Origin: Cognatiluteimonas sedimenti
GTDB lineage: Bacteria; Pseudomonadota; Gammaproteobacteria; Xanthomonadales; Xanthomonadaceae
Direction: 5' to 3'
NCBI RefSeq assembly: GCF_022808325.1
Contig: NZ_JALGCL010000001.1
Location: 973,780-1,037,779 of the forward strand
Length of the DNA stretch: 64,000 nucleotides
In this document: piece by piece, positions 1 through 64,000 of the stretch
How the letters are laid out: the number at the start of each line of letters is the position of its first letter
Position numbering within the stretch: position 1 is the first letter of the stretch
Made by a program: the position numbers and the translations under genes
Notes under the pieces: generated by a model
What the model was told of the DNA's origin: nothing
What the model saw: the letters and a program-made list of their open reading frames with translations, nothing else
The model's database searches: none

Positions 1-570
1 CGCGGGGATGTTCTGCCCGCCGATCTCCCACAGCATCAGCCAGGCCAGCAGGAGCAGCAGCAATCCCGGCGACGGCTCGGGACGGACCACGAACACCGCC
101 GCGATCGGGCCGGCCGACTTCACCAGCCCGCTGACCAGGGTGCGCCACCAGGTCACCTTCAGCAGCTTGCAGTACAGCGCCTCGAGCACCGTGGCGGCGA
201 GCACGACCAGCACCAGCCGGGGATTGAGCAGCCACGCGCCGACCAGGGTCAGCGCATACCAGAATCCGAACCAGGCCAGCGCGCCGCGCAGGCTGACCAG
301 GTTCCGGGCCAAGGGGTAGCGCATCGGCGACGCTTCCACCGAGTAGCCCGGCCTGGTGGTGGCGACGGCCACCTTGGCCTTGTCGTCGTTGACGCCGAGC
401 AGGTCGTTGAGCGCGTAGATGGCGGTGTAGCCGGCAAGGCCGGTGAACAGGCACAACCCCAGCACCTGCCAGCCCGGGAACCCGCCGAGCCACAACAGCG
501 CGACGAAGCCCGGCATCGCCATGTCGAGCACGCCGTGGGTGCTGCGCGACAGCGCGAGGAAGCGCTTCAC
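1..570 (-). CDS. UbiA-family prenyltransferase, EboC-like (3' end outside window)
   Basis: Reading leftward from a GTG at 570 gives an open frame with no stop to base 1, about 190 codons, so the gene is truncated by the window edge. It is strongly hydrophobic with several membrane segments. Around residues 55-63 it carries NDLLGVNDD, which matches the first Asp-rich prenyl-diphosphate motif of the UbiA superfamily except that the middle Asp is Gly. The GTG overlaps the stop of the methyltransferase gene (GTGA), implying translational coupling. UbiA proteins transfer polyprenyl groups in the membrane. Next to a sugar-phosphate cyclase and a TIM-barrel isomerase it resembles EboC of ebo/edb clusters. 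The family call is firm; substrate and the Ebo assignment are inference. Confidence 0.8.
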   Translation of the reverse strand, partial: MKRFLALSRSTHGVLDMAMPGFVALLWLGGFPGWQVLGLCLFTGLAGYTAIYALNDLLGVNDDKAKVAVATTRPGYSVEASPMRYPLARNLVSLRGALAWFGFWYALTLVGAWLLNPRLVLVVLAATVLEALYCKLLKVTWWRTLVSGLVKSAGPIAAVFVVRPEPSPGLLLLLLAWLMLWEIGGQNIPA

Positions 571-1286
571 GCGCCCGCCCCCGGCTTGGCGAAGCAGGCC
601 ATGTAGTTGATGTCCTCGCGGTCGCGGGCGACGCGGAAAGAGCGCGTGATCGGGTTGTACATCAGGCTGTCGACGGCGATGAACTGCAGCCCGCAGGCGC
701 CGGCCCAGGCGCGCATCTCCCCGGGCCGGATCAGCTTGCGATAGCTGTGGGTGCCGCGCGGCAGCAGGCCGAGGATGTATTCGCCGGCCACGATCGCGAA
801 CGCGAACGCCTTCAGGTTGCGGTTGATGGTGGAGAAGAACACCTGCCCGCCGGGCTTGAGCAGCCGCGCGCAGGCTTCGATCACCCGGGCCGGCTCGGGC
901 ACGTGCTCCAGCATTTCCATGCAGGTCACCGCGTCGAAGCCGGCGGGCTCCTGCTGCGCCAGGTCTTCCACGCGGCTGTAGCGGTAGTCGATGTCCAGGC
1001 CGTTGTCGGCGGCGTGCTCGCGCGCGATCTCCAGCGACATCTGCGACAGGTCGATGCCGGTGACGCGGGCGCCGCGCCGCTGCAGCGCCTCGGCCAGGAT
1101 GCCGCCGCCGCAGCCCACGTCCAGCATCCGCGGGCGTGGCGTCGTGACGCGGTCCATGATGAAGCCGGTGCGCAAGGGATTGATGACGTGCAACTGGCCC
1201 ATCTTGCCGTGCGGGTCCCACCACAGTTGCGCAAGCCGGTTGAAATGGGCGATTTCCGCCGCGTCAATGTTGGTCGTTTCGGTCAT
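567..1286 (-). CDS. ubiG: UbiG-type SAM-dependent O-methyltransferase
   Basis: This 239-residue class I methyltransferase has the SAM-binding motif LDVGCGGG at residues 55-62, the WWDPHGK and HVINPLR stretches near the N terminus, CMEMLEHV in the middle, and a C-terminal YNPITRSF, all typical of UbiG (3-demethylubiquinol and polyprenyl-hydroxyphenyl O-methyltransferase of ubiquinone synthesis). Its ATG at 1286 lies inside the end of the cyclase gene (23-bp overlap) and its stop overlaps the prenyltransferase start. It is therefore locked into the 1-4 kb operon rather than sitting with ubiquinone genes. It may be the cell's only UbiG or a paralogue recruited by the cluster; the sequence alone cannot decide. 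Confidence 0.85.
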   Translation of the reverse strand: MTETTNIDAAEIAHFNRLAQLWWDPHGKMGQLHVINPLRTGFIMDRVTTPRPRMLDVGCGGGILAEALQRRGARVTGIDLSQMSLEIAREHAADNGLDIDYRYSRVEDLAQQEPAGFDAVTCMEMLEHVPEPARVIEACARLLKPGGQVFFSTINRNLKAFAFAIVAGEYILGLLPRGTHSYRKLIRPGEMRAWAGACGLQFIAVDSLMYNPITRSFRVARDREDINYMACFAKPGAGA

Positions 1287-2415
1287 TGGCAGCAGCCATC
1301 CCCTGGTTGAGCGCAGTGATCGCCGACGCGACCTCCTGCCGGTTGATGTCGTTGGCGAACACGCAGGCGCCCAGCCCGCGGGGCAGCGGCACGCGTTGCA
1401 GGCCATTGCGGTGTTCCACCCGGTCCAGCAGCGAGTGCCAGACCAGGTCGACGTCCAGCAGCGCGAAGTCCGGTTCGATGCCCAGCCGCTCGACCAGCCC
1501 GAAGATGCGCGCGGTTTCCGCGGCCGACAGCAGCCCGCGCGCGCGCGCAACCAGGCACGACACCAGGATGTCCAGCAGCACCGCCTCGCCATGCAGAAGG
1601 TGCTCGCCATGGCGCGCCTCCAGCCCGTAGCTGAAGGTGTGGCCGAAATCGACCCGGCGCTCGAGCTCGTCCTCGAACAGGTTCGGCTGCAGTTCCTCCA
1701 GCATGCCGGCGATGGCGCGGTCGAGGATCTCGCCGCCGGCCGCGTCCTGGAACGCCGCCGCCACGCTGGCGGCGCCGCAGGCTTCCAACTGCATGAACAG
1801 CGCGACGTCGCGGATCACCGCCAGCTTGATGATCTCGCACACGCCGTTGAGCAGGTGCCGCCGCGGCAGCGTGCGCAGCAGCGTGTGGTCTAGCAATACC
1901 CGGCACGGTGGCTCGAAGCTGCCGAGCCTGTTCTTGTTGTCGTTGAAGTTGATCCCGGTCTTGATCCCGACCGAGGCGTCGACGTAGCCCATCAGCGTGG
2001 TCGGCACCTTGATGTGCGGCACGCTGCGCCGATAGCTGCCCGCGACGAAGCCGACCACGTCGGTCAGCACACCGCCGCCGATGGCGATGATCGGCTCGTC
2101 GCGACGGTGGATCGGGAAGGCATCCAGGTTGCGCACCAGGTCGAGCCAGGCATCGGCGGTCTTGCTGGCCTCGCCGCCGGCGAAGCGCACGATCCGGGCG
2201 CTGATGCCATGCGCGGCGAAGTAGGCGTCGATGCGCTGGCCGTGGTGGCGCGCGATCTGCTCGTCCACCACCACGAAGCGCCGCCCGTCCCGCACGCGCC
2301 CGATCGACAGCAGCGCCGGATTGCCCGGATCGAACAGGTCCGGTGCCTTGACCAGGTCGTATTCGATCCGGCGCTGGTGGCTGACCCGCCACGCGGCGCC
2401 ACCGGCCACGCTCAC
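1264..2415 (-). CDS. Sugar-phosphate cyclase (3-dehydroquinate-synthase superfamily, EboD/EEVS-like)
   Basis: This 383-residue protein has the AroB fold signature: the NAD-binding GGG at residues 113-115 (IGGGVLTDV), PTTLMGYVDASVG, and metal-ligand positions Glu194 (GVCEIIK), His259 (DFGHTFS) and His275 (LLHGEAV). Catalytic Lys152 and Lys161-Asn162-Arg163 are present. KTGINF with KNRLGSF and PNLFEDE look closer to the sedoheptulose-7-phosphate cyclases (2-epi-5-epi-valiolone or desmethyl-4-deoxygadusol synthases) and to EboD than to true AroB. It likely makes a cyclitol from a C7 sugar phosphate. The start is a GTG at 2415 that overlaps the luxS stop as GTGA. It is unlikely to be the shikimate-pathway AroB because of its context and sequence; the exact product is unknown. 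Confidence 0.82.
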   Translation of the reverse strand: MSVAGGAAWRVSHQRRIEYDLVKAPDLFDPGNPALLSIGRVRDGRRFVVVDEQIARHHGQRIDAYFAAHGISARIVRFAGGEASKTADAWLDLVRNLDAFPIHRRDEPIIAIGGGVLTDVVGFVAGSYRRSVPHIKVPTTLMGYVDASVGIKTGINFNDNKNRLGSFEPPCRVLLDHTLLRTLPRRHLLNGVCEIIKLAVIRDVALFMQLEACGAASVAAAFQDAAGGEILDRAIAGMLEELQPNLFEDELERRVDFGHTFSYGLEARHGEHLLHGEAVLLDILVSCLVARARGLLSAAETARIFGLVERLGIEPDFALLDVDLVWHSLLDRVEHRNGLQRVPLPRGLGACVFANDINRQEVASAITALNQGMAAANDRNDQH

Positions 2416-2894
2416 GACACGTTTCCCCACTGCGCGCGGCGCGCCAGCACTTCGCCGGCGATCGCACGGGCGCTTGCCAGGTCGTGGTCGCGGTAATGCC
2501 CGCACTGGTCGATGCGCACATAGGGAACGCTTTCCGACTGCAGCACGCCTTCCAGCGTCGCCGCCAGGACATCGTCGATCACCGCGCGGCGGCCTTCATT
2601 GAGCAGCACCAGGTAGAAGCCGGTGCGGCAGCCCATCACGCCCACGGAAACGAAGTGTCGCGGCAGCAGGCGCTGGAACCCCTCCAGCAGGAAGTGTTCC
2701 AGCGAGTGCAATGGCGCAACCGCCAGGCATTCGCCGGCGTTGGGCCGGCGCAGGCGCAGGTCGATGCTGTAGACGACATCGCCGGCCGCGCCCGTGTGCG
2801 CCGCGCGCAGCTTGATGCTGGGTGCCCGCAACCGACGATGGTCCAGTTCCCCGATCGTCGCCGGGTCCCAGCCCAGCGCCTGCAGGTCGGTCAC
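2412..2894 (-). CDS. luxS: LuxS-family S-ribosylhomocysteine lyase
   Basis: The 160-residue product aligns over its whole length with LuxS, which cleaves S-ribosylhomocysteine to homocysteine and the AI-2 precursor DPD. All hallmark residues are visible: His19 in LDHRRLRAP, Arg47 in DLRLRRPN, the metal and catalytic motif HSLEH (His63, Glu66, His67), Cys89 in MGCRTGFY, and Cys131 in QCGHY. The start is a GTG at 2894, 31 bp after the isomerase gene; the stop overlaps the GTG of the cyclase gene. The first 14 residues are a short extension compared with typical LuxS. Finding LuxS here is odd: as far as is known, Xanthomonadaceae recycle S-adenosylhomocysteine with SahH. No pfs gene is in the window. 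It may feed a product to the operon or recycle its methyltransferase by-product. Confidence 0.87.
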   Translation of the reverse strand: MTDLQALGWDPATIGELDHRRLRAPSIKLRAAHTGAAGDVVYSIDLRLRRPNAGECLAVAPLHSLEHFLLEGFQRLLPRHFVSVGVMGCRTGFYLVLLNEGRRAVIDDVLAATLEGVLQSESVPYVRIDQCGHYRDHDLASARAIAGEVLARRAQWGNVS

Positions 2895-2925
2895 GGTCGC
2901 CCCTTGCCGGTTGCCGCGGCGTCGT

Positions 2926-4179
2926 TCATGCCGGCCGCACCGACGCGCCGGTGAGCGGCGCCAGGTGGCGATAGCTGTCGACAAGCGCCTGTTGCCAGGA
3001 CGCGACATGGTGGTACAGCTCGACCGAGCCGTAGCCGTGGAAGCCATTCTCGGTCAGCGCCTTGAAGCTGGCTTCGAGGTCCAGCGTGCCCTCGCCCGGG
3101 ATCTCGTGGAAATGCACGATGCCGGTGAGCGTGTTGGCCACCATCGCATTGACCAGCGCCGGGCCGCGCGCGCCGCGCAGCCACGCGATGATCGGCCATG
3201 CGCGCTCCAGTACGTGGAACGACAGGCCTGGCACCGAGATCAGGTAGGTGAAGATCTCGTCGTCCAGCGGCGAGGCGCCGACAGGCAGGGAGGCGTAGTC
3301 GATCGAGCGCACCACGCCCTGCACGCCCGCCTGTGCCAGCAGCGCGTCGATCCGTTGCCGGCGGCGCCGGTCGGGTGCCTGGTCGCGGAAATACAGCGGG
3401 TGGCGCCGGTCGACCAGCAGGTAGTCGGCCGTGTCGGCGAAGTACACCAGGGTGCTGGCGGCCTGCAGGTCGAAGGCCAGGTCCTCGGCATCGGCGACGA
3501 TCCTGAGGTTGTAACCAGCGCGCGCGTCGGAAATGTGCAGGTAACGCGCATGCGGCGCGGCTTCGCCCAGCGCGGCGAGATGGTCGCGCTCGGAACAGTA
3601 GGCGTGGCACAGGTCGATGTGCAGCCGGAAGCGCGGCGAGCCGACCGCGTCGATCAGCGCCAGGGCCTGCGCCATGGTTTCGATGTACATGCCCGGCTCC
3701 GGCTCGATCAGCAGGGTGATGTCCTCGTCGTCGCGGATTTCGCGCAGGCACTCGTGGATCGAGTCCGCCAGCAGCTCGCCCGGATCCGCCGCCGCGTTGC
3801 GCACGTGCTCGTCGCGGAGGAAACCGCTGCCGAAGGTCACCAGCGGCGAGCCCAGGCGCCGCGCCACGCGGATGCCGCGCTTGACCAGGTCGATGCGGCG
3901 CTTGCGTCCGGCCAGGTCCAGTGTGATCAGCGAGGGTTCGTGCGGCCGCGACGGCGTGAAGAAGTGCGAGGCGGTGGCCACGCAGGCCGGGGCTATGCCC
4001 GTCGCGTGGAGCCGCGCGCGGACGGCGGCCAGGGCGTCGCCGTCGATCTCGAAGGGATTGAACTGGCGCCGGTGGAAGGCGATCTCCACGCCGGCATATC
4101 CGGCTGCCGCGACCGCATCGATCGCGTCCAGGAAATCAAGGCCGGTGAGGCCGAAGGTGCTGTAGCTGAGTTGGATCAT
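2926..4179 (-). CDS. TIM-barrel sugar phosphate isomerase/epimerase, EboE-like
   Basis: This is the first gene of the leftward operon, 417 residues from an ATG at 4179. The N-terminal part is a xylose-isomerase-like TIM barrel with acidic and histidine metal-site candidates: Glu159 in LLIEPEPG, Asp189 and His192 in HIDLCH, and His215 in YLHISD. An additional C-terminal third follows and ends near VELYHH. Such proteins isomerise or epimerise sugar phosphates or cyclitols. A long TIM-barrel protein next to a DHQS-like cyclase and a UbiA protein is the EboE-EboD-EboC combination of ebo clusters (called edb in pseudomonads), where EboE is annotated as a metabolite-traffic protein. The fold is sure; the Ebo role is inferred. 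Confidence 0.78.
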   Translation of the reverse strand: MIQLSYSTFGLTGLDFLDAIDAVAAAGYAGVEIAFHRRQFNPFEIDGDALAAVRARLHATGIAPACVATASHFFTPSRPHEPSLITLDLAGRKRRIDLVKRGIRVARRLGSPLVTFGSGFLRDEHVRNAAADPGELLADSIHECLREIRDDEDITLLIEPEPGMYIETMAQALALIDAVGSPRFRLHIDLCHAYCSERDHLAALGEAAPHARYLHISDARAGYNLRIVADAEDLAFDLQAASTLVYFADTADYLLVDRRHPLYFRDQAPDRRRRQRIDALLAQAGVQGVVRSIDYASLPVGASPLDDEIFTYLISVPGLSFHVLERAWPIIAWLRGARGPALVNAMVANTLTGIVHFHEIPGEGTLDLEASFKALTENGFHGYGSVELYHHVASWQQALVDSYRHLAPLTGASVRPA

Positions 4180-4578
4180 GCCGGGATGCCGTGCTCGTCG
4201 AACGCCGGGGACACACAGGGCTGCCGCGTCGATCCTCAGGGATCCCCGGTGCGTGGTCGTCCGTAGCCGGCGCAGGCGCGTGCCATGACTCATCCGTTGA
4301 CGTGGTCGCCGCAGTCTGGACAAGCGGTGCGGCGGGCGCCTTGATTCAGGTCAACAGCCGGGTCGCGAGGGCATCGCTGGCCCGTCCGGCTGGGCGCCGA
4401 ACCCTGCATCCCGCCCCTGTCGCGGGCCTGCAGGCCGACCCGTGCCCCGCACCTGGCCCGAACGGGGCTTCACCTGCCCTGCATGCGCACCACGCGTGTC
4501 CCCCGGGTGAAAACCGAAGTCACGCGCCCGATGGTCCAATAGGTTTTTCAACCATCGGCCTGTATCCGCCATCACGCC
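4180..4578. other. Divergent intergenic region between the Ebo-like operon and the KaiC-like gene
   Basis: About 400 bp with no convincing gene on either strand. It must hold the promoter of the leftward operon (start 4179) and of the rightward KaiC-like gene (start 4579). The only recognisable element is an FNR/Anr-type dyad at 4341-4354, listed separately. A slightly AT-richer patch around 4535-4550 precedes the KaiC-like gene and may hold its promoter, but no convincing -35/-10 pair was found. Confidence 0.5.
4341..4354. promoter_or_regulatory. FNR/Anr-type box (one mismatch)
   Basis: The sequence TTGATTCAGGTCAA matches the FNR/Anr consensus TTGAT-N4-ATCAA at nine of ten positions, and the same single departure (G for A) occurs in known Anr/Dnr sites. 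It lies in the divergent region, 162 bp upstream of the TIM-barrel gene and 225 bp upstream of the KaiC-like gene. No well-placed -10 box was found beside it, so which gene it would control, if any, is open. Confidence 0.35.
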
Positions 4579-6096
4579 ATGGACACACCCCAAGAAGCGC
4601 TCAACCCACCGCCCGTCGCGACCGGCATCGCCGGCCTGGACACCGTCCTCGAGGGCGGGTTGACGGCGAACCGGCTGTACCTGCTCGAAGGCCTGCCGGG
4701 CGCGGGCAAGACCACCATGGCGCTGCAGTTCCTGCGCGAGGGCGTCGAGCGCGGGGAAAGCGTGCTGTACGTGACGCTCTCGGAAACCGAGGCGGAACTG
4801 CGCGAAGTCGCCGCCTCGCACGGCTGGACGCTCGACGGCGTGCACATCAACGAGCTGTTCCCGATGGGCGACCAGCTCGACCCCGATGAGCAGTACACGA
4901 TGTTCCACCCGTCCGAGGTCGAGCTCGGCAAGGTGACGCTGGCCATCCTCGCCGAGTTCGAGCGGCTCAAGCCGCAGCGCGTGGTGTTCGACTCCCTGTC
5001 CGAGATCCGGCTGCTGGCGGGGTCGCTGCTGCGCTTCCGGCGCCAGATCCTCGCGCTCAAGCAGTACTTCGCCGGCCGCAACGCGACCGTGCTGCTGCTC
5101 GACGAAAGCCACCAGCTCGAACAGGGCCTCAATGCGCACACGATCGTGCACGGCGTGGTTTCCCTGGACCAGCTTCGCCCGGAATTCGGCGGCGATCGCC
5201 GCCGCCTGCGGGTGATGAAGATGCGAGGCCGTCCGTTCCACAGCGGCTTCCACGACTATGAAATCCTGACCGGCGGAGTGGTGGTTTTCCCGCGCCTGGT
5301 CGCCGCCGACCATCGTCGCGAGCCGGAGGTTGGCACGCTTCACAGCGGGCTGGACGCCCTGGATGCATTGCTGGGCGGCGGCATCGATCGCGGCACGAGC
5401 ACCTTGTTGCTGGGCGCGGCGGGCACGGGCAAATCCACATTGGCCATGCATTTCGTGATGCAGGCCGCCGAACAGGGCGAGCGCTCCGCCGTGTTCCTGT
5501 TCGAGGAAAGCGTGCATGCCATGCGCAAGCGTTCGAGCGGGCTGGGGCTGGACCTGGATGCCCGCATCGACGACGGCACCGTCATGATCCAGTCGGTGGA
5601 TCCGAGCGAGCTGTCGCCGGGCGAATTCTTCCATATCGTGCGCGAAGCGGTGGAGCAGAAGCAGGCGCGGATCGTCGTCATCGACAGCCTCAATGGCTAC
5701 CTCAACGCGATGCCGGGCGAGCGCTTCCTGGTCACCCAGCTGCACGAACTGCTCAGCTACCTGGGGCAGATGGGAGTGTCGTCGTTCCTGCTCAACGCGC
5801 AGCAGGGGATGATCGGCAGCATGAGCAGCACCCTGGACGTCAGCTACCTGGCCGACACCGTCGTGCTGCTGCGGTATTTCGAGGCCAATGCCACGGTCCG
5901 CACCGCCATTTCCGTGATGAAGAGGCGCACCGGGGCGCACGAGCGCACGCTGCGCGAGATGGTCATCGGCAACACGGGCATCGAGATCGGCGAGCCGCTG
6001 CGCAACTTCCGTGGCGTCCTTACCGGCGTGCCGCAGGACGTGGCCGATCCCCCCGCCGCCGCCGGCGCGGTCTTCACCGGCAGCCTCGGGGCGTGA
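4579..6096 (+). CDS. KaiC-like two-domain RecA-superfamily ATPase
   Basis: The 505-residue product has two tandem RecA/KaiC domains, each with a Walker A motif: GLPGAGKTT near residues 38-46 and GAAGTGKST near 277-285. Catalytic-glutamate regions TLSETEAEL and LFEES follow each one. The C-terminal domain has VSYLADTVVLLRYFE; by position Ser422 matches the phosphorylated Ser of cyanobacterial KaiC, while the neighbouring phospho-Thr is replaced by Tyr423. No kaiA or kaiB is nearby. The gene is followed after 4 bp by a hybrid histidine kinase, so the pair probably forms a signalling unit, as in other non-clock KaiC-like/kinase pairs. The signal sensed is unknown. Confidence 0.88.
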   Translation: MDTPQEALNPPPVATGIAGLDTVLEGGLTANRLYLLEGLPGAGKTTMALQFLREGVERGESVLYVTLSETEAELREVAASHGWTLDGVHINELFPMGDQLDPDEQYTMFHPSEVELGKVTLAILAEFERLKPQRVVFDSLSEIRLLAGSLLRFRRQILALKQYFAGRNATVLLLDESHQLEQGLNAHTIVHGVVSLDQLRPEFGGDRRRLRVMKMRGRPFHSGFHDYEILTGGVVVFPRLVAADHRREPEVGTLHSGLDALDALLGGGIDRGTSTLLLGAAGTGKSTLAMHFVMQAAEQGERSAVFLFEESVHAMRKRSSGLGLDLDARIDDGTVMIQSVDPSELSPGEFFHIVREAVEQKQARIVVIDSLNGYLNAMPGERFLVTQLHELLSYLGQMGVSSFLLNAQQGMIGSMSSTLDVSYLADTVVLLRYFEANATVRTAISVMKRRTGAHERTLREMVIGNTGIEIGEPLRNFRGVLTGVPQDVADPPAAAGAVFTGSLGA

Positions 6097-6100
6097 CGCA

Positions 6101-7744
6101 TTGAACGGCGCCGATCTGCCGTCGGTGAAGAAGCGCGTACTCCTGCTGCTGGGTACGGCGCGGGACAGCCAGTTGACGCGCGAGTTGCTGCGCGGCAATG
6201 GATTCGACAGCCAGGTATGCGCCAGCACGCAACAGCTGCGGCAGGAGATCGATGCCGGCGCCGGCGCCGTGCTGGTGGCCGAGGAATGCCTGGACCAGGG
6301 CGCGCACGACGCGCTGCTGCAAGCGCTGGACGCGCAACCGGCATGGTCGGACCTGCCGATCCTGGTGCTGGCACGCCCGGGCGCGGATTCGGTGACCGTG
6401 TTCGAGGCCATCGCGCTGCTCGGCAACGTGACCGTGCTGGAGCGGCCCCTGCGCATCGCGGGCCTGGTCACCGTCGTGCGCACCGCGTTGCGCGCGCGCT
6501 TCCGCCAGTACCAGATCCAGGCAAACCTGAAGGGCCTCGAGGAAGGCCGCGACGCGGAGGCCAGGGCGGCGCAGCAGAAGGACGAGTTCCTGGCGATGCT
6601 GGCCCACGAGCTGCGCAACCCGCTGGCGCCGATCAGGACCGCGCTGTTCGTGCTGGGGATGGACGACAGCGATGCCGAGCGGCGGGCGACGCTGCGGCAA
6701 ATGATGGAACGCCAGGTCGACCACCTGGTGCGGCTGGTCGACGACCTGCTGGAAAGCTCGCGGCTCTCGCGCGGCAAGATCGAGCTGCAGCGCGAGCCGA
6801 TCGACCTCAAGGATGCCCTGCGGCGCGCGGTCGAACTCAGCCGCACGCAGATCGATGCGGCGGAATGCACCCTGGAACTGCACGTGGACGCCGGGCCGCT
6901 GCCGATCGACGCCGACCCGATCAGGATCGCGCAGGTCTTCAGCAACCTGCTCAACAATGCCGCGCGCTACGGCCGGCGCGGCGGCACGATCCAGTTGCAT
7001 GCGCATCGCAGCGGCGACGGCGAGGCGCTGGCACGCGTGGTCGACGACGGCATCGGCATCGACAGCGAGACGCTGCCGCACGTCTTCGACCTGTTCACCC
7101 AGGGCAAGCGCGAGGCCAGCCATGCGCAGGGCGGGCTCGGGATCGGCCTGGCGCTGGTCCGCTCGCTGGTGGGCCTGCATGGCGGCCGGGTGCGCGCCAG
7201 CAGCGGGGGCACTGGCCTGGGCGCCGAATTCTCCGTGTGGCTGCCGTTGTCGGACCTGGCGCAGCAACCATCCGCGCCGTTGCCGCAGGCGAAGACGGCG
7301 GTTGCCGAAGGCATCCACGTGCTGGTCGTCGACGACAACAAGGATGCGGCCAACGCACTGGCGATCATGCTGGGTGCCGAAGGCATCCAGCACCGGGTCG
7401 TCCACGACGGAGCGGGCGCTCTCGCCGTGGCGGACGCCTTCCTGCCGGACATCGTGCTGCTGGACATCGGCATGCCGGGAATGGACGGCTACGAAGTCGC
7501 GCGCAGGTTGCGCAGCAACCCGGACAACGCAAACGCGCTGCTGATCGCATTGACCGGGTGGAGCAACGAGCAGGACCACGTGCGCAGCCGCGCCGCCGGC
7601 TTCGACCACCACCTGCGCAAGCCCGCCGACGTCGACACCCTGATGGAGCTGCTGGCATCGGTCGCGCCTGCGGATCGCCCGCGCAAGCAGTCGCCACCTG
7701 CGAAGGCCACTACGCCGGCCGCGTCGCCATCGTCCTTGCGCTAG
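6101..7744 (+). CDS. Hybrid sensor histidine kinase/response regulator
   Basis: About 547 residues. Residues 1-130 look like a receiver-type pseudo-receiver without an obvious phospho-Asp. A coiled linker, a HisKA domain (phospho-acceptor His169 in AHELRNPLAP), an HATPase domain (NLLNNAARYG, DDGIGID, GGLGIGLAL) and a C-terminal receiver with HVLVVDD and Asp455 in LLDIGMPGMDGYE follow. There is no membrane segment, so it is cytoplasmic. The best start is a TTG at 6101, 4 bp after the KaiC-like stop; a GTG at 6125 is the alternative. Tight spacing predicts co-transcription and a shared pathway in which the KaiC-like ATPase modulates the kinase. No output protein is adjacent. Confidence 0.88.
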   Translation: MNGADLPSVKKRVLLLLGTARDSQLTRELLRGNGFDSQVCASTQQLRQEIDAGAGAVLVAEECLDQGAHDALLQALDAQPAWSDLPILVLARPGADSVTVFEAIALLGNVTVLERPLRIAGLVTVVRTALRARFRQYQIQANLKGLEEGRDAEARAAQQKDEFLAMLAHELRNPLAPIRTALFVLGMDDSDAERRATLRQMMERQVDHLVRLVDDLLESSRLSRGKIELQREPIDLKDALRRAVELSRTQIDAAECTLELHVDAGPLPIDADPIRIAQVFSNLLNNAARYGRRGGTIQLHAHRSGDGEALARVVDDGIGIDSETLPHVFDLFTQGKREASHAQGGLGIGLALVRSLVGLHGGRVRASSGGTGLGAEFSVWLPLSDLAQQPSAPLPQAKTAVAEGIHVLVVDDNKDAANALAIMLGAEGIQHRVVHDGAGALAVADAFLPDIVLLDIGMPGMDGYEVARRLRSNPDNANALLIALTGWSNEQDHVRSRAAGFDHHLRKPADVDTLMELLASVAPADRPRKQSPPAKATTPAASPSSLR

Positions 7745-7760
7745 GCCGCCGTTCCCCGCT

Positions 7761-7931
7761 TCAGTCGCCCTGCTCCTTGTCAGGCCCCAGCGTCCAGCTG
7801 GGCGGATCGCTCGCGGGGAAACTCTGGTCGCCCTGCAGGTCGACCAGTTCGTCCGGATCCGGGGAACGATCCTGTGCATCCGGCCGGGGCGGGTTGCCGG
7901 GTGGCTGCTCTTGCACGGTGTGCCTGGACAT
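7761..7931 (-). CDS. Small conserved protein with SFPASDPP motif
   Basis: This 56-residue acidic, proline-rich protein ends with QSFPASDPPSWTLG, a motif found in many short uncharacterised proteobacterial proteins. The ATG at 7931 has a good ribosome site (GAGGA) 5-6 nt upstream, which supports it over the longer upstream frame. It is transcribed toward the histidine kinase gene and is a single-gene unit. No function is known; no signal peptide, membrane segment or cysteine is present. Confidence 0.7.
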   Translation of the reverse strand: MSRHTVQEQPPGNPPRPDAQDRSPDPDELVDLQGDQSFPASDPPSWTLGPDKEQGD

Positions 7932-8115
7932 CGAATCCTCCCACGCGGCCACGCGCGGCCGCACCCATCCCTTCATACGCCCTTTGCAGGCAAGGTGGCG
8001 ACAACGTCCAGCGATCGTCCCGCCGCGGCGCTGGCAGCACCGGCCCGCCATGCACGGACGCGAGCACGGCCCGGTGCGGACAGCCATCGTTCCCCACAGC
8101 GGCTATCCTTCCCCG

Positions 8116-8889
8116 ATGCCGTTGCGCACCGTCACCGCCACCCGCTATGTCACGCCGTTGCGCGAAGGCGGCTCGATGCCGGCGATCGTCGAGGCCGACG
8201 ACGACGGCATGTACGTGCTCAAGTTCCGCGGCGCGGGCCAGGGCCCGCGGGCGCTGGTGGCGGAACTGGTCTCGGGCGGGATCGCCCGCGCGCTCGGGCT
8301 GCCGGTGCCGGAAATCGTGCTGCTGGAGCTCGACCCCGGGCTGGCGCGCACCGAGGCCGATCCGGAGATCCAGGAACTGATCAAGGCCAGCGCGGGCCTC
8401 AACCTGGCGCTCGACTACCTTCCCGGCGCGGTCAATTTCGATCCGGTGGCCGAGCAGCCGGCGCCGGCACTGGCGTCGGAGATCGTCTGGTTCGACGCCT
8501 TCACCAGCAACGTAGACCGCACCGCGCGCAACCCCAACCTGATGGTCTGGCACGGGCGCCTGATCCTGATCGACCATGGCGCATCGCTGTATTTCCACCA
8601 TGGCTGGCAGGGTGATGCGGACGGCGCCGGCAAGCCGTTCCCGCTGATCCGCGAGCACGTGCTGCTGCGCTGGGCCAGCGAACTGGCCGCGGCGGACGCG
8701 CGCCTGGCCGCATTGCTGCCGCCGCAACGGCTGGCGGCGATCGTGGACGAGATCCCAGATGCCTGGCTGCTGGGCCACGACGCCTTTGGCACGCCCGCGC
8801 AACAGCGCGCCGCGTACGCGAACTACCTGCAACAGCGCCTGGCGCTGCCGCACGCCTTCGTCGAGGAGGCCGAACGTGCACGCGCCTGA
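8116..8889 (+). CDS. HipA-like kinase family protein
   Basis: The 257-residue product has a HipA-like kinase fold core: an N-terminal strand region with YVLKFRGAGQGPRAL, a region with WFDAFTSNVDRTARNPNL resembling the catalytic D-x-N loop, and LILIDHGASLYFHH resembling the metal-binding Asp loop. It is shorter than toxin HipA, and no HipB antitoxin is adjacent. The next gene overlaps it by 14 bp and encodes a DUF3037 protein, a pairing common in proteobacteria. Probably a cytoplasmic phosphotransferase of unknown target rather than a classical persistence toxin. Confidence 0.78.
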   Translation: MPLRTVTATRYVTPLREGGSMPAIVEADDDGMYVLKFRGAGQGPRALVAELVSGGIARALGLPVPEIVLLELDPGLARTEADPEIQELIKASAGLNLALDYLPGAVNFDPVAEQPAPALASEIVWFDAFTSNVDRTARNPNLMVWHGRLILIDHGASLYFHHGWQGDADGAGKPFPLIREHVLLRWASELAAADARLAALLPPQRLAAIVDEIPDAWLLGHDAFGTPAQQRAAYANYLQQRLALPHAFVEEAERARA

Positions 8890-9304
8890 CAGCTACGACT
8901 ACGCCGCCATCCGCGTGGTGCCGCGGGTGGAACGCGGGGAATTCGTCAACGTCGGCGTGATCGTCTCCTGCGAGGCGACGGCCTACCTCAAGGCCGCGGT
9001 CGAACTGGATGAAGTGCGCCTGCGGGCGCTGGACCCGGACGTGGACCTGCAGACATTGCGGCGCCACCTCGACGCCATCCAGCGCATCTGCGCCGGCGGC
9101 CCCGGCGCGGGGCCCATCGGCCTGCTGCCGCAACGCGCGCGCTTCCACTGGTTGACCGCCAGGCGCAGCGCGATCATCCAGACCTCGCCGGTGCACATGG
9201 GCCGCTGCGGCGACATGGACGCCATCGTCGAGCACCTGATGGCGACGATGGTGCGGATCCGGCGCAACGAGGCGAGCGCGGGCGCGCAACTGCCGCCGGA
9301 TTGA
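8876..9304 (+). CDS. DUF3037 family protein
   Basis: This 142-residue protein starts at a GTG at 8876 inside the HipA-like gene. It has the family's opening SYDYAAIRVVPRVERGEFVN and the conserved INVGVIV-like stretch (VNVGVIVSCE), then a helical part and SPVHMGRCGD near the C terminus. The overlap and the frequent co-occurrence of DUF3037 with HipA-like proteins suggest that the two act together, perhaps as regulator or substrate. No biochemical role is known. Confidence 0.8.
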   Translation: MHAPDSYDYAAIRVVPRVERGEFVNVGVIVSCEATAYLKAAVELDEVRLRALDPDVDLQTLRRHLDAIQRICAGGPGAGPIGLLPQRARFHWLTARRSAIIQTSPVHMGRCGDMDAIVEHLMATMVRIRRNEASAGAQLPPD

Positions 9305-9373
9305 CCCGGATCAGTGCGCCCGGTGCGCGCCACGCCGATCCTGCGCGCACTTCCCCGCTGCCAAGGCGCTGCC

Positions 9374-10564
9374 ATGTCCCACCGCCCTGCCGACCTTCCC
9401 TCCAGGCCGACCACCCACCGCAAGGCCACCAGCGCTTGCCTGCTGCTTGCCGCCGCGGGGCTTGCGGCCGGCGCCGATGCCAGCGCGGCCGACGCCCCGG
9501 GCTGGCAAGTCAGCGGCGACCTGCGCGGCGGCTATTTCGCCAGCGAGCGCACCGGCCGCGATGGGGTCGAAACCGACGACGAGGCCTTCAACGCGCGCCT
9601 GCGCGTGGCCATCGAGCATGCCTTCAACGAGCGCTGGCGGGTGCGCACGCGGCTGGCGGGCCGCTTCAGCAGCGGCCAGCACGGCACCGACGTGTACCTG
9701 CGTGGCTACGCGCCCAGCCGCACCGGCGCCGCGTTCGGCGACGTCACCCTGGACGAGGCCTACCTGGGTTACCAGGCGCCCGACGACGGGCTGCGCCTGC
9801 GCGTGGGGCGCTTCCAGACCGCGTTTGCGCTGCCCGGCCTGCCGTCCAAGGGCCTGGACCGCAACGACAGCCCCAATATCGAGATCAACTGGACCGACGG
9901 CGTGCACCTCGACATCCCGGTGGGCGGTGGCTGGCGTGGCCACGTGATCGGCCAGTATCGCCACCGCAAGGGCAGTGGCAGCGTCGCCCATGCACCGCTG
10001 GACTTCAGCGACGGCGGCAGCCGCGGCACGCTGTTCCTCGGGCTGGAAAACAGGCAGCCGCTGGGGCCGATCACGCAACGCATGGTGTCGCTGACGTGGA
10101 TGCCCGACAGCCTCGCCGACCGCGGCCTGGCCGACCCCTCGCGCACGGACTACATGACGCTGGATGCGCGCGTCGCCGCGGAATGGCCGCTGCGCGCCGA
10201 CGGGCCGAAGCTGATTACCGGCGTCGAGCTTGGTTACGCGCTGCAGACCCCGATCGACGCGGCCGCCGGCACCGGCGGCAACGGCGACACCGGCGGGCTG
10301 GCGTGGCAGTTGCAGGCCAGCCTGCACGACTTCGCGCCAAAACAGGCCATCGGCGTGGCGTACGGGCGCGTCGATGCCGGCTGGCTGCTCTCGCCCGACT
10401 TCCGCCCCAACGACCGGCTCGCGGAAATCGCCTACCAGTGGCAGTTCCGGCCGAAGACCTCGCTCGATGCGCGCGTGCGCGAACGCCGCGAACTCGAGCA
10501 TCCCTTCGCCACCCGCGAACGCGTCGACCGCGACCTGTACGTCCGGGTGACGCACAAGTTCTGA
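9374..10564 (+). CDS. Outer-membrane beta-barrel (porin-like) protein
   Basis: From the ATG at 9374 the 396-residue product has a cleavable signal peptide (hydrophobic core CLLLAAAGLAAG, then ADASAADAPG) followed by alternating-residue strands rich in Gly, Tyr, Arg and Asp. It ends in VRVTHKF with the terminal Phe expected for BamA-inserted barrels. Short stretches such as LRVGRFQTAFALPG are typical of alginate-export/porin-like families. It stands alone, with no nearby transporter to suggest a substrate. An upstream in-frame start at 9314 is less likely because it would put 20 polar residues before the signal sequence. Confidence 0.75.
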   Translation: MSHRPADLPSRPTTHRKATSACLLLAAAGLAAGADASAADAPGWQVSGDLRGGYFASERTGRDGVETDDEAFNARLRVAIEHAFNERWRVRTRLAGRFSSGQHGTDVYLRGYAPSRTGAAFGDVTLDEAYLGYQAPDDGLRLRVGRFQTAFALPGLPSKGLDRNDSPNIEINWTDGVHLDIPVGGGWRGHVIGQYRHRKGSGSVAHAPLDFSDGGSRGTLFLGLENRQPLGPITQRMVSLTWMPDSLADRGLADPSRTDYMTLDARVAAEWPLRADGPKLITGVELGYALQTPIDAAAGTGGNGDTGGLAWQLQASLHDFAPKQAIGVAYGRVDAGWLLSPDFRPNDRLAEIAYQWQFRPKTSLDARVRERRELEHPFATRERVDRDLYVRVTHKF

Positions 10565-10663
10565 CGCAGGCGACCGGGCCACGCGGGGCTTGGCGAACCT
10601 GGCAACTGCGCGCCCGCGCGCATCCAGGTGCCAGCGCCTTTCCTTGAACCGCGAACGGGTCGG

Positions 10664-11674
10664 TCAGGCCGGCTGCGCCGGCGCCCCTGCCGTGGCCTGC
10701 TCCACGCGGTTGCGCCCGGCGCGTTTTGCCCGGTACAACGCCGCATCCGCGCGCGCCAGCCAGCTGCCGGAGTCCTCGCCACGCTGCAGCATCGCGCAGC
10801 CGATCGACACGGTGATCGGGTCGTCGCCGCCGTGCAGCTGCGCCTCGATCCTTGCACGCAGGCCCTCGCACAGCCCCGGCAGGGCCGGTGCATCGACCGC
10901 GGTGAACAGCACCACGAACTCCTCGCCGCCCATGCGGTAGACCTGGTCGAGCTTGCGGACGGCACCCTGCAGCAGGGCGACCAGGTCCACCAGCACCTGG
11001 TCGCCGGCCTCGTGGCCGTGGCTGTCGTTGACCCGCTTGAAATGGTCGATATCCAGGATCGCCAGCCCGAATGCAGTCGCGTGCCGCTGGTTCGCCTCGA
11101 CCGCCAGCTGCAGTTCGCGGTTCATCGCCCTGCGGTTCAACGCGCCCGTCAGCGCATCGCGCGCCGCCAGGTCCTCGAGCTTGGCGTGCTGCATCCGTGC
11201 GCGCTCTGCGAACAGCAGCGACAGCACGCCGGCAAGCACGCTGGTCGCCACGAACATCACCACCGGCGACCCCGGCAACAGCACCCCGGTGTGCACCGCC
11301 ACCGTCGCGATCGCCGCGATCGACACCGACGCGAGCGCAATCGCCAACCCGCGACCGAGCAGCACGCAGGTGCCCAACACCAGCGGATACGTCCACAGCA
11401 CGCCGGCCATGCCGGCGAGCCAGGTCACCGCAATGCAGCCGGCCGCGGTGGCCAGCACGCAGGCGCGGCTTGCGGTATCGATGTTGCCGCCGCGCCACGC
11501 GTGCACGATCACGCCCAGCAGCACGACGCTGATGCCCAGATCGACGATCCCGGCAGCGCTTTGCCCCTGGGAAAACCGGAACCAGACGAAAGGCAGCACC
11601 CCGAGCAAGGCGGAGCCGCACAGCAGGGTCAGCACCGCCAGCCGGAAATCCGCTCGCATCCGTTCCAATCGCAT
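10664..11674 (-). CDS. Membrane diguanylate cyclase (GGDEF)
   Basis: About 336 residues: five or six N-terminal membrane segments (residues ~8-170), a short linker, then a GGDEF domain with DALTGALNRRAM, DIDHFKRVND and the catalytic signature GGEEF. The inhibitory-site motif RKLD lies exactly five residues before GGEEF, so product inhibition by c-di-GMP is expected. It synthesises c-di-GMP at the inner membrane. The start at 11674 is the best guess (GGAG lies very close upstream); 11659 or 11704 are alternatives. It has no operon partner. Confidence 0.87.
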   Translation of the reverse strand: MRLERMRADFRLAVLTLLCGSALLGVLPFVWFRFSQGQSAAGIVDLGISVVLLGVIVHAWRGGNIDTASRACVLATAAGCIAVTWLAGMAGVLWTYPLVLGTCVLLGRGLAIALASVSIAAIATVAVHTGVLLPGSPVVMFVATSVLAGVLSLLFAERARMQHAKLEDLAARDALTGALNRRAMNRELQLAVEANQRHATAFGLAILDIDHFKRVNDSHGHEAGDQVLVDLVALLQGAVRKLDQVYRMGGEEFVVLFTAVDAPALPGLCEGLRARIEAQLHGGDDPITVSIGCAMLQRGEDSGSWLARADAALYRAKRAGRNRVEQATAGAPAQPA

Positions 11675-11837
11675 GCTCCTTCGGGGCAACCAGGCGAGGA
11701 TCATCGCAACGGCCTTCGCGCGATGCGTGAACGACCACCATCGGGGCAGCGCCCGCACGCGGCCCGGCCGTAAACGTCGGCTGCACGCATCAGGGTACGA
11801 CGACCCGCTCCCCGTCGCGTCGACCGGATCGCGGCGA

Positions 11838-12062
11838 TCAAGTTACCCGGAACATGGCATGGCGCGCGCGGGCCTGGCTGTAGCCGCTGCGGTCGCGGCG
11901 GCGGCGGCGCGCGGCGGACGCCGGCGGCATGGGTACCACGCGTGCGCGTTGGACCAGGCTGGTTCCGGGAGGGGACACCGGAGCGTGGATTTCAGGCCGG
12001 GCCTTGCCCGGGGACTTGCGGTGCAGCTTTCCTGGCCGCCGGCTGCGAAACAACAGGGCCAT
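11838..12062 (-). CDS. Small basic protein, doubtful start
   Basis: The frame encodes a 74-residue Arg/Pro-rich polypeptide from an ATG at 12062. The only strong ribosome site, AAGGAGG at 12086-12092, lies 23 nt upstream of that ATG but exactly 8 nt before an in-frame ATC at 12077. The true start may therefore be a non-AUG codon, or the start may have been lost by mutation. The region upstream (12090-12160) is conspicuously AT-rich for this genome. No homologue is recognised; it may also be non-coding. Confidence 0.3.
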   Translation of the reverse strand: MALLFRSRRPGKLHRKSPGKARPEIHAPVSPPGTSLVQRARVVPMPPASAARRRRRDRSGYSQARARHAMFRVT

Positions 12063-12179
12063 GACGGTTGCCTTGATTTTGGTTGCCTCCTTGGTATTTT
12101 GTCCTGTAAAAACAAATATTTACAGCATCCATTGTAACACAGCGCGGCGCGCGAGGCCCCGGCCTGCAGCCACGTAGCG

Positions 12180-13862
12180 TCAGCGCCCGCCGCCGCTGCG
12201 CCAGATCGAGTACAGCAGCCAGAAACTGCCCAGCATCGCGCCGACGAACCCGAGCAGGCCGAAGAACGGCAGCCCGAGGAACGTCGGTCCGCCGGGCACC
12301 GTCATCACGATCGAGGAGCCGACGATCAACGCTGCGACCAGCGCGGACATCGCCAGCCGGTTGGCCGAATGCTCGACCCGCTGCCCGAACTTCTCCAGGC
12401 GCTCGACGTCAAGGTTGACGTTCATGCGACCGCGCCGCGCCTCGCGCAGGAGGTGCCGCAGTTCCGTCGGCAGCGAAGACAGCAGGCCGAGCGTGTCGCC
12501 GACGGCGCGGCGGCCGCGCCGCGCGAGCGCACGCGGCGAATAGCGGGCCAGCATTGCCCGCTGCAGGAAGGGCGCCGCCTCGCTGGCCATGTCGAAGTCC
12601 GGATCGAACCTGCGGCCGATGCCTTCCAGCGTGACCAGCACCTTCACCATCATCGCCAGGTCAGGCGGCAGCGCCACGCGGTGCTCGCGCAGCAGGCCGG
12701 TGATCTCGCCAATCATCGTGCCCAGGTGCAGCTCCTTCAGCGGCACGCCGTGGTAGCGGTCGATGAACGCCTCCACCTGCTGGGTGAGCGCATCGGCGTC
12801 GACGCGGTCATCGACCGCCCAGTCCAGCAGCACCTCGGCGACGGGGCCGGGATCGCGGCGCACCAGCGCATCCAGCAGTTCCACCATCTGCCCGCGACGC
12901 ACGTCCGACAGCCGTCCCACCATGCCGTAATCGATCAGCGCGAGGCGGTCGCCGGGCAGCCAGAACACGTTGCCCGGATGCGGGTCGGCGTGAAAGAAGC
13001 CGTCGATGAACAGCATCCTGAGCTCGACCTGCGCACCGAGCCGCGCGATGCCGGGGCAGTTGCCGCCGGCGGCCTGGATCGCCGCCAGGTCCGACAGCGG
13101 GATCCCGTCGACGAACTGCTGCACGTTGATGCGCTCGCCGGTCCACTGCCAGTGGACCGCGGGGACCACCAGTGCCGGCTCGTCGGCGAACGCGGCGGCG
13201 ATGCGCTCGGCATGCCGGCATTCGGCGGCTAGGTCCATCTCCAGCCCCAGCGACGACTGCAACTGCCGCACCAATGCCCGCGGCTGGTAGCGCGCGAGCT
13301 CCAGCGACTCGGATTCGATGCTGGCCGCGAGCCGCTGCAGCAGGCGCATGTCCGCGTCGACCAGCGGCTTGATGCCCGGCCGGCGCACCTTCACCGCCAC
13401 GGTGCTGCCGTCGTGCAATTGCGCGCGGTACACCTGTGCGATCGAGGCGGCCGCAATGGGCTCGGGATCGAACGCCGCGAACACCTGCTCCGGCGGCGCG
13501 CCGAGGTCGGCTTTCAGTTGCTCGCGGACCTGCGCGAACGGCACCGCAGGCACGCGATTCTGCAGCTTCTCGAACTCGGCGATCCATTCCGGCGCGAACA
13601 GGTCCACGCGCGTGGCCAGCACCTGGCCGAGCTTGACGAAACACGGGCCCATCTCTTCCATGGCGCGGCGCACGCGCTCCGGTGGCGGCAGCGCCACCAG
13701 GTCGTTGATGCGCTCGAGCGACACCACCCTGCCGGCGCGTTCCAGCAACCGGGCCAGGCCCAGGCGCCGGATCAGTTCGCCGAAGCCGTAGCGCGCCAGC
13801 ACCGACGCCAGTTCGTGCAAGCGACCCAAGTCGCGGGTGGCGGACAGGGTTTCCCAGAGCAT
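12180..13862 (-). CDS. AarF/UbiB-family (ABC1/ADCK) protein kinase-like ATPase
   Basis: A 560-residue member of the UbiB family. Visible elements are the N-terminal GPCFVKLGQVLATR (KxGQ motif), the Ala-rich loop PIAAASIAQVYRA, the nucleotide Lys in VAVKVRRPG, the catalytic HADPHPGNVF, the metal-binding IDYGMVG, and two C-terminal membrane segments. UbiB proteins are needed for ubiquinone biosynthesis or lipid handling at the inner membrane. The neighbours are not ubiquinone genes, so this could be a paralogue rather than UbiB itself. The ATG at 13862 is chosen because homology begins close after it. Confidence 0.9.
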   Translation of the reverse strand: MLWETLSATRDLGRLHELASVLARYGFGELIRRLGLARLLERAGRVVSLERINDLVALPPPERVRRAMEEMGPCFVKLGQVLATRVDLFAPEWIAEFEKLQNRVPAVPFAQVREQLKADLGAPPEQVFAAFDPEPIAAASIAQVYRAQLHDGSTVAVKVRRPGIKPLVDADMRLLQRLAASIESESLELARYQPRALVRQLQSSLGLEMDLAAECRHAERIAAAFADEPALVVPAVHWQWTGERINVQQFVDGIPLSDLAAIQAAGGNCPGIARLGAQVELRMLFIDGFFHADPHPGNVFWLPGDRLALIDYGMVGRLSDVRRGQMVELLDALVRRDPGPVAEVLLDWAVDDRVDADALTQQVEAFIDRYHGVPLKELHLGTMIGEITGLLREHRVALPPDLAMMVKVLVTLEGIGRRFDPDFDMASEAAPFLQRAMLARYSPRALARRGRRAVGDTLGLLSSLPTELRHLLREARRGRMNVNLDVERLEKFGQRVEHSANRLAMSALVAALIVGSSIVMTVPGGPTFLGLPFFGLLGFVGAMLGSFWLLYSIWRSGGGR

Positions 13863-13996
13863 CGCGCGTGGCCTCGCCGGGACGACCCGTGCACTGTAGG
13901 GCCAATCCCGGGCCGCGTGTTCGAGCCTTTCGCGACCGCTTCCCCGCTGCGCGCGTGGACGCGCCAGCGGTGCGATGCGTCGCGGCAGCGCGGCGT

Positions 13997-14671
13997 TCAG
14001 ATGGCGACGAATTCCTTCCCGGCCAGCGACGCCACGAAGCCTTCGTGCGCGGCGTGGACCCCGGCCCAATGCGGCAGCGCCTTCATGCGCCCGACCCAGG
14101 CGCGGATGTTCGGGTAGTCCGCGAACGTGCAGCCCACCAGCTCGCCCATGACCACCATCTCCACGCCCACGTAGTCGGCCAGCGTGATGCGGTCGCCGCA
14201 GAGGAAAGCGTTGCCGCGGCCGAGGAAATGCGATTCGAGCAGGTCGAGCCAGCGCTTCGAGCGCGCGCAGCCCCAATCGATGGTGGCGGCATGCGCCTCG
14301 TCGGTGCGGCGCCTGTGGTGCGGGAACAACTGCGGATAGACCAGCCCGTAGCCAAAATCCTTGTAGTAGTTGCCGTAGAACCAGGACAACGCCTCGTCCA
14401 CCCGCGCCCGCGCCTGCAGGTCCGCCGGATAGGCGTCCGAGCCGGTCTTGCCTGCCAGGTAGCGCAGGATCGCCCCGCTCTCGGTCAGCACGAAGCCGTC
14501 GTCGTCCAGCACCGGCACCAGGGCGTTGGGGTTCACCGCCTTGTACTCGGGCGCGTGGTGCGCGCCCGCCATCAGGTCGACCAGCACCAAGTCCAGCGCG
14601 ATGCCCTCCTGCGCGGCGAACAGCATGACCATGCGGCTGACGGTGGAGGCGGGGTGGTAGTAGAGCTTCAT
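13997..14671 (-). CDS. Glutathione S-transferase family protein
   Basis: The 224-residue product has the thioredoxin-like GST N-terminal domain: MKLYYHPASTVSRMV with a Ser at the glutathione-activating position, VNPNALVPVLDDDG with the cis-Pro, and the glutathione-binding TESGAILRYLA. An all-helical C-terminal domain ends in ADYPNIRAWVGRMK. It is cytoplasmic and likely conjugates or reduces electrophiles with glutathione. It is separated from its neighbours and appears monocistronic. Confidence 0.88.
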   Translation of the reverse strand: MKLYYHPASTVSRMVMLFAAQEGIALDLVLVDLMAGAHHAPEYKAVNPNALVPVLDDDGFVLTESGAILRYLAGKTGSDAYPADLQARARVDEALSWFYGNYYKDFGYGLVYPQLFPHHRRRTDEAHAATIDWGCARSKRWLDLLESHFLGRGNAFLCGDRITLADYVGVEMVVMGELVGCTFADYPNIRAWVGRMKALPHWAGVHAAHEGFVASLAGKEFVAI

Positions 14672-14738
14672 GGTGCGCCTGGAAGGGTGCTGGGAAGGAG
14701 CGGGAATGGTAGCGCCGGGCTGACCCAGGGAGCAGGCC

Positions 14739-15188
14739 TCAGGCGTCGGGTAAGGCCTTGCCGAGGCCGACGTTGAGCATGTTCCAGGCGCGGATCGCGG
14801 CGACCGCGAAGGTGAGCTCCGCCAGTTCGCGCTCGTTGAAGTGTTCGCGCGCGGCCGCAAGCGCATCCTCCGGCAGCCGCTGGGCGCCGATCTCGTTCAG
14901 CGCTTCGGCCCAGGCCAGCGTCGCGCGTTCGCGCGCGTCGAACAGCGGGCACTCGCGCCACGCCGCCAGCGTGTCGAGCTTCTGCTGCTCCACGCCCATC
15001 TGCCGCAACAGCTTGGCGTGCATGTCCAGGCAGAACATGCAGCCGTTGACCTGCGAGATGCGCAGGGACATCAGTTCGATCAGCTGCGGCCCCAGCGCGC
15101 CCTTGTGCAGGTGCTGGCTCAGCTGCAGCAGGTACTGGAAGGCCTCGGGGGCATGGGCGGTGTAGTCGAGCTTGGCAATGGCATTCAT
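14739..15188 (-). CDS. Carboxymuconolactone decarboxylase/AhpD-like protein, ECF41 target
   Basis: This 149-residue protein of the AhpD/CMD fold has the redox pair CMFC in VNGCMFCLDMHAK and the following Glu/His region, suggesting an alkylhydroperoxidase-like or thiol-disulfide activity in the cytoplasm. The ATG at 15188 has GGAGAAG correctly spaced upstream. It is preceded by a well-matched ECF41 promoter (15232-15258) and lies directly downstream of the ECF41 sigma gene. CMD-type enzymes are the hallmark partners of ECF41 sigma factors, so its regulation by the neighbour is well supported. Confidence 0.9.
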   Translation of the reverse strand: MNAIAKLDYTAHAPEAFQYLLQLSQHLHKGALGPQLIELMSLRISQVNGCMFCLDMHAKLLRQMGVEQQKLDTLAAWRECPLFDARERATLAWAEALNEIGAQRLPEDALAAAREHFNERELAELTFAVAAIRAWNMLNVGLGKALPDA

Positions 15189-15231
15189 CGTCTTCTCCAT
15201 GGCGGCCACCGTGGCCGCGCTCATGGACAAG

Positions 15232-15258
15232 GACGATGCCGGGCACTGCTTCGTGACA
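15232..15258 (-). promoter_or_regulatory. ECF41-type promoter of the CMD gene
   Basis: On the minus strand TGTCACG is followed after 16 nt by CGTC, the known ECF41 promoter architecture. It lies 44 nt upstream of the CMD-protein ATG. An element with identical motifs and spacing precedes the sigma gene itself. Confidence 0.75.
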
Positions 15259-15276
15259 CCTGCCGCGGATGCGCGC

Positions 15277-16182
15277 TCAGTTGTGCGCGCGCAGCTTGTC
15301 CGGGTTGACCACCGACAGCACCTGGGTGATGCGGTCGCCTTCCGCGCCCGACTCGATGGTGATCGTGCTGATCGAATGCAGCCGGCCGTCGTGGAAGCGC
15401 AGCATGGCCGGCTCGCCATTGACCGAGCCGATGCGCAGCTCCACCTGCAACGGCAGCATCCGCAGCCGACGCGCCAGTGCCCAGTACAGGCGTCCGATGC
15501 GCTCGGCGCCATGCAGGGGGCGCAGCGCGGCGAGGGCCTTGCCGCCGCCGTCGGATACCAGGCGCGCATTGGCGGCGAGCAGCCCGGCAATCCCTTCGCG
15601 GTCGCCTTGCTGCACCGCATGCATGAAACGCTCGAGCAGTGCGCGATGGCGGTCCGGCGTCACCGTGAAGCGCGGGCGTCCGGCCTGCAGGCGCGTGCGC
15701 GCGCGATGCACCATCTGCCGGCAGTTCGCCTCGCCCTGCCCCAGCAGTTCCGCGATCCGCGCGTAGTCGTAGTCGAACACCTCCTTGAGCAGGAAGGCGG
15801 CGCGCTCCTCCGGCCCCAGCTTCTCCAGCAGGGCGAGAAAGGCGATCGAGACCTGGCTGGACACGTCGGCCAGCTGCTCCGGCCCGGGCGCCTCGTCGAT
15901 GCTCAGCGGCTCCGGCAGCCAGGGACCCGGGTAGGCGCTGCGCTCCGTGCGCGCCGATCGCAGCCTGTCGATGCCCAGCCGCGTGGTCGCCGCCACCAGC
16001 CAGGCTTCCAGGTCGCGGATCGCCGAGCGGTTGGCCTGGTGCCAGCGCAGCCACGCCTCCTGCACCAGGTCCTCCGCATCGGCACGGCTGCCGAGCAGGC
16101 GGTAGGCCAGGCCCATGAGCCGCGGGCGCAGGGCCTCAAAGGGCGCTTCGCCGGCGGTGGAAGCGGGAAATTGCTCGTTCAT
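15277..16182 (-). CDS. ECF41-family RNA polymerase sigma factor
   Basis: This 301-residue extracytoplasmic-function sigma factor has sigma-2 (ADAEDLVQEAWLRW) and sigma-4 (DYDYARIAELLGQGEANCRQMVHRAR) regions, plus the SnoaL-like C-terminal extension that defines ECF41. That extension contains DGGGK and the terminal NPDKL motif, which in this family modulates activity in place of a classical anti-sigma factor. The ATG at 16182 is used. The gene is followed by its CMD-type target and preceded by its own consensus promoter, so positive autoregulation is likely. Confidence 0.93.
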   Translation of the reverse strand: MNEQFPASTAGEAPFEALRPRLMGLAYRLLGSRADAEDLVQEAWLRWHQANRSAIRDLEAWLVAATTRLGIDRLRSARTERSAYPGPWLPEPLSIDEAPGPEQLADVSSQVSIAFLALLEKLGPEERAAFLLKEVFDYDYARIAELLGQGEANCRQMVHRARTRLQAGRPRFTVTPDRHRALLERFMHAVQQGDREGIAGLLAANARLVSDGGGKALAALRPLHGAERIGRLYWALARRLRMLPLQVELRIGSVNGEPAMLRFHDGRLHSISTITIESGAEGDRITQVLSVVNPDKLRAHN

Positions 16183-16190
16183 GCCACCAG

Positions 16191-16217
16191 GACGGACGAA
16201 GGCGCCGGCGCGTGACA
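16191..16217 (-). promoter_or_regulatory. ECF41-type autoregulatory promoter
   Basis: On the minus strand TGTCACG, a 16-nt spacer and CGTC precede the sigma gene, identical in motif and spacing to the element in front of the CMD gene. The -10 ends only 8 nt before the ATG, so the transcript would be leaderless or nearly so. Confidence 0.72.
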
Positions 16218-16304
16218 TCCAGGGACGGGCGCGGGAATCATGCCGGGCGGCACATTCTCCCCACGGGCCGCGACTCAACCTGGCCCCGTTCCTTCGATGC
16301 GCTG

Positions 16305-17018
16305 CTACAGGTTGCGCCCCGCCCCCTGCCTTTCGTCAGCACGTTCCGCGGCCGCGCGATTCTGCACGAACTGCGGGAAGGTCTCCGCCAGAGGCATCAC
16401 ATCCGGCAGGATGTAGAACACCCCGCCCCGCTCGAACGTCGGGCGCATGATCTGCTCGTAAAACACGGGCGCGACGTTGATGCAGCCATGGGTGATGCGG
16501 TTGTCGTCGGGCGTGGGCGATGCAAGGCGTTCGACCCGTCGCTCGGACGGGACGCCGGTCGCGGTCGGGTGGATCGATACCGCGGAATCGTAGTCCACCC
16601 ACAGCACGCGCCCGGCATCCCTTGACGGGCCGAAGCCGCCGACGAAACGACCGGCAGGGGTGGTGCGATCCCGACCCGGGATCTCGCGAAGCGCGAGGCC
16701 GGCAACGCCGGGCGCCGAGTGATCGCCGACCGCCGAGCCGAAGAGCCCGGGTGCGGCGCCCAGCAGCCGGCCGTCCCCCCCGAACACGAGGATCTGTGCA
16801 GCGGCCTTGTCGATGATCGCGAACGGGTAGCCTTCGCTGTCCCTGGCTGCGACGACCCAGCCCGCGAGCTCGATCACCGTCTTCGACACTTCCTGGCCTG
16901 GCGGAAGCGCGTCCATGGCGGCCACCGGTTGCGCGCTGGCTTCCCCGGCGTTGGCCACGCCAGGGCCTGCAAACGCCAGCGTCAATACCAGCGTGCAACA
17001 GGAAGCGGCCCGGATCAT
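16305..17018 (-). CDS. Exported L,D-transpeptidase-like (YkuD) protein
   Basis: The 237-residue product has a signal peptide (LVLTLAFAGPGVANAGE) and a YkuD-type catalytic region with VSIHPT and the active-site motif THGCINV. His and Cys correspond to the transpeptidase dyad, although the family's Arg after Cys is replaced by Asn. The segment TTPAGRFVGGFG is the family's substrate-loop region. It likely acts on peptidoglycan in the periplasm, either forming L,D-crosslinks or attaching proteins. The ATG at 17018 is chosen because it opens the signal peptide. Monocistronic. Confidence 0.82.
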   Translation of the reverse strand: MIRAASCCTLVLTLAFAGPGVANAGEASAQPVAAMDALPPGQEVSKTVIELAGWVVAARDSEGYPFAIIDKAAAQILVFGGDGRLLGAAPGLFGSAVGDHSAPGVAGLALREIPGRDRTTPAGRFVGGFGPSRDAGRVLWVDYDSAVSIHPTATGVPSERRVERLASPTPDDNRITHGCINVAPVFYEQIMRPTFERGGVFYILPDVMPLAETFPQFVQNRAAAERADERQGAGRNL

Positions 17019-17142
17019 TGGATGGATGCAGGTGCGGATGGGAAGGCTCCCTGGAACCAGATCGAGCAAGGAAGGGAAACCGGCGGCCAGCAACGGCCAC
17101 CGGGTCCCGGGTTCAAACCGCTCGCCACAGATACAAGCGCAA

Positions 17143-17412
17143 TCAACCGCGCGGCACGCGGCCCGGTGCCGTTTCGAGCCGCTGGACGCGACCTTCCAGC
17201 GAATCCAGCCGCTGGTTGGCCTGCTGGGCGGCCTGGTTGGCCGATTCGGCGCTCTGGGCGGCGCTCTGCACCTGGGTGTCGAGCTGGTCGAGGCGCGAGT
17301 TGACGCGTGCGAAATCGTCGTCATAGGTGGCGCAACTGGCGAGACCCATGGCGACGACGATCGCCACTGCGAGCGTACGCGCCGACGTCAGATGTTGCTT
17401 GTTCGGAAACAT
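17143..17412 (-). CDS. Small Lpp-like coiled-coil lipoprotein
   Basis: This 89-residue protein has a lipoprotein signal ending in the lipobox LASC (Cys27), followed by a heptad-rich helix (DDDFARVNSRLDQLDTQV and AANQAAQQANQRL-like segments) that should form a coiled coil like Braun's lipoprotein. A strong ribosome site (GGAGGAG) precedes the ATG at 17412. It lies next to an L,D-transpeptidase gene, and in enteric bacteria such enzymes attach Lpp to peptidoglycan. However, no terminal Lys is present here, so covalent anchoring is doubtful. Confidence 0.8.
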   Translation of the reverse strand: MFPNKQHLTSARTLAVAIVVAMGLASCATYDDDFARVNSRLDQLDTQVQSAAQSAESANQAAQQANQRLDSLEGRVQRLETAPGRVPRG

Positions 17413-17578
17413 TGCACTCCTCCTTCGTGTGGGGCCCCGGAAATATAGCGGCTTTCCTGCCGGAGCCATGACCCCTTTTCAGTTGACGTTGGCTTACGTC
17501 GACGGATTGTGAAGATGCGTCAACTCGCGCCCGCCACCCGTGTTGTAGCCTTGCAAGGTCGCGCTACCGGAGATCGCC

Positions 17579-18235
17579 GTGCGCATCCTCCTCACCGGCG
17601 CCACCGGACTGGTTGGCCAGGGCGTGCTGCGCGAATGCCTGCGCGCCGCCGACGTCACGCATGTCGCGGCCCTGGGCAGGCACCCGAGCGGCCAGGCCGA
17701 CCCGAAACTCGAGGACGTCGTGGTACGGGACTTCGCCGACCTGCACGCGGTCGAGGACCGCCTGCATCCGTTCGATGCCTGCCTGTACTGCGCCGGCACG
17801 CTGCCGCTGGGCATGACCGAGGCCGACTACCGCCACGTCACCGTGGACCTGACGCTCAACGTGGCGCGCACCCTGGCGCGCCTCAACCCGGCCCTGACCT
17901 TCGTCTACATCTCGGGCGCAGCCTCCAATCCCGGCAGCCACCTGATGCCGCTGCGCGTGAAGGGCGAGGCCGAGCGCGCCCTGGCCGACTTGCCCTTCCG
18001 CACGGTGATGCTGCGCCCCGGCGCGGTCCAGCCCGTCGAAGGCGTGCGCTCCCCGCACACCGGGCTGGCGTTGATGTACGCCGTCACCGGCCCGTTCATG
18101 GGCCTGGGCGTGCGGCTGCTGCCGCAAGCCATGACCACCACCGCGCGCATCGGCCGCGCGATGCTGGCGCTGCTGCGCCAGGAAAATCCGCCCGCGGTGG
18201 TGGAAAACGCGGAGATCAACCGGCTGGGTGGCTGA
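17579..18235 (+). CDS. NAD(P)-binding Rossmann-fold (SDR/YbjT-like) protein
   Basis: The 218-residue product begins with the dinucleotide motif LLTGATGLVGQGV (GxxGxxG) and contains CLYCAGT and YISGAA typical of atypical short-chain dehydrogenases. The classical YxxxK catalytic pair is not evident. It may bind NADP and act as an epimerase-like or regulatory protein. The start is a GTG at 17579. Its neighbours give no pathway clue. Confidence 0.78.
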   Translation: MRILLTGATGLVGQGVLRECLRAADVTHVAALGRHPSGQADPKLEDVVVRDFADLHAVEDRLHPFDACLYCAGTLPLGMTEADYRHVTVDLTLNVARTLARLNPALTFVYISGAASNPGSHLMPLRVKGEAERALADLPFRTVMLRPGAVQPVEGVRSPHTGLALMYAVTGPFMGLGVRLLPQAMTTTARIGRAMLALLRQENPPAVVENAEINRLGG

Positions 18236-18354
18236 AAGCAGGTCGGAGCTGTGCACCCAGGGAGAGAAATGGACCCTGACCCCTTTTCCCCCGTGTCGAT
18301 TTCCCGCGCCCGCGTTCGTCGCACCAAGACCCCCGGCAACCAAGGAGAGCGCCC

Positions 18355-18720
18355 ATGTCCTACATCGATGGTTTCGTCCTCGCCGTCCCCACCGCCAACA
18401 AGCAGAAGTTCATCGACCACGCCAACGAAGGCGACCCGATCTTCATCGAGTACGGCGCCACCCGCGTGCTGGAGTGCTGGGGCGACGATGTCCCCGCCGG
18501 CAAGCAGACCGACTTCCAGCGCGCCGTGCAGGCCACGGCGGACGAGACCGTGGTGTTCTCGTGGATCGAATGGCCCGACAAGGCCTCCCGCGACGCCGGC
18601 ATGAAGAAGCTGATGGAAGACCCGCGGATGGACCCGGCGATCAACCCGATGCCGTTCGACGGCAAGCGGATGATCTTCGGCGGCTTCGCGCCGATCGTGG
18701 AAGTGGGCTCGCAGGGCTGA
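18355..18720 (+). CDS. DUF1428 family protein
   Basis: This 121-residue cytoplasmic protein has the DUF1428 signature: MSYIDGFVLAVPTANKQKF, then VLECWGDDVPAGK, VVFSWIEWPDKA and the closing MPFDGKRMIFGGFAPI. The fold is a dimeric alpha-beta barrel related to antibiotic-monooxygenase-like proteins, but no enzyme activity is established. AAGGAGA precedes the ATG at a good distance. It lies 119 bp after the SDR gene in the same direction and could be co-transcribed. Confidence 0.88.
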   Translation: MSYIDGFVLAVPTANKQKFIDHANEGDPIFIEYGATRVLECWGDDVPAGKQTDFQRAVQATADETVVFSWIEWPDKASRDAGMKKLMEDPRMDPAINPMPFDGKRMIFGGFAPIVEVGSQG

Positions 18721-18754
18721 CCGCGGCGGGCGTGCCGGTGTCCGCGCCGGCACG

Positions 18755-18973
18755 TCAGCGCTGCAATGCGGCCACGATTTCCGGCACGCCGAGCCCGAGT
18801 TCAAGTTGCAGGCGCACGTACTCGCGCTCCTTGCGGGACAGGCTGCGGCCCACCTCGATGCGCATGTCCTCCGCCTGCAGGATGCGCATGATCCGGGGCA
18901 ATGCCGAACCGATGGCATCGGGGCCGTAGCCGGCTTCGCGGAGGGCGGCGCGGATGAGCGCTTCGACGTCCAT
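18755..18973 (-). CDS. Small hypothetical helical protein
   Basis: A 72-residue, highly charged, predicted all-helical protein (EALIRAALREAGYG, SLSRKEREYVRLQLELG). A suitable purine-rich site precedes the ATG at 18973. No family is recognised. It is transcribed toward DUF1428 and away from the cold-shock/DUF1294 gene; the spacing to the latter (50 bp, same strand) allows co-transcription. Confidence 0.6.
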   Translation of the reverse strand: MDVEALIRAALREAGYGPDAIGSALPRIMRILQAEDMRIEVGRSLSRKEREYVRLQLELGLGVPEIVAALQR

Positions 18974-19023
18974 GGACCCTCCAGGTGGATTACGAGACTC
19001 TTGCATTGTGGGCCATGGAACGC

Positions 19024-19629
19024 CTAAAGCAGCGCATCCGTGAGCGAACGCGCGACGCCGCTGTCGAGCAGCCAGGCCGCGATGGCGAGGTTGCCCAGTA
19101 CGCTGCACCAGAACACGAACTGGAACGACGCCTTGACGGTCTTGTGCCGGAACCGCTGCTGCGCGATGAGCGCGCCCGGCCAGCCACCCAGCAGGTCGGC
19201 CAGGTGCAGCGAGTTCTCCGGGATGCGCTGGGCGTCGGCGCGGGCCGCCGACTTGTCCAGCGAATACATCAGGTACGACAACAGGCTGGCCAGCCCGTAG
19301 GCCACCGCCAGCAGCAACGGCAGCCACCCGAACGCGGCGCCGAGCCCGATGGCCAGCAGCGCGGCGCAACCCAGCAGCATGCGCGGGATCGGCAGCGGCG
19401 GCTTGCGGTGCTCGATCCGCTGCCCGGCGAACCGCACCTCGGTGGCATTGATGCGCCCGCGCGCGTCGCGCCCCGCGGTGTAGGAGATCAGGTCGCCGTC
19501 GACTGGCCGGCGCGAACCGAACTGGAACGCCTTGACGTGCACGAAGGCGCGATCGCCACCGCCGTTGGGCACCACGAAACCGTAGCCCTTGTCGTCGTTC
19601 CACCCGGAGATGCGGCCAACGAATCTCAT
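19024..19629 (-). CDS. Cold-shock-domain/DUF1294 membrane fusion protein
   Basis: The 201-residue protein joins an N-terminal cold-shock-like OB domain (GRISGWNDDKGYGFVVP with the RNP-type aromatic residues, then AFVHVKAF, residues ~1-70) to a DUF1294 domain with three or four membrane segments. The DUF1294 signature ADLLGGWPGALIAQQRFRHK is present. The fusion is a known, widespread architecture; it could tether nucleic-acid binding to the inner membrane. Function unknown. Confidence 0.88.
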   Translation of the reverse strand: MRFVGRISGWNDDKGYGFVVPNGGGDRAFVHVKAFQFGSRRPVDGDLISYTAGRDARGRINATEVRFAGQRIEHRKPPLPIPRMLLGCAALLAIGLGAAFGWLPLLLAVAYGLASLLSYLMYSLDKSAARADAQRIPENSLHLADLLGGWPGALIAQQRFRHKTVKASFQFVFWCSVLGNLAIAAWLLDSGVARSLTDALL

Positions 19630-19666
19630 CGCGAATCATTCCCCTGGATTCCGTACCCCGTTTTTC

Positions 19667-20248
<582 letters not shown>

Positions 20249-20291
20249 TGCAGGGTAAATGGTCCCGACAGCCTTTCCGGTGCTGACCTCA

Positions 20292-20801
20292 TCACGGACG
20301 TCCGTACGTCGTCCGGGCAGCTTCCTTGACTTGTTCCTGGAATCTGCGTCGCTTCGCCCTTTCGCGTTCCAACTCTCCTGCGTTGGCAATAACGTTGGTC
20401 GCGAGGAATTCGCCCAGGCGCTTGCCATCTGCCTCCGTGGCCGCAAAGAAGGCATCACAGGCCGCCAGGCTGGCCTGGCACATCGTCCGCGTTTCCATCA
20501 CGAGCGCGCCATCGCGCATCATCAGCACGCGCTTGATCGCCGCCGGATAGGCGGGGTCGCTGAATGGCGCGAAAGTCCAGATCGCCATGCCTGCATCGGC
20601 ATCCGGCACGAAGTACCAGGTCCATCCACTTCCGTGCTGGAGTTCCTCCGCCTGCGGGTTGGCCCGCAGGTCACGCAACGCGGCACCGACGTCCGGATAG
20701 CCGATCGCCGGCCCGGGCACGGCAGACTTCTGCGCAAAAGCCACGCCGACGCCCAGCAGGCAGCAAAACAGCATTGACCGGCGCATGAGCTTCCCCGACA
20801 T
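20292..20801 (-). CDS. Exported hypothetical protein
   Basis: From the ATG at 20801 the product is 169 residues with a signal peptide (LFCCLLGVGVAFAQ). The mature part contains GWTWYFVPDADAGMAIWTF and two cysteines (MCQASLAACDAF) that could form a disulfide in the periplasm; the C terminus is a charged helix. An ATG at 20786 is an equally possible start. No family is recognised. It is located directly upstream of the TMEM175-like gene. Confidence 0.65.
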   Translation of the reverse strand: MSGKLMRRSMLFCCLLGVGVAFAQKSAVPGPAIGYPDVGAALRDLRANPQAEELQHGSGWTWYFVPDADAGMAIWTFAPFSDPAYPAAIKRVLMMRDGALVMETRTMCQASLAACDAFFAATEADGKRLGEFLATNVIANAGELERERAKRRRFQEQVKEAARTTYGRP

Positions 20802-20905
20802 GTTGGGACCTACCGAGCGAAATACGTGCATGAACCCGCTGTCAGCAAATAGCCCTGACACCTTTTCCCGCTGCGGCTTCTCATTTCAGAACATTGGTTG
20901 GTGCC

Positions 20906-22570
<1,665 letters not shown>

Positions 22571-22672
22571 TTCGCGGGCCGTGGTGCGTGGTGAGGCCCT
22601 GATTATGCCGGGGCGGCCCCTCGTCCGGCCGGTCGACCCACCTTCTGCCCGCGTGCGGGAAGAAGGGAAGGC

Positions 22673-23365
22673 TCAGGCGGCACGTCGCGCCGCGGCCAGG
22701 TTGGCCAGGCGGTGCACCAGTGCGTCGACCTCGGCCTCGGCGGCGGCAATGGAGGCCTGCAGGCGTTCGTCGGCGAATTCGTCGTACTCGATTGCGACGC
22801 GCTCGACCGCGTCGATGCCGATGTAGCGCAGTGGCGTGGCCACGCCCGCCTCGACGTGGTTGTCGGCGGCCAGCCGCTGCCCCGGCTCGTAGCCGTGGTC
22901 GCCGCGCGCGCTCAGCAGCACCAGGCGCTTGCCCTGCCCCGCGAGCAGCGGCCAGTACGGCTCGCCGGCGCGGCTGCGGTCGAACCCGAACGTGCGCCCG
23001 ACGCGGACGACGTTGTCGATCCATGCCTTCAGCGTGGACGGCATGCCGAAGTTGTACATGGGCACGCCGATGACGATGAGGTCGGCTGCGATCAGTTCGT
23101 CGACGAGGGCGTCGCTTTCCGCGAGCGTGTCGCGCATCCATGGTTCGCGCTGCCCGGGTGGAGTGAACGCGGCATGCACCCACGCGCCGGTGACGGGAGT
23201 CGGCGGAGTGGCGGCGACATCCCGGCAGGTGACGGCATCCCGGGGTCGCAACGACTGCCAGCGGCGCACGAAGCGGGCCGAGAGGCGGCGCGTGTGCGCG
23301 CCGTGCGGCTGCTCGCCTGAGCGGCCCGGGCGGGCGCTGGAATCGATCTGCAGTAACCTGATCAT
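22673..23365 (-). CDS. FMN-dependent NADH-azoreductase (AzoR-like)
   Basis: A 230-residue flavodoxin-like protein beginning RLLQIDSSARPGRS, the FMN phosphate-binding loop, with the AzoR signature VPMYNFGMPSTLKAWIDN around residues 105-120 and a GDHGYEPG loop. It probably reduces quinones or azo compounds with NAD(P)H in the cytoplasm. It is divergently transcribed from a LysR regulator with 96 bp between, the usual layout for a LysR regulator and its target. Confidence 0.87.
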   Translation of the reverse strand: MIRLLQIDSSARPGRSGEQPHGAHTRRLSARFVRRWQSLRPRDAVTCRDVAATPPTPVTGAWVHAAFTPPGQREPWMRDTLAESDALVDELIAADLIVIGVPMYNFGMPSTLKAWIDNVVRVGRTFGFDRSRAGEPYWPLLAGQGKRLVLLSARGDHGYEPGQRLAADNHVEAGVATPLRYIGIDAVERVAIEYDEFADERLQASIAAAEAEVDALVHRLANLAAARRAA

Positions 23366-23461
23366 GGCTCACCTGTGGGCGGACGGGAGCGACAGGTTCC
23401 CGGCCTGAAGTGCGGGTGTAAAGCGATCATTCCGCATCCGACGGATGCATTGGATTCATCC

Positions 23462-24364
23462 ATGGACACGCGACGACTGCCGCCCCTCACCGCCCTGCGC
23501 GCCTTCGAAGCGGCCGCGCGCCACCTGAGCTTCAAGCACGCAGCGGGCGAGCTGTCGCTGACGCCGACCGCGATCAGCCACCAGGTCCGGCAACTGGAGG
23601 ACGCCCTGGGCGTGCGGTTGTTCGTGCGCGGCACCCGCCGGGTGGATCTCACCCCGGCGGGACACGAGCTGTTCCCCGCGCTGCGCGACGGCTTCGACGC
23701 CATGGCGCGAGCCGTGCAGCGCGTGCGTCCCGGATCGCGCCAGCGCGCGATCGTGCTGAGCACGACGATGGCCTTCGCTTCCCGCTGGCTGCTGCCGCGG
23801 CTGGCGCGCTTCGCCGCGGCGCATCCGCACATCGCGCTGCATTTGCACACCAGCGACGCACCGGTGGACCTGCAGGGCGACGTCGCGCAACTGGCCATCC
23901 GCTACGGAGCGGGCCACCATGCCGGGCTGCTGTGCGCACCGCTGCTGCCTTCGCGCTTCGCCCCCGTGTGCGCGCCCGGGCTGGGCGTGCACGGCCCGCG
24001 GGACCTGGCACGGGTACCGCTGATCGGCTTCGACTGGTTCCGCCGCGAGGCGGCGACGCCGGATTGGCCGCTGTGGTTCGCGCGTGCCGGCTGCGCACCG
24101 CTGCCGCGCCAGTTGCAGTTCGCCGACGAAGTGCACGCCATCCAGGCGGCGATCGCCGGCCAGGGCGTGGCCATGGTCAACCTGGCACTGGTGGCCGATG
24201 CGCTCGACGCCGGCCAGCTGTGCCAGCCCTTCGGGCCCGAGTTGCCTGGACACGGGTTCCAGCTGGCGTGGGCGCAGGCGCGCGATGCCGATCCCGACAT
24301 CGCCGTGGTGCGCGCGTGGCTGCTTGCGGAAGCGGCCGCGGAGAACGCACCGCCGGCGTCCTGA
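23462..24364 (+). CDS. LysR-family regulator (GcvA-like)
   Basis: A 300-residue regulator with the N-terminal winged helix MDTRRLPPLTALRAFEAAAR and AISHQVRQLEDALGVRLF, typical of the GcvA/AmpR subgroup, and a periplasmic-binding-like effector domain. The ATG at 23462 is used. It faces away from the azoreductase-like gene across a 96-bp gap and is the likely regulator of that gene. Confidence 0.9.
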   Translation: MDTRRLPPLTALRAFEAAARHLSFKHAAGELSLTPTAISHQVRQLEDALGVRLFVRGTRRVDLTPAGHELFPALRDGFDAMARAVQRVRPGSRQRAIVLSTTMAFASRWLLPRLARFAAAHPHIALHLHTSDAPVDLQGDVAQLAIRYGAGHHAGLLCAPLLPSRFAPVCAPGLGVHGPRDLARVPLIGFDWFRREAATPDWPLWFARAGCAPLPRQLQFADEVHAIQAAIAGQGVAMVNLALVADALDAGQLCQPFGPELPGHGFQLAWAQARDADPDIAVVRAWLLAEAAAENAPPAS

Positions 24365-24373
24365 CGCGCGCGC

Positions 24374-25282
24374 TCAGCCCCGCTCCCAGGGCGGCGTCCC
24401 GCCCAGCTTGCCGGTGAGGAAATCCACGAACGCCCGCACCCGGGGCGGCACCAGCCTGCGCTGCGGCATTACCGCATGGATACCGCTCTCCGGCAGCGGG
24501 TGCCCCGGAAGCACGCGCTGCAGGCGACCTGCGCGAAGGTCGTCGCAGACGTGCCAATACGAATGCCGGGCGATGCCGAGGCCCGCCACCGCCGCATCGC
24601 GCAACAGTTCGCCCTGGTTGCTCTCGATGCGCCCGGTGACGCGCACGGCGGTCTCCTCGCCGCCGCCATGGAAGCGCCAGGTGTCCTGCCGGCCCTGGTC
24701 GCCGACGAGCAGCAGGCAATCGTGGGCGGCCAGGTCGGCGGGCGACCGCGGCGTGCCGCGTCGCGCCAGGTAGGCGGGCGAGGCGCAGAGCACGTGGCGG
24801 TTGCTGGCGAGCTGACGCGCGACCAGGCGGGAGTCGTCGAGCGTCCCGATGCGGATGGCCACGTCGATGCCGGAGCGCACCAGGTCCACCCGGACGTCGC
24901 TCAGGTCCACGCTGACGCGCACCGCCGGATGCAGGTCGAGGAATTCCGGCAGCAACGGCGACACGTAGAGGCGGCCGAACGTGGACGGCATGGTGACGCG
25001 CAGCGTGCCGGCGACGCCGCTGCCGCTGCGGCGCAGGCCGTCGGCCAGCGCCTCCAGGTCCTCCACCAAACCGCGCCCCTGTTCGGCCAGCAGCAAGCCC
25101 TCGGGCGTGGGGTGCAACTGGCGGGTGGTGCGCTGCAGGAGGCGGACGCCGAGCTCGCGTTCGAGCCGCTTGAGCCGCTGGCTGGCCACGGCCACCGAGA
25201 GGTCCAGGTCGCGCGCGGCGGCGCTGATCGAACCCAGGTCCAGCACGCGCAGGAACAGCGCGATGTCGCCGATCCGGTCCAT
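24374..25282 (-). CDS. LysR-family regulator
   Basis: A 302-residue LysR regulator: DNA-binding domain DIALFLRVLDLGSISAAARDL with VASQRLKRLERELGVRLLQR, then an effector-binding domain with LRVTMPSTFGRLYVSPLLPEF. It is the CrgA/DsdC-like subgroup that often controls adjacent oxidoreductases. It is transcribed divergently from an aldo-keto reductase gene with 97 bp between, so it probably controls that gene. Its end lies 9 bp from the end of the other LysR gene (convergent). Confidence 0.9.
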   Translation of the reverse strand: MDRIGDIALFLRVLDLGSISAAARDLDLSVAVASQRLKRLERELGVRLLQRTTRQLHPTPEGLLLAEQGRGLVEDLEALADGLRRSGSGVAGTLRVTMPSTFGRLYVSPLLPEFLDLHPAVRVSVDLSDVRVDLVRSGIDVAIRIGTLDDSRLVARQLASNRHVLCASPAYLARRGTPRSPADLAAHDCLLLVGDQGRQDTWRFHGGGEETAVRVTGRIESNQGELLRDAAVAGLGIARHSYWHVCDDLRAGRLQRVLPGHPLPESGIHAVMPQRRLVPPRVRAFVDFLTGKLGGTPPWERG

Positions 25283-25379
25283 TTTCAATGTTCCGCTGAG
25301 AGTCCTTCCACAGTTGCACGGTTTCCGCAGAGGATGCAACGCACGAGACTGCGGGCCTTCCCTGATCCAAGGACTGCAG

Positions 25380-26411
<1,032 letters not shown>

Positions 26412-26627
26412 GCTTGCCTGCGCCTGGCCTGCCCCTCTTCCGGGTACCCCACATGCCCTCGACCGAATGTTCCGTTTGCGATGACCTCGCGGCGCCCACG
26501 ATGCCCGACACGGCGCACTGGCCGGCAGTCCTCCCTATCAGACCACCCTGGCCGACTGCCCGGGCAGTGTCCGAAGCCACCGCGACGCGCTAGATTGGCG
26601 CCCCCGTTCCATCTGCGAGGTGGTGCC

Positions 26628-27500
26628 ATGAAATGGACTCTTGCCCTCGCCTTCGGACTGGCGCTCGCGCCGGCCGCGGCGCAGACCCCTGCCATCCCCG
26701 ACTACGTCGCCAAGGCCGTCGCCGACCCGGCGCGCGGCGAGGACGCCAAGGCCGACGAGCGCCGCCACATCGGCGAGATCATGGCCTTCGCCGGGGTGAA
26801 GCCCGGCGACAAGGTGCTCGAACTGGTGCCGGGCAGCGGTTACTGGTCGCGCGTGTTCGCCAAGATCGTGGGGCCGCAGGGCCGCGTGTACGGCGCCGTG
26901 CCCGAGCCGATGAAGAAGTACTCCGACGAGACGATCACGCTGCCCGACAGCTACCCCAACGTCGAGGTGCTGGTGCAGCCCGCCGACGCGCTGGCGGCCC
27001 CGGCGCCGGTGGACGTGGTGTTCACCGTGCAGAACTACCACGACTACCCCGACAAGTTCATGGGCCCGACCGATCCGGCGATCCTCAACAAGGCGGTGTT
27101 CGCCGCGCTCAAGCCCGGCGGCACCTACATCGTCGTCGACCACGTCGCCGAGGCGGGTTCCGGCCTGCGCGACACCGACACCCTGCACCGCATCGATCCG
27201 GCGCTGGTGAAGCAGCAGGTGGAGGCGGCCGGCTTCGAATACGTCGGCGAAAGCGAGGTGCTGCGCAATCCGGCCGACACCCACAAGCTGAAGGTGTTCG
27301 ACGACGCGATCCGCGGGCACACCGACCAGTTCGCCTACAAGTTCCGCAAGCCGATGGCCGCGCAGGATGCGCACGCAATGGACGACATGGACCACGCACA
27401 CGACATGGACGGCGCCCACGACATGCACGACATGGCCGGCATGGAAGAGGCGAAGGACGCGGACGAAGCGCAGGATGCCGCACCGGCGAAGGACGACTAG
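26628..27500 (+). CDS. Exported class I methyltransferase-like protein with Met/His/Asp-rich tail
   Basis: The 290-residue product has a clear signal peptide (LALAFGLALAPAAAQ) and then a class I methyltransferase core with VLELVPGSGYWSRVFA as SAM motif I and ALKPGGTYIVVDH. It resembles the predicted-methyltransferase group COG4798, which is often exported. From about residue 247 it carries a tail made almost only of Met, His, Asp and Ala (e.g. HAMDDMDHAHDMDGAHDM), a likely metal-binding segment. SAM is not known to occur in the periplasm, so the enzyme activity is doubtful. A rho-independent terminator follows at 27526-27551. Confidence 0.8.
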   Translation: MKWTLALAFGLALAPAAAQTPAIPDYVAKAVADPARGEDAKADERRHIGEIMAFAGVKPGDKVLELVPGSGYWSRVFAKIVGPQGRVYGAVPEPMKKYSDETITLPDSYPNVEVLVQPADALAAPAPVDVVFTVQNYHDYPDKFMGPTDPAILNKAVFAALKPGGTYIVVDHVAEAGSGLRDTDTLHRIDPALVKQQVEAAGFEYVGESEVLRNPADTHKLKVFDDAIRGHTDQFAYKFRKPMAAQDAHAMDDMDHAHDMDGAHDMHDMAGMEEAKDADEAQDAAPAKDD

Positions 27501-27525
27501 CCCCGGCGCAGCGGGCGGACTGACG

Positions 27526-27551
27526 AAAAGCCCGGCGAATGCCGGGCTTTT
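27526..27551 (+). terminator. Rho-independent terminator
   Basis: An 11-bp perfect stem AAAAGCCCGGC / GCCGGGCTTTT with a GAAT loop, 25 bp after the methyltransferase-like stop. It has A/T tracts on both sides, so it can serve this gene and the convergent SnoaL-like gene. Confidence 0.85.
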
Positions 27552-27562
27552 CCGTTACTGCC

Positions 27563-28144
27563 TCATCTGGCCGAAGGCCCGCCCTGCAGCGGCGTGCAGG
27601 CTTTGGCCGCCGCCTTGAGCGCGGCGACTTCCGCCTCGCTCGCCGCGACCGCGACGTTGCCGCCACCGCCGTCGAACACCACCTGCCACCGGCCATCCTC
27701 GCCGCGCAGCCAGGTCGAGACGAAGCGGCCGATGCGGTAGCGGGTCGCGGACCCGGGCTTGTCGCCGGCAGCGGCCGGGATCTCCATCCAGTACGGGCCG
27801 CGCGACAACGCCAGCTTGCCGTCGGCGCCGACATCGACCGCGTCGGGATACCAGCGCAGCACCAGGCCCTTGCCGGCGATGATGCCGGCCCAGTCCGCGG
27901 CGATCGCGGCGGCGCCATGGGCAGGCGTGCCGTCGCCGCCGATGAACACCGCATCCGGATGCAGGTAGCCGGCGAAGGCGGCGGGATCGTGGTCGGCGAC
28001 CGACTGGGCGAAGCCGCTTTCGCGCGCCCAGACGGTGCATCGCGCGTCGTCCGTGCCGGCCTGCGGCGGCACCGGTTCGACGGCGCCGGCAACCTGCGCG
28101 GCGCACAGCAGCGACAACAACAGCAACGAACGCGGCAAGGCCAT
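27563..28144 (-). CDS. Exported SnoaL/DUF4440-like protein
   Basis: The 193-residue product has a signal peptide (LLLLSLLCAAQVAGAV) and an NTF2-like alpha-beta domain: FAQSVADHDPAAFAGYLHPDAVFIGGDG, ADWAGIIAGKGLVLRWYPD and WLRGEDGRWQVVFDGGG. Such domains bind small hydrophobic ligands or act as cyclases/isomerases; the periplasmic role here is unknown. The ATG at 28144 has GGAG upstream. It is divergent from the phosphodiesterase gene at 28271. Confidence 0.82.
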   Translation of the reverse strand: MALPRSLLLLSLLCAAQVAGAVEPVPPQAGTDDARCTVWARESGFAQSVADHDPAAFAGYLHPDAVFIGGDGTPAHGAAAIAADWAGIIAGKGLVLRWYPDAVDVGADGKLALSRGPYWMEIPAAAGDKPGSATRYRIGRFVSTWLRGEDGRWQVVFDGGGGNVAVAASEAEVAALKAAAKACTPLQGGPSAR

Positions 28145-28270
28145 GGCGCACTCCCGGAGGGACGCCAGCATGCCACCGGTTCGCAACCCTGCGACCGTGC
28201 TGGAAGCTGGGGACCGGGGAGCCGCCGCAGTTCGCCAGCAGTCGTCATGGTCGCGCCCTATGATCGACCG

Positions 28271-29512
28271 ATGCATCCATCCCTCCGCTTCCTGTCGTGG
28301 CTGCTGGCGGCCCTGCTCTGCAGTTGCCAGTCCCTGCCGCCGCCCACTGCGGCCGTCCACCCGGTCCTGCTGGTGTCGATCGACGGCCTGCGCGCCGACG
28401 CCGTCGGCAGCGGCGCGATGCCGACGCTCGATGGCATCGCCGCCGCCGGCGTGCACGCGGACTGGATGAACCCCTCGTACCCGTCGCTGACCTTCCCCAA
28501 CCACTACACGCTGGTGACCGGCCTGCGGCCGGACCACCACGGCATCGTCAACAACACCATGCGCGACGCGGTGCTGGGCAGGTTCTCGCTCAAGGACCGC
28601 GCCGCGGTCGAGGATCCGGGCTGGTGGGGCGGTGAACCGGCCTGGGTGACGCTGCAGAAGCACGGAGGCCGCGCGGCGACGATGTTCTGGCCAGGCTCGG
28701 AAGCGCCGATCGGCGGCATGCATCCGCGCGACTGGCGGCGCTTCGATGCCACGACCACCCCGGCCGAGCGCGTGGATACGGTGCTGGAGTGGCTCGAACG
28801 CCCGCTGCCGCAACGTCCGCGGCTGCTGACCCTGTATTTCGACCAGGTGGACCACGAAGGGCATGCGTACGGCCCGGGTTCGCCGCAGGCACGCGAGGCG
28901 ATGTCACGGGTGGATGCAGCGCTTGCGCGGCTGCTTGCCGGACTGGAGGCGCGCGGACTCCGCGACCAGGTGGACCTGTTGCTGGTGTCCGACCACGGCA
29001 TGGCGACGATGCCGCCGGGACAGCGCGACTACCTCGACGATTACCTGCGCGCTGGCGGCCTGGGCATCGATGCGATCGACGTGGTCAGCCGCGGCACCAG
29101 TGTCGGGATCGCGCCGCGCGCCGGCACGGAAACCGCGGTCGAGCAGGCACTGGTGGGGCGCCATCCGCATGCGCAGTGCTGGCGCAAGCGGGATGTTCCC
29201 GCCCGTTGGCATTACGGCACCCATCCGCGCGTGCCGCCGGTCGTGTGCCAGGCCGACGTCGGCTGGGACCTGACGGCCCGCGCCAGCCATCAGCGCAACA
29301 CCACGGGCGGCGCGCACGGGTTCGCGCCGGAGGCGCCCGACATGCGCGCGGTGTTCATCGCCGACGGGCCGGGTTTCGCCGACGGCGTGGGCATGCGCGC
29401 GTTCGACAACGTGGACGTGTATCCGCTGCTGATGCGCCTGCTCGGAATTCCGGCGCAACCCAACGACGGCAATCCGCACACGTTCGACGCGGTGCTCGAA
29501 GACCGGCCCTGA
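28271..29512 (+). CDS. Nucleotide pyrophosphatase/phosphodiesterase-type lipoprotein
   Basis: A 413-residue alkaline-phosphatase-superfamily protein of the ectonucleotide pyrophosphatase (NPP) type. Its N terminus is a lipoprotein-like signal ending in LLCSC. The metal site is visible: Asp in [10 protein letters not shown], the nucleophile Thr in [38 protein letters not shown], and the final His in [12 protein letters not shown]. It hydrolyses phosphodiester or pyrophosphate bonds in the periplasm. EboF of ebo clusters belongs to this superfamily, but the 24-kb distance from the Ebo-like operon gives no reason to connect them. Confidence 0.9.
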
Positions 29513-29660
29513 TGCTCCCGGCGGCAGCGCCGTCGGTCGCGAACGTGCCCCTGCCATCGCGATCACCGCGCGAAAGGTCGCGGCCCAATCCGTTTCCGCA
29601 GGTCCAGCGTGGCTTGGAGACGCCTGCCGGATGCCAGGCTGCGCCGCGGAACGCGGTCGC

Positions 29661-31037
29661 TCAGCCCAGCAGCCGCTGCATCGCATCGCGGTAGCGCGCG
29701 GCGGTGGCGTCGCGGTCCACGTGCCGGCCTTCGGCGACCACGCGCTTGCCGCCGACATGCACCTCGCGCACCAGGTTGCGGTTGCCGCTGAAGATCCAGC
29801 GATCGACCGCGTCGCCGCCGCCCACGCCGGCGAACTGCGGCGCATCGGTGTCGAGCACGATCCAGTCGGCGCAATGGCCGGCCTCGAGCTTGCCGATGGC
29901 CTGCCAGGTCGCGGCGCCGGCGCTGGCCAGGGTGCCGCGCAGCAGGGTCTCGCCGACGCTGTGCGAATCGCCGTCGACGGCGACGTTGCGGTGGCGGGTG
30001 GCCAGGCGCTGGCCGTATTCGAGCCAGCGCAGTTCCTCCACCGGGGACACCGAGATCTGCGAGTCCGAGCCGATGCCGAACGCGCCGCCGGCTTCGAGGT
30101 AGTCGCGCAGCGGGAACAGGCCGTCGCCGAGGTTGGCCTCGGTGGTCGGGCAGAGCGCGACCGTGGCGCCGCTGTGCGCAAGCCCCTGCACTTCGACGGC
30201 GTCCAGGTGGGTGGCATGCACCAGCGTCCAGCGCGCATCGACCTCGGCGTTGGCCAGCAGCCATTCCACCGGGCGCGCGCCGCGCAACGCGAGGCAGTCC
30301 TGCACCTCGCCGACCTGTTCGGCGATGTGGATGTGCAGCGGCATGTCGCGTGGCACCGCGGCCACGACTTCGCGCAATGCCTCGGGCGGCACCGCGCGCA
30401 GGCTGTGCAATGCGCAGCCGATGCGCAGGGCGTCGCCTTCGTCGGCGCACAGGTTGTCGATCAAGGCAAGGAATTCGTCGACGCCGTGGCCGAAGCGGCG
30501 CTGCCGCTCGCCCAGCGGGCGGCCGTCGAAACCGCCGCTCATGTACAGCACCGGCAGAAGGGTCAGGCGGATGCCAGTGTCGCGCGCGGCGCGGATCAAG
30601 GCGCGCGACATCGCCGCCGGGTCGGCGTAGCGGCTGCCGTCGGCCGCATGGTGCAGGTAATGGAATTCGCAGACCGTGGTGTAGCCGGCTTCCAGCATCT
30701 CGACGTACAGCTGCTCGGCGACGGCATGCAGCGAATCGGGATCGAAGCGCGCGGCCATCCGGTACATGGTTTCGCGCCAGGTCCAGAACGAATCGTGCGC
30801 GTCGCGCGGCGCGGCGCCGGCGGCGCCGTCGAGCGTGCGCCGTTCCGCCAGCCCCGCCATGGCGCGCTGGAATGCGTGCGAATGCAGGTTGGGGATGCCG
30901 GGGACGATCCAGCTGCCGCTGGCGGTCGGTTCGGCCCGCTCGCCCGCGCCGATGCGGCCATTGGCGTCGATGTCGAAGCCGGCGTCGCCGCGCCAGCCCG
31001 CGGGGGTCCACAACATCGCGGCGTCGATGGTCTGCAT
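29661..31037 (-). CDS. hutF: Formimidoylglutamate deiminase
   Basis: A 458-residue amidohydrolase matching HutF, which converts N-formimidoyl-glutamate to N-formylglutamate in the five-step histidine pathway. Visible are the metal motif [47 protein letters not shown] and [15 protein letters not shown]. Full length. It is divergent from the ClC transporter gene (49 bp between), downstream of which lies hutI, so both hut genes may share a control region. Confidence 0.95.
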
Positions 31038-31086
31038 GCCGGCATTCTGCCCCAGTCATGCCGGACCCGCATGCGACAATGGCGCC

Positions 31087-32412
31087 ATGGGAGTGCGCGA
31101 AACACCCGAAGCCGGACTGGACCTGCTGTCCGGCGAGAACTGGAAGCGCCGCGCCGCGCTGTGGGGCGGCGGCGCGGCCGTGGCCCTGGCCGCCATCGTG
31201 TTCGCCAAGGCCAGCGATGCCGCCTTCTCCGTGTTCCGCATGGTGCTCGCATATTCACCGCTGTGGTCGCTGCTGTTGACCCCGGCCGTGTTCGGCGGCC
31301 TCGCCTGGGCGACCACGCGCGGGCTGCAGGCCACTCGCGGCAGCGGCATCCCGCAGGTGATCGCATCGCTGGAAATGCCGCCGGACTGGGGCGAACGCCA
31401 CCTGTCGCTGCGGGTGGCCGCGGCGAAGATGGCATTGACCATTTTCGGACTGCTCGGCGGCGCTTCGATCGGGCGCGAAGGCCCCACCGTGCACGTCGGC
31501 GCCGCGATCATGCGGGCCATCGGGCGCCGCTTCGGCTTCGCCGATCCCCGCCAGACGTCGCGTTTCCTGCTGGCCGGCGGCGCGGCCGGCATCGCCGCGG
31601 CCTTCAACACGCCCCTGGCCGGCGTCGTGTTCGCGATCGAGGAACTCAGCGGCACCTTCGAGCACCGGTTCTCGGGCACGCTGCTCACGGCGGTGATCGT
31701 CGGTGGCGTGGTCTCGCTCGGCGTGCTGGGCAGCTATACCTATTTCGGCAGCATGGATGCCGCCTTGCCGCTGGGCCAGGGCTGGCTCGCGGTGCTGGCC
31801 TGCGGCGCGCTGTGCGGCCTGGCCGGCGGCGGATTCAGCCGACTGCTGCTGGAGATCGTCGACGGCAAGCCACGCGCACTGGGGCTGCTGCGCAAGCGCC
31901 ATCCGGTGGTGATGGCAATGGCCTGCGGCCTGGTCCTGGCCGGGCTCGGGGTAGTGTTCGGTGCCGGCGCCTTCGGAACCGGCTACGAACAGGCGCGCGG
32001 CCTGCTGCAGGGGCATGCCGGCGTCGGCCACGAGTTCGGGCTGGTCAAGCTCGCCGCGAACCTGGTGTCGTATGCCGCCGGCATCCCGGGCGGGCTGTTC
32101 TCGCCCGCGCTGGCGGTCGGCGCCGGCCTCGGCCACAACATCGCCGCCCTGTTGCCCGCAGCCGATCCGTCCGCGATCGTGTTGCTGGGCATGTGCGGCT
32201 ACCTCGCAGGCGTCACCCAGGCGCCACTGACTTCGGCGGTGATCACGATGGAGATGACCGACAACAACGAAATGCTGCTGCCGATCCTGGCGACGGTGCT
32301 GATTGCGCGTGGCGCATCGGCGCTGCTGTGCCGGCAACCGGTCTACCGGGCACTGGCGTTGCGATTGCTGCCGGGCGCGACCGATCCCGCGCCCGGACAG
32401 GCGGCGCGATGA
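31087..32412 (+). CDS. ClC-family chloride channel/H+-Cl- antiporter
   Basis: A 441-residue membrane protein with the ClC selectivity-filter motifs in order: GSGIPQV near residue 93, [11 protein letters not shown] near 132, and [15 protein letters not shown] near 336. There are about 10-12 membrane helices and no C-terminal CBS domains. It moves chloride, possibly in exchange for protons, across the inner membrane. Its stop overlaps the hutI start (ATGA), an unexpected coupling with histidine degradation. Confidence 0.93.
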
Positions 32413-33659
32413 CCCGGGCCTACGACGCAATCGCGATCGGCGCGAGCCTGGCGACGCTGGACGGCGACGGCGGCTACGGCGCGATCGAGGACGGCGCACT
32501 GGGCTGGCGCGACGGCCTGCTGGCCTATGTCGGCGCGCGCACCGGGCTGCGGGGCGACCCGGCGACGTTGGCCGGCGAGGTGGTCGCGCTCGACGGTGGC
32601 TGGATCACCCCGGGGCTGGTCGATTGCCATACCCACGCGGTGTTCGCCGGCGACCGTGCCGGCGAATTCGAGCTGCGCTTGCAGGGCGCCAGCTACGAGG
32701 AGGTCGCACGCGCCGGCGGCGGCATCCTTTCGACCGTGCGCGCGGTGCGCGCCGCCAGCGAGGACGAGTTGCTGGCGCAGTCGCTGCCGCGCGCGCGCGC
32801 GCTGCTGCGCGACGGCGCCACCACGCTGGAGATCAAGTCCGGCTACGGCCTGGACCTGCGCAACGAGCGCAAGATGTTGCGGGTCGCGCGCCGCATCGGC
32901 GACGAACTCGGGATCACGGTGCGCACGACCTACCTCGGCGCGCACGCGCTGCCGCCGGAATATACCGGCTCGGGGCAGGCCGGCTCGGAGCAGGCGGGCG
33001 ACGCCAACGGCTACATCGCCGCGGCGGTGGAATGGCTGGTGGCCCTGCAGGCGGAAGGGCTGGTCGACGCGGTGGACGCGTTCTGCGAGGGCATCGGCTT
33101 CACGCCGGCGCAGACGCGGCGGATGTTCGAGGCTGCATCCGCACTCAAGCTGCCGGTGAAGCTGCACGCCGACCAGCTCAGCGATCTCGGCGGTGCCGGG
33201 CTGGTGGCGGAGTACCGCGGCCTCTCGGCCGACCACATCGAACACGCCAGCGAAGCCGGGGTGCGCGCGATGGCCGCCGCGGGCACGGTCGCGGTGCTGC
33301 TGCCGGGCGCCTTCCACGTGCTGCGCGAAACTAGGTTGCCGCCGCTGGAGTCGCTGCGCGCGCATGGCGTGCCGATGGCGGTGGCGACCGACTGCAACCC
33401 CGGCACGTCGCCGCTGTTGTCGCTGCGCCAGGCGATGCAGCTGGCGTGCACGCATTTCCGGCTGACGCCCGCGGAAGCGCTGCGCGGCGCGACGGTGCAT
33501 GGCGCGCGCGCGCTGGGTCTTGCCGATCGCGGCATGCTGCGCGTGGGGATGCGCGCCGATTTCGTGCACTGGCGCGTCCGCCAGCCAGCCGAACTGTGCT
33601 ACTGGCTCGGAGGAGACCTGGCCACGGCGGTGTTCGCAGGCGGCCAGCGGATCGCCTGA
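32409..33659 (+). CDS. hutI: Imidazolonepropionase
   Basis: A 416-residue amidohydrolase with all HutI signatures: metal ligands in [49 protein letters not shown] and [10 protein letters not shown]. It hydrolyses imidazolone propionate to N-formimidoyl-glutamate, the step between HutU and HutF. The start ATG overlaps the ClC stop. A short Gly/Ser/Gln-rich insertion ([12 protein letters not shown]) follows ALPPEYT and is unusual. A strong terminator follows at 33686. Confidence 0.96.
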
Positions 33660-33685
33660 CCCCGGCTTGCCGCGTGCCCGGAACG

Positions 33686-33712
33686 ACGAAGCCCCGCAAT
33701 GCGGGGCTTCGT
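33686..33712. terminator. Bidirectional rho-independent terminator
   Basis: A 12-bp perfect stem (ACGAAGCCCCGC / GCGGGGCTTCGT) with a 3-nt loop sits between the convergent hutI and bTHX genes, 26 bp from the first and 32 bp from the second. Confidence 0.85.
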
Positions 33713-33744
33713 TCAACGCTGCGCGGTATCCCGCGCCGGTCGGA

Positions 33745-33933
33745 TTACTTGGCGGTGGTCTTCTTGGCCACGGCCTTCTTCGCCGGGGCCTTGGCCACCG
33801 ACTTGGTCGCGGTCTTCTTCACCACCGGGGCGGACGGCGCGCCGGTCGCCTTGGCCACGCTGTGGGAACGCGCATTACCGTAGCTGGATTTGCTGCGCTT
33901 GCCCTTGGCGGTCTTGCTGTCGCCCTTGCCCAT
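33745..33933 (-). CDS. 30S ribosomal protein bTHX family, with histone-H1-like tail
   Basis: The 62-residue protein starts with MGKGDSKTAKGKRSKSSYGNAR, matching the bTHX/Thx ribosomal peptide (MGKGD-KT-GK-...-SYG-). It then continues with an Ala/Lys/Pro-rich tail (KTATKSVAKAPAKKAVAKK) reminiscent of bacterial histone-H1-like proteins. It is expected to sit at the top of the 30S head. The ATG at 33933 has a GGAG-like site upstream. The long basic tail is an extension relative to short Thx peptides. Confidence 0.83.
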   Translation of the reverse strand: MGKGDSKTAKGKRSKSSYGNARSHSVAKATGAPSAPVVKKTATKSVAKAPAKKAVAKKTTAK

Positions 33934-34275
33934 GTCGTGCTCCTGGAAATCGTGTCTTGGAAAATGGATCGCGACGCGCGCGAGGGCCGGGATTCTATCA
34001 CGCAGACCTGCCGGCCCCGTTGCCGCAGCGTGCTGGAAGCAAGGGGGAAGGCTGGATCCGCCTGCCGCAACAGCGCCCGGCTCCGGCGGGTGCCGCCGGC
34101 CGACGGGCTGGGGGTGCTGCGCCCTCCTGACGACATCCTGTCTCTAAGTCGGGTCGCAGGCCATCCATGGCCTGCTCTCCGCACCCCCAGCCCGCCGGCC
34201 GGCGACACGGGCGAGATCAGGGATCCTGTCTTCGAAGAGTCCGCTCCGACTGCAAGCGGGACGCCGGGTGCTTTT
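33934..34275. repeat. Intergenic region with a nested inverted repeat
   Basis: About 340 bp without a gene. It contains a 24-nt inverted repeat (34094-34117 against 34181-34204, one mismatch; CGCCGGCC...GGGGGTGC) that encloses a smaller perfect palindrome at 34156-34175 (GCAGGCCATCCATGGCCTGC). Folded, this gives a long stem with an inner hairpin. It may act as a transcript-stabilising or terminating structure, or be a small palindromic mobile repeat. Confidence 0.7.
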
Positions 34276-34710
34276 TCAATGCACGCAACTGGCGTTATGC
34301 ACGTGGACGCGGGTGAGCCGGAGGTTGGCCAGGTGCGCCAGGCCGACCATCGTGCCGCCGAAGGTCATCACGATTGCGTGCGGCAGCAGCGAGTGGTGCA
34401 GCGGCGCGTAGGCCACGCCGATCCACAGGGCCGCCAGACCGGGCAGCAGCATCCACAACGCGCGCACCGCGCGATGGCGGCGGTAGCCCCAGGCCAGGGT
34501 GAACACGCCCAGCAGGCTCGCGAACACCACGAAGCCTTCCTCGAAGCTCTCGCCCAGCCAGGTCGCGATCCCGAGCGACGGCAGCAGCGCGATCACGATC
34601 GGCAGCAGCGCGCAGTGGATCGCGCACAGCAGCGAGCCGGTCGCGCCGAGGCGATCGAGCAGCGGCGTCGGGTGGCGGAGCCTGGGCAAGGGGCGGACGG
34701 TGTCCTTCAT
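34276..34710 (-). CDS. MerC-domain membrane protein, likely Zur-regulated
   Basis: A 144-residue protein with four membrane segments and the MerC signature LLCAIHCALLPIVIALLPSLG (Cys and His in the first helix), ending in VHVHNASCVH, a metal-coordinating tail. MerC is known as a mercuric-ion transporter, but here no mer genes are present. A Zur-box-like palindrome starts 3 nt upstream of the ATG and the flanking genes encode zinc uptake. A role in zinc import or trafficking under zinc shortage is therefore more likely. Confidence 0.82.
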   Translation of the reverse strand: MKDTVRPLPRLRHPTPLLDRLGATGSLLCAIHCALLPIVIALLPSLGIATWLGESFEEGFVVFASLLGVFTLAWGYRRHRAVRALWMLLPGLAALWIGVAYAPLHHSLLPHAIVMTFGGTMVGLAHLANLRLTRVHVHNASCVH

Positions 34711-34713
34711 TGC

Positions 34714-34726
34714 GTTACATTGTAAC
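34714..34726. promoter_or_regulatory. Zur-box-like operator upstream of merC-like gene
   Basis: GTTACATTGTAAC is a near-perfect palindrome close to proteobacterial Zur boxes and is embedded in a longer imperfect dyad (CATTGCG...CGCAATG, 34708-34736). On the minus strand it includes TACAAT as a possible -10, so a bound repressor would block the promoter, and the mRNA would be almost leaderless. Confidence 0.6.
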
Positions 34727-34760
34727 AGTCGCAATGTCGGGCCCCGTGTGAACGCCGCCA

Positions 34761-35582
34761 TCAGCGCGCGCCATCGCCCAGCTCGAACACGCCGCCGGGC
34801 GCTGCGTGCGCCGGGTGCGAGCGCCTGACCGCCGGCAGCGCCTGCGCCAGCAGCGCGACGCCGGCCAGCGTCCAGACGATCATCGCCCCGCTCGGCAGGT
34901 CCAGCACCGCCGACAGCGCCAGCCCGGCGACATACCCCAGGATGCCGATCGCATAGGCGGCCCCGAGGCGGCCACGGCCGCGCATGCCGGCCGTCGCCAG
35001 GGCCGGCACGATCAGGCTGGCGAACACCAGGTAGACGCCGACCAACTGCACCGAGACGGTGATCGCCAGCGCGAACAGGCCGTAGAACCAGACCCCGGCC
35101 AGGCGCCCGCGTCGCCACCACAGCACGCCCAGCAACGCCGCCGACAGCAATGCCGGCAGCAACAACTGCGGATAGCCGACCCACAGGATCTGCCCGACCA
35201 GCAGGTCCTTGAGGTGCTCGCCGCCCTGCGGGTTGTTGGCCAGCAGCAGCAGGCCACCGGTCGCGGCCAGCACGAACAGGGTACCGATCAGCGGCTCCTG
35301 GTATTCGGGCCAGCGGCGATCGGTCCACGACAGCAGCCCGGCGCCGGCCAGCGCCGCGATCGCGGCCGCGACCTGCACGCCGAAGCCATGCTCGTCGATG
35401 CCCAGGTACTGCGCGAGGATCACCCCGAGCCCGGCGATCTGCGCGATCGCCAGGTCGATGAAGATGATCCCGCGCGACAGCACCTGCTTGCCCAACGGCA
35501 CGTGCGTGGACAGCACGATCAGGCCGGCGACGCAGGCCGGCCCGAGGATCGCGATGTCCAGGCCCTGCCAGTGGAAGGTCAC
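34761..35582 (-). CDS. znuB: Zinc ABC transporter permease
   Basis: A 273-residue integral membrane protein of the ABC-3 (ZnuB/MntB) family with about eight helices: GKQVLSRGIIFIDLAIAQIAGLG, LFVLAATGGLLLLAN, and GVYLVFASLIVPALA near the conserved permease loop. It forms the inner-membrane channel for zinc. Its GTG at 35582 overlaps the znuA stop (GTGA). No gene for the ATPase (ZnuC) is present in the cluster, so the ATPase must be encoded elsewhere. Confidence 0.88.
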   Translation of the reverse strand: MTFHWQGLDIAILGPACVAGLIVLSTHVPLGKQVLSRGIIFIDLAIAQIAGLGVILAQYLGIDEHGFGVQVAAAIAALAGAGLLSWTDRRWPEYQEPLIGTLFVLAATGGLLLLANNPQGGEHLKDLLVGQILWVGYPQLLLPALLSAALLGVLWWRRGRLAGVWFYGLFALAITVSVQLVGVYLVFASLIVPALATAGMRGRGRLGAAYAIGILGYVAGLALSAVLDLPSGAMIVWTLAGVALLAQALPAVRRSHPAHAAPGGVFELGDGAR

Positions 35583-36487
35583 TTCGCCGCTCCCAGCAAC
35601 TTGGCGATGGTCGAGTCGAACAGGCCGAACAGGTCCTTCGACTGCGCGTCGCCACCGACGCTGAACGGCAACGTCACTGCCGGTACCCCGGTGCGCTGGC
35701 TCAGCCAGTCCGCCGGCTTGGGATCCTGGTAGGCGGCGCGGACGATGGCCAGCGTGTCCGCGCTCTTCGTCGTCGCGACCAGCGCCGACAGGTGCGCCGC
35801 GGTCGGCGGCACCCCGGGCCGGGGTTCGAGCGCGCCGATCTCCTGCAGGCCGAGCCAATCCCACAGGTACACCCAGCTGATGTGGTGGACCACGACCTTG
35901 CGGCCCTTGAGCGGCGCGGCCTGCGCCTTCCACTTCACCATCGCGGCGAGCCAGCGCTGCTCGAAATCGGCGCCGCGCGCGTTGTAGGTCGCGGCGTTGG
36001 CGGGGTCGAGCCCGGCGAGGCGGTCAGCGAGCCGGCGCGCGACGATCAGCACGCGGCGCGGGTCCATCTGGATGTGCGGGTTGCCGTCCGGGTGCACGTC
36101 GCCGTTGGCGCGGTCGAGCGTGGTCGGCTTGCCCAGCGTCTTGACCTGCATTGCGGCCATGAACGAGCCGGCGCCCGACGCGATCCTGGTGTTCCCCGAT
36201 TGCCGGATCAATTGCGGCAGCCAGCCGATCTCAAGCTGCGCGCCGGTGCACACGGCCAGGTCGGCGCTGCGCACCTTGGCGATCAGGCTCGGCTTGGCCT
36301 CGATCACGTGCACGTCCTGCAGCGCGGTGGTGGCGACGTCGAGATCCACCTTGTCGCCGGCAAGCTCGCGCACCAGGGCGCCCCATTCCGGCTCGCAGGC
36401 GAACACCTTCAGTTTCGCCTGCGCCGGTCCCGGTGCGGCGGCGAGGCCGGCGGCGAGCAACAGGGCTGGAATCGCAAACAGTTTCAT
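35579..36487 (-). CDS. znuA: Zinc ABC transporter substrate-binding protein
   Basis: A 302-residue cluster-9 solute-binding protein with signal peptide (LLLAAGLAAAPGPAQA) and metal ligands consistent with the family: His in DVHVIEAKPS, His in GNPHIQMDP, and VVHHISWVYLWDWLG. The His-rich loop of classical ZnuA is absent, and GDVHPDGNPH is the short equivalent. It captures zinc in the periplasm for ZnuB. It lies 50 bp after the outer-membrane protein gene in the same direction. Confidence 0.9.
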   Translation of the reverse strand: MKLFAIPALLLAAGLAAAPGPAQAKLKVFACEPEWGALVRELAGDKVDLDVATTALQDVHVIEAKPSLIAKVRSADLAVCTGAQLEIGWLPQLIRQSGNTRIASGAGSFMAAMQVKTLGKPTTLDRANGDVHPDGNPHIQMDPRRVLIVARRLADRLAGLDPANAATYNARGADFEQRWLAAMVKWKAQAAPLKGRKVVVHHISWVYLWDWLGLQEIGALEPRPGVPPTAAHLSALVATTKSADTLAIVRAAYQDPKPADWLSQRTGVPAVTLPFSVGGDAQSKDLFGLFDSTIAKLLGAAK

Positions 36488-36537
36488 GTGTCGTTTCCCT
36501 CGATGGGTGGCCGCTGGTTTCCCGGCCAGCCGAAGCT

Positions 36538-38061
36538 TCAGAACTTGTGCGCGCCATGCGCGCCGAGGCTGGTCTGGTATTGCAGGGTGACGGCGTTGTC
36601 GGACTCGTCCGCATTCGGCTTGTCGCGGCTGAGTTGCAGCCGCAGCAAGCTGAACTCGCTGTTGCGCCACGTCAGCTGCGCGCTGTGCCGCCAGGGGTCG
36701 AAGGCGCTGGCGAAGGGGCCGCCGTCGTCGGCCCACAGCTTGTCGTAGCGATAGCCCACGTCCCAGGTGCGGTTGAGGCGGTACACGCCCTCGAGGTAGG
36801 CGCCACGGCGCTGACCATTCCACGGCGCAGCGATTGCCGGATCGGCCGGATCGGCGAACGTGCCGTCGCGGTCGTCGAGGAAGTACTCGCCGCGCAGGGT
36901 GAGGCCGCCGTCCTTGAAGTTGCCTTGCGGCGCCCACTTCCAGGTACCGTCGGCGACATAGACGGTGGCGTTGCCGCTGAAGCCGTCTTCGCCAGCGTCG
37001 GTTTTCGACTTCAGCATCGAGACCCCGGCCAGCCATTCGTTCTCGCTGCCGACGTCGCCGCCGACGTGCGCGAACAGCGTGCGCGTGCCGAGGCCGCCGT
37101 GCTGGGCGCCGCCGCTGGGGAAGGCCTGGCCGCGGAACACTTCGCCCCCGAGTTCCAGGAACAGCGATGTCGGCGCGACCCAGCGCAACTGCACGCCGTC
37201 GTCGCCGTACTGGCTGCCGAGGAAGGCCTGGTAGGCAAGCGGCCGGTCGAAGAAATTGTCGGTGTGCGCGTGGTGGCTGTTGAGGTAGCCGATGTTGGAG
37301 AAGAAGCGGCCGGCGCGCAGGCTGAGGCCGCCCGGCAGCGCGGTGGTGTCGATGTAGGCCTCTTCGATGCCGAGGTGGTCCTCGCCGTCCTCGCTCTCCA
37401 GGGCCATGGTCACCTGGCCGTAGAACTTGTCGTCGATGTTGGCCGCGAACGAGACCTCGCTTTCGCCGAGCGAGAAACCGTTGGCGCCCGGGCCCGCCTC
37501 GCCGGCGAGCGGGAATCCGCTGCGCGCGTAGGCGTCGGGATCCAGCGAATGATGCGAGTAGCTGCCATTGAGGATGATGCTGATCGCCGGGTTGAAGGCG
37601 TTGGCGCCTCCGGCGCCGCCACTATCCGCGGGAGCCGCCAATCCGGCGGTGTCGTCGGCCTGGGCTGGGGCCGATGCCGTTTCGCCGGGCGTGGCCGCCA
37701 GTGCGTCGGTGTCGTCGCCCGGGTTGGCGGCCAGCGCTTCGAACGCGTCGGTCGCAGTGGGCGCCTGTGCCTGCGCGTCCGTCGCAACGGAAGCCGGCAG
37801 CATGGCCTGCTGCGCCAGCCTGATCTGCCGCAATTCGGTTTCCAACGCCTGGATGCGAGCCTCGAGCGCGGCGATGCGCTGTGTCTCGTCCTGCGCGGCT
37901 GCCTGGTGCCCGGCCTCTGCCTGGTGCCCGGCCTCTGCCTGGTGCCCGGCCTCTGCCTGGGCCTGGGCTTCTGCCTGGGCATGGGCCAGGGGCGACGCGC
38001 CGGCAAAGGCAGGTGTCGACAGCGCGACCAGCACGCACGCGCCGGGAAGCGACTTCCTCAT
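36538..38061 (-). CDS. Zinc-regulon outer-membrane barrel protein with His-containing repeats
   Basis: A 507-residue exported protein: signal peptide (residues 1-20), then three exact AEAGHQ hexapeptides, a coiled-coil stretch (RIAALEARIQALETELRQIR), an Ala/Asp-rich linker, and a long beta-barrel region (from ~residue 145) ending in GAHGAHKF with the terminal Phe of outer-membrane barrels. A Zur-box-like site lies 28 nt upstream of the ATG and znuA-znuB follow, so it probably brings zinc across the outer membrane. It has no TonB plug, so it is porin-like rather than ZnuD. Confidence 0.82.
   Translation of the reverse strand: MRKSLPGACVLVALSTPAFAGASPLAHAQAEAQAQAEAGHQAEAGHQAEAGHQAAAQDETQRIAALEARIQALETELRQIRLAQQAMLPASVATDAQAQAPTATDAFEALAANPGDDTDALAATPGETASAPAQADDTAGLAAPADSGGAGGANAFNPAISIILNGSYSHHSLDPDAYARSGFPLAGEAGPGANGFSLGESEVSFAANIDDKFYGQVTMALESEDGEDHLGIEEAYIDTTALPGGLSLRAGRFFSNIGYLNSHHAHTDNFFDRPLAYQAFLGSQYGDDGVQLRWVAPTSLFLELGGEVFRGQAFPSGGAQHGGLGTRTLFAHVGGDVGSENEWLAGVSMLKSKTDAGEDGFSGNATVYVADGTWKWAPQGNFKDGGLTLRGEYFLDDRDGTFADPADPAIAAPWNGQRRGAYLEGVYRLNRTWDVGYRYDKLWADDGGPFASAFDPWRHSAQLTWRNSEFSLLRLQLSRDKPNADESDNAVTLQYQTSLGAHGAHKF
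37900..37953. repeat. 18-bp tandem repeat, three copies, within the outer-membrane protein gene
   Basis: Three identical 18-bp units (TGCCTGGTGCCCGGCCTC on the plus strand) encode AEAGHQ three times. The length keeps the frame, so copy number can change by slippage without breaking the gene. Confidence 0.85.
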
Positions 38062-38089
38062 GGCTGACCGCTCGGGGAAACTACAGGAA

Positions 38090-38102
38090 GTTATAACATA
38101 AC
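38090..38102. promoter_or_regulatory. Zur-box-like operator upstream of the outer-membrane protein gene
   Basis: GTTATAACATAAC is an AT-rich palindrome in a very GC-rich region, close to the Zur consensus core and similar to the site near the merC-like gene. It lies between the Zur gene and the OMP-znuA-znuB unit, 28 nt before the ATG. Confidence 0.68.
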
Positions 38103-38239
38103 ACTTCGCATCCACCCCCCGGTCAACATGACCTTCGACCTGGCCGGGCCTGCCGCAATGGTCGCGCCGCCGACTGGCTTCGCCCCATTCGCGCGGGTCG
38201 AACGGATCCGCGCAGCGGATCAGGAGCGGAGGTCGCGGC

Positions 38240-38725
38240 TCAGCCGTTGCAGCGCGCGCAGAGCCCGTGCACTTCCAGGGTCTGCGCCTGCGGCACGAAG
38301 CCCAGGGCACGGGCACGCTCGTCGAGCGCGGCGACCACCTGCTCGTCCTCGAGCTCGACAGCGGAATGGCAGCGATCGCAGATCAGGAACGGCACCGAAT
38401 GTTGCGCGGTGCTCGGATGGTGGCAGGCAACGAAGGCGTTGACCGACTCGAGCTTGTGGATGAAGCCGTTGGCGAGCAGGAAATCGAGCGCGCGATAGAC
38501 CGTCGGTGGCGCGGCGGCGCCGGCCCCCTCACCTTCGCGCACCAGCTCGAGCAGGTCGTAGGCCTTGACCGGCCTGCCGGCTTCGGCGACCAGGCCCAGC
38601 ACGCGCGCCCGGATCGGCGTCAGCCGCAACCCGCGCTGCTGGCAGGCCGATTCGACCGCGGCCACGAACGCATGCGCGTCGTCGACGTGGTGCTTGGGAT
38701 CGATGCAGGCGTGCTTGTGGGCCAT
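38240..38725 (-). CDS. zur: Zinc uptake regulator, Fur family
   Basis: A 161-residue Fur-family repressor. It has an N-terminal HKHACIDPKHHVDDAH segment, a winged helix (RLTPIRARVLGLVAEAG and PTVYRALDFLLANG), and the structural zinc pairs CDRC and CARC at the C terminus. The cysteines together with the zinc-uptake neighbours point to Zur rather than Fur. It would repress the OMP-znuA-znuB and merC-like units when zinc is plentiful. Located 140 bp after gltX and just before the operator-OMP gene. Confidence 0.92.
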   Translation of the reverse strand: MAHKHACIDPKHHVDDAHAFVAAVESACQQRGLRLTPIRARVLGLVAEAGRPVKAYDLLELVREGEGAGAAAPPTVYRALDFLLANGFIHKLESVNAFVACHHPSTAQHSVPFLICDRCHSAVELEDEQVVAALDERARALGFVPQAQTLEVHGLCARCNG

Positions 38726-38778
38726 GGCCGGATGATGGTGGCGTGGGCGACCGGACTCAAGCCCGCAGCCCATCGCAC

Positions 38779-38844
38779 GAGCGGCTTCAGCCGCGACGTG
38801 CCGACGGTCGCTGCGATCCGGATAGGTCGCGGCTGAAGCCGCTC
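38779..38844. repeat. Paired palindromic repeat (REP doublet) between gltX and zur
   Basis: Two copies of the palindromic unit GAGCGGCTTCAGCCGCGAC in inverted orientation (38779-38797 and 38826-38844) form an exact 19-bp stem around a 28-nt loop. The same unit recurs at 41248-41334 and 57749. Confidence 0.88.
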
Positions 38845-38865
38845 CTACAGGAGCAGGGCAACCAT

Positions 38866-40263
38866 TCAGCCGATCCGCGCGAGCGCCGCGTCGATCCGCC
38901 GCAGCGCCTCGTCCTGCCCGGCCAGGTAGACGGTATGGGCGATGTCGGGGCTGACCTGGGTGCCGGTGATCGCCACCCGCAGCGGCTGCGCGACCTTGCC
39001 CATGCCCAGGCCCAGCGCTTCGGCGGTCGCATGCAGCGCGGCACCGACGTTTTCCGCGCTCCACGCGGCAAGCGCCGCCAGGCGCCCGCGCGCATCGGCC
39101 AGCGGCGCATGCGCGGCGGCGGTGAGGTGCTTGGCGACCGCGGCGGCGTCGTACTGCGTGAGCGGCTGGTACCAGACCGCGGCGCGTTCGGCCATTTCCT
39201 TGAGCGTCTGCACGCGGTCGCGCAGCGCGACCACCACGTCCGCGGGCGCCGGACCGTGGTCGAGGTCGTAACCGGCGTGGCGCAGCTGCCATTCCAGGTG
39301 CCGGCCGACGGCGGCCGGGTCGTCGTTCTTCAGGTACTGCTGGTTGAGCCAGCCGAGCTTGGCCATGTCCAGCCGCGCCGCCTTGGCATTGACGTCCTTG
39401 AGGTCGAACAGCGACTGCATTTCGGCGATCGAGAACACTTCCTGGTCGCCGTGCGACCAGCCCAGCCGCACCAGGTAGTTGAGCAGCGCGTGCGGCAGGT
39501 AGCCGGCATCGCGGTACTGCATCACGTCGGCCGCGCCGGTGCGCTTGGACAGCTTGGCGCCCTCGGGATCCAGGATCATCGGCAGGTGCGCGAACGAAGG
39601 CACCGCCGCGCCGAGCGCCCGGTAGATGTTGATCTGGCGCGGCGTGTTGTTGACGTGGTCGTCGCCGCGCACCACGTCGGTGATCCGCATGTCGATGTCG
39701 TCCACCACCACCGCGAAGTTGTAGGTGGCGTAGCCGTCGGAGCGGAAGATGACGAGGTCGTCGAGCTCGGCGTTGGCGATCTCGATCCTGCCCTTGACCT
39801 TGTCGTCCCAGGCAACCGTGCCCTCGAGCGGATTGCGGAAGCGGATCACGCGGTTGGGATCATCGCGCCAGCCTGCGTCCTGCTCGCGATAGGCGCCGTT
39901 GTAGCGCGGCTTCTCCTGCGCCGCCATCGCCCTCTCGCGCATCGCCTCGAGTTCTTCCTTCGTCTCGTAGGCGTAGTACGCATGCCCGGACGCGACCAGT
40001 TGCTCGGCGACTTCGCGGTAACGGTCGAGGCGATGGGTCTGGTAGACCGGGCCCTCGTCGTAATCCAGGCCGAGCCAGTCCATCGCCTGCAGGATCGCGT
40101 CGATCGCGGCCTGGGTGCTGCGCTCGCGGTCGGTGTCCTCGATCCGCAGGATGAACTGGCCGCCGCGACGACGCGCTTCCAGCCAGCAATACAGGGCGGT
40201 GCGCGCGCCGCCGATGTGCAGGTAACCGGTGGGACTGGGGGCGAAACGGGTGCGGCAGGTCAT
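38866..40263 (-). CDS. gltX: Glutamyl-tRNA synthetase
   Basis: A 465-residue class I aminoacyl-tRNA synthetase. The HIGH motif is at residues 17-20 ([12 protein letters not shown]) and the KMSKS-like loop [10 protein letters not shown] near residue 235. [10 protein letters not shown] and TDRERS complete the GlxRS signature. It charges tRNA-Glu. Full length and normal; no tRNA genes adjoin it. Confidence 0.97.
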
Positions 40264-40517
40264 TCGGCGGCCGGAAAGCGGATGGATGCGGCGATTTTAC
40301 CGCGCCGCGGGCGGACCCGCCTGCGCCGTGGCCGCAACGCGCCGCCGCGCGCGATGCCATCCGCATGCCAACGGCATCCCTCGCTCATGCGCCTTACAAT
40401 ATCGGCAATGGCCACGCTCTTCAGTTCCGACCGCGCCGCGGCGACATGCCGACGCTTCGCTGGCACAACGCGCCGCAGCGCGCGACGACCTGTTCGCGCA
40501 CCCTGGCCTGGGCGGCG
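40264..40517. other. Intergenic region gltX-lpxH
   Basis: About 250 bp between divergent genes. A TACAAT hexamer at 40395-40400 could serve as a -10 for lpxH, but no good -35 pairs with it. Nothing else was recognised. Confidence 0.4.
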
Positions 40518-41237
40518 ATGACGACCCTTTTCATCTCCGATCTCCACCTGGACGCCGAACGTCCGGCGATCACCGAGCTGTTCGGCCGTTTCATCGACGG
40601 CGAGGCGCGTGGCGCGGACGCGTTGTACATCCTTGGCGACCTGTTCGAGGCCTGGGTCGGCGACGACGATCCCTCGCCCACCGGCGCCTTCGTCGCCGGA
40701 AAGCTGCGCGCCCTGGGCGACGCCGGCGTGCCGGTGCGTTTCATCCGCGGCAACCGCGACTTCCTGCTCGGCGACGATTTCGCGCGGCGCGCCGGCATGG
40801 CGATCCTGCCCGACCCGGCGGTGGTGATGCTGCATGGCAAGCCGGTGCTGCTGATGCACGGAGACCTGCTGTGCACCGACGACGGCGCCTACCAGCAGTT
40901 CCGGGCGCAGACCCGGGATCCGGCCTGGCAGGCACGATTCCTGGCGCAACCGCTGCCGGCGCGGATCGCGTTCGCGCAGCAGGCGCGCGCGGCCAGCCGT
41001 GCGCATCAGTCCGGATTGCAGTCGCGGGGCACGATGGAAGTGATCACGGACGTCGCCCCTGCCAGCGTCGAGGCCGCATTGCGGCGCTACGGCATCGACA
41101 TGCTGATCCATGGCCATACGCACCGGCCGGCGATGCACGACGAGACAGCCGGCAGGCGCATCGTGCTTGGGGATTGGTATGAACAAGGCTCGGTGTTGCG
41201 GGTGGATGCCGGCGGCGCGAAGTTGTCGTCGTTGTAG
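40518..41237 (+). CDS. lpxH: UDP-2,3-diacylglucosamine hydrolase
   Basis: A 239-residue calcineurin-like phosphoesterase. The metal motifs are in order: LFISDLHLD (Asp8, His10), [28 protein letters not shown] and the C-terminal [12 protein letters not shown]. LpxH removes UMP from UDP-2,3-diacylglucosamine to give lipid X in lipid A synthesis at the inner membrane. The ATG at 40518 is used because homology starts there; the upstream in-frame extension is not conserved-looking. A palindromic repeat pair follows. Confidence 0.95.
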
Positions 41238-41247
41238 GAGCGGCTTC

Positions 41248-41334
41248 TGTGGGAGCGGCTTCAGCCGCGAGCTTTTTGCCGATTGAACGATTGCCCGCCG
41301 GGAAAATGAGCTCGCGGCTGAAGCCGCTCCCACA
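41248..41334. repeat. Inverted palindromic repeat pair (BIME-like) after lpxH
   Basis: A 26-nt exact inverted repeat (41248-41273 and 41309-41334, unit TGGGAGCGGCTTCAGCCGCG) encloses 35 nt. A partial third copy (GTAGGAGCGGCTTC) begins at 41234. It lies between convergent lpxH and the DUF455 gene and can form a long hairpin that would end or stabilise transcripts. Confidence 0.9.
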
Positions 41335-41349
41335 AACAAAAAGGGCTCT

Positions 41350-42153
41350 TCAGGGCTGCAACTGCTCCAGCGCCGCAAGTTCGGCGTCGTCGAATCCCGC
41401 GGCGGTGCGCGCTTCGCGGTTGAACGGGCCGCGCAGGCTGCCACGCGCGTGTTCTGCCAGCAGTTCGCGAAACCGGGTACCGGGGTCCACGCCAGCGCGC
41501 TCGCAATGCCAGCGGAACCAGCGCGAACCAGCGGCGACATGCGCCACTTCCTCGCGCAGGATCAGTTCGAGGATGTCGGCGGTGGCGTCATCGCCAAGCT
41601 GGCGCAGCTTCACGATCATGCCCGGCGTCACGTCGAGGCCCCGCGCCTCCAGCACCCGCGGCACCAGCGCCATGCGCGCAAGGCCGTCGTGCGCGGTGCG
41701 TTCCGCCATTTCCCACAGTCCGTTGTGGGCGTCGAAGTCGCCGTAGTCGTGGCCGATCCGCTGCAGGCGTGACCGCAGCAGCGTGAAATGCCGCGCTTCG
41801 TCGGCGGCAACCGCCACCCAGTCGGCGTAATACGCGTCGGGCAGGCCACGGAAGCGATAGACGGCGTCCCATGCCAGGTCGATGGCGTTGAATTCGATGT
41901 GCGCGATCGCGTGCACGAAGCCGGCGCGGCCTTCCGGCGTACCGAACCCGCGCTGCGGCAATGCGCGCGCGGGCACCAGCCGCGGCCGTTCCGGGCGGCC
42001 CGGCATGCCGATCGGGGACGGCGGCGGCGCGTCGGCCGGGAGCCCCAGCTCGCCGCGCGCGAATGCCGCGGCGGTGGCGGCCGTCATCGCCACCTTGGCG
42101 TCCGGCGTCGCCGCGGCCAGGCAGGCGCGCGCAGCTTCGAGCAGGCTGTCCAC
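41350..42153 (-). CDS. DUF455 ferritin-like protein
   Basis: A 267-residue helical protein with the DUF455 diiron-type signature: HIEFNAIDLAWDAVYRFRG, DEARHFTLL, YGDFDAHNGLWEMAERTA, VPRVLEARGLDVTPGM and EEVAHVAAGSRWF, which supply Glu and His residues for a two-iron site like that of ferritin and MiaE-type hydroxylases. The substrate is unknown. No ATG fits; a GTG at 42153, 17 bp after the purF stop, is the best start. Linked to purF, probably co-transcribed. Confidence 0.82.
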   Translation of the reverse strand: MDSLLEAARACLAAATPDAKVAMTAATAAAFARGELGLPADAPPPSPIGMPGRPERPRLVPARALPQRGFGTPEGRAGFVHAIAHIEFNAIDLAWDAVYRFRGLPDAYYADWVAVAADEARHFTLLRSRLQRIGHDYGDFDAHNGLWEMAERTAHDGLARMALVPRVLEARGLDVTPGMIVKLRQLGDDATADILELILREEVAHVAAGSRWFRWHCERAGVDPGTRFRELLAEHARGSLRGPFNREARTAAGFDDAELAALEQLQP

Positions 42154-42170
42154 CGCGCGCAGGCGCGCCG

Positions 42171-43643
42171 TCAGGACGCGCGCCGCGACTTCTTCGCCTC
42201 GTCCGAGCGCAGTTGCTCGATCCGCTCGAAGTACCCGGGTTCGATGCCGGTCACGTAGCTGCCGTTGAAGCACGACGAATCGAAGTGCTCGATCCGCTGC
42301 TTGGGCCCGGACACCGCCTCCTCGAGGTCGGCGAGGTCCTGGTAGACCAGCCAGTCGCAGCCCAGCAGCTGCTGGATTTCCTCTTCGCTGCGGCCGTGCG
42401 CGACCAGCTCCTCGACCGACGGCATGTCGATGCCGTAGATGTTGGGGTACCGCACCGGTGGCGCGGCGGAGGCCAGGTACACCTTCTTGGCGCCGGCGTC
42501 GCGCGCCATTTGCACGATTTGCCTGGAGGTGGTGCCGCGCACGATCGAATCGTCGACCAGCAGCACCACGCGGCCCTTGAATTCCAGTGGGATCGGATTG
42601 AGCTTGCGCTTGACCGACTTCGCGCGCTCGCCCTGCCCCGGCATGATGAAGGTGCGGCCGACGTAGCGGTTCTTGATGAAGCCCTCGCGGTACTTCACCC
42701 CGAGCACATTGGCGATTTCCAGCGCGGCATCGCGCGAGGTGTCGGGGATCGGGATCACCACGTCGATGTCGTGGTCCGGGCGCAGGCGCTGGATCTTCTC
42801 GCCGAGCTTGACGCCCATGCGCATGCGCGCCTTGTGCACCGAGATGTCGTCCATCATCGAGTCCGGGCGCGCGAAATACACGTACTCGAAGATGCACGGC
42901 GCATGCTGCTGCGGCGGCGCGCACTGGCGGGTGAACAGTTCCCCGCGCGGGGTGACCACCACGGCTTCGCCCGGGGCGACGTCGCGCAGCCGTTCGAAGC
43001 CGAGGATGTCGAGCGCGACCGACTCCGAGGCGACGATGTATTCGTCCTCGCCGCCGGGGGTGGCGCGCTTGCCCAGCACCAGCGGACGGATGCCGTGCGG
43101 GTCGCGGAACGCGACCAGGCCCAGGCCGAGCACCGTGCAGACCACGGCATAGCCGCCCCGTGCGCGGCGGTTGACGCCTTCGACCGCGCGGAACACCGAG
43201 TCCGGCGTCAGTGCCTTCTGGGTGTCGAGTTCGTGCGCGAACACGTTCAGCAGCACTTCCGAGTCGGACTCGGTGTTGACGTTGCGGCGGTCCTGCTCGA
43301 ACACCTCGCGGCGCAGCGCGTCGGTGTTGATCAGGTTGCCGTTGTGCGCCAGCGCGATCCCGTACGGGGAGTTGACGTAGAACGGCTGTGCCTCGTCCAG
43401 CCCCTCCGAGCCCGCGGTCGGGTAGCGGCAGTGGGCGATGCCGACGCGGCCTTCGAGCAGGCGCATCGAGCGGGCGTCGAACACGTCGCGCACCAGCCCG
43501 TTGCCCTTGTGCACGCGCAGGTGGGTGCCGTCGGCGGTGGCGATGCCGGCCGCGTCCTGGCCGCGGTGCTGCAGCACGGTCAGGCCGTCGTACAACTGGG
43601 CCGCGACGTCCTGCGTCGCCACGATGCCTACGATGCCGCACAT
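42171..43643 (-). CDS. purF: Amidophosphoribosyltransferase
   Basis: A 490-residue protein of the first step of purine synthesis (PRPP + glutamine to phosphoribosylamine). The N-terminal nucleophile Cys2 is in MCGIVGIV, followed by the glutaminase domain ([33 protein letters not shown]). The C-terminal PRTase domain has [15 protein letters not shown]. Full length, in the conserved order dedD-cvpA-purF, 18 bp after cvpA. Confidence 0.97.
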
Positions 43644-43661
43644 ATCCGGAACTCCAGGGCG

Positions 43662-44213
43662 TCAGGCGCCCGGTTGCGGCAACGCCAGGGCGTCGCCGGT
43701 GTCGGTGGAATGCGGTTGCGAACCGCCGAAATCAACCCGCGCCGCGGCCCAGCCGGGCAGCCAGCCGCGCAACCATTGCGCACCCGGCAGCAGCACCGGC
43801 ACCACCTGCGACTGGTGCCAGCCGGGCTCGCGCGGCAGGGTGGTGAAGCCCATCAGCAGCACCAGCAGGCAGGCGACGAAGCCGCCGCGAACCAGGCCCA
43901 GCGCGAAGCCGAGCGCGCGGTCCATGCCCGACAGCCCGACCGAATGCACCAGCTTGCGCACCATCCAGCCGACCACGCCGACGAACAGCAGCACGCCGAG
44001 GAAACTCAGGCCGTAGCCGGCCAGCAGCTGGCCGGCGCCCGGTTCCGCGCCGCCGGACAGCGCCAGCGCCACCCGGGCGCCGAAGCGGAACGCCGCCCAG
44101 CCCGCCAGTACCCACGCCAACAGCGAAGCGAGCACGCCAATGAAGCCGCGCACCAACCCCAGCAGGGTCGATGCACCGATCACTGCCAGCAGCAGCAGGT
44201 CGGTGGCGGTCAT
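43662..44213 (-). CDS. cvpA: CvpA-family membrane protein
   Basis: A 183-residue protein with four predicted membrane helices. It begins TATDLLLLAVIGASTLLGLVRGFIG, with the family's RG motif after the first helix, and has FALGLVRGGFVACLLVLL later. CvpA is required for colicin V production and is linked to envelope homeostasis in other bacteria. It sits in the classical dedD-cvpA-purF order. Confidence 0.9.
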   Translation of the reverse strand: MTATDLLLLAVIGASTLLGLVRGFIGVLASLLAWVLAGWAAFRFGARVALALSGGAEPGAGQLLAGYGLSFLGVLLFVGVVGWMVRKLVHSVGLSGMDRALGFALGLVRGGFVACLLVLLMGFTTLPREPGWHQSQVVPVLLPGAQWLRGWLPGWAAARVDFGGSQPHSTDTGDALALPQPGA

Positions 44214-44237
44214 GGCGTCATCGGCACGGGCGCCTGG

Positions 44238-45209
44238 TCAGGGATGCGGGCGGACGATCCCGGCGACGCCGAGTTTCGCCTGCACCTGCGCCCGCAACTG
44301 CTCGGCTTCGGCACGACTGGCGACCGGGCCGATCCGCACCCGCGTCAGCGTGCCCTTGTCGGTCGCGACGGACTCGGTGAAGGCGCTGAAGCCGGCGGCT
44401 CGCGCCTTGTCGCGCAGTGTGGTCGCGTCTGCCGGCTTGCTGAATGCGGCCAGCTGCACGGCGAAGCCGGTGCCGGTGGCGGCGGCCGGCGGCGGCGTGG
44501 GCGCGGGAGCGGCCGGCTTCGGCGCGGCGGGAACCGGCTTGGCGGGCGCAACGGGCGCCGGTGGCGGCGCGACCACTTCGACATCGAGCACCACTACGCG
44601 CGCGTCGACGTCGTCACGGACGTGCGCCGCGCGCAGGCGCGCGGCCTCGGCTTCGGCGCGGGTCGCATAGGGCCCGATCCGCACCCGCTGCACCGCCTTG
44701 CCATCGACCTGCGCGGCTTCGCGGAAACCGGGCAGCTGCGAGGCGCGGAGCGAGGCGACCACTGCATCGGCCGCTGCGCTCGTGGTGAAACTGCCGAAGC
44801 TCACGGCGTAGTCGCCGCCAGCCGTGGGGGCCGGGAACATCTCGTGGTTGCCGGCGGCTGCGTCGCGATCGGCTGGCAGCGGCGTGCCAGCGGGGGGCGT
44901 AGCGGCATCCAGCGGCTCCGCGGTGCTGGCGCCGCCGGCATCGCTTTCCAACGGCACCGCCTGGCTGGCCGACGCCGCAGGTAGCGCGGCCTCCATCCCG
45001 ACTGCGCCGCCATCGGGCGTGACGCCGGGCGTGACCAGCGGCAGGTCGCGGGTCTGGTAATCGCCCTGCGGGGCGTCGGGCATGGTCAACGGCACGTCGG
45101 ACACGCCACTGTCGGGCGCCGGCCCCTGCACCAGCATCGGCAGGAAGATCACCGCCAGCGCGACCAGTACGGCGGCGCCGACGAGGCGCTGTTTCAGTCC
45201 GGGATCCAT
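44238..45209 (-). CDS. dedD: SPOR-domain division protein DedD-like, with two SPOR repeats
   Basis: A 323-residue protein with a short cytoplasmic start, one membrane helix (LVGAAVLVALAVIFLPMLV), a Pro/Ala-rich periplasmic linker, and two SPOR repeats: YAVSFGSFTTSAAADAVVAS at residues ~135-205 and FAVQLAAFSKPADATTLRDK at ~245-320. SPOR domains bind denuded glycan strands at the septum. The position next to folC and cvpA matches E. coli DedD, which has a single SPOR domain; the doubling is notable. Confidence 0.88.
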   Translation of the reverse strand: MDPGLKQRLVGAAVLVALAVIFLPMLVQGPAPDSGVSDVPLTMPDAPQGDYQTRDLPLVTPGVTPDGGAVGMEAALPAASASQAVPLESDAGGASTAEPLDAATPPAGTPLPADRDAAAGNHEMFPAPTAGGDYAVSFGSFTTSAAADAVVASLRASQLPGFREAAQVDGKAVQRVRIGPYATRAEAEAARLRAAHVRDDVDARVVVLDVEVVAPPPAPVAPAKPVPAAPKPAAPAPTPPPAAATGTGFAVQLAAFSKPADATTLRDKARAAGFSAFTESVATDKGTLTRVRIGPVASRAEAEQLRAQVQAKLGVAGIVRPHP

Positions 45210-45483
45210 CGGCGCTCGGCAGGCTGCGGAAGGCGCGCGGATTATAACCGCGCCAGGTCTGAACTCGCCCAAGACGGAACCCCAACGCGTCGCCACGCGC
45301 TGCTAGACGCGCTTGCGGGCCGTTGGGGCGATTCAGCACCCGGACTACACCGCTCAAAAGAATCCCCAACCGGTCGCCACGTACTGAACGCGGTTGCAGG
45401 CGCGCAGGGACTGAACCCGCCCGGTGCTGATCTCCAACGCGTCGCCACGCGCTGCTGAACGCGCTTGCCGGAAACAGCGCGCC
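45210..45483. repeat. Three degenerate direct repeats between folC and dedD
   Basis: This 274-bp gap holds three related copies of a ~36-nt unit (core CCAACGCGTCGCCACGCGCT and ACGCGCTTGC) starting at 45282, 45366 and 45434. Copies one and three are nearly identical; copy two is diverged. On the minus strand the larger repeat contains a GTTCAG motif followed by GTGGCGACGCGTTGG. No gene is supported. Confidence 0.75.
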
Positions 45484-46815
45484 CTACGCTCGAGGCGGAT
45501 CCAGTCCCGCTTCGCTCCGCAGCACCCTGAGCGCTGCCGCCGCCGTATGGAACGACCCGAACACCAGCACCCGGTCGCCCGCCCGTGCCCGTGCCAGCGC
45601 GGCCGCCAGTGCCGCAGGCACATCCGCATGCCGTTCGCCGTCGCCGGCCGCGCTCCCCTGGAGCCGCTGCGCGAACGCATCCACCGCAAGCCCGCGTGGC
45701 CCGGCTTCGACCAGCCCCGCCAGCAGCCAGTGATCGATGTCGTCGTCCAGCGCCGCCACGACGCCCGCCGCGTCCTTGTCGCCGAGCGCGGCAAACACCG
45801 CAAACGTTCGTCCCGTGGCCGGCGCCTGCCGCAACCAGGCCGCCAGTTCGCGCGCGGCCTGCGGGTTGTGGCCGACGTCGACCAGGATCTCGACGCCGTC
45901 GTGCCGGAACCGTTGCAGCCGCCCGGGCAATCGCGCGGCGGCCACACCCTCCACGATCGCGGATTTCGGCAATGGTGCGCCCAGCGCCCGCAGCGCCGCG
46001 ATCGCCGTCGCCGCGTTGCGCAGTTGCGCGGGGGCCGCCAGCCGCGGCATCGGCAGTTCCAGCCGATAGCCGACCTCGCGCCAGCGCCAGGCGTGCGCGT
46101 CGAGCGCTTCGAAGAAGAAGTCGCAGTTGGCGCGGATCGCCGACGCACCGAGCGCATACGCGTGGCCGAGCACGCTCGACGGCGGATCGTCCTCGCCCAG
46201 CACCAGCGGTTTCCAGGCGCGCGCGATGCCGGCCTTCTCCAAGCCGATCGCCTCGCGGTCGTTGCCGAGCCAGTCGACGTGGTCGATGTCGACCGTGGTG
46301 ACCACGGCAACGTCGGCATCGACCAGGTTGACCGCGTCCAGTCGCCCGCCGAGCCCTACTTCCAGCACCGCCAGGTCGAGCCGCGCGCGCTGGAACAACC
46401 ACAGCGCGGCCAGCGTGCCGTATTCGAAATAGGTCAGCGCCACATCCCGATCATCCTGAGCTTGTCGAAGGGCGCGCGCCGCCTCGACCGCTTCGAACCC
46501 CGCCACCAGCGCCGCATCGTCGGCATCGCTGCCGTCGATCCGCACGCGCTCGTTGTACGCCAGCAGGTGCGGCGAGGTGTAGGCGCCGACGCGCCAGCCG
46601 GCCGCGCGCGCGATCGCCTCGATGAAGGCAACCGTCGAACCCTTGCCGTTGGTGCCGGCGACCGTGATGACCTTCCTGGCCGGGCGCCCGAGTTGCATGC
46701 GTTGCGCGACCGCGCGTACCCGCTCCAGGCCGAGCGCGATCGAGCGCGGGTGCTGGCGCTCGATGTAGGCCAGCCATTGCGCGAGGGATTTCGACCCGAC
46801 ATGCGGCGCGGTCAT
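45484..46815 (-). CDS. folC: Dihydrofolate synthase/folylpolyglutamate synthase
   Basis: A 443-residue Mur-ligase-like enzyme. The P-loop VAGTNGKGSTVAFIE, SPHLLAYNERVRIDG, LEVGLGGRLDAVN, TTVDIDHVDWLG and DVGHNPQAA are all visible. It adds glutamate to dihydropteroate and folates. Its ATG overlaps the upstream phosphatase stop (ATGA). The stretch ALRQAQDDRDVA (residues ~115-126) is encoded by a dispersed 22-bp palindromic repeat inserted in frame at 46451-46472. Confidence 0.95.
   Translation of the reverse strand: MTAPHVGSKSLAQWLAYIERQHPRSIALGLERVRAVAQRMQLGRPARKVITVAGTNGKGSTVAFIEAIARAAGWRVGAYTSPHLLAYNERVRIDGSDADDAALVAGFEAVEAARALRQAQDDRDVALTYFEYGTLAALWLFQRARLDLAVLEVGLGGRLDAVNLVDADVAVVTTVDIDHVDWLGNDREAIGLEKAGIARAWKPLVLGEDDPPSSVLGHAYALGASAIRANCDFFFEALDAHAWRWREVGYRLELPMPRLAAPAQLRNAATAIAALRALGAPLPKSAIVEGVAAARLPGRLQRFRHDGVEILVDVGHNPQAARELAAWLRQAPATGRTFAVFAALGDKDAAGVVAALDDDIDHWLLAGLVEAGPRGLAVDAFAQRLQGSAAGDGERHADVPAALAAALARARAGDRVLVFGSFHTAAAALRVLRSEAGLDPPRA
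46451..46472. repeat. Dispersed repeat inserted in frame within folC
   Basis: TCATCCTGAGCTTGTCGAAG is the core of a repeat found widely between genes in many proteobacteria. Here it lies inside folC and is translated as LRQAQDDR without breaking the frame. Confidence 0.75.
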
Positions 46816-47456
46816 AGGGCGCGGTGCACCGCTTCGCCGAACAGCGCGGTGTGGTGGCTGCAGTCGTTGAGGCGGACGACATCCAGATGGTCGACGTCCG
46901 CACCTTCGAGCAGGTTGAGCGTGGTCGGCGCCTGGCGGAAGCGCCACAAGTGCGCCAGCGGCAGGCCCAGGATCCGGCACAGCAGCACGCGGTTGACGGC
47001 GTCGTGGGCGACCACCAGCAGGGTATCGCCGTCGCCAAGTCCGTCGCAGGCGCGCTGCAGCGCCGGCCAGGCGCGGTCGAGCACGTGCTGCAACGATTCG
47101 CCGCGCGGCATCAGCACCTCGTGCGGCGCGTGGCGCCAGGCAAGTGCACGCTCGGGGTCGCGTTCGTGGATCTCGCCGGCGAGCAGGCCTTCCCAGTCGC
47201 CGTGCGCGATTTCCATGAAGCCGTCGTCGCTGCCCAGCATCGCCGCGCGCGCTTCGCCCAACGCCAGTTCCGCGGTGCGTCGCGCGCGGGCCAGGGGCGA
47301 GGCGACGGCGCGGTCGATGCGCACCTCGCGCAGGCGCTGCCCGAGCGCGCGCGCCTGCGCCTCGCCGGTCGGCGACAGCGGGATGTCCTCCTGGCCCTGG
47401 TAGCGGCCTTCGGCGTTCCACGGGGTTTCGCCATGGCGGGCGAGCAGGATGCGCAT
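46812..47456 (-). CDS. Histidine phosphatase (phosphoglycerate-mutase-like) family protein
   Basis: A 214-residue protein with the catalytic RHG motif LLARHGETPWNAEGRYQGQ (His8), ASPLARARRTAE, MEIAHGDWEG and VVAHDAVNR. It is most like CobC/PhoE-type phosphatases acting on small phosphate esters; the exact substrate is not clear. It sits between serA and folC with 1-4 bp overlaps on both sides, so the three are translationally coupled. Confidence 0.9.
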   Translation of the reverse strand: MRILLARHGETPWNAEGRYQGQEDIPLSPTGEAQARALGQRLREVRIDRAVASPLARARRTAELALGEARAAMLGSDDGFMEIAHGDWEGLLAGEIHERDPERALAWRHAPHEVLMPRGESLQHVLDRAWPALQRACDGLGDGDTLLVVAHDAVNRVLLCRILGLPLAHLWRFRQAPTTLNLLEGADVDHLDVVRLNDCSHHTALFGEAVHRAL

Positions 47457-49021
47457 CACAGCGCCTCCAGCGACAGCACCCCGGCGATGCCGCGCAACGC
47501 GACCAGTTGCGCGTCCGGCACCGCGCGATCGACGGTGATCGCCGCCAGCGCCTCGCCATCGCCTTTCGCGCCCAGCGAGAAGTTGACGATGTTGATGCCC
47601 GCGGCGCCCAGGTGCGAGCCGACCAGGCCGATGATCCCGGGGCGGTCGGCATTGCGCATCAGCAGCAGGTGCGATTGCGGGTCGAACTCGATCTCCACGC
47701 CGTCCAGGCGCACCACGCGCGGGCCGCGGTGCAGCGTCGCCTCGAGTTCGCGCACGGCGCCCTGCTCGTCCTCGATCCGCAGCTTGAGCAGGCGATCGAA
47801 GCCGTCGCCGTCGCCGCCCACGGTCTCGGCCACCACCAGGCCGCGCGCCGCGGCTTCCTGCAATGCGTTCACCGGCGTGACGCGCGTGGAAACGCCGCCG
47901 AGCAGCGATGCCACCAGCAACCGGGTCAGCGGGCGCGGGTCCAGCGACTCGCTGCGCCCGGCGTAGGTGATGTGCAGCCGCACCGGCGCAGGCAGCAGCC
48001 GCGCGGCGAGCTTGCCCAGCGCCGACATCAGCGGCATCCATGGGCCGACCTCGCGCGCGGCCTCGGCGGTCAGCGGCGGCAGGTTGACGCAGCCGGCGAC
48101 CGCGCCGGTGGCGAAGTAGTCCAGCACCTGCCGCGCCAGGATCGTGCTCACCGCCTGCTGCGCCTCGCCGGTGGACGCGCCCAGGTGCGGCGTCAGCACC
48201 AGCTGCGGGTGCGCGCGCAGCGCCGAGTCGGCCGGGAGCGGCTCGGTGGCGAAGGTATCGAGCGCGGCGCCGGCCAGTTGCCCGGAATCCAGCGCATCGA
48301 GCAGCGCCGCCTCATCGACCAGGCCGCCGCGCGCGGCATTGACCAGGTAGGCGCCGCGCTTCATCAGCGCCAGCGTGCTCGCGTTGAGCAGGTGCGTCGT
48401 CTCCTTGGTGCGCGGCACATGCAGGGTGACCACGTCGGCCCAGGCCAGCAGTTCCTCCAGCGGCTTCAGCGGCACGCTGCCGTGCGCCGCGGCGGATGGC
48501 GGCAGGAAGGGGTCGTACGCAGCCACGTCCATGCCCAGCGCACGCGCCTTGCGCGCGACCGTGCCGCCGATGCGCCCGAGCCCGACCACGCCGAGCTTCT
48601 TGCCTTCCAGTTCGAAGCCGGTGAGGCCGGCCTTGGGCCACTGCCCCGCCTTCATGCCGGCGTCGGCGCGCGGCACGTGCCGCGCCAGCGCGAACAGCAG
48701 CGACAGCGCGTGCTCGGCTGCGGCCAGGGTGTTGCCGTCGGGCGCGTTCATCACCGCGATGCCGCGCGCGGTGGCGGCATCGACGTCGATGGTGTCCACG
48801 CCGGCGCCGGCGCGGCCGATCACCCGCAACGCCGTGGCCTGCGCCAGCGCGTCGGCGCCGATTGCGGTCGCCGAGCGCACCAGCAAGGCATCGACGCCAT
48901 CGAGCGCACGCGCCAGTGCCCCGGGATCCTTGATAGGTTCGGAAACCGCGACGTCCCAGCCGGCGTCCCGGAACATCGCCAGGCCGTCCTCGTGGATGCC
49001 ATCGCAAGCCAGCACTTTCAT
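47456..49021 (-). CDS. serA: D-3-phosphoglycerate dehydrogenase
   Basis: A 521-residue enzyme starting serine synthesis. The substrate domain, the NAD-binding GVVGLGRIGGTVA, the catalytic Arg/Glu/His region (VNAARGGLVDE and TPHLGASTGEAQ), then an intervening domain and a C-terminal ACT domain (LLMRNADRPGIIGLVGSHLG) give the long type-1 architecture found in Mycobacterium-type enzymes. The ACT domain implies serine feedback. AGGAG precedes the ATG. Overlaps the phosphatase gene by one base. Confidence 0.96.
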   Translation of the reverse strand: MKVLACDGIHEDGLAMFRDAGWDVAVSEPIKDPGALARALDGVDALLVRSATAIGADALAQATALRVIGRAGAGVDTIDVDAATARGIAVMNAPDGNTLAAAEHALSLLFALARHVPRADAGMKAGQWPKAGLTGFELEGKKLGVVGLGRIGGTVARKARALGMDVAAYDPFLPPSAAAHGSVPLKPLEELLAWADVVTLHVPRTKETTHLLNASTLALMKRGAYLVNAARGGLVDEAALLDALDSGQLAGAALDTFATEPLPADSALRAHPQLVLTPHLGASTGEAQQAVSTILARQVLDYFATGAVAGCVNLPPLTAEAAREVGPWMPLMSALGKLAARLLPAPVRLHITYAGRSESLDPRPLTRLLVASLLGGVSTRVTPVNALQEAAARGLVVAETVGGDGDGFDRLLKLRIEDEQGAVRELEATLHRGPRVVRLDGVEIEFDPQSHLLLMRNADRPGIIGLVGSHLGAAGINIVNFSLGAKGDGEALAAITVDRAVPDAQLVALRGIAGVLSLEAL

Positions 49022-49246
49022 CGCATGCTCCTGTGGTGTGGGGACCACGGACACGCATGCCGCCGGCGGACGGGAAGCGCGCGCCACGGAGGCGTGGCGC
49101 GCAGGTCGCATCGGGAAACGGGGCCGGCAGGCATGGGAATCCGCGATGGCGCCAGCCTAGCAGACCGCGCTGCGCGCGCAAGCCGGGTGGCCGGCGGCGG
49201 CCGCCTGCGCCATCATCGGCGCCCACCACCGGCCCGGGAGCGCGGC

Positions 49247-49648
49247 ATGCCACAGGCAAAGGGCGAGTTCGAGGTCAGGCGCAGCCTGGAGCCCGGCTGC
49301 GACATGGGCGACGGCGTCGAGGCCGGCCATTTCCGCTTCGACAAGCAGTTCAGCGGGCCACTGCGGGGCACCAGCGTGGTGCACATGCTGGCGGTGGGCA
49401 CGCCGGTGGAGGGCTCTGCCGGGTATGTCGCAATCGAACGCCTGGCCGGCACCCTGGAGGGCCGCAGCGGCAGCTGCTTCCTGCAGCACAACGGGGTGAT
49501 GGACCGCGGCGTGCCGACCCTGTCGCTGGCGGTCGTGCCCGACTCCGGCAGCGATGGCTGGGCCGGCCTGTGCGGGCGCATGGCCATCGACATCGTCGAC
49601 GGCAGGCACTACTACACGTTCGACTACGGATTTCGCGACGCCGGCTGA
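49247..49648 (+). CDS. DUF3224 family protein
   Basis: A 133-residue cytoplasmic protein with the DUF3224 pattern: KGEFEVRRSLEPG, FDKQFSGPLRGTSVVHML, GSAGYVAIERLAGTLEGRSG, FLQHNG and VVPDSGSDGWAGLCG. The fold is a lipocalin-like barrel; the role is unknown. It is monocistronic and ends before a bidirectional terminator. Confidence 0.87.
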   Translation: MPQAKGEFEVRRSLEPGCDMGDGVEAGHFRFDKQFSGPLRGTSVVHMLAVGTPVEGSAGYVAIERLAGTLEGRSGSCFLQHNGVMDRGVPTLSLAVVPDSGSDGWAGLCGRMAIDIVDGRHYYTFDYGFRDAG

Positions 49649-49679
49649 TCCCGGCGCCCAGGCAACGCGGTGAAAACAA

Positions 49680-49703
49680 GCCGGCCGCATCGCTGCGGCC
49701 GGC
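49680..49703. terminator. Bidirectional terminator hairpin
   Basis: A 10-bp stem (GCCGGCCGCA / TGCGGCCGGC) with a TCGC loop and T-rich tracts on both sides lies between the convergent DUF3224 and S46 peptidase genes. Confidence 0.72.
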
Positions 49704-49730
49704 GTTCGCTTCTTTTCCGGACTACGACAT

Positions 49731-51908
49731 CTACTCCGCCGGCAGGTTCATCTCCCGCAACAGGTTCGGCGCCGGGTAGACCTTGGCCAGCAGCCAGCGC
49801 AGGTAGCGGGCGTCGACGTGGATCGCACGCTTGTAGCGCGGGTCGTACATCCAGCTGGCGCTGACCGCTTCCCAGTTGCTGTCGAAGTTGAGGCCGATCA
49901 GCCGCCCCTTCGCGTCCAGCACCGGCGAACCGGAGTTGCCGCCGGTGGTATCCAGGTTGGTCATGAAGTCGACCGTCTGCGTCTTCAGCACCGGGTCGGC
50001 GGTGCTGCCGAAATCGCCCTTCGCAATCGCCTCGCGCAGCGGCTGCGGCGCGTCGAACGGCGCCTGGCCGGTGTGCTTCTGCATGATCCCGGCCACCGTG
50101 GTCAGCGGGGTGTAGTGCACGCCGTCGCGCGGATCCAGCGAGCTGACCTTGCCGTAGCTCACGCGCAGGGTCGAGTTTGCGTCCGGGTACAAGGGCTTGC
50201 CGTTGGCCGCGCTGTAACCGGCCCAGCCGCGCATGTACGGCGGACGCAGGCGCAGCAGTTCGCCGGCACGCTGCTTGTCGACTTCTTCCTCGCGCAGCAC
50301 CGCGGGCATCAGTTTCGCCGCCACCTGCATCAGCGCGTCGTCGCTGGCCAGCACCGCGGCCGGCTCGGCTGCGAGCAGGCCCAGGCGCACGTCGGCATCG
50401 CCCAGCTTCGTCCCGGCGTAGATGCGGTCTAGCGCGGCGGTGGCCGCGGCGGCATCGTTGCCGAACACGGCGTCGAGTTCGGCAATGCGCTGGTCGGCCG
50501 GCAGTGCGCGATAGCGGCGCAGCAGCTCGGCCATGATCGCCTTCTCGACCCCGGCGTCGTAGCGGCGCTGGACCTGCTTGAGCCCGGCTTCGATCCGCAC
50601 TTCGTCGCGCTGCTGGTAGCCGTTCTCGCGCTGGGCATCGGGCTTGCCGCGTTCCATCGCCAGGCGCTGCAGCCGGTAGGCGCTGCCCAGCAGCTGGGTC
50701 TGGGAACGCATCAGCCCGAACAGCGTGTCGCGGTCGCTGGTGGCATGCGACGCGGCCACCAGCGCCTGCGCGGCCTTGACGTCGGCCAGCGCGGCCTTTG
50801 CACCGGGTTGCCTGCCGAACCAGGCCAGCATCGCGGCTTCGTCGGCGGCGCGCTTGTCGACCGCATCACTGCGGCGCAGGCCGTCGAGCTCGCCCTGCGC
50901 ACGCTTGAGCCCGTTCTCAAGGGAAGCCATCTGCGCGGCGTACAGCACCTGCGCTTCGGCATCGCCGTCGACGGCTTTTTCGATCGTCTCGACCAGCGCG
51001 CCATAGATGTCCACGCGCGATGGCAGCGTGTCCTGCACCTGCTCGGCGAATTCCAGCGCCATGCGGTGCCGGTAGGTGGTGCCCGGATAGCCGGCGAGCA
51101 TGGCGAAATCGCCTTCCGCGACCGGATCGGTGGACACCGCCAGGTACGCCGGCGGCTGGTACGGCACGTTGTCGGCCGAGAAGGCGGCGGGCTTGCCGTC
51201 CTTGCCGACGTAGGCGCGGTAGAAGGCGAAATCGCCGCTGTGCCGCGGCCACATGAAGTTGTCGATCTCGTCGCCGTAGTTGCCGATCGCCTCCGGCGGC
51301 GCGTACACAAGCCGGATGTCCTGCAGCTCCAGTTGCTTGACCAGGTAGAAATCGGTGCCGTAGTACATGTTGGCGACGCTGCAGCGATGGCCGGCGTCCT
51401 GTTCGCACTCGGCGACCGCGGCCTTGCTGGCCGCGTCCACCGCATCGTAGTAGGCACGCCCGGTCTTGCCGCGGGCATCGGCGAGGATGCGGTCGGTGAT
51501 TCGGTCGAAGGCAGTGGTGACGTACACCCGCGCCGCCGGCCCTGCCGACACTTCCTGCGCCCGGGTGGCGGCATTGAACCCGTTGGCGATCAGGTTGTCC
51601 TGCGGGGTGGAATTGAGCTGGATCGCGCCCATCGCGCAATGGTGGTTGGTCACCACCAGGCCCTGGGGGGAGACGAAGCTCGCGGTGCAGCCGCCCAGGG
51701 ACACCACCGCGCTCATCGGCGGCCGGGTGAGGTCGGCCAGGCTCGCCGGGTCGCCCTGGAAACCAGCCTGTTTGAGTTGCGCGGCGATGCCCGGCAACTG
51801 CGACGGCATCCACATGCCCTCGTCGGCCTGCGCCGGGAAGCCGCTGCCGGCGGCGGCCGCGAGCACGGCCACGCCAAGGGCTTTCGACAACGTCTTCTGC
51901 TCAGTCAT
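49731..51908 (-). CDS. S46-family dipeptidyl-peptidase (Ser at S1 position)
   Basis: A 725-residue exported serine peptidase. It has a signal peptide, then EGMWMPSQLP, the catalytic His region VTNHHC (residues ~87-91) and the Ser motif TGGNSGSP near the C terminus. S46 enzymes cut dipeptides from peptide N termini in the periplasm. Eighteen residues after the catalytic Ser, where DPP7 has Gly and DPP11 has Arg, this protein has Ser (NFDSNWEA). Its start overlaps the preceding paralogue's stop by 8 bp, so the two are translationally coupled. Third and last of a tandem trio. Confidence 0.92.
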   Translation of the reverse strand: MTEQKTLSKALGVAVLAAAAGSGFPAQADEGMWMPSQLPGIAAQLKQAGFQGDPASLADLTRPPMSAVVSLGGCTASFVSPQGLVVTNHHCAMGAIQLNSTPQDNLIANGFNAATRAQEVSAGPAARVYVTTAFDRITDRILADARGKTGRAYYDAVDAASKAAVAECEQDAGHRCSVANMYYGTDFYLVKQLELQDIRLVYAPPEAIGNYGDEIDNFMWPRHSGDFAFYRAYVGKDGKPAAFSADNVPYQPPAYLAVSTDPVAEGDFAMLAGYPGTTYRHRMALEFAEQVQDTLPSRVDIYGALVETIEKAVDGDAEAQVLYAAQMASLENGLKRAQGELDGLRRSDAVDKRAADEAAMLAWFGRQPGAKAALADVKAAQALVAASHATSDRDTLFGLMRSQTQLLGSAYRLQRLAMERGKPDAQRENGYQQRDEVRIEAGLKQVQRRYDAGVEKAIMAELLRRYRALPADQRIAELDAVFGNDAAAATAALDRIYAGTKLGDADVRLGLLAAEPAAVLASDDALMQVAAKLMPAVLREEEVDKQRAGELLRLRPPYMRGWAGYSAANGKPLYPDANSTLRVSYGKVSSLDPRDGVHYTPLTTVAGIMQKHTGQAPFDAPQPLREAIAKGDFGSTADPVLKTQTVDFMTNLDTTGGNSGSPVLDAKGRLIGLNFDSNWEAVSASWMYDPRYKRAIHVDARYLRWLLAKVYPAPNLLREMNLPAE

Positions 51909-54081
51909 GCGACAACCCCATTTCCTCGAGCAGGCGCTCGGCGTGGTCGACTTCGTCCATCACCCAGCGCATGTAGCGGGCGTCGACGTGGATCGAGCGG
52001 GTCAGCGCGGGATTGAAGATCCAGTCGGCGCTGAGGCTCTCGTAGTTGCCGTCGAACAGCAGCCCGACGAGTTCTCCCTTCGCGTTGAGCGTCGGCGATC
52101 CGGAGTTGCCCCCGGTGGTGTCGACGTCGCTGAGGAAATTGACCGGCACGTCGTCCAGCCCGGCCATCCGGTACTGCTTGCCCTTGCCCTGCGCGATCGC
52201 GTCGAGCTCGGCCCTGGGCGAAATGAACGGCTCCTCGCCGGTGGTCTTGGCGACGATCCCCGCCAGCGTGGTGAAAGGCTTCATCTCGACGCCGTCGCGC
52301 GGCGAGTAGCCGCGCACCGTGCCGAAGGTGATGCGCAGCGAACTGTTGGCGTCCGGATACACCGGCTTGCCCTGCGACTGGTTGAAATCGATCATCGCCT
52401 GCATGTACCGCGGGCGCAGCGCGGAGATGCGGCCGGCGCGGGCCTTGTCTTCCTGCTCGAAGCGCAACAGCGCCGGCATCACCTTGACCGCGAACTGCAG
52501 CGCCGGGTCGCTCGAAGCCTCGATCGCGGCCTGGTCGGCCTTGAGCCACTGCAGCCGCTCATCGACGTTGCCGAGCCGCGAACCCGCATACAGGGCGTCG
52601 AGCTTCGCATCCAGCCCCGCGATCGCCTTGTCGCCGGCGTCGATGCCGAGCCAGGCGTCCAGTTCCGGCACGCGCTGGCCGGCGGGTACCTGCGCAACGT
52701 AGCGCTGCAGGCGCAATGCCATCAGCGCCTTGTCGACGCGCGGGTCGTAGCGCTTGTCGAGCGCGCGCAGGCCGCCCTCGATCCGCGGCGCGTCGCGGTC
52801 CTGGTAACCGGATTCGCGCTCGGCGTCGGGCTTGGCCCGTTCGATCGCATTGCGGTACAGGCGCACCGCGGTGCCCGTCAGGCCGCCGCCGACCGCGCTG
52901 CCGAACCACTGGTCGCGCTCGCGGGTCTGGTTGTCGGCCGCCAGCTCCTGCTCCAGCGCAGCCAGCGCGCGGGTCTGCGCGGCACCCTCCGCCCCACGCT
53001 TGCCCAGCCAGGCCTTCAACGCGGCTTCCTGCGCGCGCTTCATGCCCACCGGGTCCTGCATCTTGGCGAAGCCGTCGAGCTGGCCCTGGTAGAGCTTGAG
53101 GGCGTTGTTGATGCCGGCCACGGTCGAGGCGTACTTGAGTTCGGCGGCCTTGTCGCCGGCGGTGGTGCGCTCGATGGTGGCGAGGTAATCCTTGAAGTAC
53201 CGCACCAGGGTCGGATAGCGCCACTGGATCGCGTCCTGGACTTCATCGGCGAGGCGATAGCGGCTGGTGGACCCCGGGTAGCCGGTGACCATCACGTAGT
53301 CCCCGGCGTGGAGCGGTTCCTGCGATACGGTCAGCCAGCTCTTGGGCTGGTACGGCACGTTGTCCTTCGAATACGCGGCCGGCTTGCCGTCCTTGCCGAC
53401 ATAGGCGCGCAGGAAGCTCCAGTCGCCGGTGTGGCGCGGCCATTCGAAGTTGTCGACGTCGCCACCGAACTTGCCGATCGCTTCCGGCGGCGCGTACACC
53501 AGGCGCACGTCCTTGATCTCCAGCTGGCGGATCAGCGAGAACTGCAGGCCGCCGTTGAAGTTGTAGACATTGCAGCGCAGGCCGCCGGGCTGTTCGCATT
53601 CGGCGACCAGCGCCTTGCTGCGCGCGTCGATCGCGTCGAAGCGGGCCTTGCCGTCCATGCCGGCGTCCAGGCCTGCGTTGATCCTGGCGGTGACGTCGCT
53701 GATGTCCTGGGTGACATAGACGCGGGCGTTGGGGTCGGACGGCAACTCGTCCGCGAAGTCCTTCGCCACGAAGCCGTTGGCGAGCAGGTCGCGCTCGGGC
53801 GTGGAGTTGTACTGGATCGCGCCGTAGCCGCAGTGGTGGTTGGTCACCACCAGGCCCTGCGGCGAAACGAAACTCGCCGTGCAGCCGCCGAGGCTGATCA
53901 CCGCGTCCAGCGGCTTGCCGGCGAGGTTGGACAGCGCCGCCGGATCCATCTGCAGCCCGCGCGCCTTCAGCTGCGCGGCCAGTTGCGGCATCTGGCTGGG
54001 CTGCCACATGCCTTCGTCGGCATGGGCGGCGGTGGCGGACACGGTCGCGACGACGACCGCGGCCAGGAGACGGATACGCAT
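51901..54081 (-). CDS. S46-family dipeptidyl-peptidase (Gly at S1 position, DPP7-like)
   Basis: A 726-residue S46 peptidase with signal peptide (LLAAVVVATVSATAAHA), EGMWQPSQMP, the His region VTNHHCGYGA and the Ser motif TGGNSGSP. At the S1-determining position it has Gly (LFDGNYES), as in DPP7 and Pseudoxanthomonas DAP BII, which prefer hydrophobic residues. It lies 151 bp after the third paralogue and overlaps the next by 8 bp. Monomeric mass and length fit the family. Confidence 0.93.
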   Translation of the reverse strand: MRIRLLAAVVVATVSATAAHADEGMWQPSQMPQLAAQLKARGLQMDPAALSNLAGKPLDAVISLGGCTASFVSPQGLVVTNHHCGYGAIQYNSTPERDLLANGFVAKDFADELPSDPNARVYVTQDISDVTARINAGLDAGMDGKARFDAIDARSKALVAECEQPGGLRCNVYNFNGGLQFSLIRQLEIKDVRLVYAPPEAIGKFGGDVDNFEWPRHTGDWSFLRAYVGKDGKPAAYSKDNVPYQPKSWLTVSQEPLHAGDYVMVTGYPGSTSRYRLADEVQDAIQWRYPTLVRYFKDYLATIERTTAGDKAAELKYASTVAGINNALKLYQGQLDGFAKMQDPVGMKRAQEAALKAWLGKRGAEGAAQTRALAALEQELAADNQTRERDQWFGSAVGGGLTGTAVRLYRNAIERAKPDAERESGYQDRDAPRIEGGLRALDKRYDPRVDKALMALRLQRYVAQVPAGQRVPELDAWLGIDAGDKAIAGLDAKLDALYAGSRLGNVDERLQWLKADQAAIEASSDPALQFAVKVMPALLRFEQEDKARAGRISALRPRYMQAMIDFNQSQGKPVYPDANSSLRITFGTVRGYSPRDGVEMKPFTTLAGIVAKTTGEEPFISPRAELDAIAQGKGKQYRMAGLDDVPVNFLSDVDTTGGNSGSPTLNAKGELVGLLFDGNYESLSADWIFNPALTRSIHVDARYMRWVMDEVDHAERLLEEMGLSHD

Positions 54082-54191
54082 GGCGATTCCCCGGGGGACT
54101 GGATCAGGACGGGAACCTTAGCCACCGCGGGTTCCACGGGCAAATGCCGGAGTTCCCATTGACTTCCGCGCGGCGGGCCGCACGCGCGCGA

Positions 54192-54215
54192 ACGCCGGCC
54201 GTTTCCGGCCGGCGT
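54192..54215. repeat. GC-rich hairpin between two S46 genes
   Basis: A 10-bp perfect stem (ACGCCGGCCG / CGGCCGGCGT) with a TTTC loop but without a T-tract on the minus strand. It may slow or attenuate transcription between the paralogues rather than fully stop it. Confidence 0.5.
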
Positions 54216-54232
54216 CGGCATCGGGCGTGCGC

Positions 54233-56389
54233 TCAGTCGAGCGCGGGCACGCCCAGTTCCTCCAGTACCTGCGGCGCCGGGATCACCTCCTGCATGATCC
54301 AGCGCATGTAGCGCGCATCCAGCGAGATCATGCGGGTCATTTCCGGGTCGAACACCCAGTTGGAGACCACCGCTTCCCAGTTCATGTCGAACGCCAGCCC
54401 GACCAGTTCGCCGCGCGCATCCATCACCGGCGAACCGGAATTGCCGCCGGTGATGTCCAGGTCGGAGAGGAAGTTCACCGGCACCGTGCCCAGCGCCTTG
54501 CTGGCCAGGCCGCCATAACGCTGCGCCGCGATGGCGTCGAGCAGCGGCTTGGGCGCATCGAACGGCTCCTTGCCGGTGGCCTTCGCCGCGACCTGCTCCA
54601 GGGTGGTGAACGCTGGCTGCCGGCTGCCGTCGAGCTTGGTGTAGCCCTGCACGTTGCCGAAGGTGATCCGCAGCGAGGAGTTGGCGTCCGGATACACCGA
54701 TTCCCCCTGGCTGGCCTTGTAGTCGGCCACCGCCTGCAGGTACAGCGGCCGCGCCAGCAAGGCATCGCCCTGGCGCGCCTTGTCCTGCGCCTCCATCGCG
54801 AGGATGGTCGGCGTCACCGCGACGGCGAACTGGACCGCCGGGTCGGTGCTGGCCTCGAAGGCGGCAGGGTCGGCCTTGAGCAGTGCCAGCCGCGTATCCA
54901 GGTCGCCGAGGCCGGTCCTGGCCAGCTTGTCGAGCGCAGCCTGGATCGCGGCCTCGTCGTTGCCGCCGAGCCAGGCGTCGAGGGCGGCGACATGCTGGTC
55001 GGCCGGAAGCTTCACGTACTGCCGCAGCCAGTATTCCTGCAGCTGCCGATCCATGGCTGGCACGTAGCGCTTGTCCATCTGCCGCATCGCGCCTTCGAAC
55101 CCGGGCAGGTCCCGCGCCTGGTACCCCGGTTCGCGCTGCGCGTCCGGCTTCCGGCCTTCGAGCGCCAACCGGTACAGGCCGGTGGCCGCGCCGATCACGC
55201 CGGTGCGGCGCAGCTGGCCGAATACCAGGTCGCGCTCGCGGGTGGCGCTTTCGGCCTTGTCCAGCGCCAGCAGCCGGTCGTGCGCGGCGAGCGCGGCCTT
55301 GCCGCCCTCGCCCTGCGCACGCAGCCAGGCCAGCACCTTCGCTTCCTCTTCGTGCTTGGTCCTGCTGGCGTCGATGCGCTGGAAACCGGTGAGTTGGCCG
55401 TCGTAGTTCTTGAGCACGTTCTGCCAGCCCTTGACGGTGCTGGCGTACTTGACCTTGATGTCCTCGTCCCGGGCACCAGCGGCCTCGACCAGCGCGGTCA
55501 TCTGCTCGTAGTGGCGCTTGATGGCCGGATAGGTCCACTGCGCGGTTTCGTCAAACTCGTCGGCCAGCGCATAGCGCGCGGTATAGCCCGGGTAGCCGGC
55601 GACCATGACGAAGTCGCCGATCTCCAGCGGCTGGCTCGCCATCTTCAGCCAGTGCCGCGGCTGGAACGGCACGTTGTCCTGCGCGTACGGCGAGGGCTTG
55701 CCGTCCTTGCCGACGTAGGCGCGGATGAAGGAAAAATCGCCGGTATGCCGCGGCCACATCCAGTTGTCGATCTCGCCGCCGTAGTTGCCGATGCTGCGTG
55801 GCGGCGAATACACCAGGCGCACGTCCTTGATCTCGAGGTTCTTGAACAGGCGGTAGGTGTTGCCGCCGGAAAAGCTGTAGAAGCGGCAGCGGTAGCCGGC
55901 GTCGGCTTCGCAGCCGGCGACCAGTTGCTTCTCGATCGCTTCCAGCGCGGCGGTGCGTCCGGCGGCGTCGGCCGCGGCGGCGATCGCCGCCTGCACCTGG
56001 CCGGTGACGTCCTGGATCGAATCGAGCACGTAGATGCGCGCGTTGGGCCCGGCGGACAATTCGTCGGCGCGGGTCGCGGCGTTGAAGCCGGTTTCGATCA
56101 GGTTCTCCTGCGGCGTGGAATTGAGCTGCAGGCCGCCGTAGGCGCAGTGGTGGTTGGTCACCACCAGGCCTTGCGGCGAGACGAAGCTGGCCGTGCAGCC
56201 GCCCAGCGACACCACCGCGCCCATCGGGTCCCCGGTCAGGTCGGCCAGTTGCCGTGGCGGGAGTTCCAGCCCGGCCTTCTGCAGCGCGCCGGCGATCTGC
56301 GGCAGCTGTTGCGGCACCCACATGCCTTCGCCGGCAGCGGCGCTGCCGGTGGCGAGCACGAGCGCGGCGGCAAGAACGGTATGGCGCAT
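54233..56389 (-). CDS. S46-family dipeptidyl-peptidase (Met at S1 position)
   Basis: A 718-residue S46 peptidase with signal peptide (LAAALVLATGSAAAG), EGMWVPQQLP, the His region VTNHHCAYGG and the Ser motif TGGNSGSP. The S1-determining residue is Met (AFDMNWEA), which is neither the DPP7 Gly nor the DPP11 Arg, so its side-chain preference is probably different. It is the first gene of the tandem trio and its paralogues follow on the same strand. All key motifs are intact, so none of the three is a pseudogene. Confidence 0.92.
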   Translation of the reverse strand: MRHTVLAAALVLATGSAAAGEGMWVPQQLPQIAGALQKAGLELPPRQLADLTGDPMGAVVSLGGCTASFVSPQGLVVTNHHCAYGGLQLNSTPQENLIETGFNAATRADELSAGPNARIYVLDSIQDVTGQVQAAIAAAADAAGRTAALEAIEKQLVAGCEADAGYRCRFYSFSGGNTYRLFKNLEIKDVRLVYSPPRSIGNYGGEIDNWMWPRHTGDFSFIRAYVGKDGKPSPYAQDNVPFQPRHWLKMASQPLEIGDFVMVAGYPGYTARYALADEFDETAQWTYPAIKRHYEQMTALVEAAGARDEDIKVKYASTVKGWQNVLKNYDGQLTGFQRIDASRTKHEEEAKVLAWLRAQGEGGKAALAAHDRLLALDKAESATRERDLVFGQLRRTGVIGAATGLYRLALEGRKPDAQREPGYQARDLPGFEGAMRQMDKRYVPAMDRQLQEYWLRQYVKLPADQHVAALDAWLGGNDEAAIQAALDKLARTGLGDLDTRLALLKADPAAFEASTDPAVQFAVAVTPTILAMEAQDKARQGDALLARPLYLQAVADYKASQGESVYPDANSSLRITFGNVQGYTKLDGSRQPAFTTLEQVAAKATGKEPFDAPKPLLDAIAAQRYGGLASKALGTVPVNFLSDLDITGGNSGSPVMDARGELVGLAFDMNWEAVVSNWVFDPEMTRMISLDARYMRWIMQEVIPAPQVLEELGVPALD

Positions 56390-56564
56390 GCGGCTTCTCC
56401 TGGTTGGCTTCGACGAAGTCTAGCGCGCGCGGCCGCACGGGCCGCCAGGCGCGGGCTGCGACGGCGGCGGCGCCCCATGGCCGGCATCCGCGGCGGCGTA
56501 TAATTCAGGGCCCGATCGCCCCGCCCGCTCCTTCCGCGCGGTGGCCGCCAGAGCTGGAGATCCG

Positions 56565-57602
56565 ATGTCGCAGACGATGAAGGCGCTGGTGAAGCGCGAA
56601 CCCGGCAAGGGCATCTGGATGGAGGACGTGGCGGTGCCGGCGCCCGGCGCCAACGAAGTCCTGATCAAGCTGGAAAAAACCGCGATCTGCGGTACCGACC
56701 TGCACATCTACCTGTGGGACGAGTGGAGCCAGCGCACGATCAAGCCGGGGCTGGTGATCGGCCACGAATTCGTCGGCCGGATCGTCGAACTCGGGGCCAG
56801 CGTGACCGGCTACAAGGTCGGGCAACGCGTCTCGGCGGAAGGCCACATCGTCTGCGGCCACTGCCGCAACTGCCGCGGCGGCCGCCAGCACCTGTGCCCG
56901 AACACGGTCGGCATCGGCGTCAACCGCGACGGCGCTTTCGCCGAGTTCATCGCGATGCCCGCCAGCAACCTGTGGCCGATCCCGGACCAGGTCCCGTCGG
57001 AACTGGCCGCCTTCTTCGACCCTTACGGCAACGCCGCGCACTGCGCCCTGGAATTCGACGTGGTCGGCGAGGACGTGCTGATCACCGGCGCCGGCCCCAT
57101 CGGCATCATCGCCGCCGGCATCTGCAAGCACATCGGCGCGCGCAACGTGGTCGTCACCGACGTCAACGACTACCGCCTCAAGCTGGCCGCCGACATGGGC
57201 GCCACCCGGGTGGTCAACGTCAGCAACTCTTCGCTCAAGGACGTGATGGGCGAGCTGCACATGGAAGGCTTCGACGTCGGCCTGGAGATGAGCGGCAACC
57301 CGCGCGCGTTCAACGACATGCTCGACTGCATGTACAACGGCGGCAAGATCGCCATGCTCGGGATCATGCCCAAGGGCGCGGGCGCGGACTGGGACAAGAT
57401 CATCTTCAAGGGCCTGACCCTGCACGGGATCTACGGCCGGCGGATGTACGAGACTTGGTACAAGATGACCCAGCTGGTGCTGGGCGGCTTTCCGCTGGGC
57501 AAGGTGCTGACCCACCAGTTGCCGATCGACGAGTTCCAGCAAGGATTCGACCTGATGGAGACCGGCAAGGCCGGCAAGGTCGTGCTGAACTGGGTGAGCT
57601 GA
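56565..57602 (+). CDS. tdh: L-threonine 3-dehydrogenase
   Basis: A 345-residue zinc-dependent medium-chain dehydrogenase. Catalytic-zinc residues are in [10 protein letters not shown] and IGHEFVG, the structural zinc in [15 protein letters not shown], and NAD binding in [12 protein letters not shown]. It oxidises threonine to 2-amino-3-ketobutyrate, which Kbl splits. The ATG at 56565 follows GGAG; a TATAAT (-10) at 56499 lies 60 bp upstream. An intergenic hairpin region separates it from kbl, which lies 184 bp downstream. Confidence 0.95.
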
Positions 57603-57786
57603 CGCGTTTGGCAGATGCCCTATCGGCATCTGCCGCGTCTGCGAACGCCCGGCCAAGGATGGCCGGGCCGGGCGATCCGAAGCCACTGCAGCTCCGCCAT
57701 GGATGTCCGCGATACGACTGGCGGCTTCCGCGGCTTCCATCCACATCCGTCGCGGCTGAAGCCGCTCCTACAAGAAGCCGATCCCC
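57603..57786. repeat. Intergenic hairpins and dispersed repeat between tdh and kbl
   Basis: The gap holds a hairpin (GGCAGATGCC / GGCATCTGCC, 57610-57634), a second one (GCCCGGCC / GGCCGGGC, 57647-57668), and one copy of the dispersed palindrome CGCGGCTGAAGCCGCTCCTA at 57749-57778, just before kbl. This may adjust the relative expression of tdh and kbl. Confidence 0.75.
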
Positions 57787-58980
57787 ATGTCCCTGACCAC
57801 CCGCTACGCCGAAACCCTCGACGAGATCCGCGACGCCGGCCTGTTCAAGTCCGAGCGCGTGATCACTTCGCCGCAGTCGGCCGAGATCGTGCTCGAGGAC
57901 GGGCGCACGGTGCTGAATTTCTGCGCCAACAACTATCTCGGGCTTGCCGACCACCCGGACGTGATCGGGGCCGCGAAGGAGGCGCTCGACACCCATGGCT
58001 TCGGCATGGCCTCGGTGCGCTTCATCTGCGGTACCCAGGACCTGCACAAGCAGCTGGAACAGACCATCTCCGCGTTCTTCGGCACCCAGGACACGATCCT
58101 CTACGCCGCCTGCTTCGACGCCAACGGCGGCCTGTTCGAGCCGCTGCTCGGCGAAAACGACGCCGTCATCTCCGATGCGCTCAACCATGCCTCGATCATC
58201 GACGGCGTGCGCCTGTGCAAGGCCAGGCGCTATCGCTACGCCAACTGCGACATGGCCGACCTGGAGAAGCAGCTGCAGCAGGCGCGCGCCGACGGTGCCG
58301 GGACGATCCTGATCACCAGCGATGGCGTGTTCTCGATGGACGGGTTCATCGCCCCGCTCGACGAGATCACCGCCCTGGCCCGGCAGTACGACGCCCTGGT
58401 GCATATCGACGAATGCCATGCGACCGGCTTCCTGGGCGCCACCGGGCGTGGCTCGGCGGAGGTCAAGGGGGTGATGGACCGGATCGATATCTTCACCGGC
58501 ACGCTGGGCAAGGCGATGGGTGGCGCACTGGGCGGCTTCACCACCGCCAGGCGCGAAGTGGTCGAACTGCTGCGCCAACGCTCGCGCCCCTACCTGTTCT
58601 CCAACTCGCTGCCGCCGCACGTGGTGGCCGCCGGCATCAAGGCCTTCGGGATGCTGTCGTCCGCGGGCGACCTGCGCGATCGGCTCGCGGCCAATACCGC
58701 GTACTTCCGCGAGCGCATGACCGCTGCCGGCTTCGACATCAAGCCCGGCGTGCATCCGATCTGCCCGGTCATGCTGTACGACGCCCCGCTTGCGCAGGAA
58801 TTCGCGCGGCGGCTGCTGGAGGAAGGCATCTACGCGATCGGCTTCTTCTTCCCGGTGGTGCCGCAGGGACAGGCGCGGATCCGCACCCAGATCTCGGCCG
58901 CGCATACGCGCGCGCACCTGGATCGCGCGATCGACGCCTTCGCCCGCATCGGACGCGAACTCGGGGTGCTGAAGGGGTAG
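57787..58980 (+). CDS. kbl: 2-amino-3-ketobutyrate CoA ligase
   Basis: A 397-residue PLP-dependent alpha-oxoamine synthase. It has [15 protein letters not shown], the His-stacking [20 protein letters not shown], the PLP phosphate region [13 protein letters not shown], and the PLP lysine in [11 protein letters not shown] (near residue 244). It forms glycine and acetyl-CoA from the Tdh product. Full length; completes the threonine-degradation pair with tdh. Confidence 0.96.
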
Positions 58981-58986
58981 CCCGCG

Positions 58987-59733
58987 TCACCGGCGCGACG
59001 GGCGCGCCAGCGACGCAATCTCCGGATCGGCCAACAGGCGCCAATGGCCCTTCGGCAGCGTGCCGAGCGCCAGCCCACCGATGGCGACGCGCAGCAGGCG
59101 CAGCACGCCGACGTCGAACGCCGCCAGCAAGCGCCTGATCTGCCGGTTGCGGCCTTCGTCCAGCACGATTTCCAGCCACGCGTTCCTGGTGCCAGCCCGT
59201 AGCAGCCGCACCGATTTCGCATGCAGGAGTTCGCCATCGTCGTCGAGGCCCGCGACCAGCGCGGCGAGCAGCCCGGCGTCGGGAATGGTGTCCACCTGCA
59301 CGTGGTAGGTCTTGTCCGGGCCGCTGCCGGGATCGGTGACCCGTGCCGCCCATTGCGGATCGTTGCTGAACAACAACAGCCCTTCGCTGGCCTGGTCGAG
59401 GCGACCAACCGGGGAAATCCAGGGCAGCCCCGCTCCATCGAAGCAACGGTAGACCGTGTCGCGGCCGCGTTCGTCGCTTGCGCTGGTCACCAGCCCGCGC
59501 GGCTTGTTGAGCATCAGGCAAACGGGCGCGACCTGGGGCAGTGGCCGGCCATCGAGCCCGACATCGGCCCTCGCCGATGTCGGAAACTCGGGATCGCGCA
59601 CGATCCGGCCCGCAACCGAGACCCGGCCGGCGACGATCCAGCGCGCCGCTTCGCTGCGCGAGCAGATGCCGCGCTTGGAGAGCACCCGAGCAAGGCCATG
59701 GCGGATGGTGGCGTCGCGGGGGCGTTGCGGCAT
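58987..59733 (-). CDS. RsuA/RluB/E/F-family pseudouridine synthase
   Basis: A 248-residue protein with an N-terminal S4-like RNA-binding domain (LARVLSKRGICSRSEAARWI) and the catalytic domain with MLNKPRGLVTS and the catalytic Asp in VGRLDQASEGLLLF. Such enzymes isomerise uridine in rRNA. The ATG at 59733 is used. The overall length is on the short side for RluB, closer to RsuA/RluE; the exact target base is not decided. Confidence 0.9.
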   Translation of the reverse strand: MPQRPRDATIRHGLARVLSKRGICSRSEAARWIVAGRVSVAGRIVRDPEFPTSARADVGLDGRPLPQVAPVCLMLNKPRGLVTSASDERGRDTVYRCFDGAGLPWISPVGRLDQASEGLLLFSNDPQWAARVTDPGSGPDKTYHVQVDTIPDAGLLAALVAGLDDDGELLHAKSVRLLRAGTRNAWLEIVLDEGRNRQIRRLLAAFDVGVLRLLRVAIGGLALGTLPKGHWRLLADPEIASLARPSRR

Positions 59734-59852
59734 GCCGACAGCTTGCCGTGAACCCGCGGCAGCGACAATGCACCTGGCAGTCATCGCACGGACGGCCGTC
59801 GGCCAGTCGCCATCGCGTGAACGGTGGCCGAGGTCTCCGCCGCCGACGCGAC

Positions 59853-60479
59853 TCAGTGGGGCTTGGTCGCCGCCGGCGTTGCGGCTGGCGCGGTGGCATC
59901 CGCCGGTGCCGACGCGCCGCCAGCCGGCGCGGCCGCGGGTGCGGAAACGGGCTGCGAAAGCGTTCCCGGCGGCGAACCGGCCGGTGCCGCGACGGGCGCG
60001 GCGGTGCCCGGCATCGCCGGTTGCGCGTCCGTCGCGGGCGCGGCGGCCGGCGCCGCACCACGCGCCACGCGCACGCCGCGCGACTTCATCCATGCGCTGA
60101 ACTCGTCCGCGGTCATGTTCTTGCCGTTCTGGCTCATGTTGAAGCGCCACGGCGTGTTGTCGAATTCGGTGCGCGGCTTGTACGCCGCCGGGTCGTCCGG
60201 ACTGACCACGCTCGGCGCCGGCGTCGTGGTGGCGACGTTCTGGCAGCTTTCGATCCGGATCCGCAACAGCACCTGGTCCAGCGATTGCGATTCATCGAAG
60301 GCCTGCGACAGCACGCCGCCCGGTGCTCCCAGCTGGCTCGAGGCCATCGCGAGTTCGCTGGCAACAGGCGCGATCACGGTCGGCTGCAGCGGCTGCTGCA
60401 CGCGCGTGGCCGCACAGTCCATCGCCTGCGCCAGGCCGGGCGCCATCAGGACCATCAGCAGGATCATCGTCGCGCGCAT
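59853..60479 (-). CDS. Exported hypothetical protein with Ala/Pro-rich tail
   Basis: A 208-residue protein with signal peptide (ILLMVLMAPGLAQA), a folded part to about residue 130 containing two cysteines (MDCAAT and ESCQNV), then a long low-complexity Ala/Pro/Gly tail typical of envelope proteins. The sequence DNTPWRFNMSQNGKNMTADEF suggests a DUF4124-unrelated small periplasmic domain; no family was recognised. Confidence 0.7.
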   Translation of the reverse strand: MRATMILLMVLMAPGLAQAMDCAATRVQQPLQPTVIAPVASELAMASSQLGAPGGVLSQAFDESQSLDQVLLRIRIESCQNVATTTPAPSVVSPDDPAAYKPRTEFDNTPWRFNMSQNGKNMTADEFSAWMKSRGVRVARGAAPAAAPATDAQPAMPGTAAPVAAPAGSPPGTLSQPVSAPAAAPAGGASAPADATAPAATPAATKPH

Positions 60480-60655
60480 TTTCGTCACCGCTGGATTGCA
60501 CCAAGTGGCTGCGAGTGTAGGTGGCGATGGCGCGTGCCACAACCTTGGCACGGCGGCGCACAGCGCACAGCGCATCGCCGGGTTCAGGCAACCGCATCCT
60601 GGCCGGACGCCCCGCCGCGCCCTTCCGGCACTTGCGTTCGCGCCACCCAGAAACA

Positions 60656-60682
60656 CGAAGCCCGGCACGAGGCCGGGCTTCG
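60656..60682 (-). terminator. Terminator after the OmpA-family gene
   Basis: An 11-bp perfect stem (CGAAGCCCGGC / GCCGGGCTTCG) 39 bp past the stop, with a short T-run on the minus strand. Confidence 0.8.
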
Positions 60683-60721
60683 GATGCTGCTTCTTCCTTG
60701 CGGAAGAATCGCTGGCGTCCC

Positions 60722-61846
60722 TTAGTTCTGGACGTTCAGCTCGGTGCGGCGGTTCTGCGCACGGCCTTCCGGATTGTCGGAACCATCCGGGTTGGTGTTC
60801 GGCGCGATCGGACGGCTCTCGCCGTAGCCGTTCGGGCCCACCAGGCGCGAGGCGTCGATGCCGTTGCTGGTCAGGTAGTCGTACACGGCGCGGGCGCGAC
60901 GCTCGGACAGGCCCTGGTTGTAGGCGTCGGTACCGACGGAGTCGGTGTGGCCGGCAACCTCGACCTTCAGATCCGGATAACGCTTCAGGATCTCGATGGC
61001 CTCGTTCAGGATCGCAACCGCGTCCGGACGAAGCGTCGACTTGTCGAAGTCGAAGTTGACGCCCTTCAGGTCGATCGACACCGGCACCGGGCAGCCGTCC
61101 GGACCGATGGTCTGGCCAGCTTCCGAACCCGGGCACTTGTCGTCGCAGTTGTTGACGCCGTCGCCGTCGTCGTCCATGTCGGCGCAGTTCGGCGCAACCG
61201 GGGCCGGGGCAACCGGGGCCATCGGCTCCGGCCCGAGGGCCACGGTCATGCCGACCGAAGCCAGCAGGTCGGTGAAGTAGTCTTCCTGCTGATCGGCCGG
61301 GCGGAACTGCTCGCTGTCGAAGTCGACGCGGGTGCCCACTTCCGTGCGCAGGTCGACGCGGCCGAAATCGAACTGCAGGCCGGCGCCGAGGTTGAGCGCG
61401 GCGTTGTTGTCTTCATGCTGCGCGGGCCAGCCACCATCCGGCACGCCGTAGATCGGATCGCGAACGCCTTCTTCCTCGTGGCGCTGCCAACCCAGGCCCA
61501 TGCGGAGGTACGGCCACCACTTGGAGTCGACGTTGCGGAAGTGGTAGCGGGCGTCGGCGGAAATGCCGTACTGGCTCCACCACAGGCCGTTACTGGGCAG
61601 GCCGAAATCGGTGTTCTTGTCCGGGTTCTGGTAGTTCAGTTCGACATCCACCGACCAGTTCGGGTTCAGGAACTTGCCCATGCCCAGGGTCACGAAAGGC
61701 GCGTCCTGGGTACCACGGTCGTTGTCCTGGAAGTTCACGCCAACCGAACCGGCGACGTACCAGCGGTCGTCGAAGTCCTGCGCGGAAGCGGCCTGTGCCA
61801 CGCCCAGCCCAGCCAGCAGGGCGGCGCAGAGGAGTTTCTTATTCAT
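60722..61846 (-). CDS. OmpA-family outer-membrane protein
   Basis: A 374-residue protein: signal peptide, an eight-strand-type N-terminal barrel (residues ~25-200), a thrombospondin-3-like Asp repeat (DMDDDGDGVNNCDDKCPGSE), and a C-terminal OmpA domain with NFDFDKSTLRPDA and the peptidoglycan-binding AGHTDSVGTDAYNQGLSERR. It links the outer membrane to peptidoglycan. The ATG at 61846 has GGAG seven bases upstream. Codon use and GC look like a highly expressed gene; a 160-bp AT-richer leader precedes it. Confidence 0.93.
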   Translation of the reverse strand: MNKKLLCAALLAGLGVAQAASAQDFDDRWYVAGSVGVNFQDNDRGTQDAPFVTLGMGKFLNPNWSVDVELNYQNPDKNTDFGLPSNGLWWSQYGISADARYHFRNVDSKWWPYLRMGLGWQRHEEEGVRDPIYGVPDGGWPAQHEDNNAALNLGAGLQFDFGRVDLRTEVGTRVDFDSEQFRPADQQEDYFTDLLASVGMTVALGPEPMAPVAPAPVAPNCADMDDDGDGVNNCDDKCPGSEAGQTIGPDGCPVPVSIDLKGVNFDFDKSTLRPDAVAILNEAIEILKRYPDLKVEVAGHTDSVGTDAYNQGLSERRARAVYDYLTSNGIDASRLVGPNGYGESRPIAPNTNPDGSDNPEGRAQNRRTELNVQN

Positions 61847-62008
61847 CTTCAAGCTCCTTGATCAGATAAAGAAATGCGTAAAGCGTGGTTCGTATGAGAC
61901 GGCCGTTCCGCACGCCATCCCGCTCAGATTAATGCCGGCCCCGTGAAGGCCTTGTTAACACTACCATAACAGTTGAAACCGCGCCAAGCGGGCTTGCCGG
62001 CGCGGATC

Positions 62009-64000
<1,992 letters not shown>

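Follow-up and report, generated by a model that had tools for sequence, protein, structure and literature searches.

A LuxS-like protein encoded beside a predicted EEVS-type cyclase in a conserved five-gene operon points to an undescribed lipid-linked metabolite

LuxS is generally seen as a family with a single reaction, and its presence is taken to mark AI-2 signalling. Its chemistry comprises a metal-assisted ketone migration followed by a β-elimination, and both the supply of DPD and the recycling of S-adenosylhomocysteine through LuxS require S-ribosylhomocysteine (SRH). A published survey, in its accessible part, records no LuxS in Chloroflexi (PMC5029033). For the Ebo/EDB gene cluster, excerpts of three publications presume a prenylated cyclitol-type product (PMC5133447, PMC6282210, PMC9235831). 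A succession of xylose isomerase-like, LuxS, EEVS, UbiG and UbiA genes (RJP53741-RJP53745) appears in Table A1 of a further paper, available in part, for the Chloroflexi SURF MAG 42, where the five genes adjoin a nirS gene and are given as annotation of its neighbours (PMC8756737). Our literature search found no paper that discusses LuxS embedded in such an operon. The original prediction had called LuxS and a methyltransferase inside an operon of this kind unfamiliar, which agrees with the published record as we found it: no discussion, and one table that, in the part available, lists the genes unremarked.

The locus studied here stands at the left edge of the window, by which we mean the whole analysed stretch of 64,000 nucleotides from Cognatiluteimonas sedimenti (window coordinates equal L002 positions minus 13780), and consists of five minus-strand genes that overlap or nearly touch. 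The first, at 2926..4179, encodes a TIM-barrel protein of 417 aa (AP_endonuc_2, 127 bits). It is followed by a LuxS-like gene (2412..2894; GTG start, 160 aa; PF02664, 103 bits), a sugar-phosphate cyclase gene (1264..2415; GTG start; DHQ_synthase 116 bits, DHQS_C 69 bits), a UbiG-like O-methyltransferase gene (567..1286; 239 aa; Methyltransf_11, 93 bits) and the gene of a UbiA-family prenyltransferase of 298 aa (PF01040, 102 bits), which runs from 570 to -326 (L002:13454-14350) and occupies positions 1..570 of the window. The Pfam scores of all five proteins exceed the gathering score. In gene order the intergenic distances are +31, -4, -23 and -4 bp, the first of these overlaps being that of the cyclase GTG start with the LuxS-like stop codon. 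A single leftward operon with this spacing had been predicted, together with a proposal to extend it to the left: the coordinates, the gaps and the conserved order described below confirm the operon, and the extension completes UbiA, with whose stop codon, 326 bp left of the window edge, the operon ends. A scan of window positions 3900-4700 found neither promoter nor terminator, the sigma-70 consensus being a poor test at 70% G+C.

At least 22 loci carry the LuxS subfamily of the window (the locus scan kept the best 80 loci, and further members may exist), and in 20 of these 22 all five genes occur in the same order and on the same strand. The complete loci come from the window's family, its class and Chloroflexota. 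At locus L133 the contig begins 75 bp before the LuxS-like gene, so that a TIM-barrel gene could not show there. In Desulforadius (Bacillota; L009), TIM barrel and LuxS form one stop-free fused frame with the cyclase gene adjoining, and neither a UbiG over the cut-off nor a UbiA of the operon type was found in this genome. The LuxS subfamily adjoins this cyclase in all 22 loci, 16 of which share the 4 bp overlap between the two genes. Of 400 genomes, the same 12 have both the TIM-barrel and the LuxS-like gene, a count that leaves out two genomes whose three matches (45-64 bits) were taken for generic TIM barrels. Moreover, the distances among the LuxS-like proteins correlate with those of the other four proteins (r 0.83-0.90). 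No additional conserved flanking gene was found among the 25 largest neighbour clusters listed. A LuxS-like gene standing without these neighbours, the observation that had been named as speaking against the original prediction, was encountered in none of the 22 loci, and the linkage of the five genes is far beyond chance. In a plasmid collection, the UbiA query gave no match and the TIM-barrel query only partial matches to sugar isomerases, 29 LuxS records had identities of at most 38.5% among the 15 listed, and the cyclase query returned sedoheptulose 7-phosphate (S7P) cyclases and ebo loci.

The isomerase, cyclase and UbiA genes had originally been read as the EboE-EboD-EboC combination, and the locus might accordingly be an Ebo operon variant that acquired luxS and a methyltransferase gene. 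The same three broad superfamilies are indeed present, EboD and the operon cyclase agree at two of the three residues compared below, and a short IEPEP stretch, the sole such trace in the TIM proteins, is common to the operon protein and EboE. The Ebo label failed, however, in family models, BLASTP, hhalign, tblastn and tree. Searches by tblastn at E 1e-3 found EboB, EboC, EboE, EboF and EboG, two of which (eboB and eboF) the original prediction had proposed to look for, in none of the 22 loci, whereas all five matched L185, a second ebo locus that served as control; in the two reference ebo operons, a short gene at the place of EboA was taken as EboG after the available part of PMC5133447. 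The EboE model NF035939 recognizes true EboE with 472 bits (cut-off 250) and left the operon TIM protein unmatched at E 1e-3; the best BLASTP hit to EboE had an E value of 0.83, and hhalign gave a probability of 5% (E 0.0075, 28 columns). Likewise, the UbiA protein was unmatched at E 1e-3 by the EboC model NF035940, for which a reference EboC reaches 107 bits and itself lies below the cut-off of 250; its comparison with EboC yielded a best BLASTP E value of 0.17 and an hhalign probability of 3% (E 0.015). With the EboD-type model PRK06203 (cut-off 333) the operon cyclase scored 195 bits and a reference EboD 561. The hhalign comparisons used shallow alignments of two reference sequences each, and a remote kinship with EboE and EboC inside the TIM and UbiA superfamilies may exist. 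With EboB, EboC, EboE, EboF and EboG absent, the family models failing and the cyclase on a separate branch of a tree that parts the two groups, we rejected Ebo membership and consider an Ebo variant extremely improbable.

The cyclase itself resembles enzymes of C7-cyclitol biosynthesis. A PDB search returned ValA (4p53) as best match with 325 bits, followed by 5tpr with 249 bits, AroB structures reaching at most 140 bits, and its identity amounts to 43.8% with an S7P cyclase and 33% with EboD. At three positions that we take to be signature sites, all 22 operon cyclases carry L/D/H, as do three of four other S7P cyclases, the fourth having L/D/R; the corresponding residues are E/A/T in MysA (DDGS), V/N/V in AroB and I/D/H in EboD. 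The accessible part of PMC4426668 gives 14 fingerprint sites, of which three were compared here. In the cyclase tree, the operon proteins form a clade (99/100) split from EboD (99/98); an inner fork (92/90) is a hint only, and AroB, MysA and one S7P cyclase have long branches. These sequence comparisons suggest that the operon cyclase is EEVS-type.

Turning to the LuxS-like protein, its AlphaFold model (pLDDT 94.5) has the LuxS fold and matches 18 PDB LuxS chains at E < 1e-10. The window protein matches 10 NCBIfam LuxS models, in each case below the cut-off (at best 112 versus 208 bits); the other 21 proteins also match such models, the cut-off comparison being confined to the window protein. 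In an alignment with 114 canonical LuxS sequences (numbering of Bacillus subtilis LuxS), H11, R39, H54, E57, H58, C84 and C126 are kept in all 22 proteins, of which Cys84, Arg39 and His11 are presumably among the catalytic residues. The metal ligands His54, His58 and Cys126 are those named in the accessible part of PMC5029033. On the other hand, Asp78, present in 114 of 114 canonical sequences, occurs in none of the 22, Lys35 in none (canonical 110/114) and Arg65 in only five (canonical 114/114); Arg65 and Asp78 are described as important to substrate binding in the available text of PMC2656534. In addition, the N-terminus is rebuilt and carries a new GW...G segment. In a tree with 55 of the 114 canonical rows, the subfamily forms a separate group with support of 100/99. 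Matches of up to 158 bits were counted as canonical LuxS, a split drawn there because none fell between 158 and 216 bits. Among 400 genomes of Chloroflexota, the phylum of locus L007, all 12 LuxS matches belong to this subfamily. The residue changes would lower the odds of SRH binding and do not prove a new substrate.

The LuxS-like protein might nonetheless still be an SRH lyase that recycles S-adenosylhomocysteine formed by UbiG or supplies DPD as a C5 unit, the two roles originally envisaged for it. Its fold, the full metal and catalytic set and a Pfam LuxS score above gathering would fit such a function, as would the SAM-dependent methyltransferase in the operon. Against this, an MTA/SAH nucleosidase (TIGR01704) over the cut-off was found in none of the eight carriers tested (of 22), compared with 7 of 14 control genomes. 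Weak matches to this model occur in six of the eight, at best with 42 bits (cut-off 74). Those of G000 and G088 were typed as AMP nucleosidase and DeoD, and in G114 and G041 the strongest match lies downstream of a deoB-like frame and looks by eye like DeoD; one match in G150, which speaks for the lyase, is a divergent protein that comes closest to the SAH nucleosidase models (65 bits, cut-off 218). The source genome's two members of the nucleosidase superfamily are methylthioinosine phosphorylase and AMP nucleosidase. S-adenosylhomocysteine hydrolase, moreover, was present in all 14 genomes searched, namely five carriers of the window's family and nine relatives. Since the nucleosidase is missing in the carriers tested, the hydrolase is present, binding residues are lost and Desulforadius retains its TIM-fused LuxS with no UbiG over the cut-off, both proposed roles, and with them a service to methylation, appear unlikely: judged from these sequences, the protein is probably neither a salvage nor an AI-2 enzyme here, and we regard the SRH lyase as improbable. 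It could also act on another thioether, for example a thiol adduct of a cyclitol or heptose, and free the thiol by β-elimination; the retained catalytic set would suit thiol elimination and the altered pocket a different thiol, but the operon holds no gene to build the adduct and the 25 neighbour clusters supplied no candidate, which makes this very improbable.

Because the TIM-LuxS fusion lies beside the cyclase in Desulforadius, where no UbiG over the cut-off and no operon-type UbiA was found, we tie the LuxS-like protein to ring chemistry and not to methylation. We favour, at even confidence, the reading that the operon is a self-contained pathway to a metabolite whose C7-cyclitol core is prenylated and O-methylated, with the LuxS-like protein as a pathway enzyme. 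A prenylated and methylated cyclitol-type product had been predicted from the start and stands as the natural reading of the gene set; the lipid-linked metabolite to which these genes point would be one not yet described. In this pathway the cyclase would act on sedoheptulose 7-phosphate to form 2-epi-5-epi-valiolone or a keto-cyclitol close to it. This keto-cyclitol could then be enolised, isomerised and dehydrated by the TIM barrel and the LuxS-like protein working as partners, a guess from fold and mechanism in which LuxS chemistry would be reused with water as the leaving group in place of homocysteine. The ring may even become aromatic, since a keto-cyclitol that gives up two waters (C7H12O6 to C7H8O4) would end as a trihydroxybenzyl alcohol; a parallel is the shikimate-pathway branch in which dehydroquinate is dehydrated to protocatechuate. 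Finally, UbiA would prenylate the ring and UbiG would O-methylate a hydroxyl, giving a membrane-bound phenol or quinone in a manner parallel to ubiquinone synthesis. The product of Desulforadius, which lacks the tailoring genes, should therefore differ.

The TIM protein is a barrel of the ketose-3-epimerase/IolI/AsbF type with an insert of about 140 residues (about 220-360) and invariant E159, D189, H192, H215 and E387; its profile matches AsbF (E 7e-7) and IolI (E 5e-8) weakly. The first structural matches of its AlphaFold model are ketose 3-epimerases and not dehydratases, which would favour epimerisation at least as much as dehydration; on the modelled fold, epimerisation that stops short of aromatisation is as compatible with the barrel. 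The AlphaFold models confirm the folds, and the substrate is not given by them. In the UbiA protein the Asp motifs are invariant (21/21); its top models are PRK12884 (prenyltransferase) and PRK12882 (geranylgeranylglycerol-phosphate transferase), both with scores far under the cut-off, the 4-hydroxybenzoate model TIGR01474 gives 30 bits (cut-off 275), and the UbiA alignment, run as a profile against the PDB, gave no match. Given these best models and the distance to TIGR01474, the UbiA protein may instead O-prenylate an alcohol that is not aromatic. The product could thus be a non-aromatic prenylated, methylated cyclitol, ether- or C-linked, for which the TIM protein would epimerise 2-epi-5-epi-valiolone and the LuxS-like protein would be a keto-isomerase, in line with the ketose 3-epimerase fold and the ether-lipid prenyltransferases among the best sub-threshold UbiA models. 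The methyltransferase, however, scores as a full UbiG (TIGR01983, 254 bits versus a cut-off of 103), and known UbiG substrates are prenylated phenols; we rate the non-aromatic product as unlikely. A second UbiG is encoded elsewhere in the source genome (G000:C1:93678-94331, 274 bits), and in the five Chloroflexota carriers tested the operon UbiG is the only one over the cut-off. The most specific form of our favoured pathway, a shikimate-independent route from S7P in which an EEVS-type cyclase, a double dehydration by the LuxS-fold and AsbF-like proteins, and UbiA/UbiG would lead to a methoxylated lipoquinone-like compound, we put forward tentatively, as possible but short of probable.

If the pathway reading holds, LuxS would have a second role in nature, that of a cyclitol dehydratase or isomerase, and no natural LuxS acting on another substrate would, as far as our literature searches show, have been known before this subfamily. 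A LuxS match alone would then be unsafe evidence of AI-2 capacity. The operon would also constitute a five-gene pathway transferable as a single piece to E. coli, with a lipid-linked, possibly quinone-like product.

Among described systems, SURF MAG 42 has the same five genes in succession, and the accessible text of that paper mentions "LuxS" and "EEVS" once each and does not discuss operon, function or wider occurrence (PMC8756737). The Ebo/EDB cluster, as far as its partly available descriptions go, likewise brings together a TIM barrel, a sugar-phosphate cyclase and a UbiA-family protein, but the operon has other TIM and UbiA families, an EEVS-type cyclase by prediction in place of EboD, no EboB, EboF or EboG, and LuxS-like and UbiG-like genes instead. 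Canonical LuxS (S-ribosylhomocysteine lyase) shares fold, metal ligands and catalytic residues with the subfamily, which differs by the absence of Asp78, Lys35 and mostly Arg65, the rebuilt N-terminus and the cyclase neighbour. AsbF, a metal-dependent 3-dehydroshikimate dehydratase that turns a keto-carbocycle into a catechol, and IolI are TIM barrels too, but their sequence match to the operon protein is weak, and the operon protein has the large insert and a function that is predicted. The EEVS-type C7-cyclitol pathways (validamycin with ValA, gadusol, and mycosporine, where DDGS is paired with an O-methyltransferase as the cyclase is here) share the entry through an S7P cyclase; the operon differs from them in having no kinase, aminotransferase, MT-Ox or ATP-grasp gene, and in combining its cyclase with a prenyltransferase and a LuxS-like enzyme.

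The genome of Cognatiluteimonas sedimenti (2.74 Mb) carries an operon of five genes in total, as read from a 20 kb stretch (L002) that extends left beyond the window (G000:C1:973780-1037779); the G+C content is 69% in the operon and 70% in the window. The noted arrangement of five leftward genes that overlap or lie at most 31 bp apart was borne out, with successive spacings of +31, -4, -23 and -4 bp, and Pfam and NCBIfam return the protein names originally given: TIM barrel, LuxS, sugar-phosphate cyclase, UbiG-type methyltransferase and UbiA, whose stop codon lies 326 bp beyond the left window edge. The UbiG-like methyltransferase scores far above the NCBIfam UbiG cut-off; the LuxS-like protein scores above the Pfam gathering score and below the cut-off of all ten matching NCBIfam LuxS models. 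To the left, UbiA is followed by a 191-aa reading frame on the operon strand that has no family match, and then by two genes on the opposite strand that, on visual inspection, resemble those of a response regulator and of a sensor kinase. On the right, divergent to the operon, Pfam identifies a two-domain KaiC-like ATPase and then a histidine kinase that also carries a receiver domain (window 4579-7744, + strand), possibly a KaiC-type sensory pair that shares its intergenic region with the operon. A HipA-like kinase (PF20613, 68 bits) is encoded at window 8146-8889 (+ strand).

The five-gene operon is conserved across phyla. LuxS (PF02664) is present in 5/149 genomes of the Xanthomonadaceae, the window's own included, and all five of these LuxS genes sit inside the operon, which occurs in two of the six listed genomes of the genus. 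A profile of this LuxS subfamily scored its members at 216 bits or more and every other match at 158 bits or less; it detected the subfamily in 4/369 genomes of the Gammaproteobacteria, 1/319 of the Pseudomonadota (the window's own), 1/299 of the Bacillota, to which Desulforadius belongs, and 12/400 of the Chloroflexota, the phylum of L007, a MAG locus titled Chloroflexi. Among the best 80 loci of the genome-contig collection, three are members (L007, L008 and L009); the other 77 have neither a TIM nor a cyclase gene nearby and represent ordinary LuxS. Altogether, the subfamily comprises at least 22 different loci, 20 of which show the complete order TIM, LuxS, cyclase, UbiG, UbiA, and 16 the 4-bp overlap of LuxS and cyclase; at L133 the TIM gene is invisible because the sequence begins 75 bp before LuxS. 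In the Chloroflexota, full-length matches to the TIM profile (at least 737 bits) fall in the same 12/400 genomes as the LuxS subfamily, and the remaining matches at E 1e-10 reach at most 64 bits. Pairwise protein distances among the five genes correlate (r 0.83-0.92). No further gene conserved next to the operon was seen among the 25 largest clusters of the flanks: we judged the recurring ones to be shadow frames of the operon or common genes in at most six loci, such as an ABC-F ATPase. In the cyclase tree, the seven gammaproteobacterial loci other than L133 cluster inside the Chloroflexota loci with a support of 92/90, below the 95 mark, a placement that hints at movement of the operon between phyla. 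The consulted parts of PMC5029033 report an absence of LuxS from Chloroflexi. The same five genes appear as nirS neighbours of a Chloroflexi MAG in Table A1 of PMC8756737, where they drew no comment in the sections consulted; among the consulted portions of open-licence PMC papers on ebo genes or on LuxS with cyclase, UbiA or valiolone, this table is the one place listing all five. Two LuxS-family matches each were found in genomes G513, G971 and G1149, the second in G513 being partial (34 bits).

The LuxS-like protein is confidently predicted to adopt the LuxS fold (pLDDT 94.5), and all 18 PDB matches below E 0.001 are LuxS structures. We compared the 22 operon proteins with 114 ordinary LuxS from the collected loci, using B. 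subtilis numbering via the PDB alignment: His11, Arg39, His54, Glu57, His58, Cys84 and Cys126 are retained in 22/22, whereas Asp78 (0/22 versus 114/114), Lys35 (0/22 versus 110/114), Arg65 and Pro81 (each 5/22 versus 114/114) are largely or entirely lost. Furthermore, Ser80 is replaced by Gly or Ala, all 22 proteins have Leu in place of Ala61, and the N-terminal Ser-Phe segment is swapped for a longer one with an invariant Gly-Trp and Gly. Glu57, Arg65 and Asp78 are described as important for substrate binding in LuxS in the part of PMC2656534 consulted. In a tree with 55 of the 114 ordinary LuxS, the operon proteins form one group (100/99). L027, whose record title reads Bacillus subtilis DE0224, encodes a LuxS that is very different from its B. 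subtilis counterpart in the PDB alignment, which may reflect a wrong record name or a gene replacement.

The substrate of ordinary LuxS, S-ribosylhomocysteine, is produced by MTA/SAH nucleosidase. None of the eight genomes searched that carry the subfamily has this enzyme above cut-off, versus 7/14 control genomes. Weak matches occur in six of the eight (best 42 bits, cut-off 74); the one in G150 is a divergent protein (L099:1117-1797, - strand) that scores best with models of SAH nucleosidase, far below their cut-offs (65 bits against 218), and might be such an enzyme. Of the two superfamily members in the window genome, one is a methylthioinosine phosphorylase and the other an AMP nucleosidase; S-adenosylhomocysteine hydrolase is found in all five Xanthomonadaceae carriers. 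Judged from sequence, the LuxS-like protein likely has no role in S-ribosylhomocysteine cleavage. In Desulforadius tongensis, TIM barrel and LuxS-like protein constitute one open frame (L009:8735-10477) followed by the cyclase gene; as no stop codon separates the TIM start from the LuxS stop, the TIM protein continues into LuxS, while separate initiation of the LuxS-like part at an ATG shortly upstream is possible. This genome holds no UbiG above cut-off and no UbiA of the operon's family. Together, fusion, neighbouring cyclase and missing UbiG and UbiA would therefore tie the LuxS-like reaction to the TIM barrel and cyclase rather than to the methyltransferase.

The best PDB match of the cyclase is ValA (4p53, 325 bits), ahead of 5tpr (249 bits), a structure that we take to be a DDGS, and of AroB structures with at most 140 bits. 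Its sequence identity is 36-44% with four plasmid-borne proteins that carry the annotation sedoheptulose 7-phosphate (S7P) cyclase, 35% with a DHQS-like protein from a mycosporine-type locus and 32-33% with EboD. At the three sites compared, which we assume to discriminate EEVS from DDGS and DHQS, 22/22 operon cyclases have L, D and H, as does the EEVS ValA in the PDB alignment; the residues are E, A, T in DDGS, V, N, V in AroB and I, D, H in EboD. The part of PMC4426668 consulted gives 14 such discriminating sites, of which three were compared. In the tree, the 22 operon cyclases group as one clade (99/100), and a 99/98 branch separates this clade, together with the S7P cyclases, from EboD and AroB. 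The cyclase is very likely of the EEVS type. Another cyclase and TIM pairing occurs on plasmids of Agrobacterium vitis (L180:7932-12889) and Rhizobium rhizogenes (L182:5866-9383), where an S7P cyclase lies near ROK-family and TIM-barrel genes.

The Ebo-like identity originally proposed did not hold. As references we used two ebo operons with the order eboD, short gene, eboB, eboE, eboC, eboF from Deinococcus plasmid records typed non-mobilizable (L181:6010-11905 and L185:4824-10627). Neither the TIM protein nor UbiA gave a significant BLASTP match to them, and profile comparison with the ebo counterparts yielded probabilities of 5% and 3%, respectively. A genuine EboE reaches 472 bits with the EboE model, which is absent from the models matched by the window's TIM protein. 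EboB, EboC, EboE, EboF and EboG, all matched in a control locus, match in none of the 22 loci, and the proposed search for eboB and eboF to the left, where the operon ends after 326 bp, found neither. The ebo operon shares component superfamilies with the five-gene operon, yet the two are distinct systems.

The LuxS reaction consists of two keto-isomerisations followed by a β-elimination (PMC6371041, part consulted), and keto-isomerisation and β-elimination of this type are what dehydration of a keto-cyclitol would require. Arithmetically, 2-epi-5-epi-valiolone (C7H12O6) minus two waters gives C7H8O4, the formula of a trihydroxybenzyl alcohol, a possible product of a double dehydration. Such a trihydroxybenzyl-type phenol would be a suitable substrate for a prenyltransferase of the UbiA type and even more so for an O-methyltransferase of the UbiG type. 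An aromatic or quinone product is a tentative, though testable, guess that is rather doubtful at present. The proposed route would closely parallel the path from dehydroquinate via dehydroshikimate to protocatechuate: both would start from a DHQS-type cyclase, pass through one dehydration and leave the second to an AsbF-type barrel.
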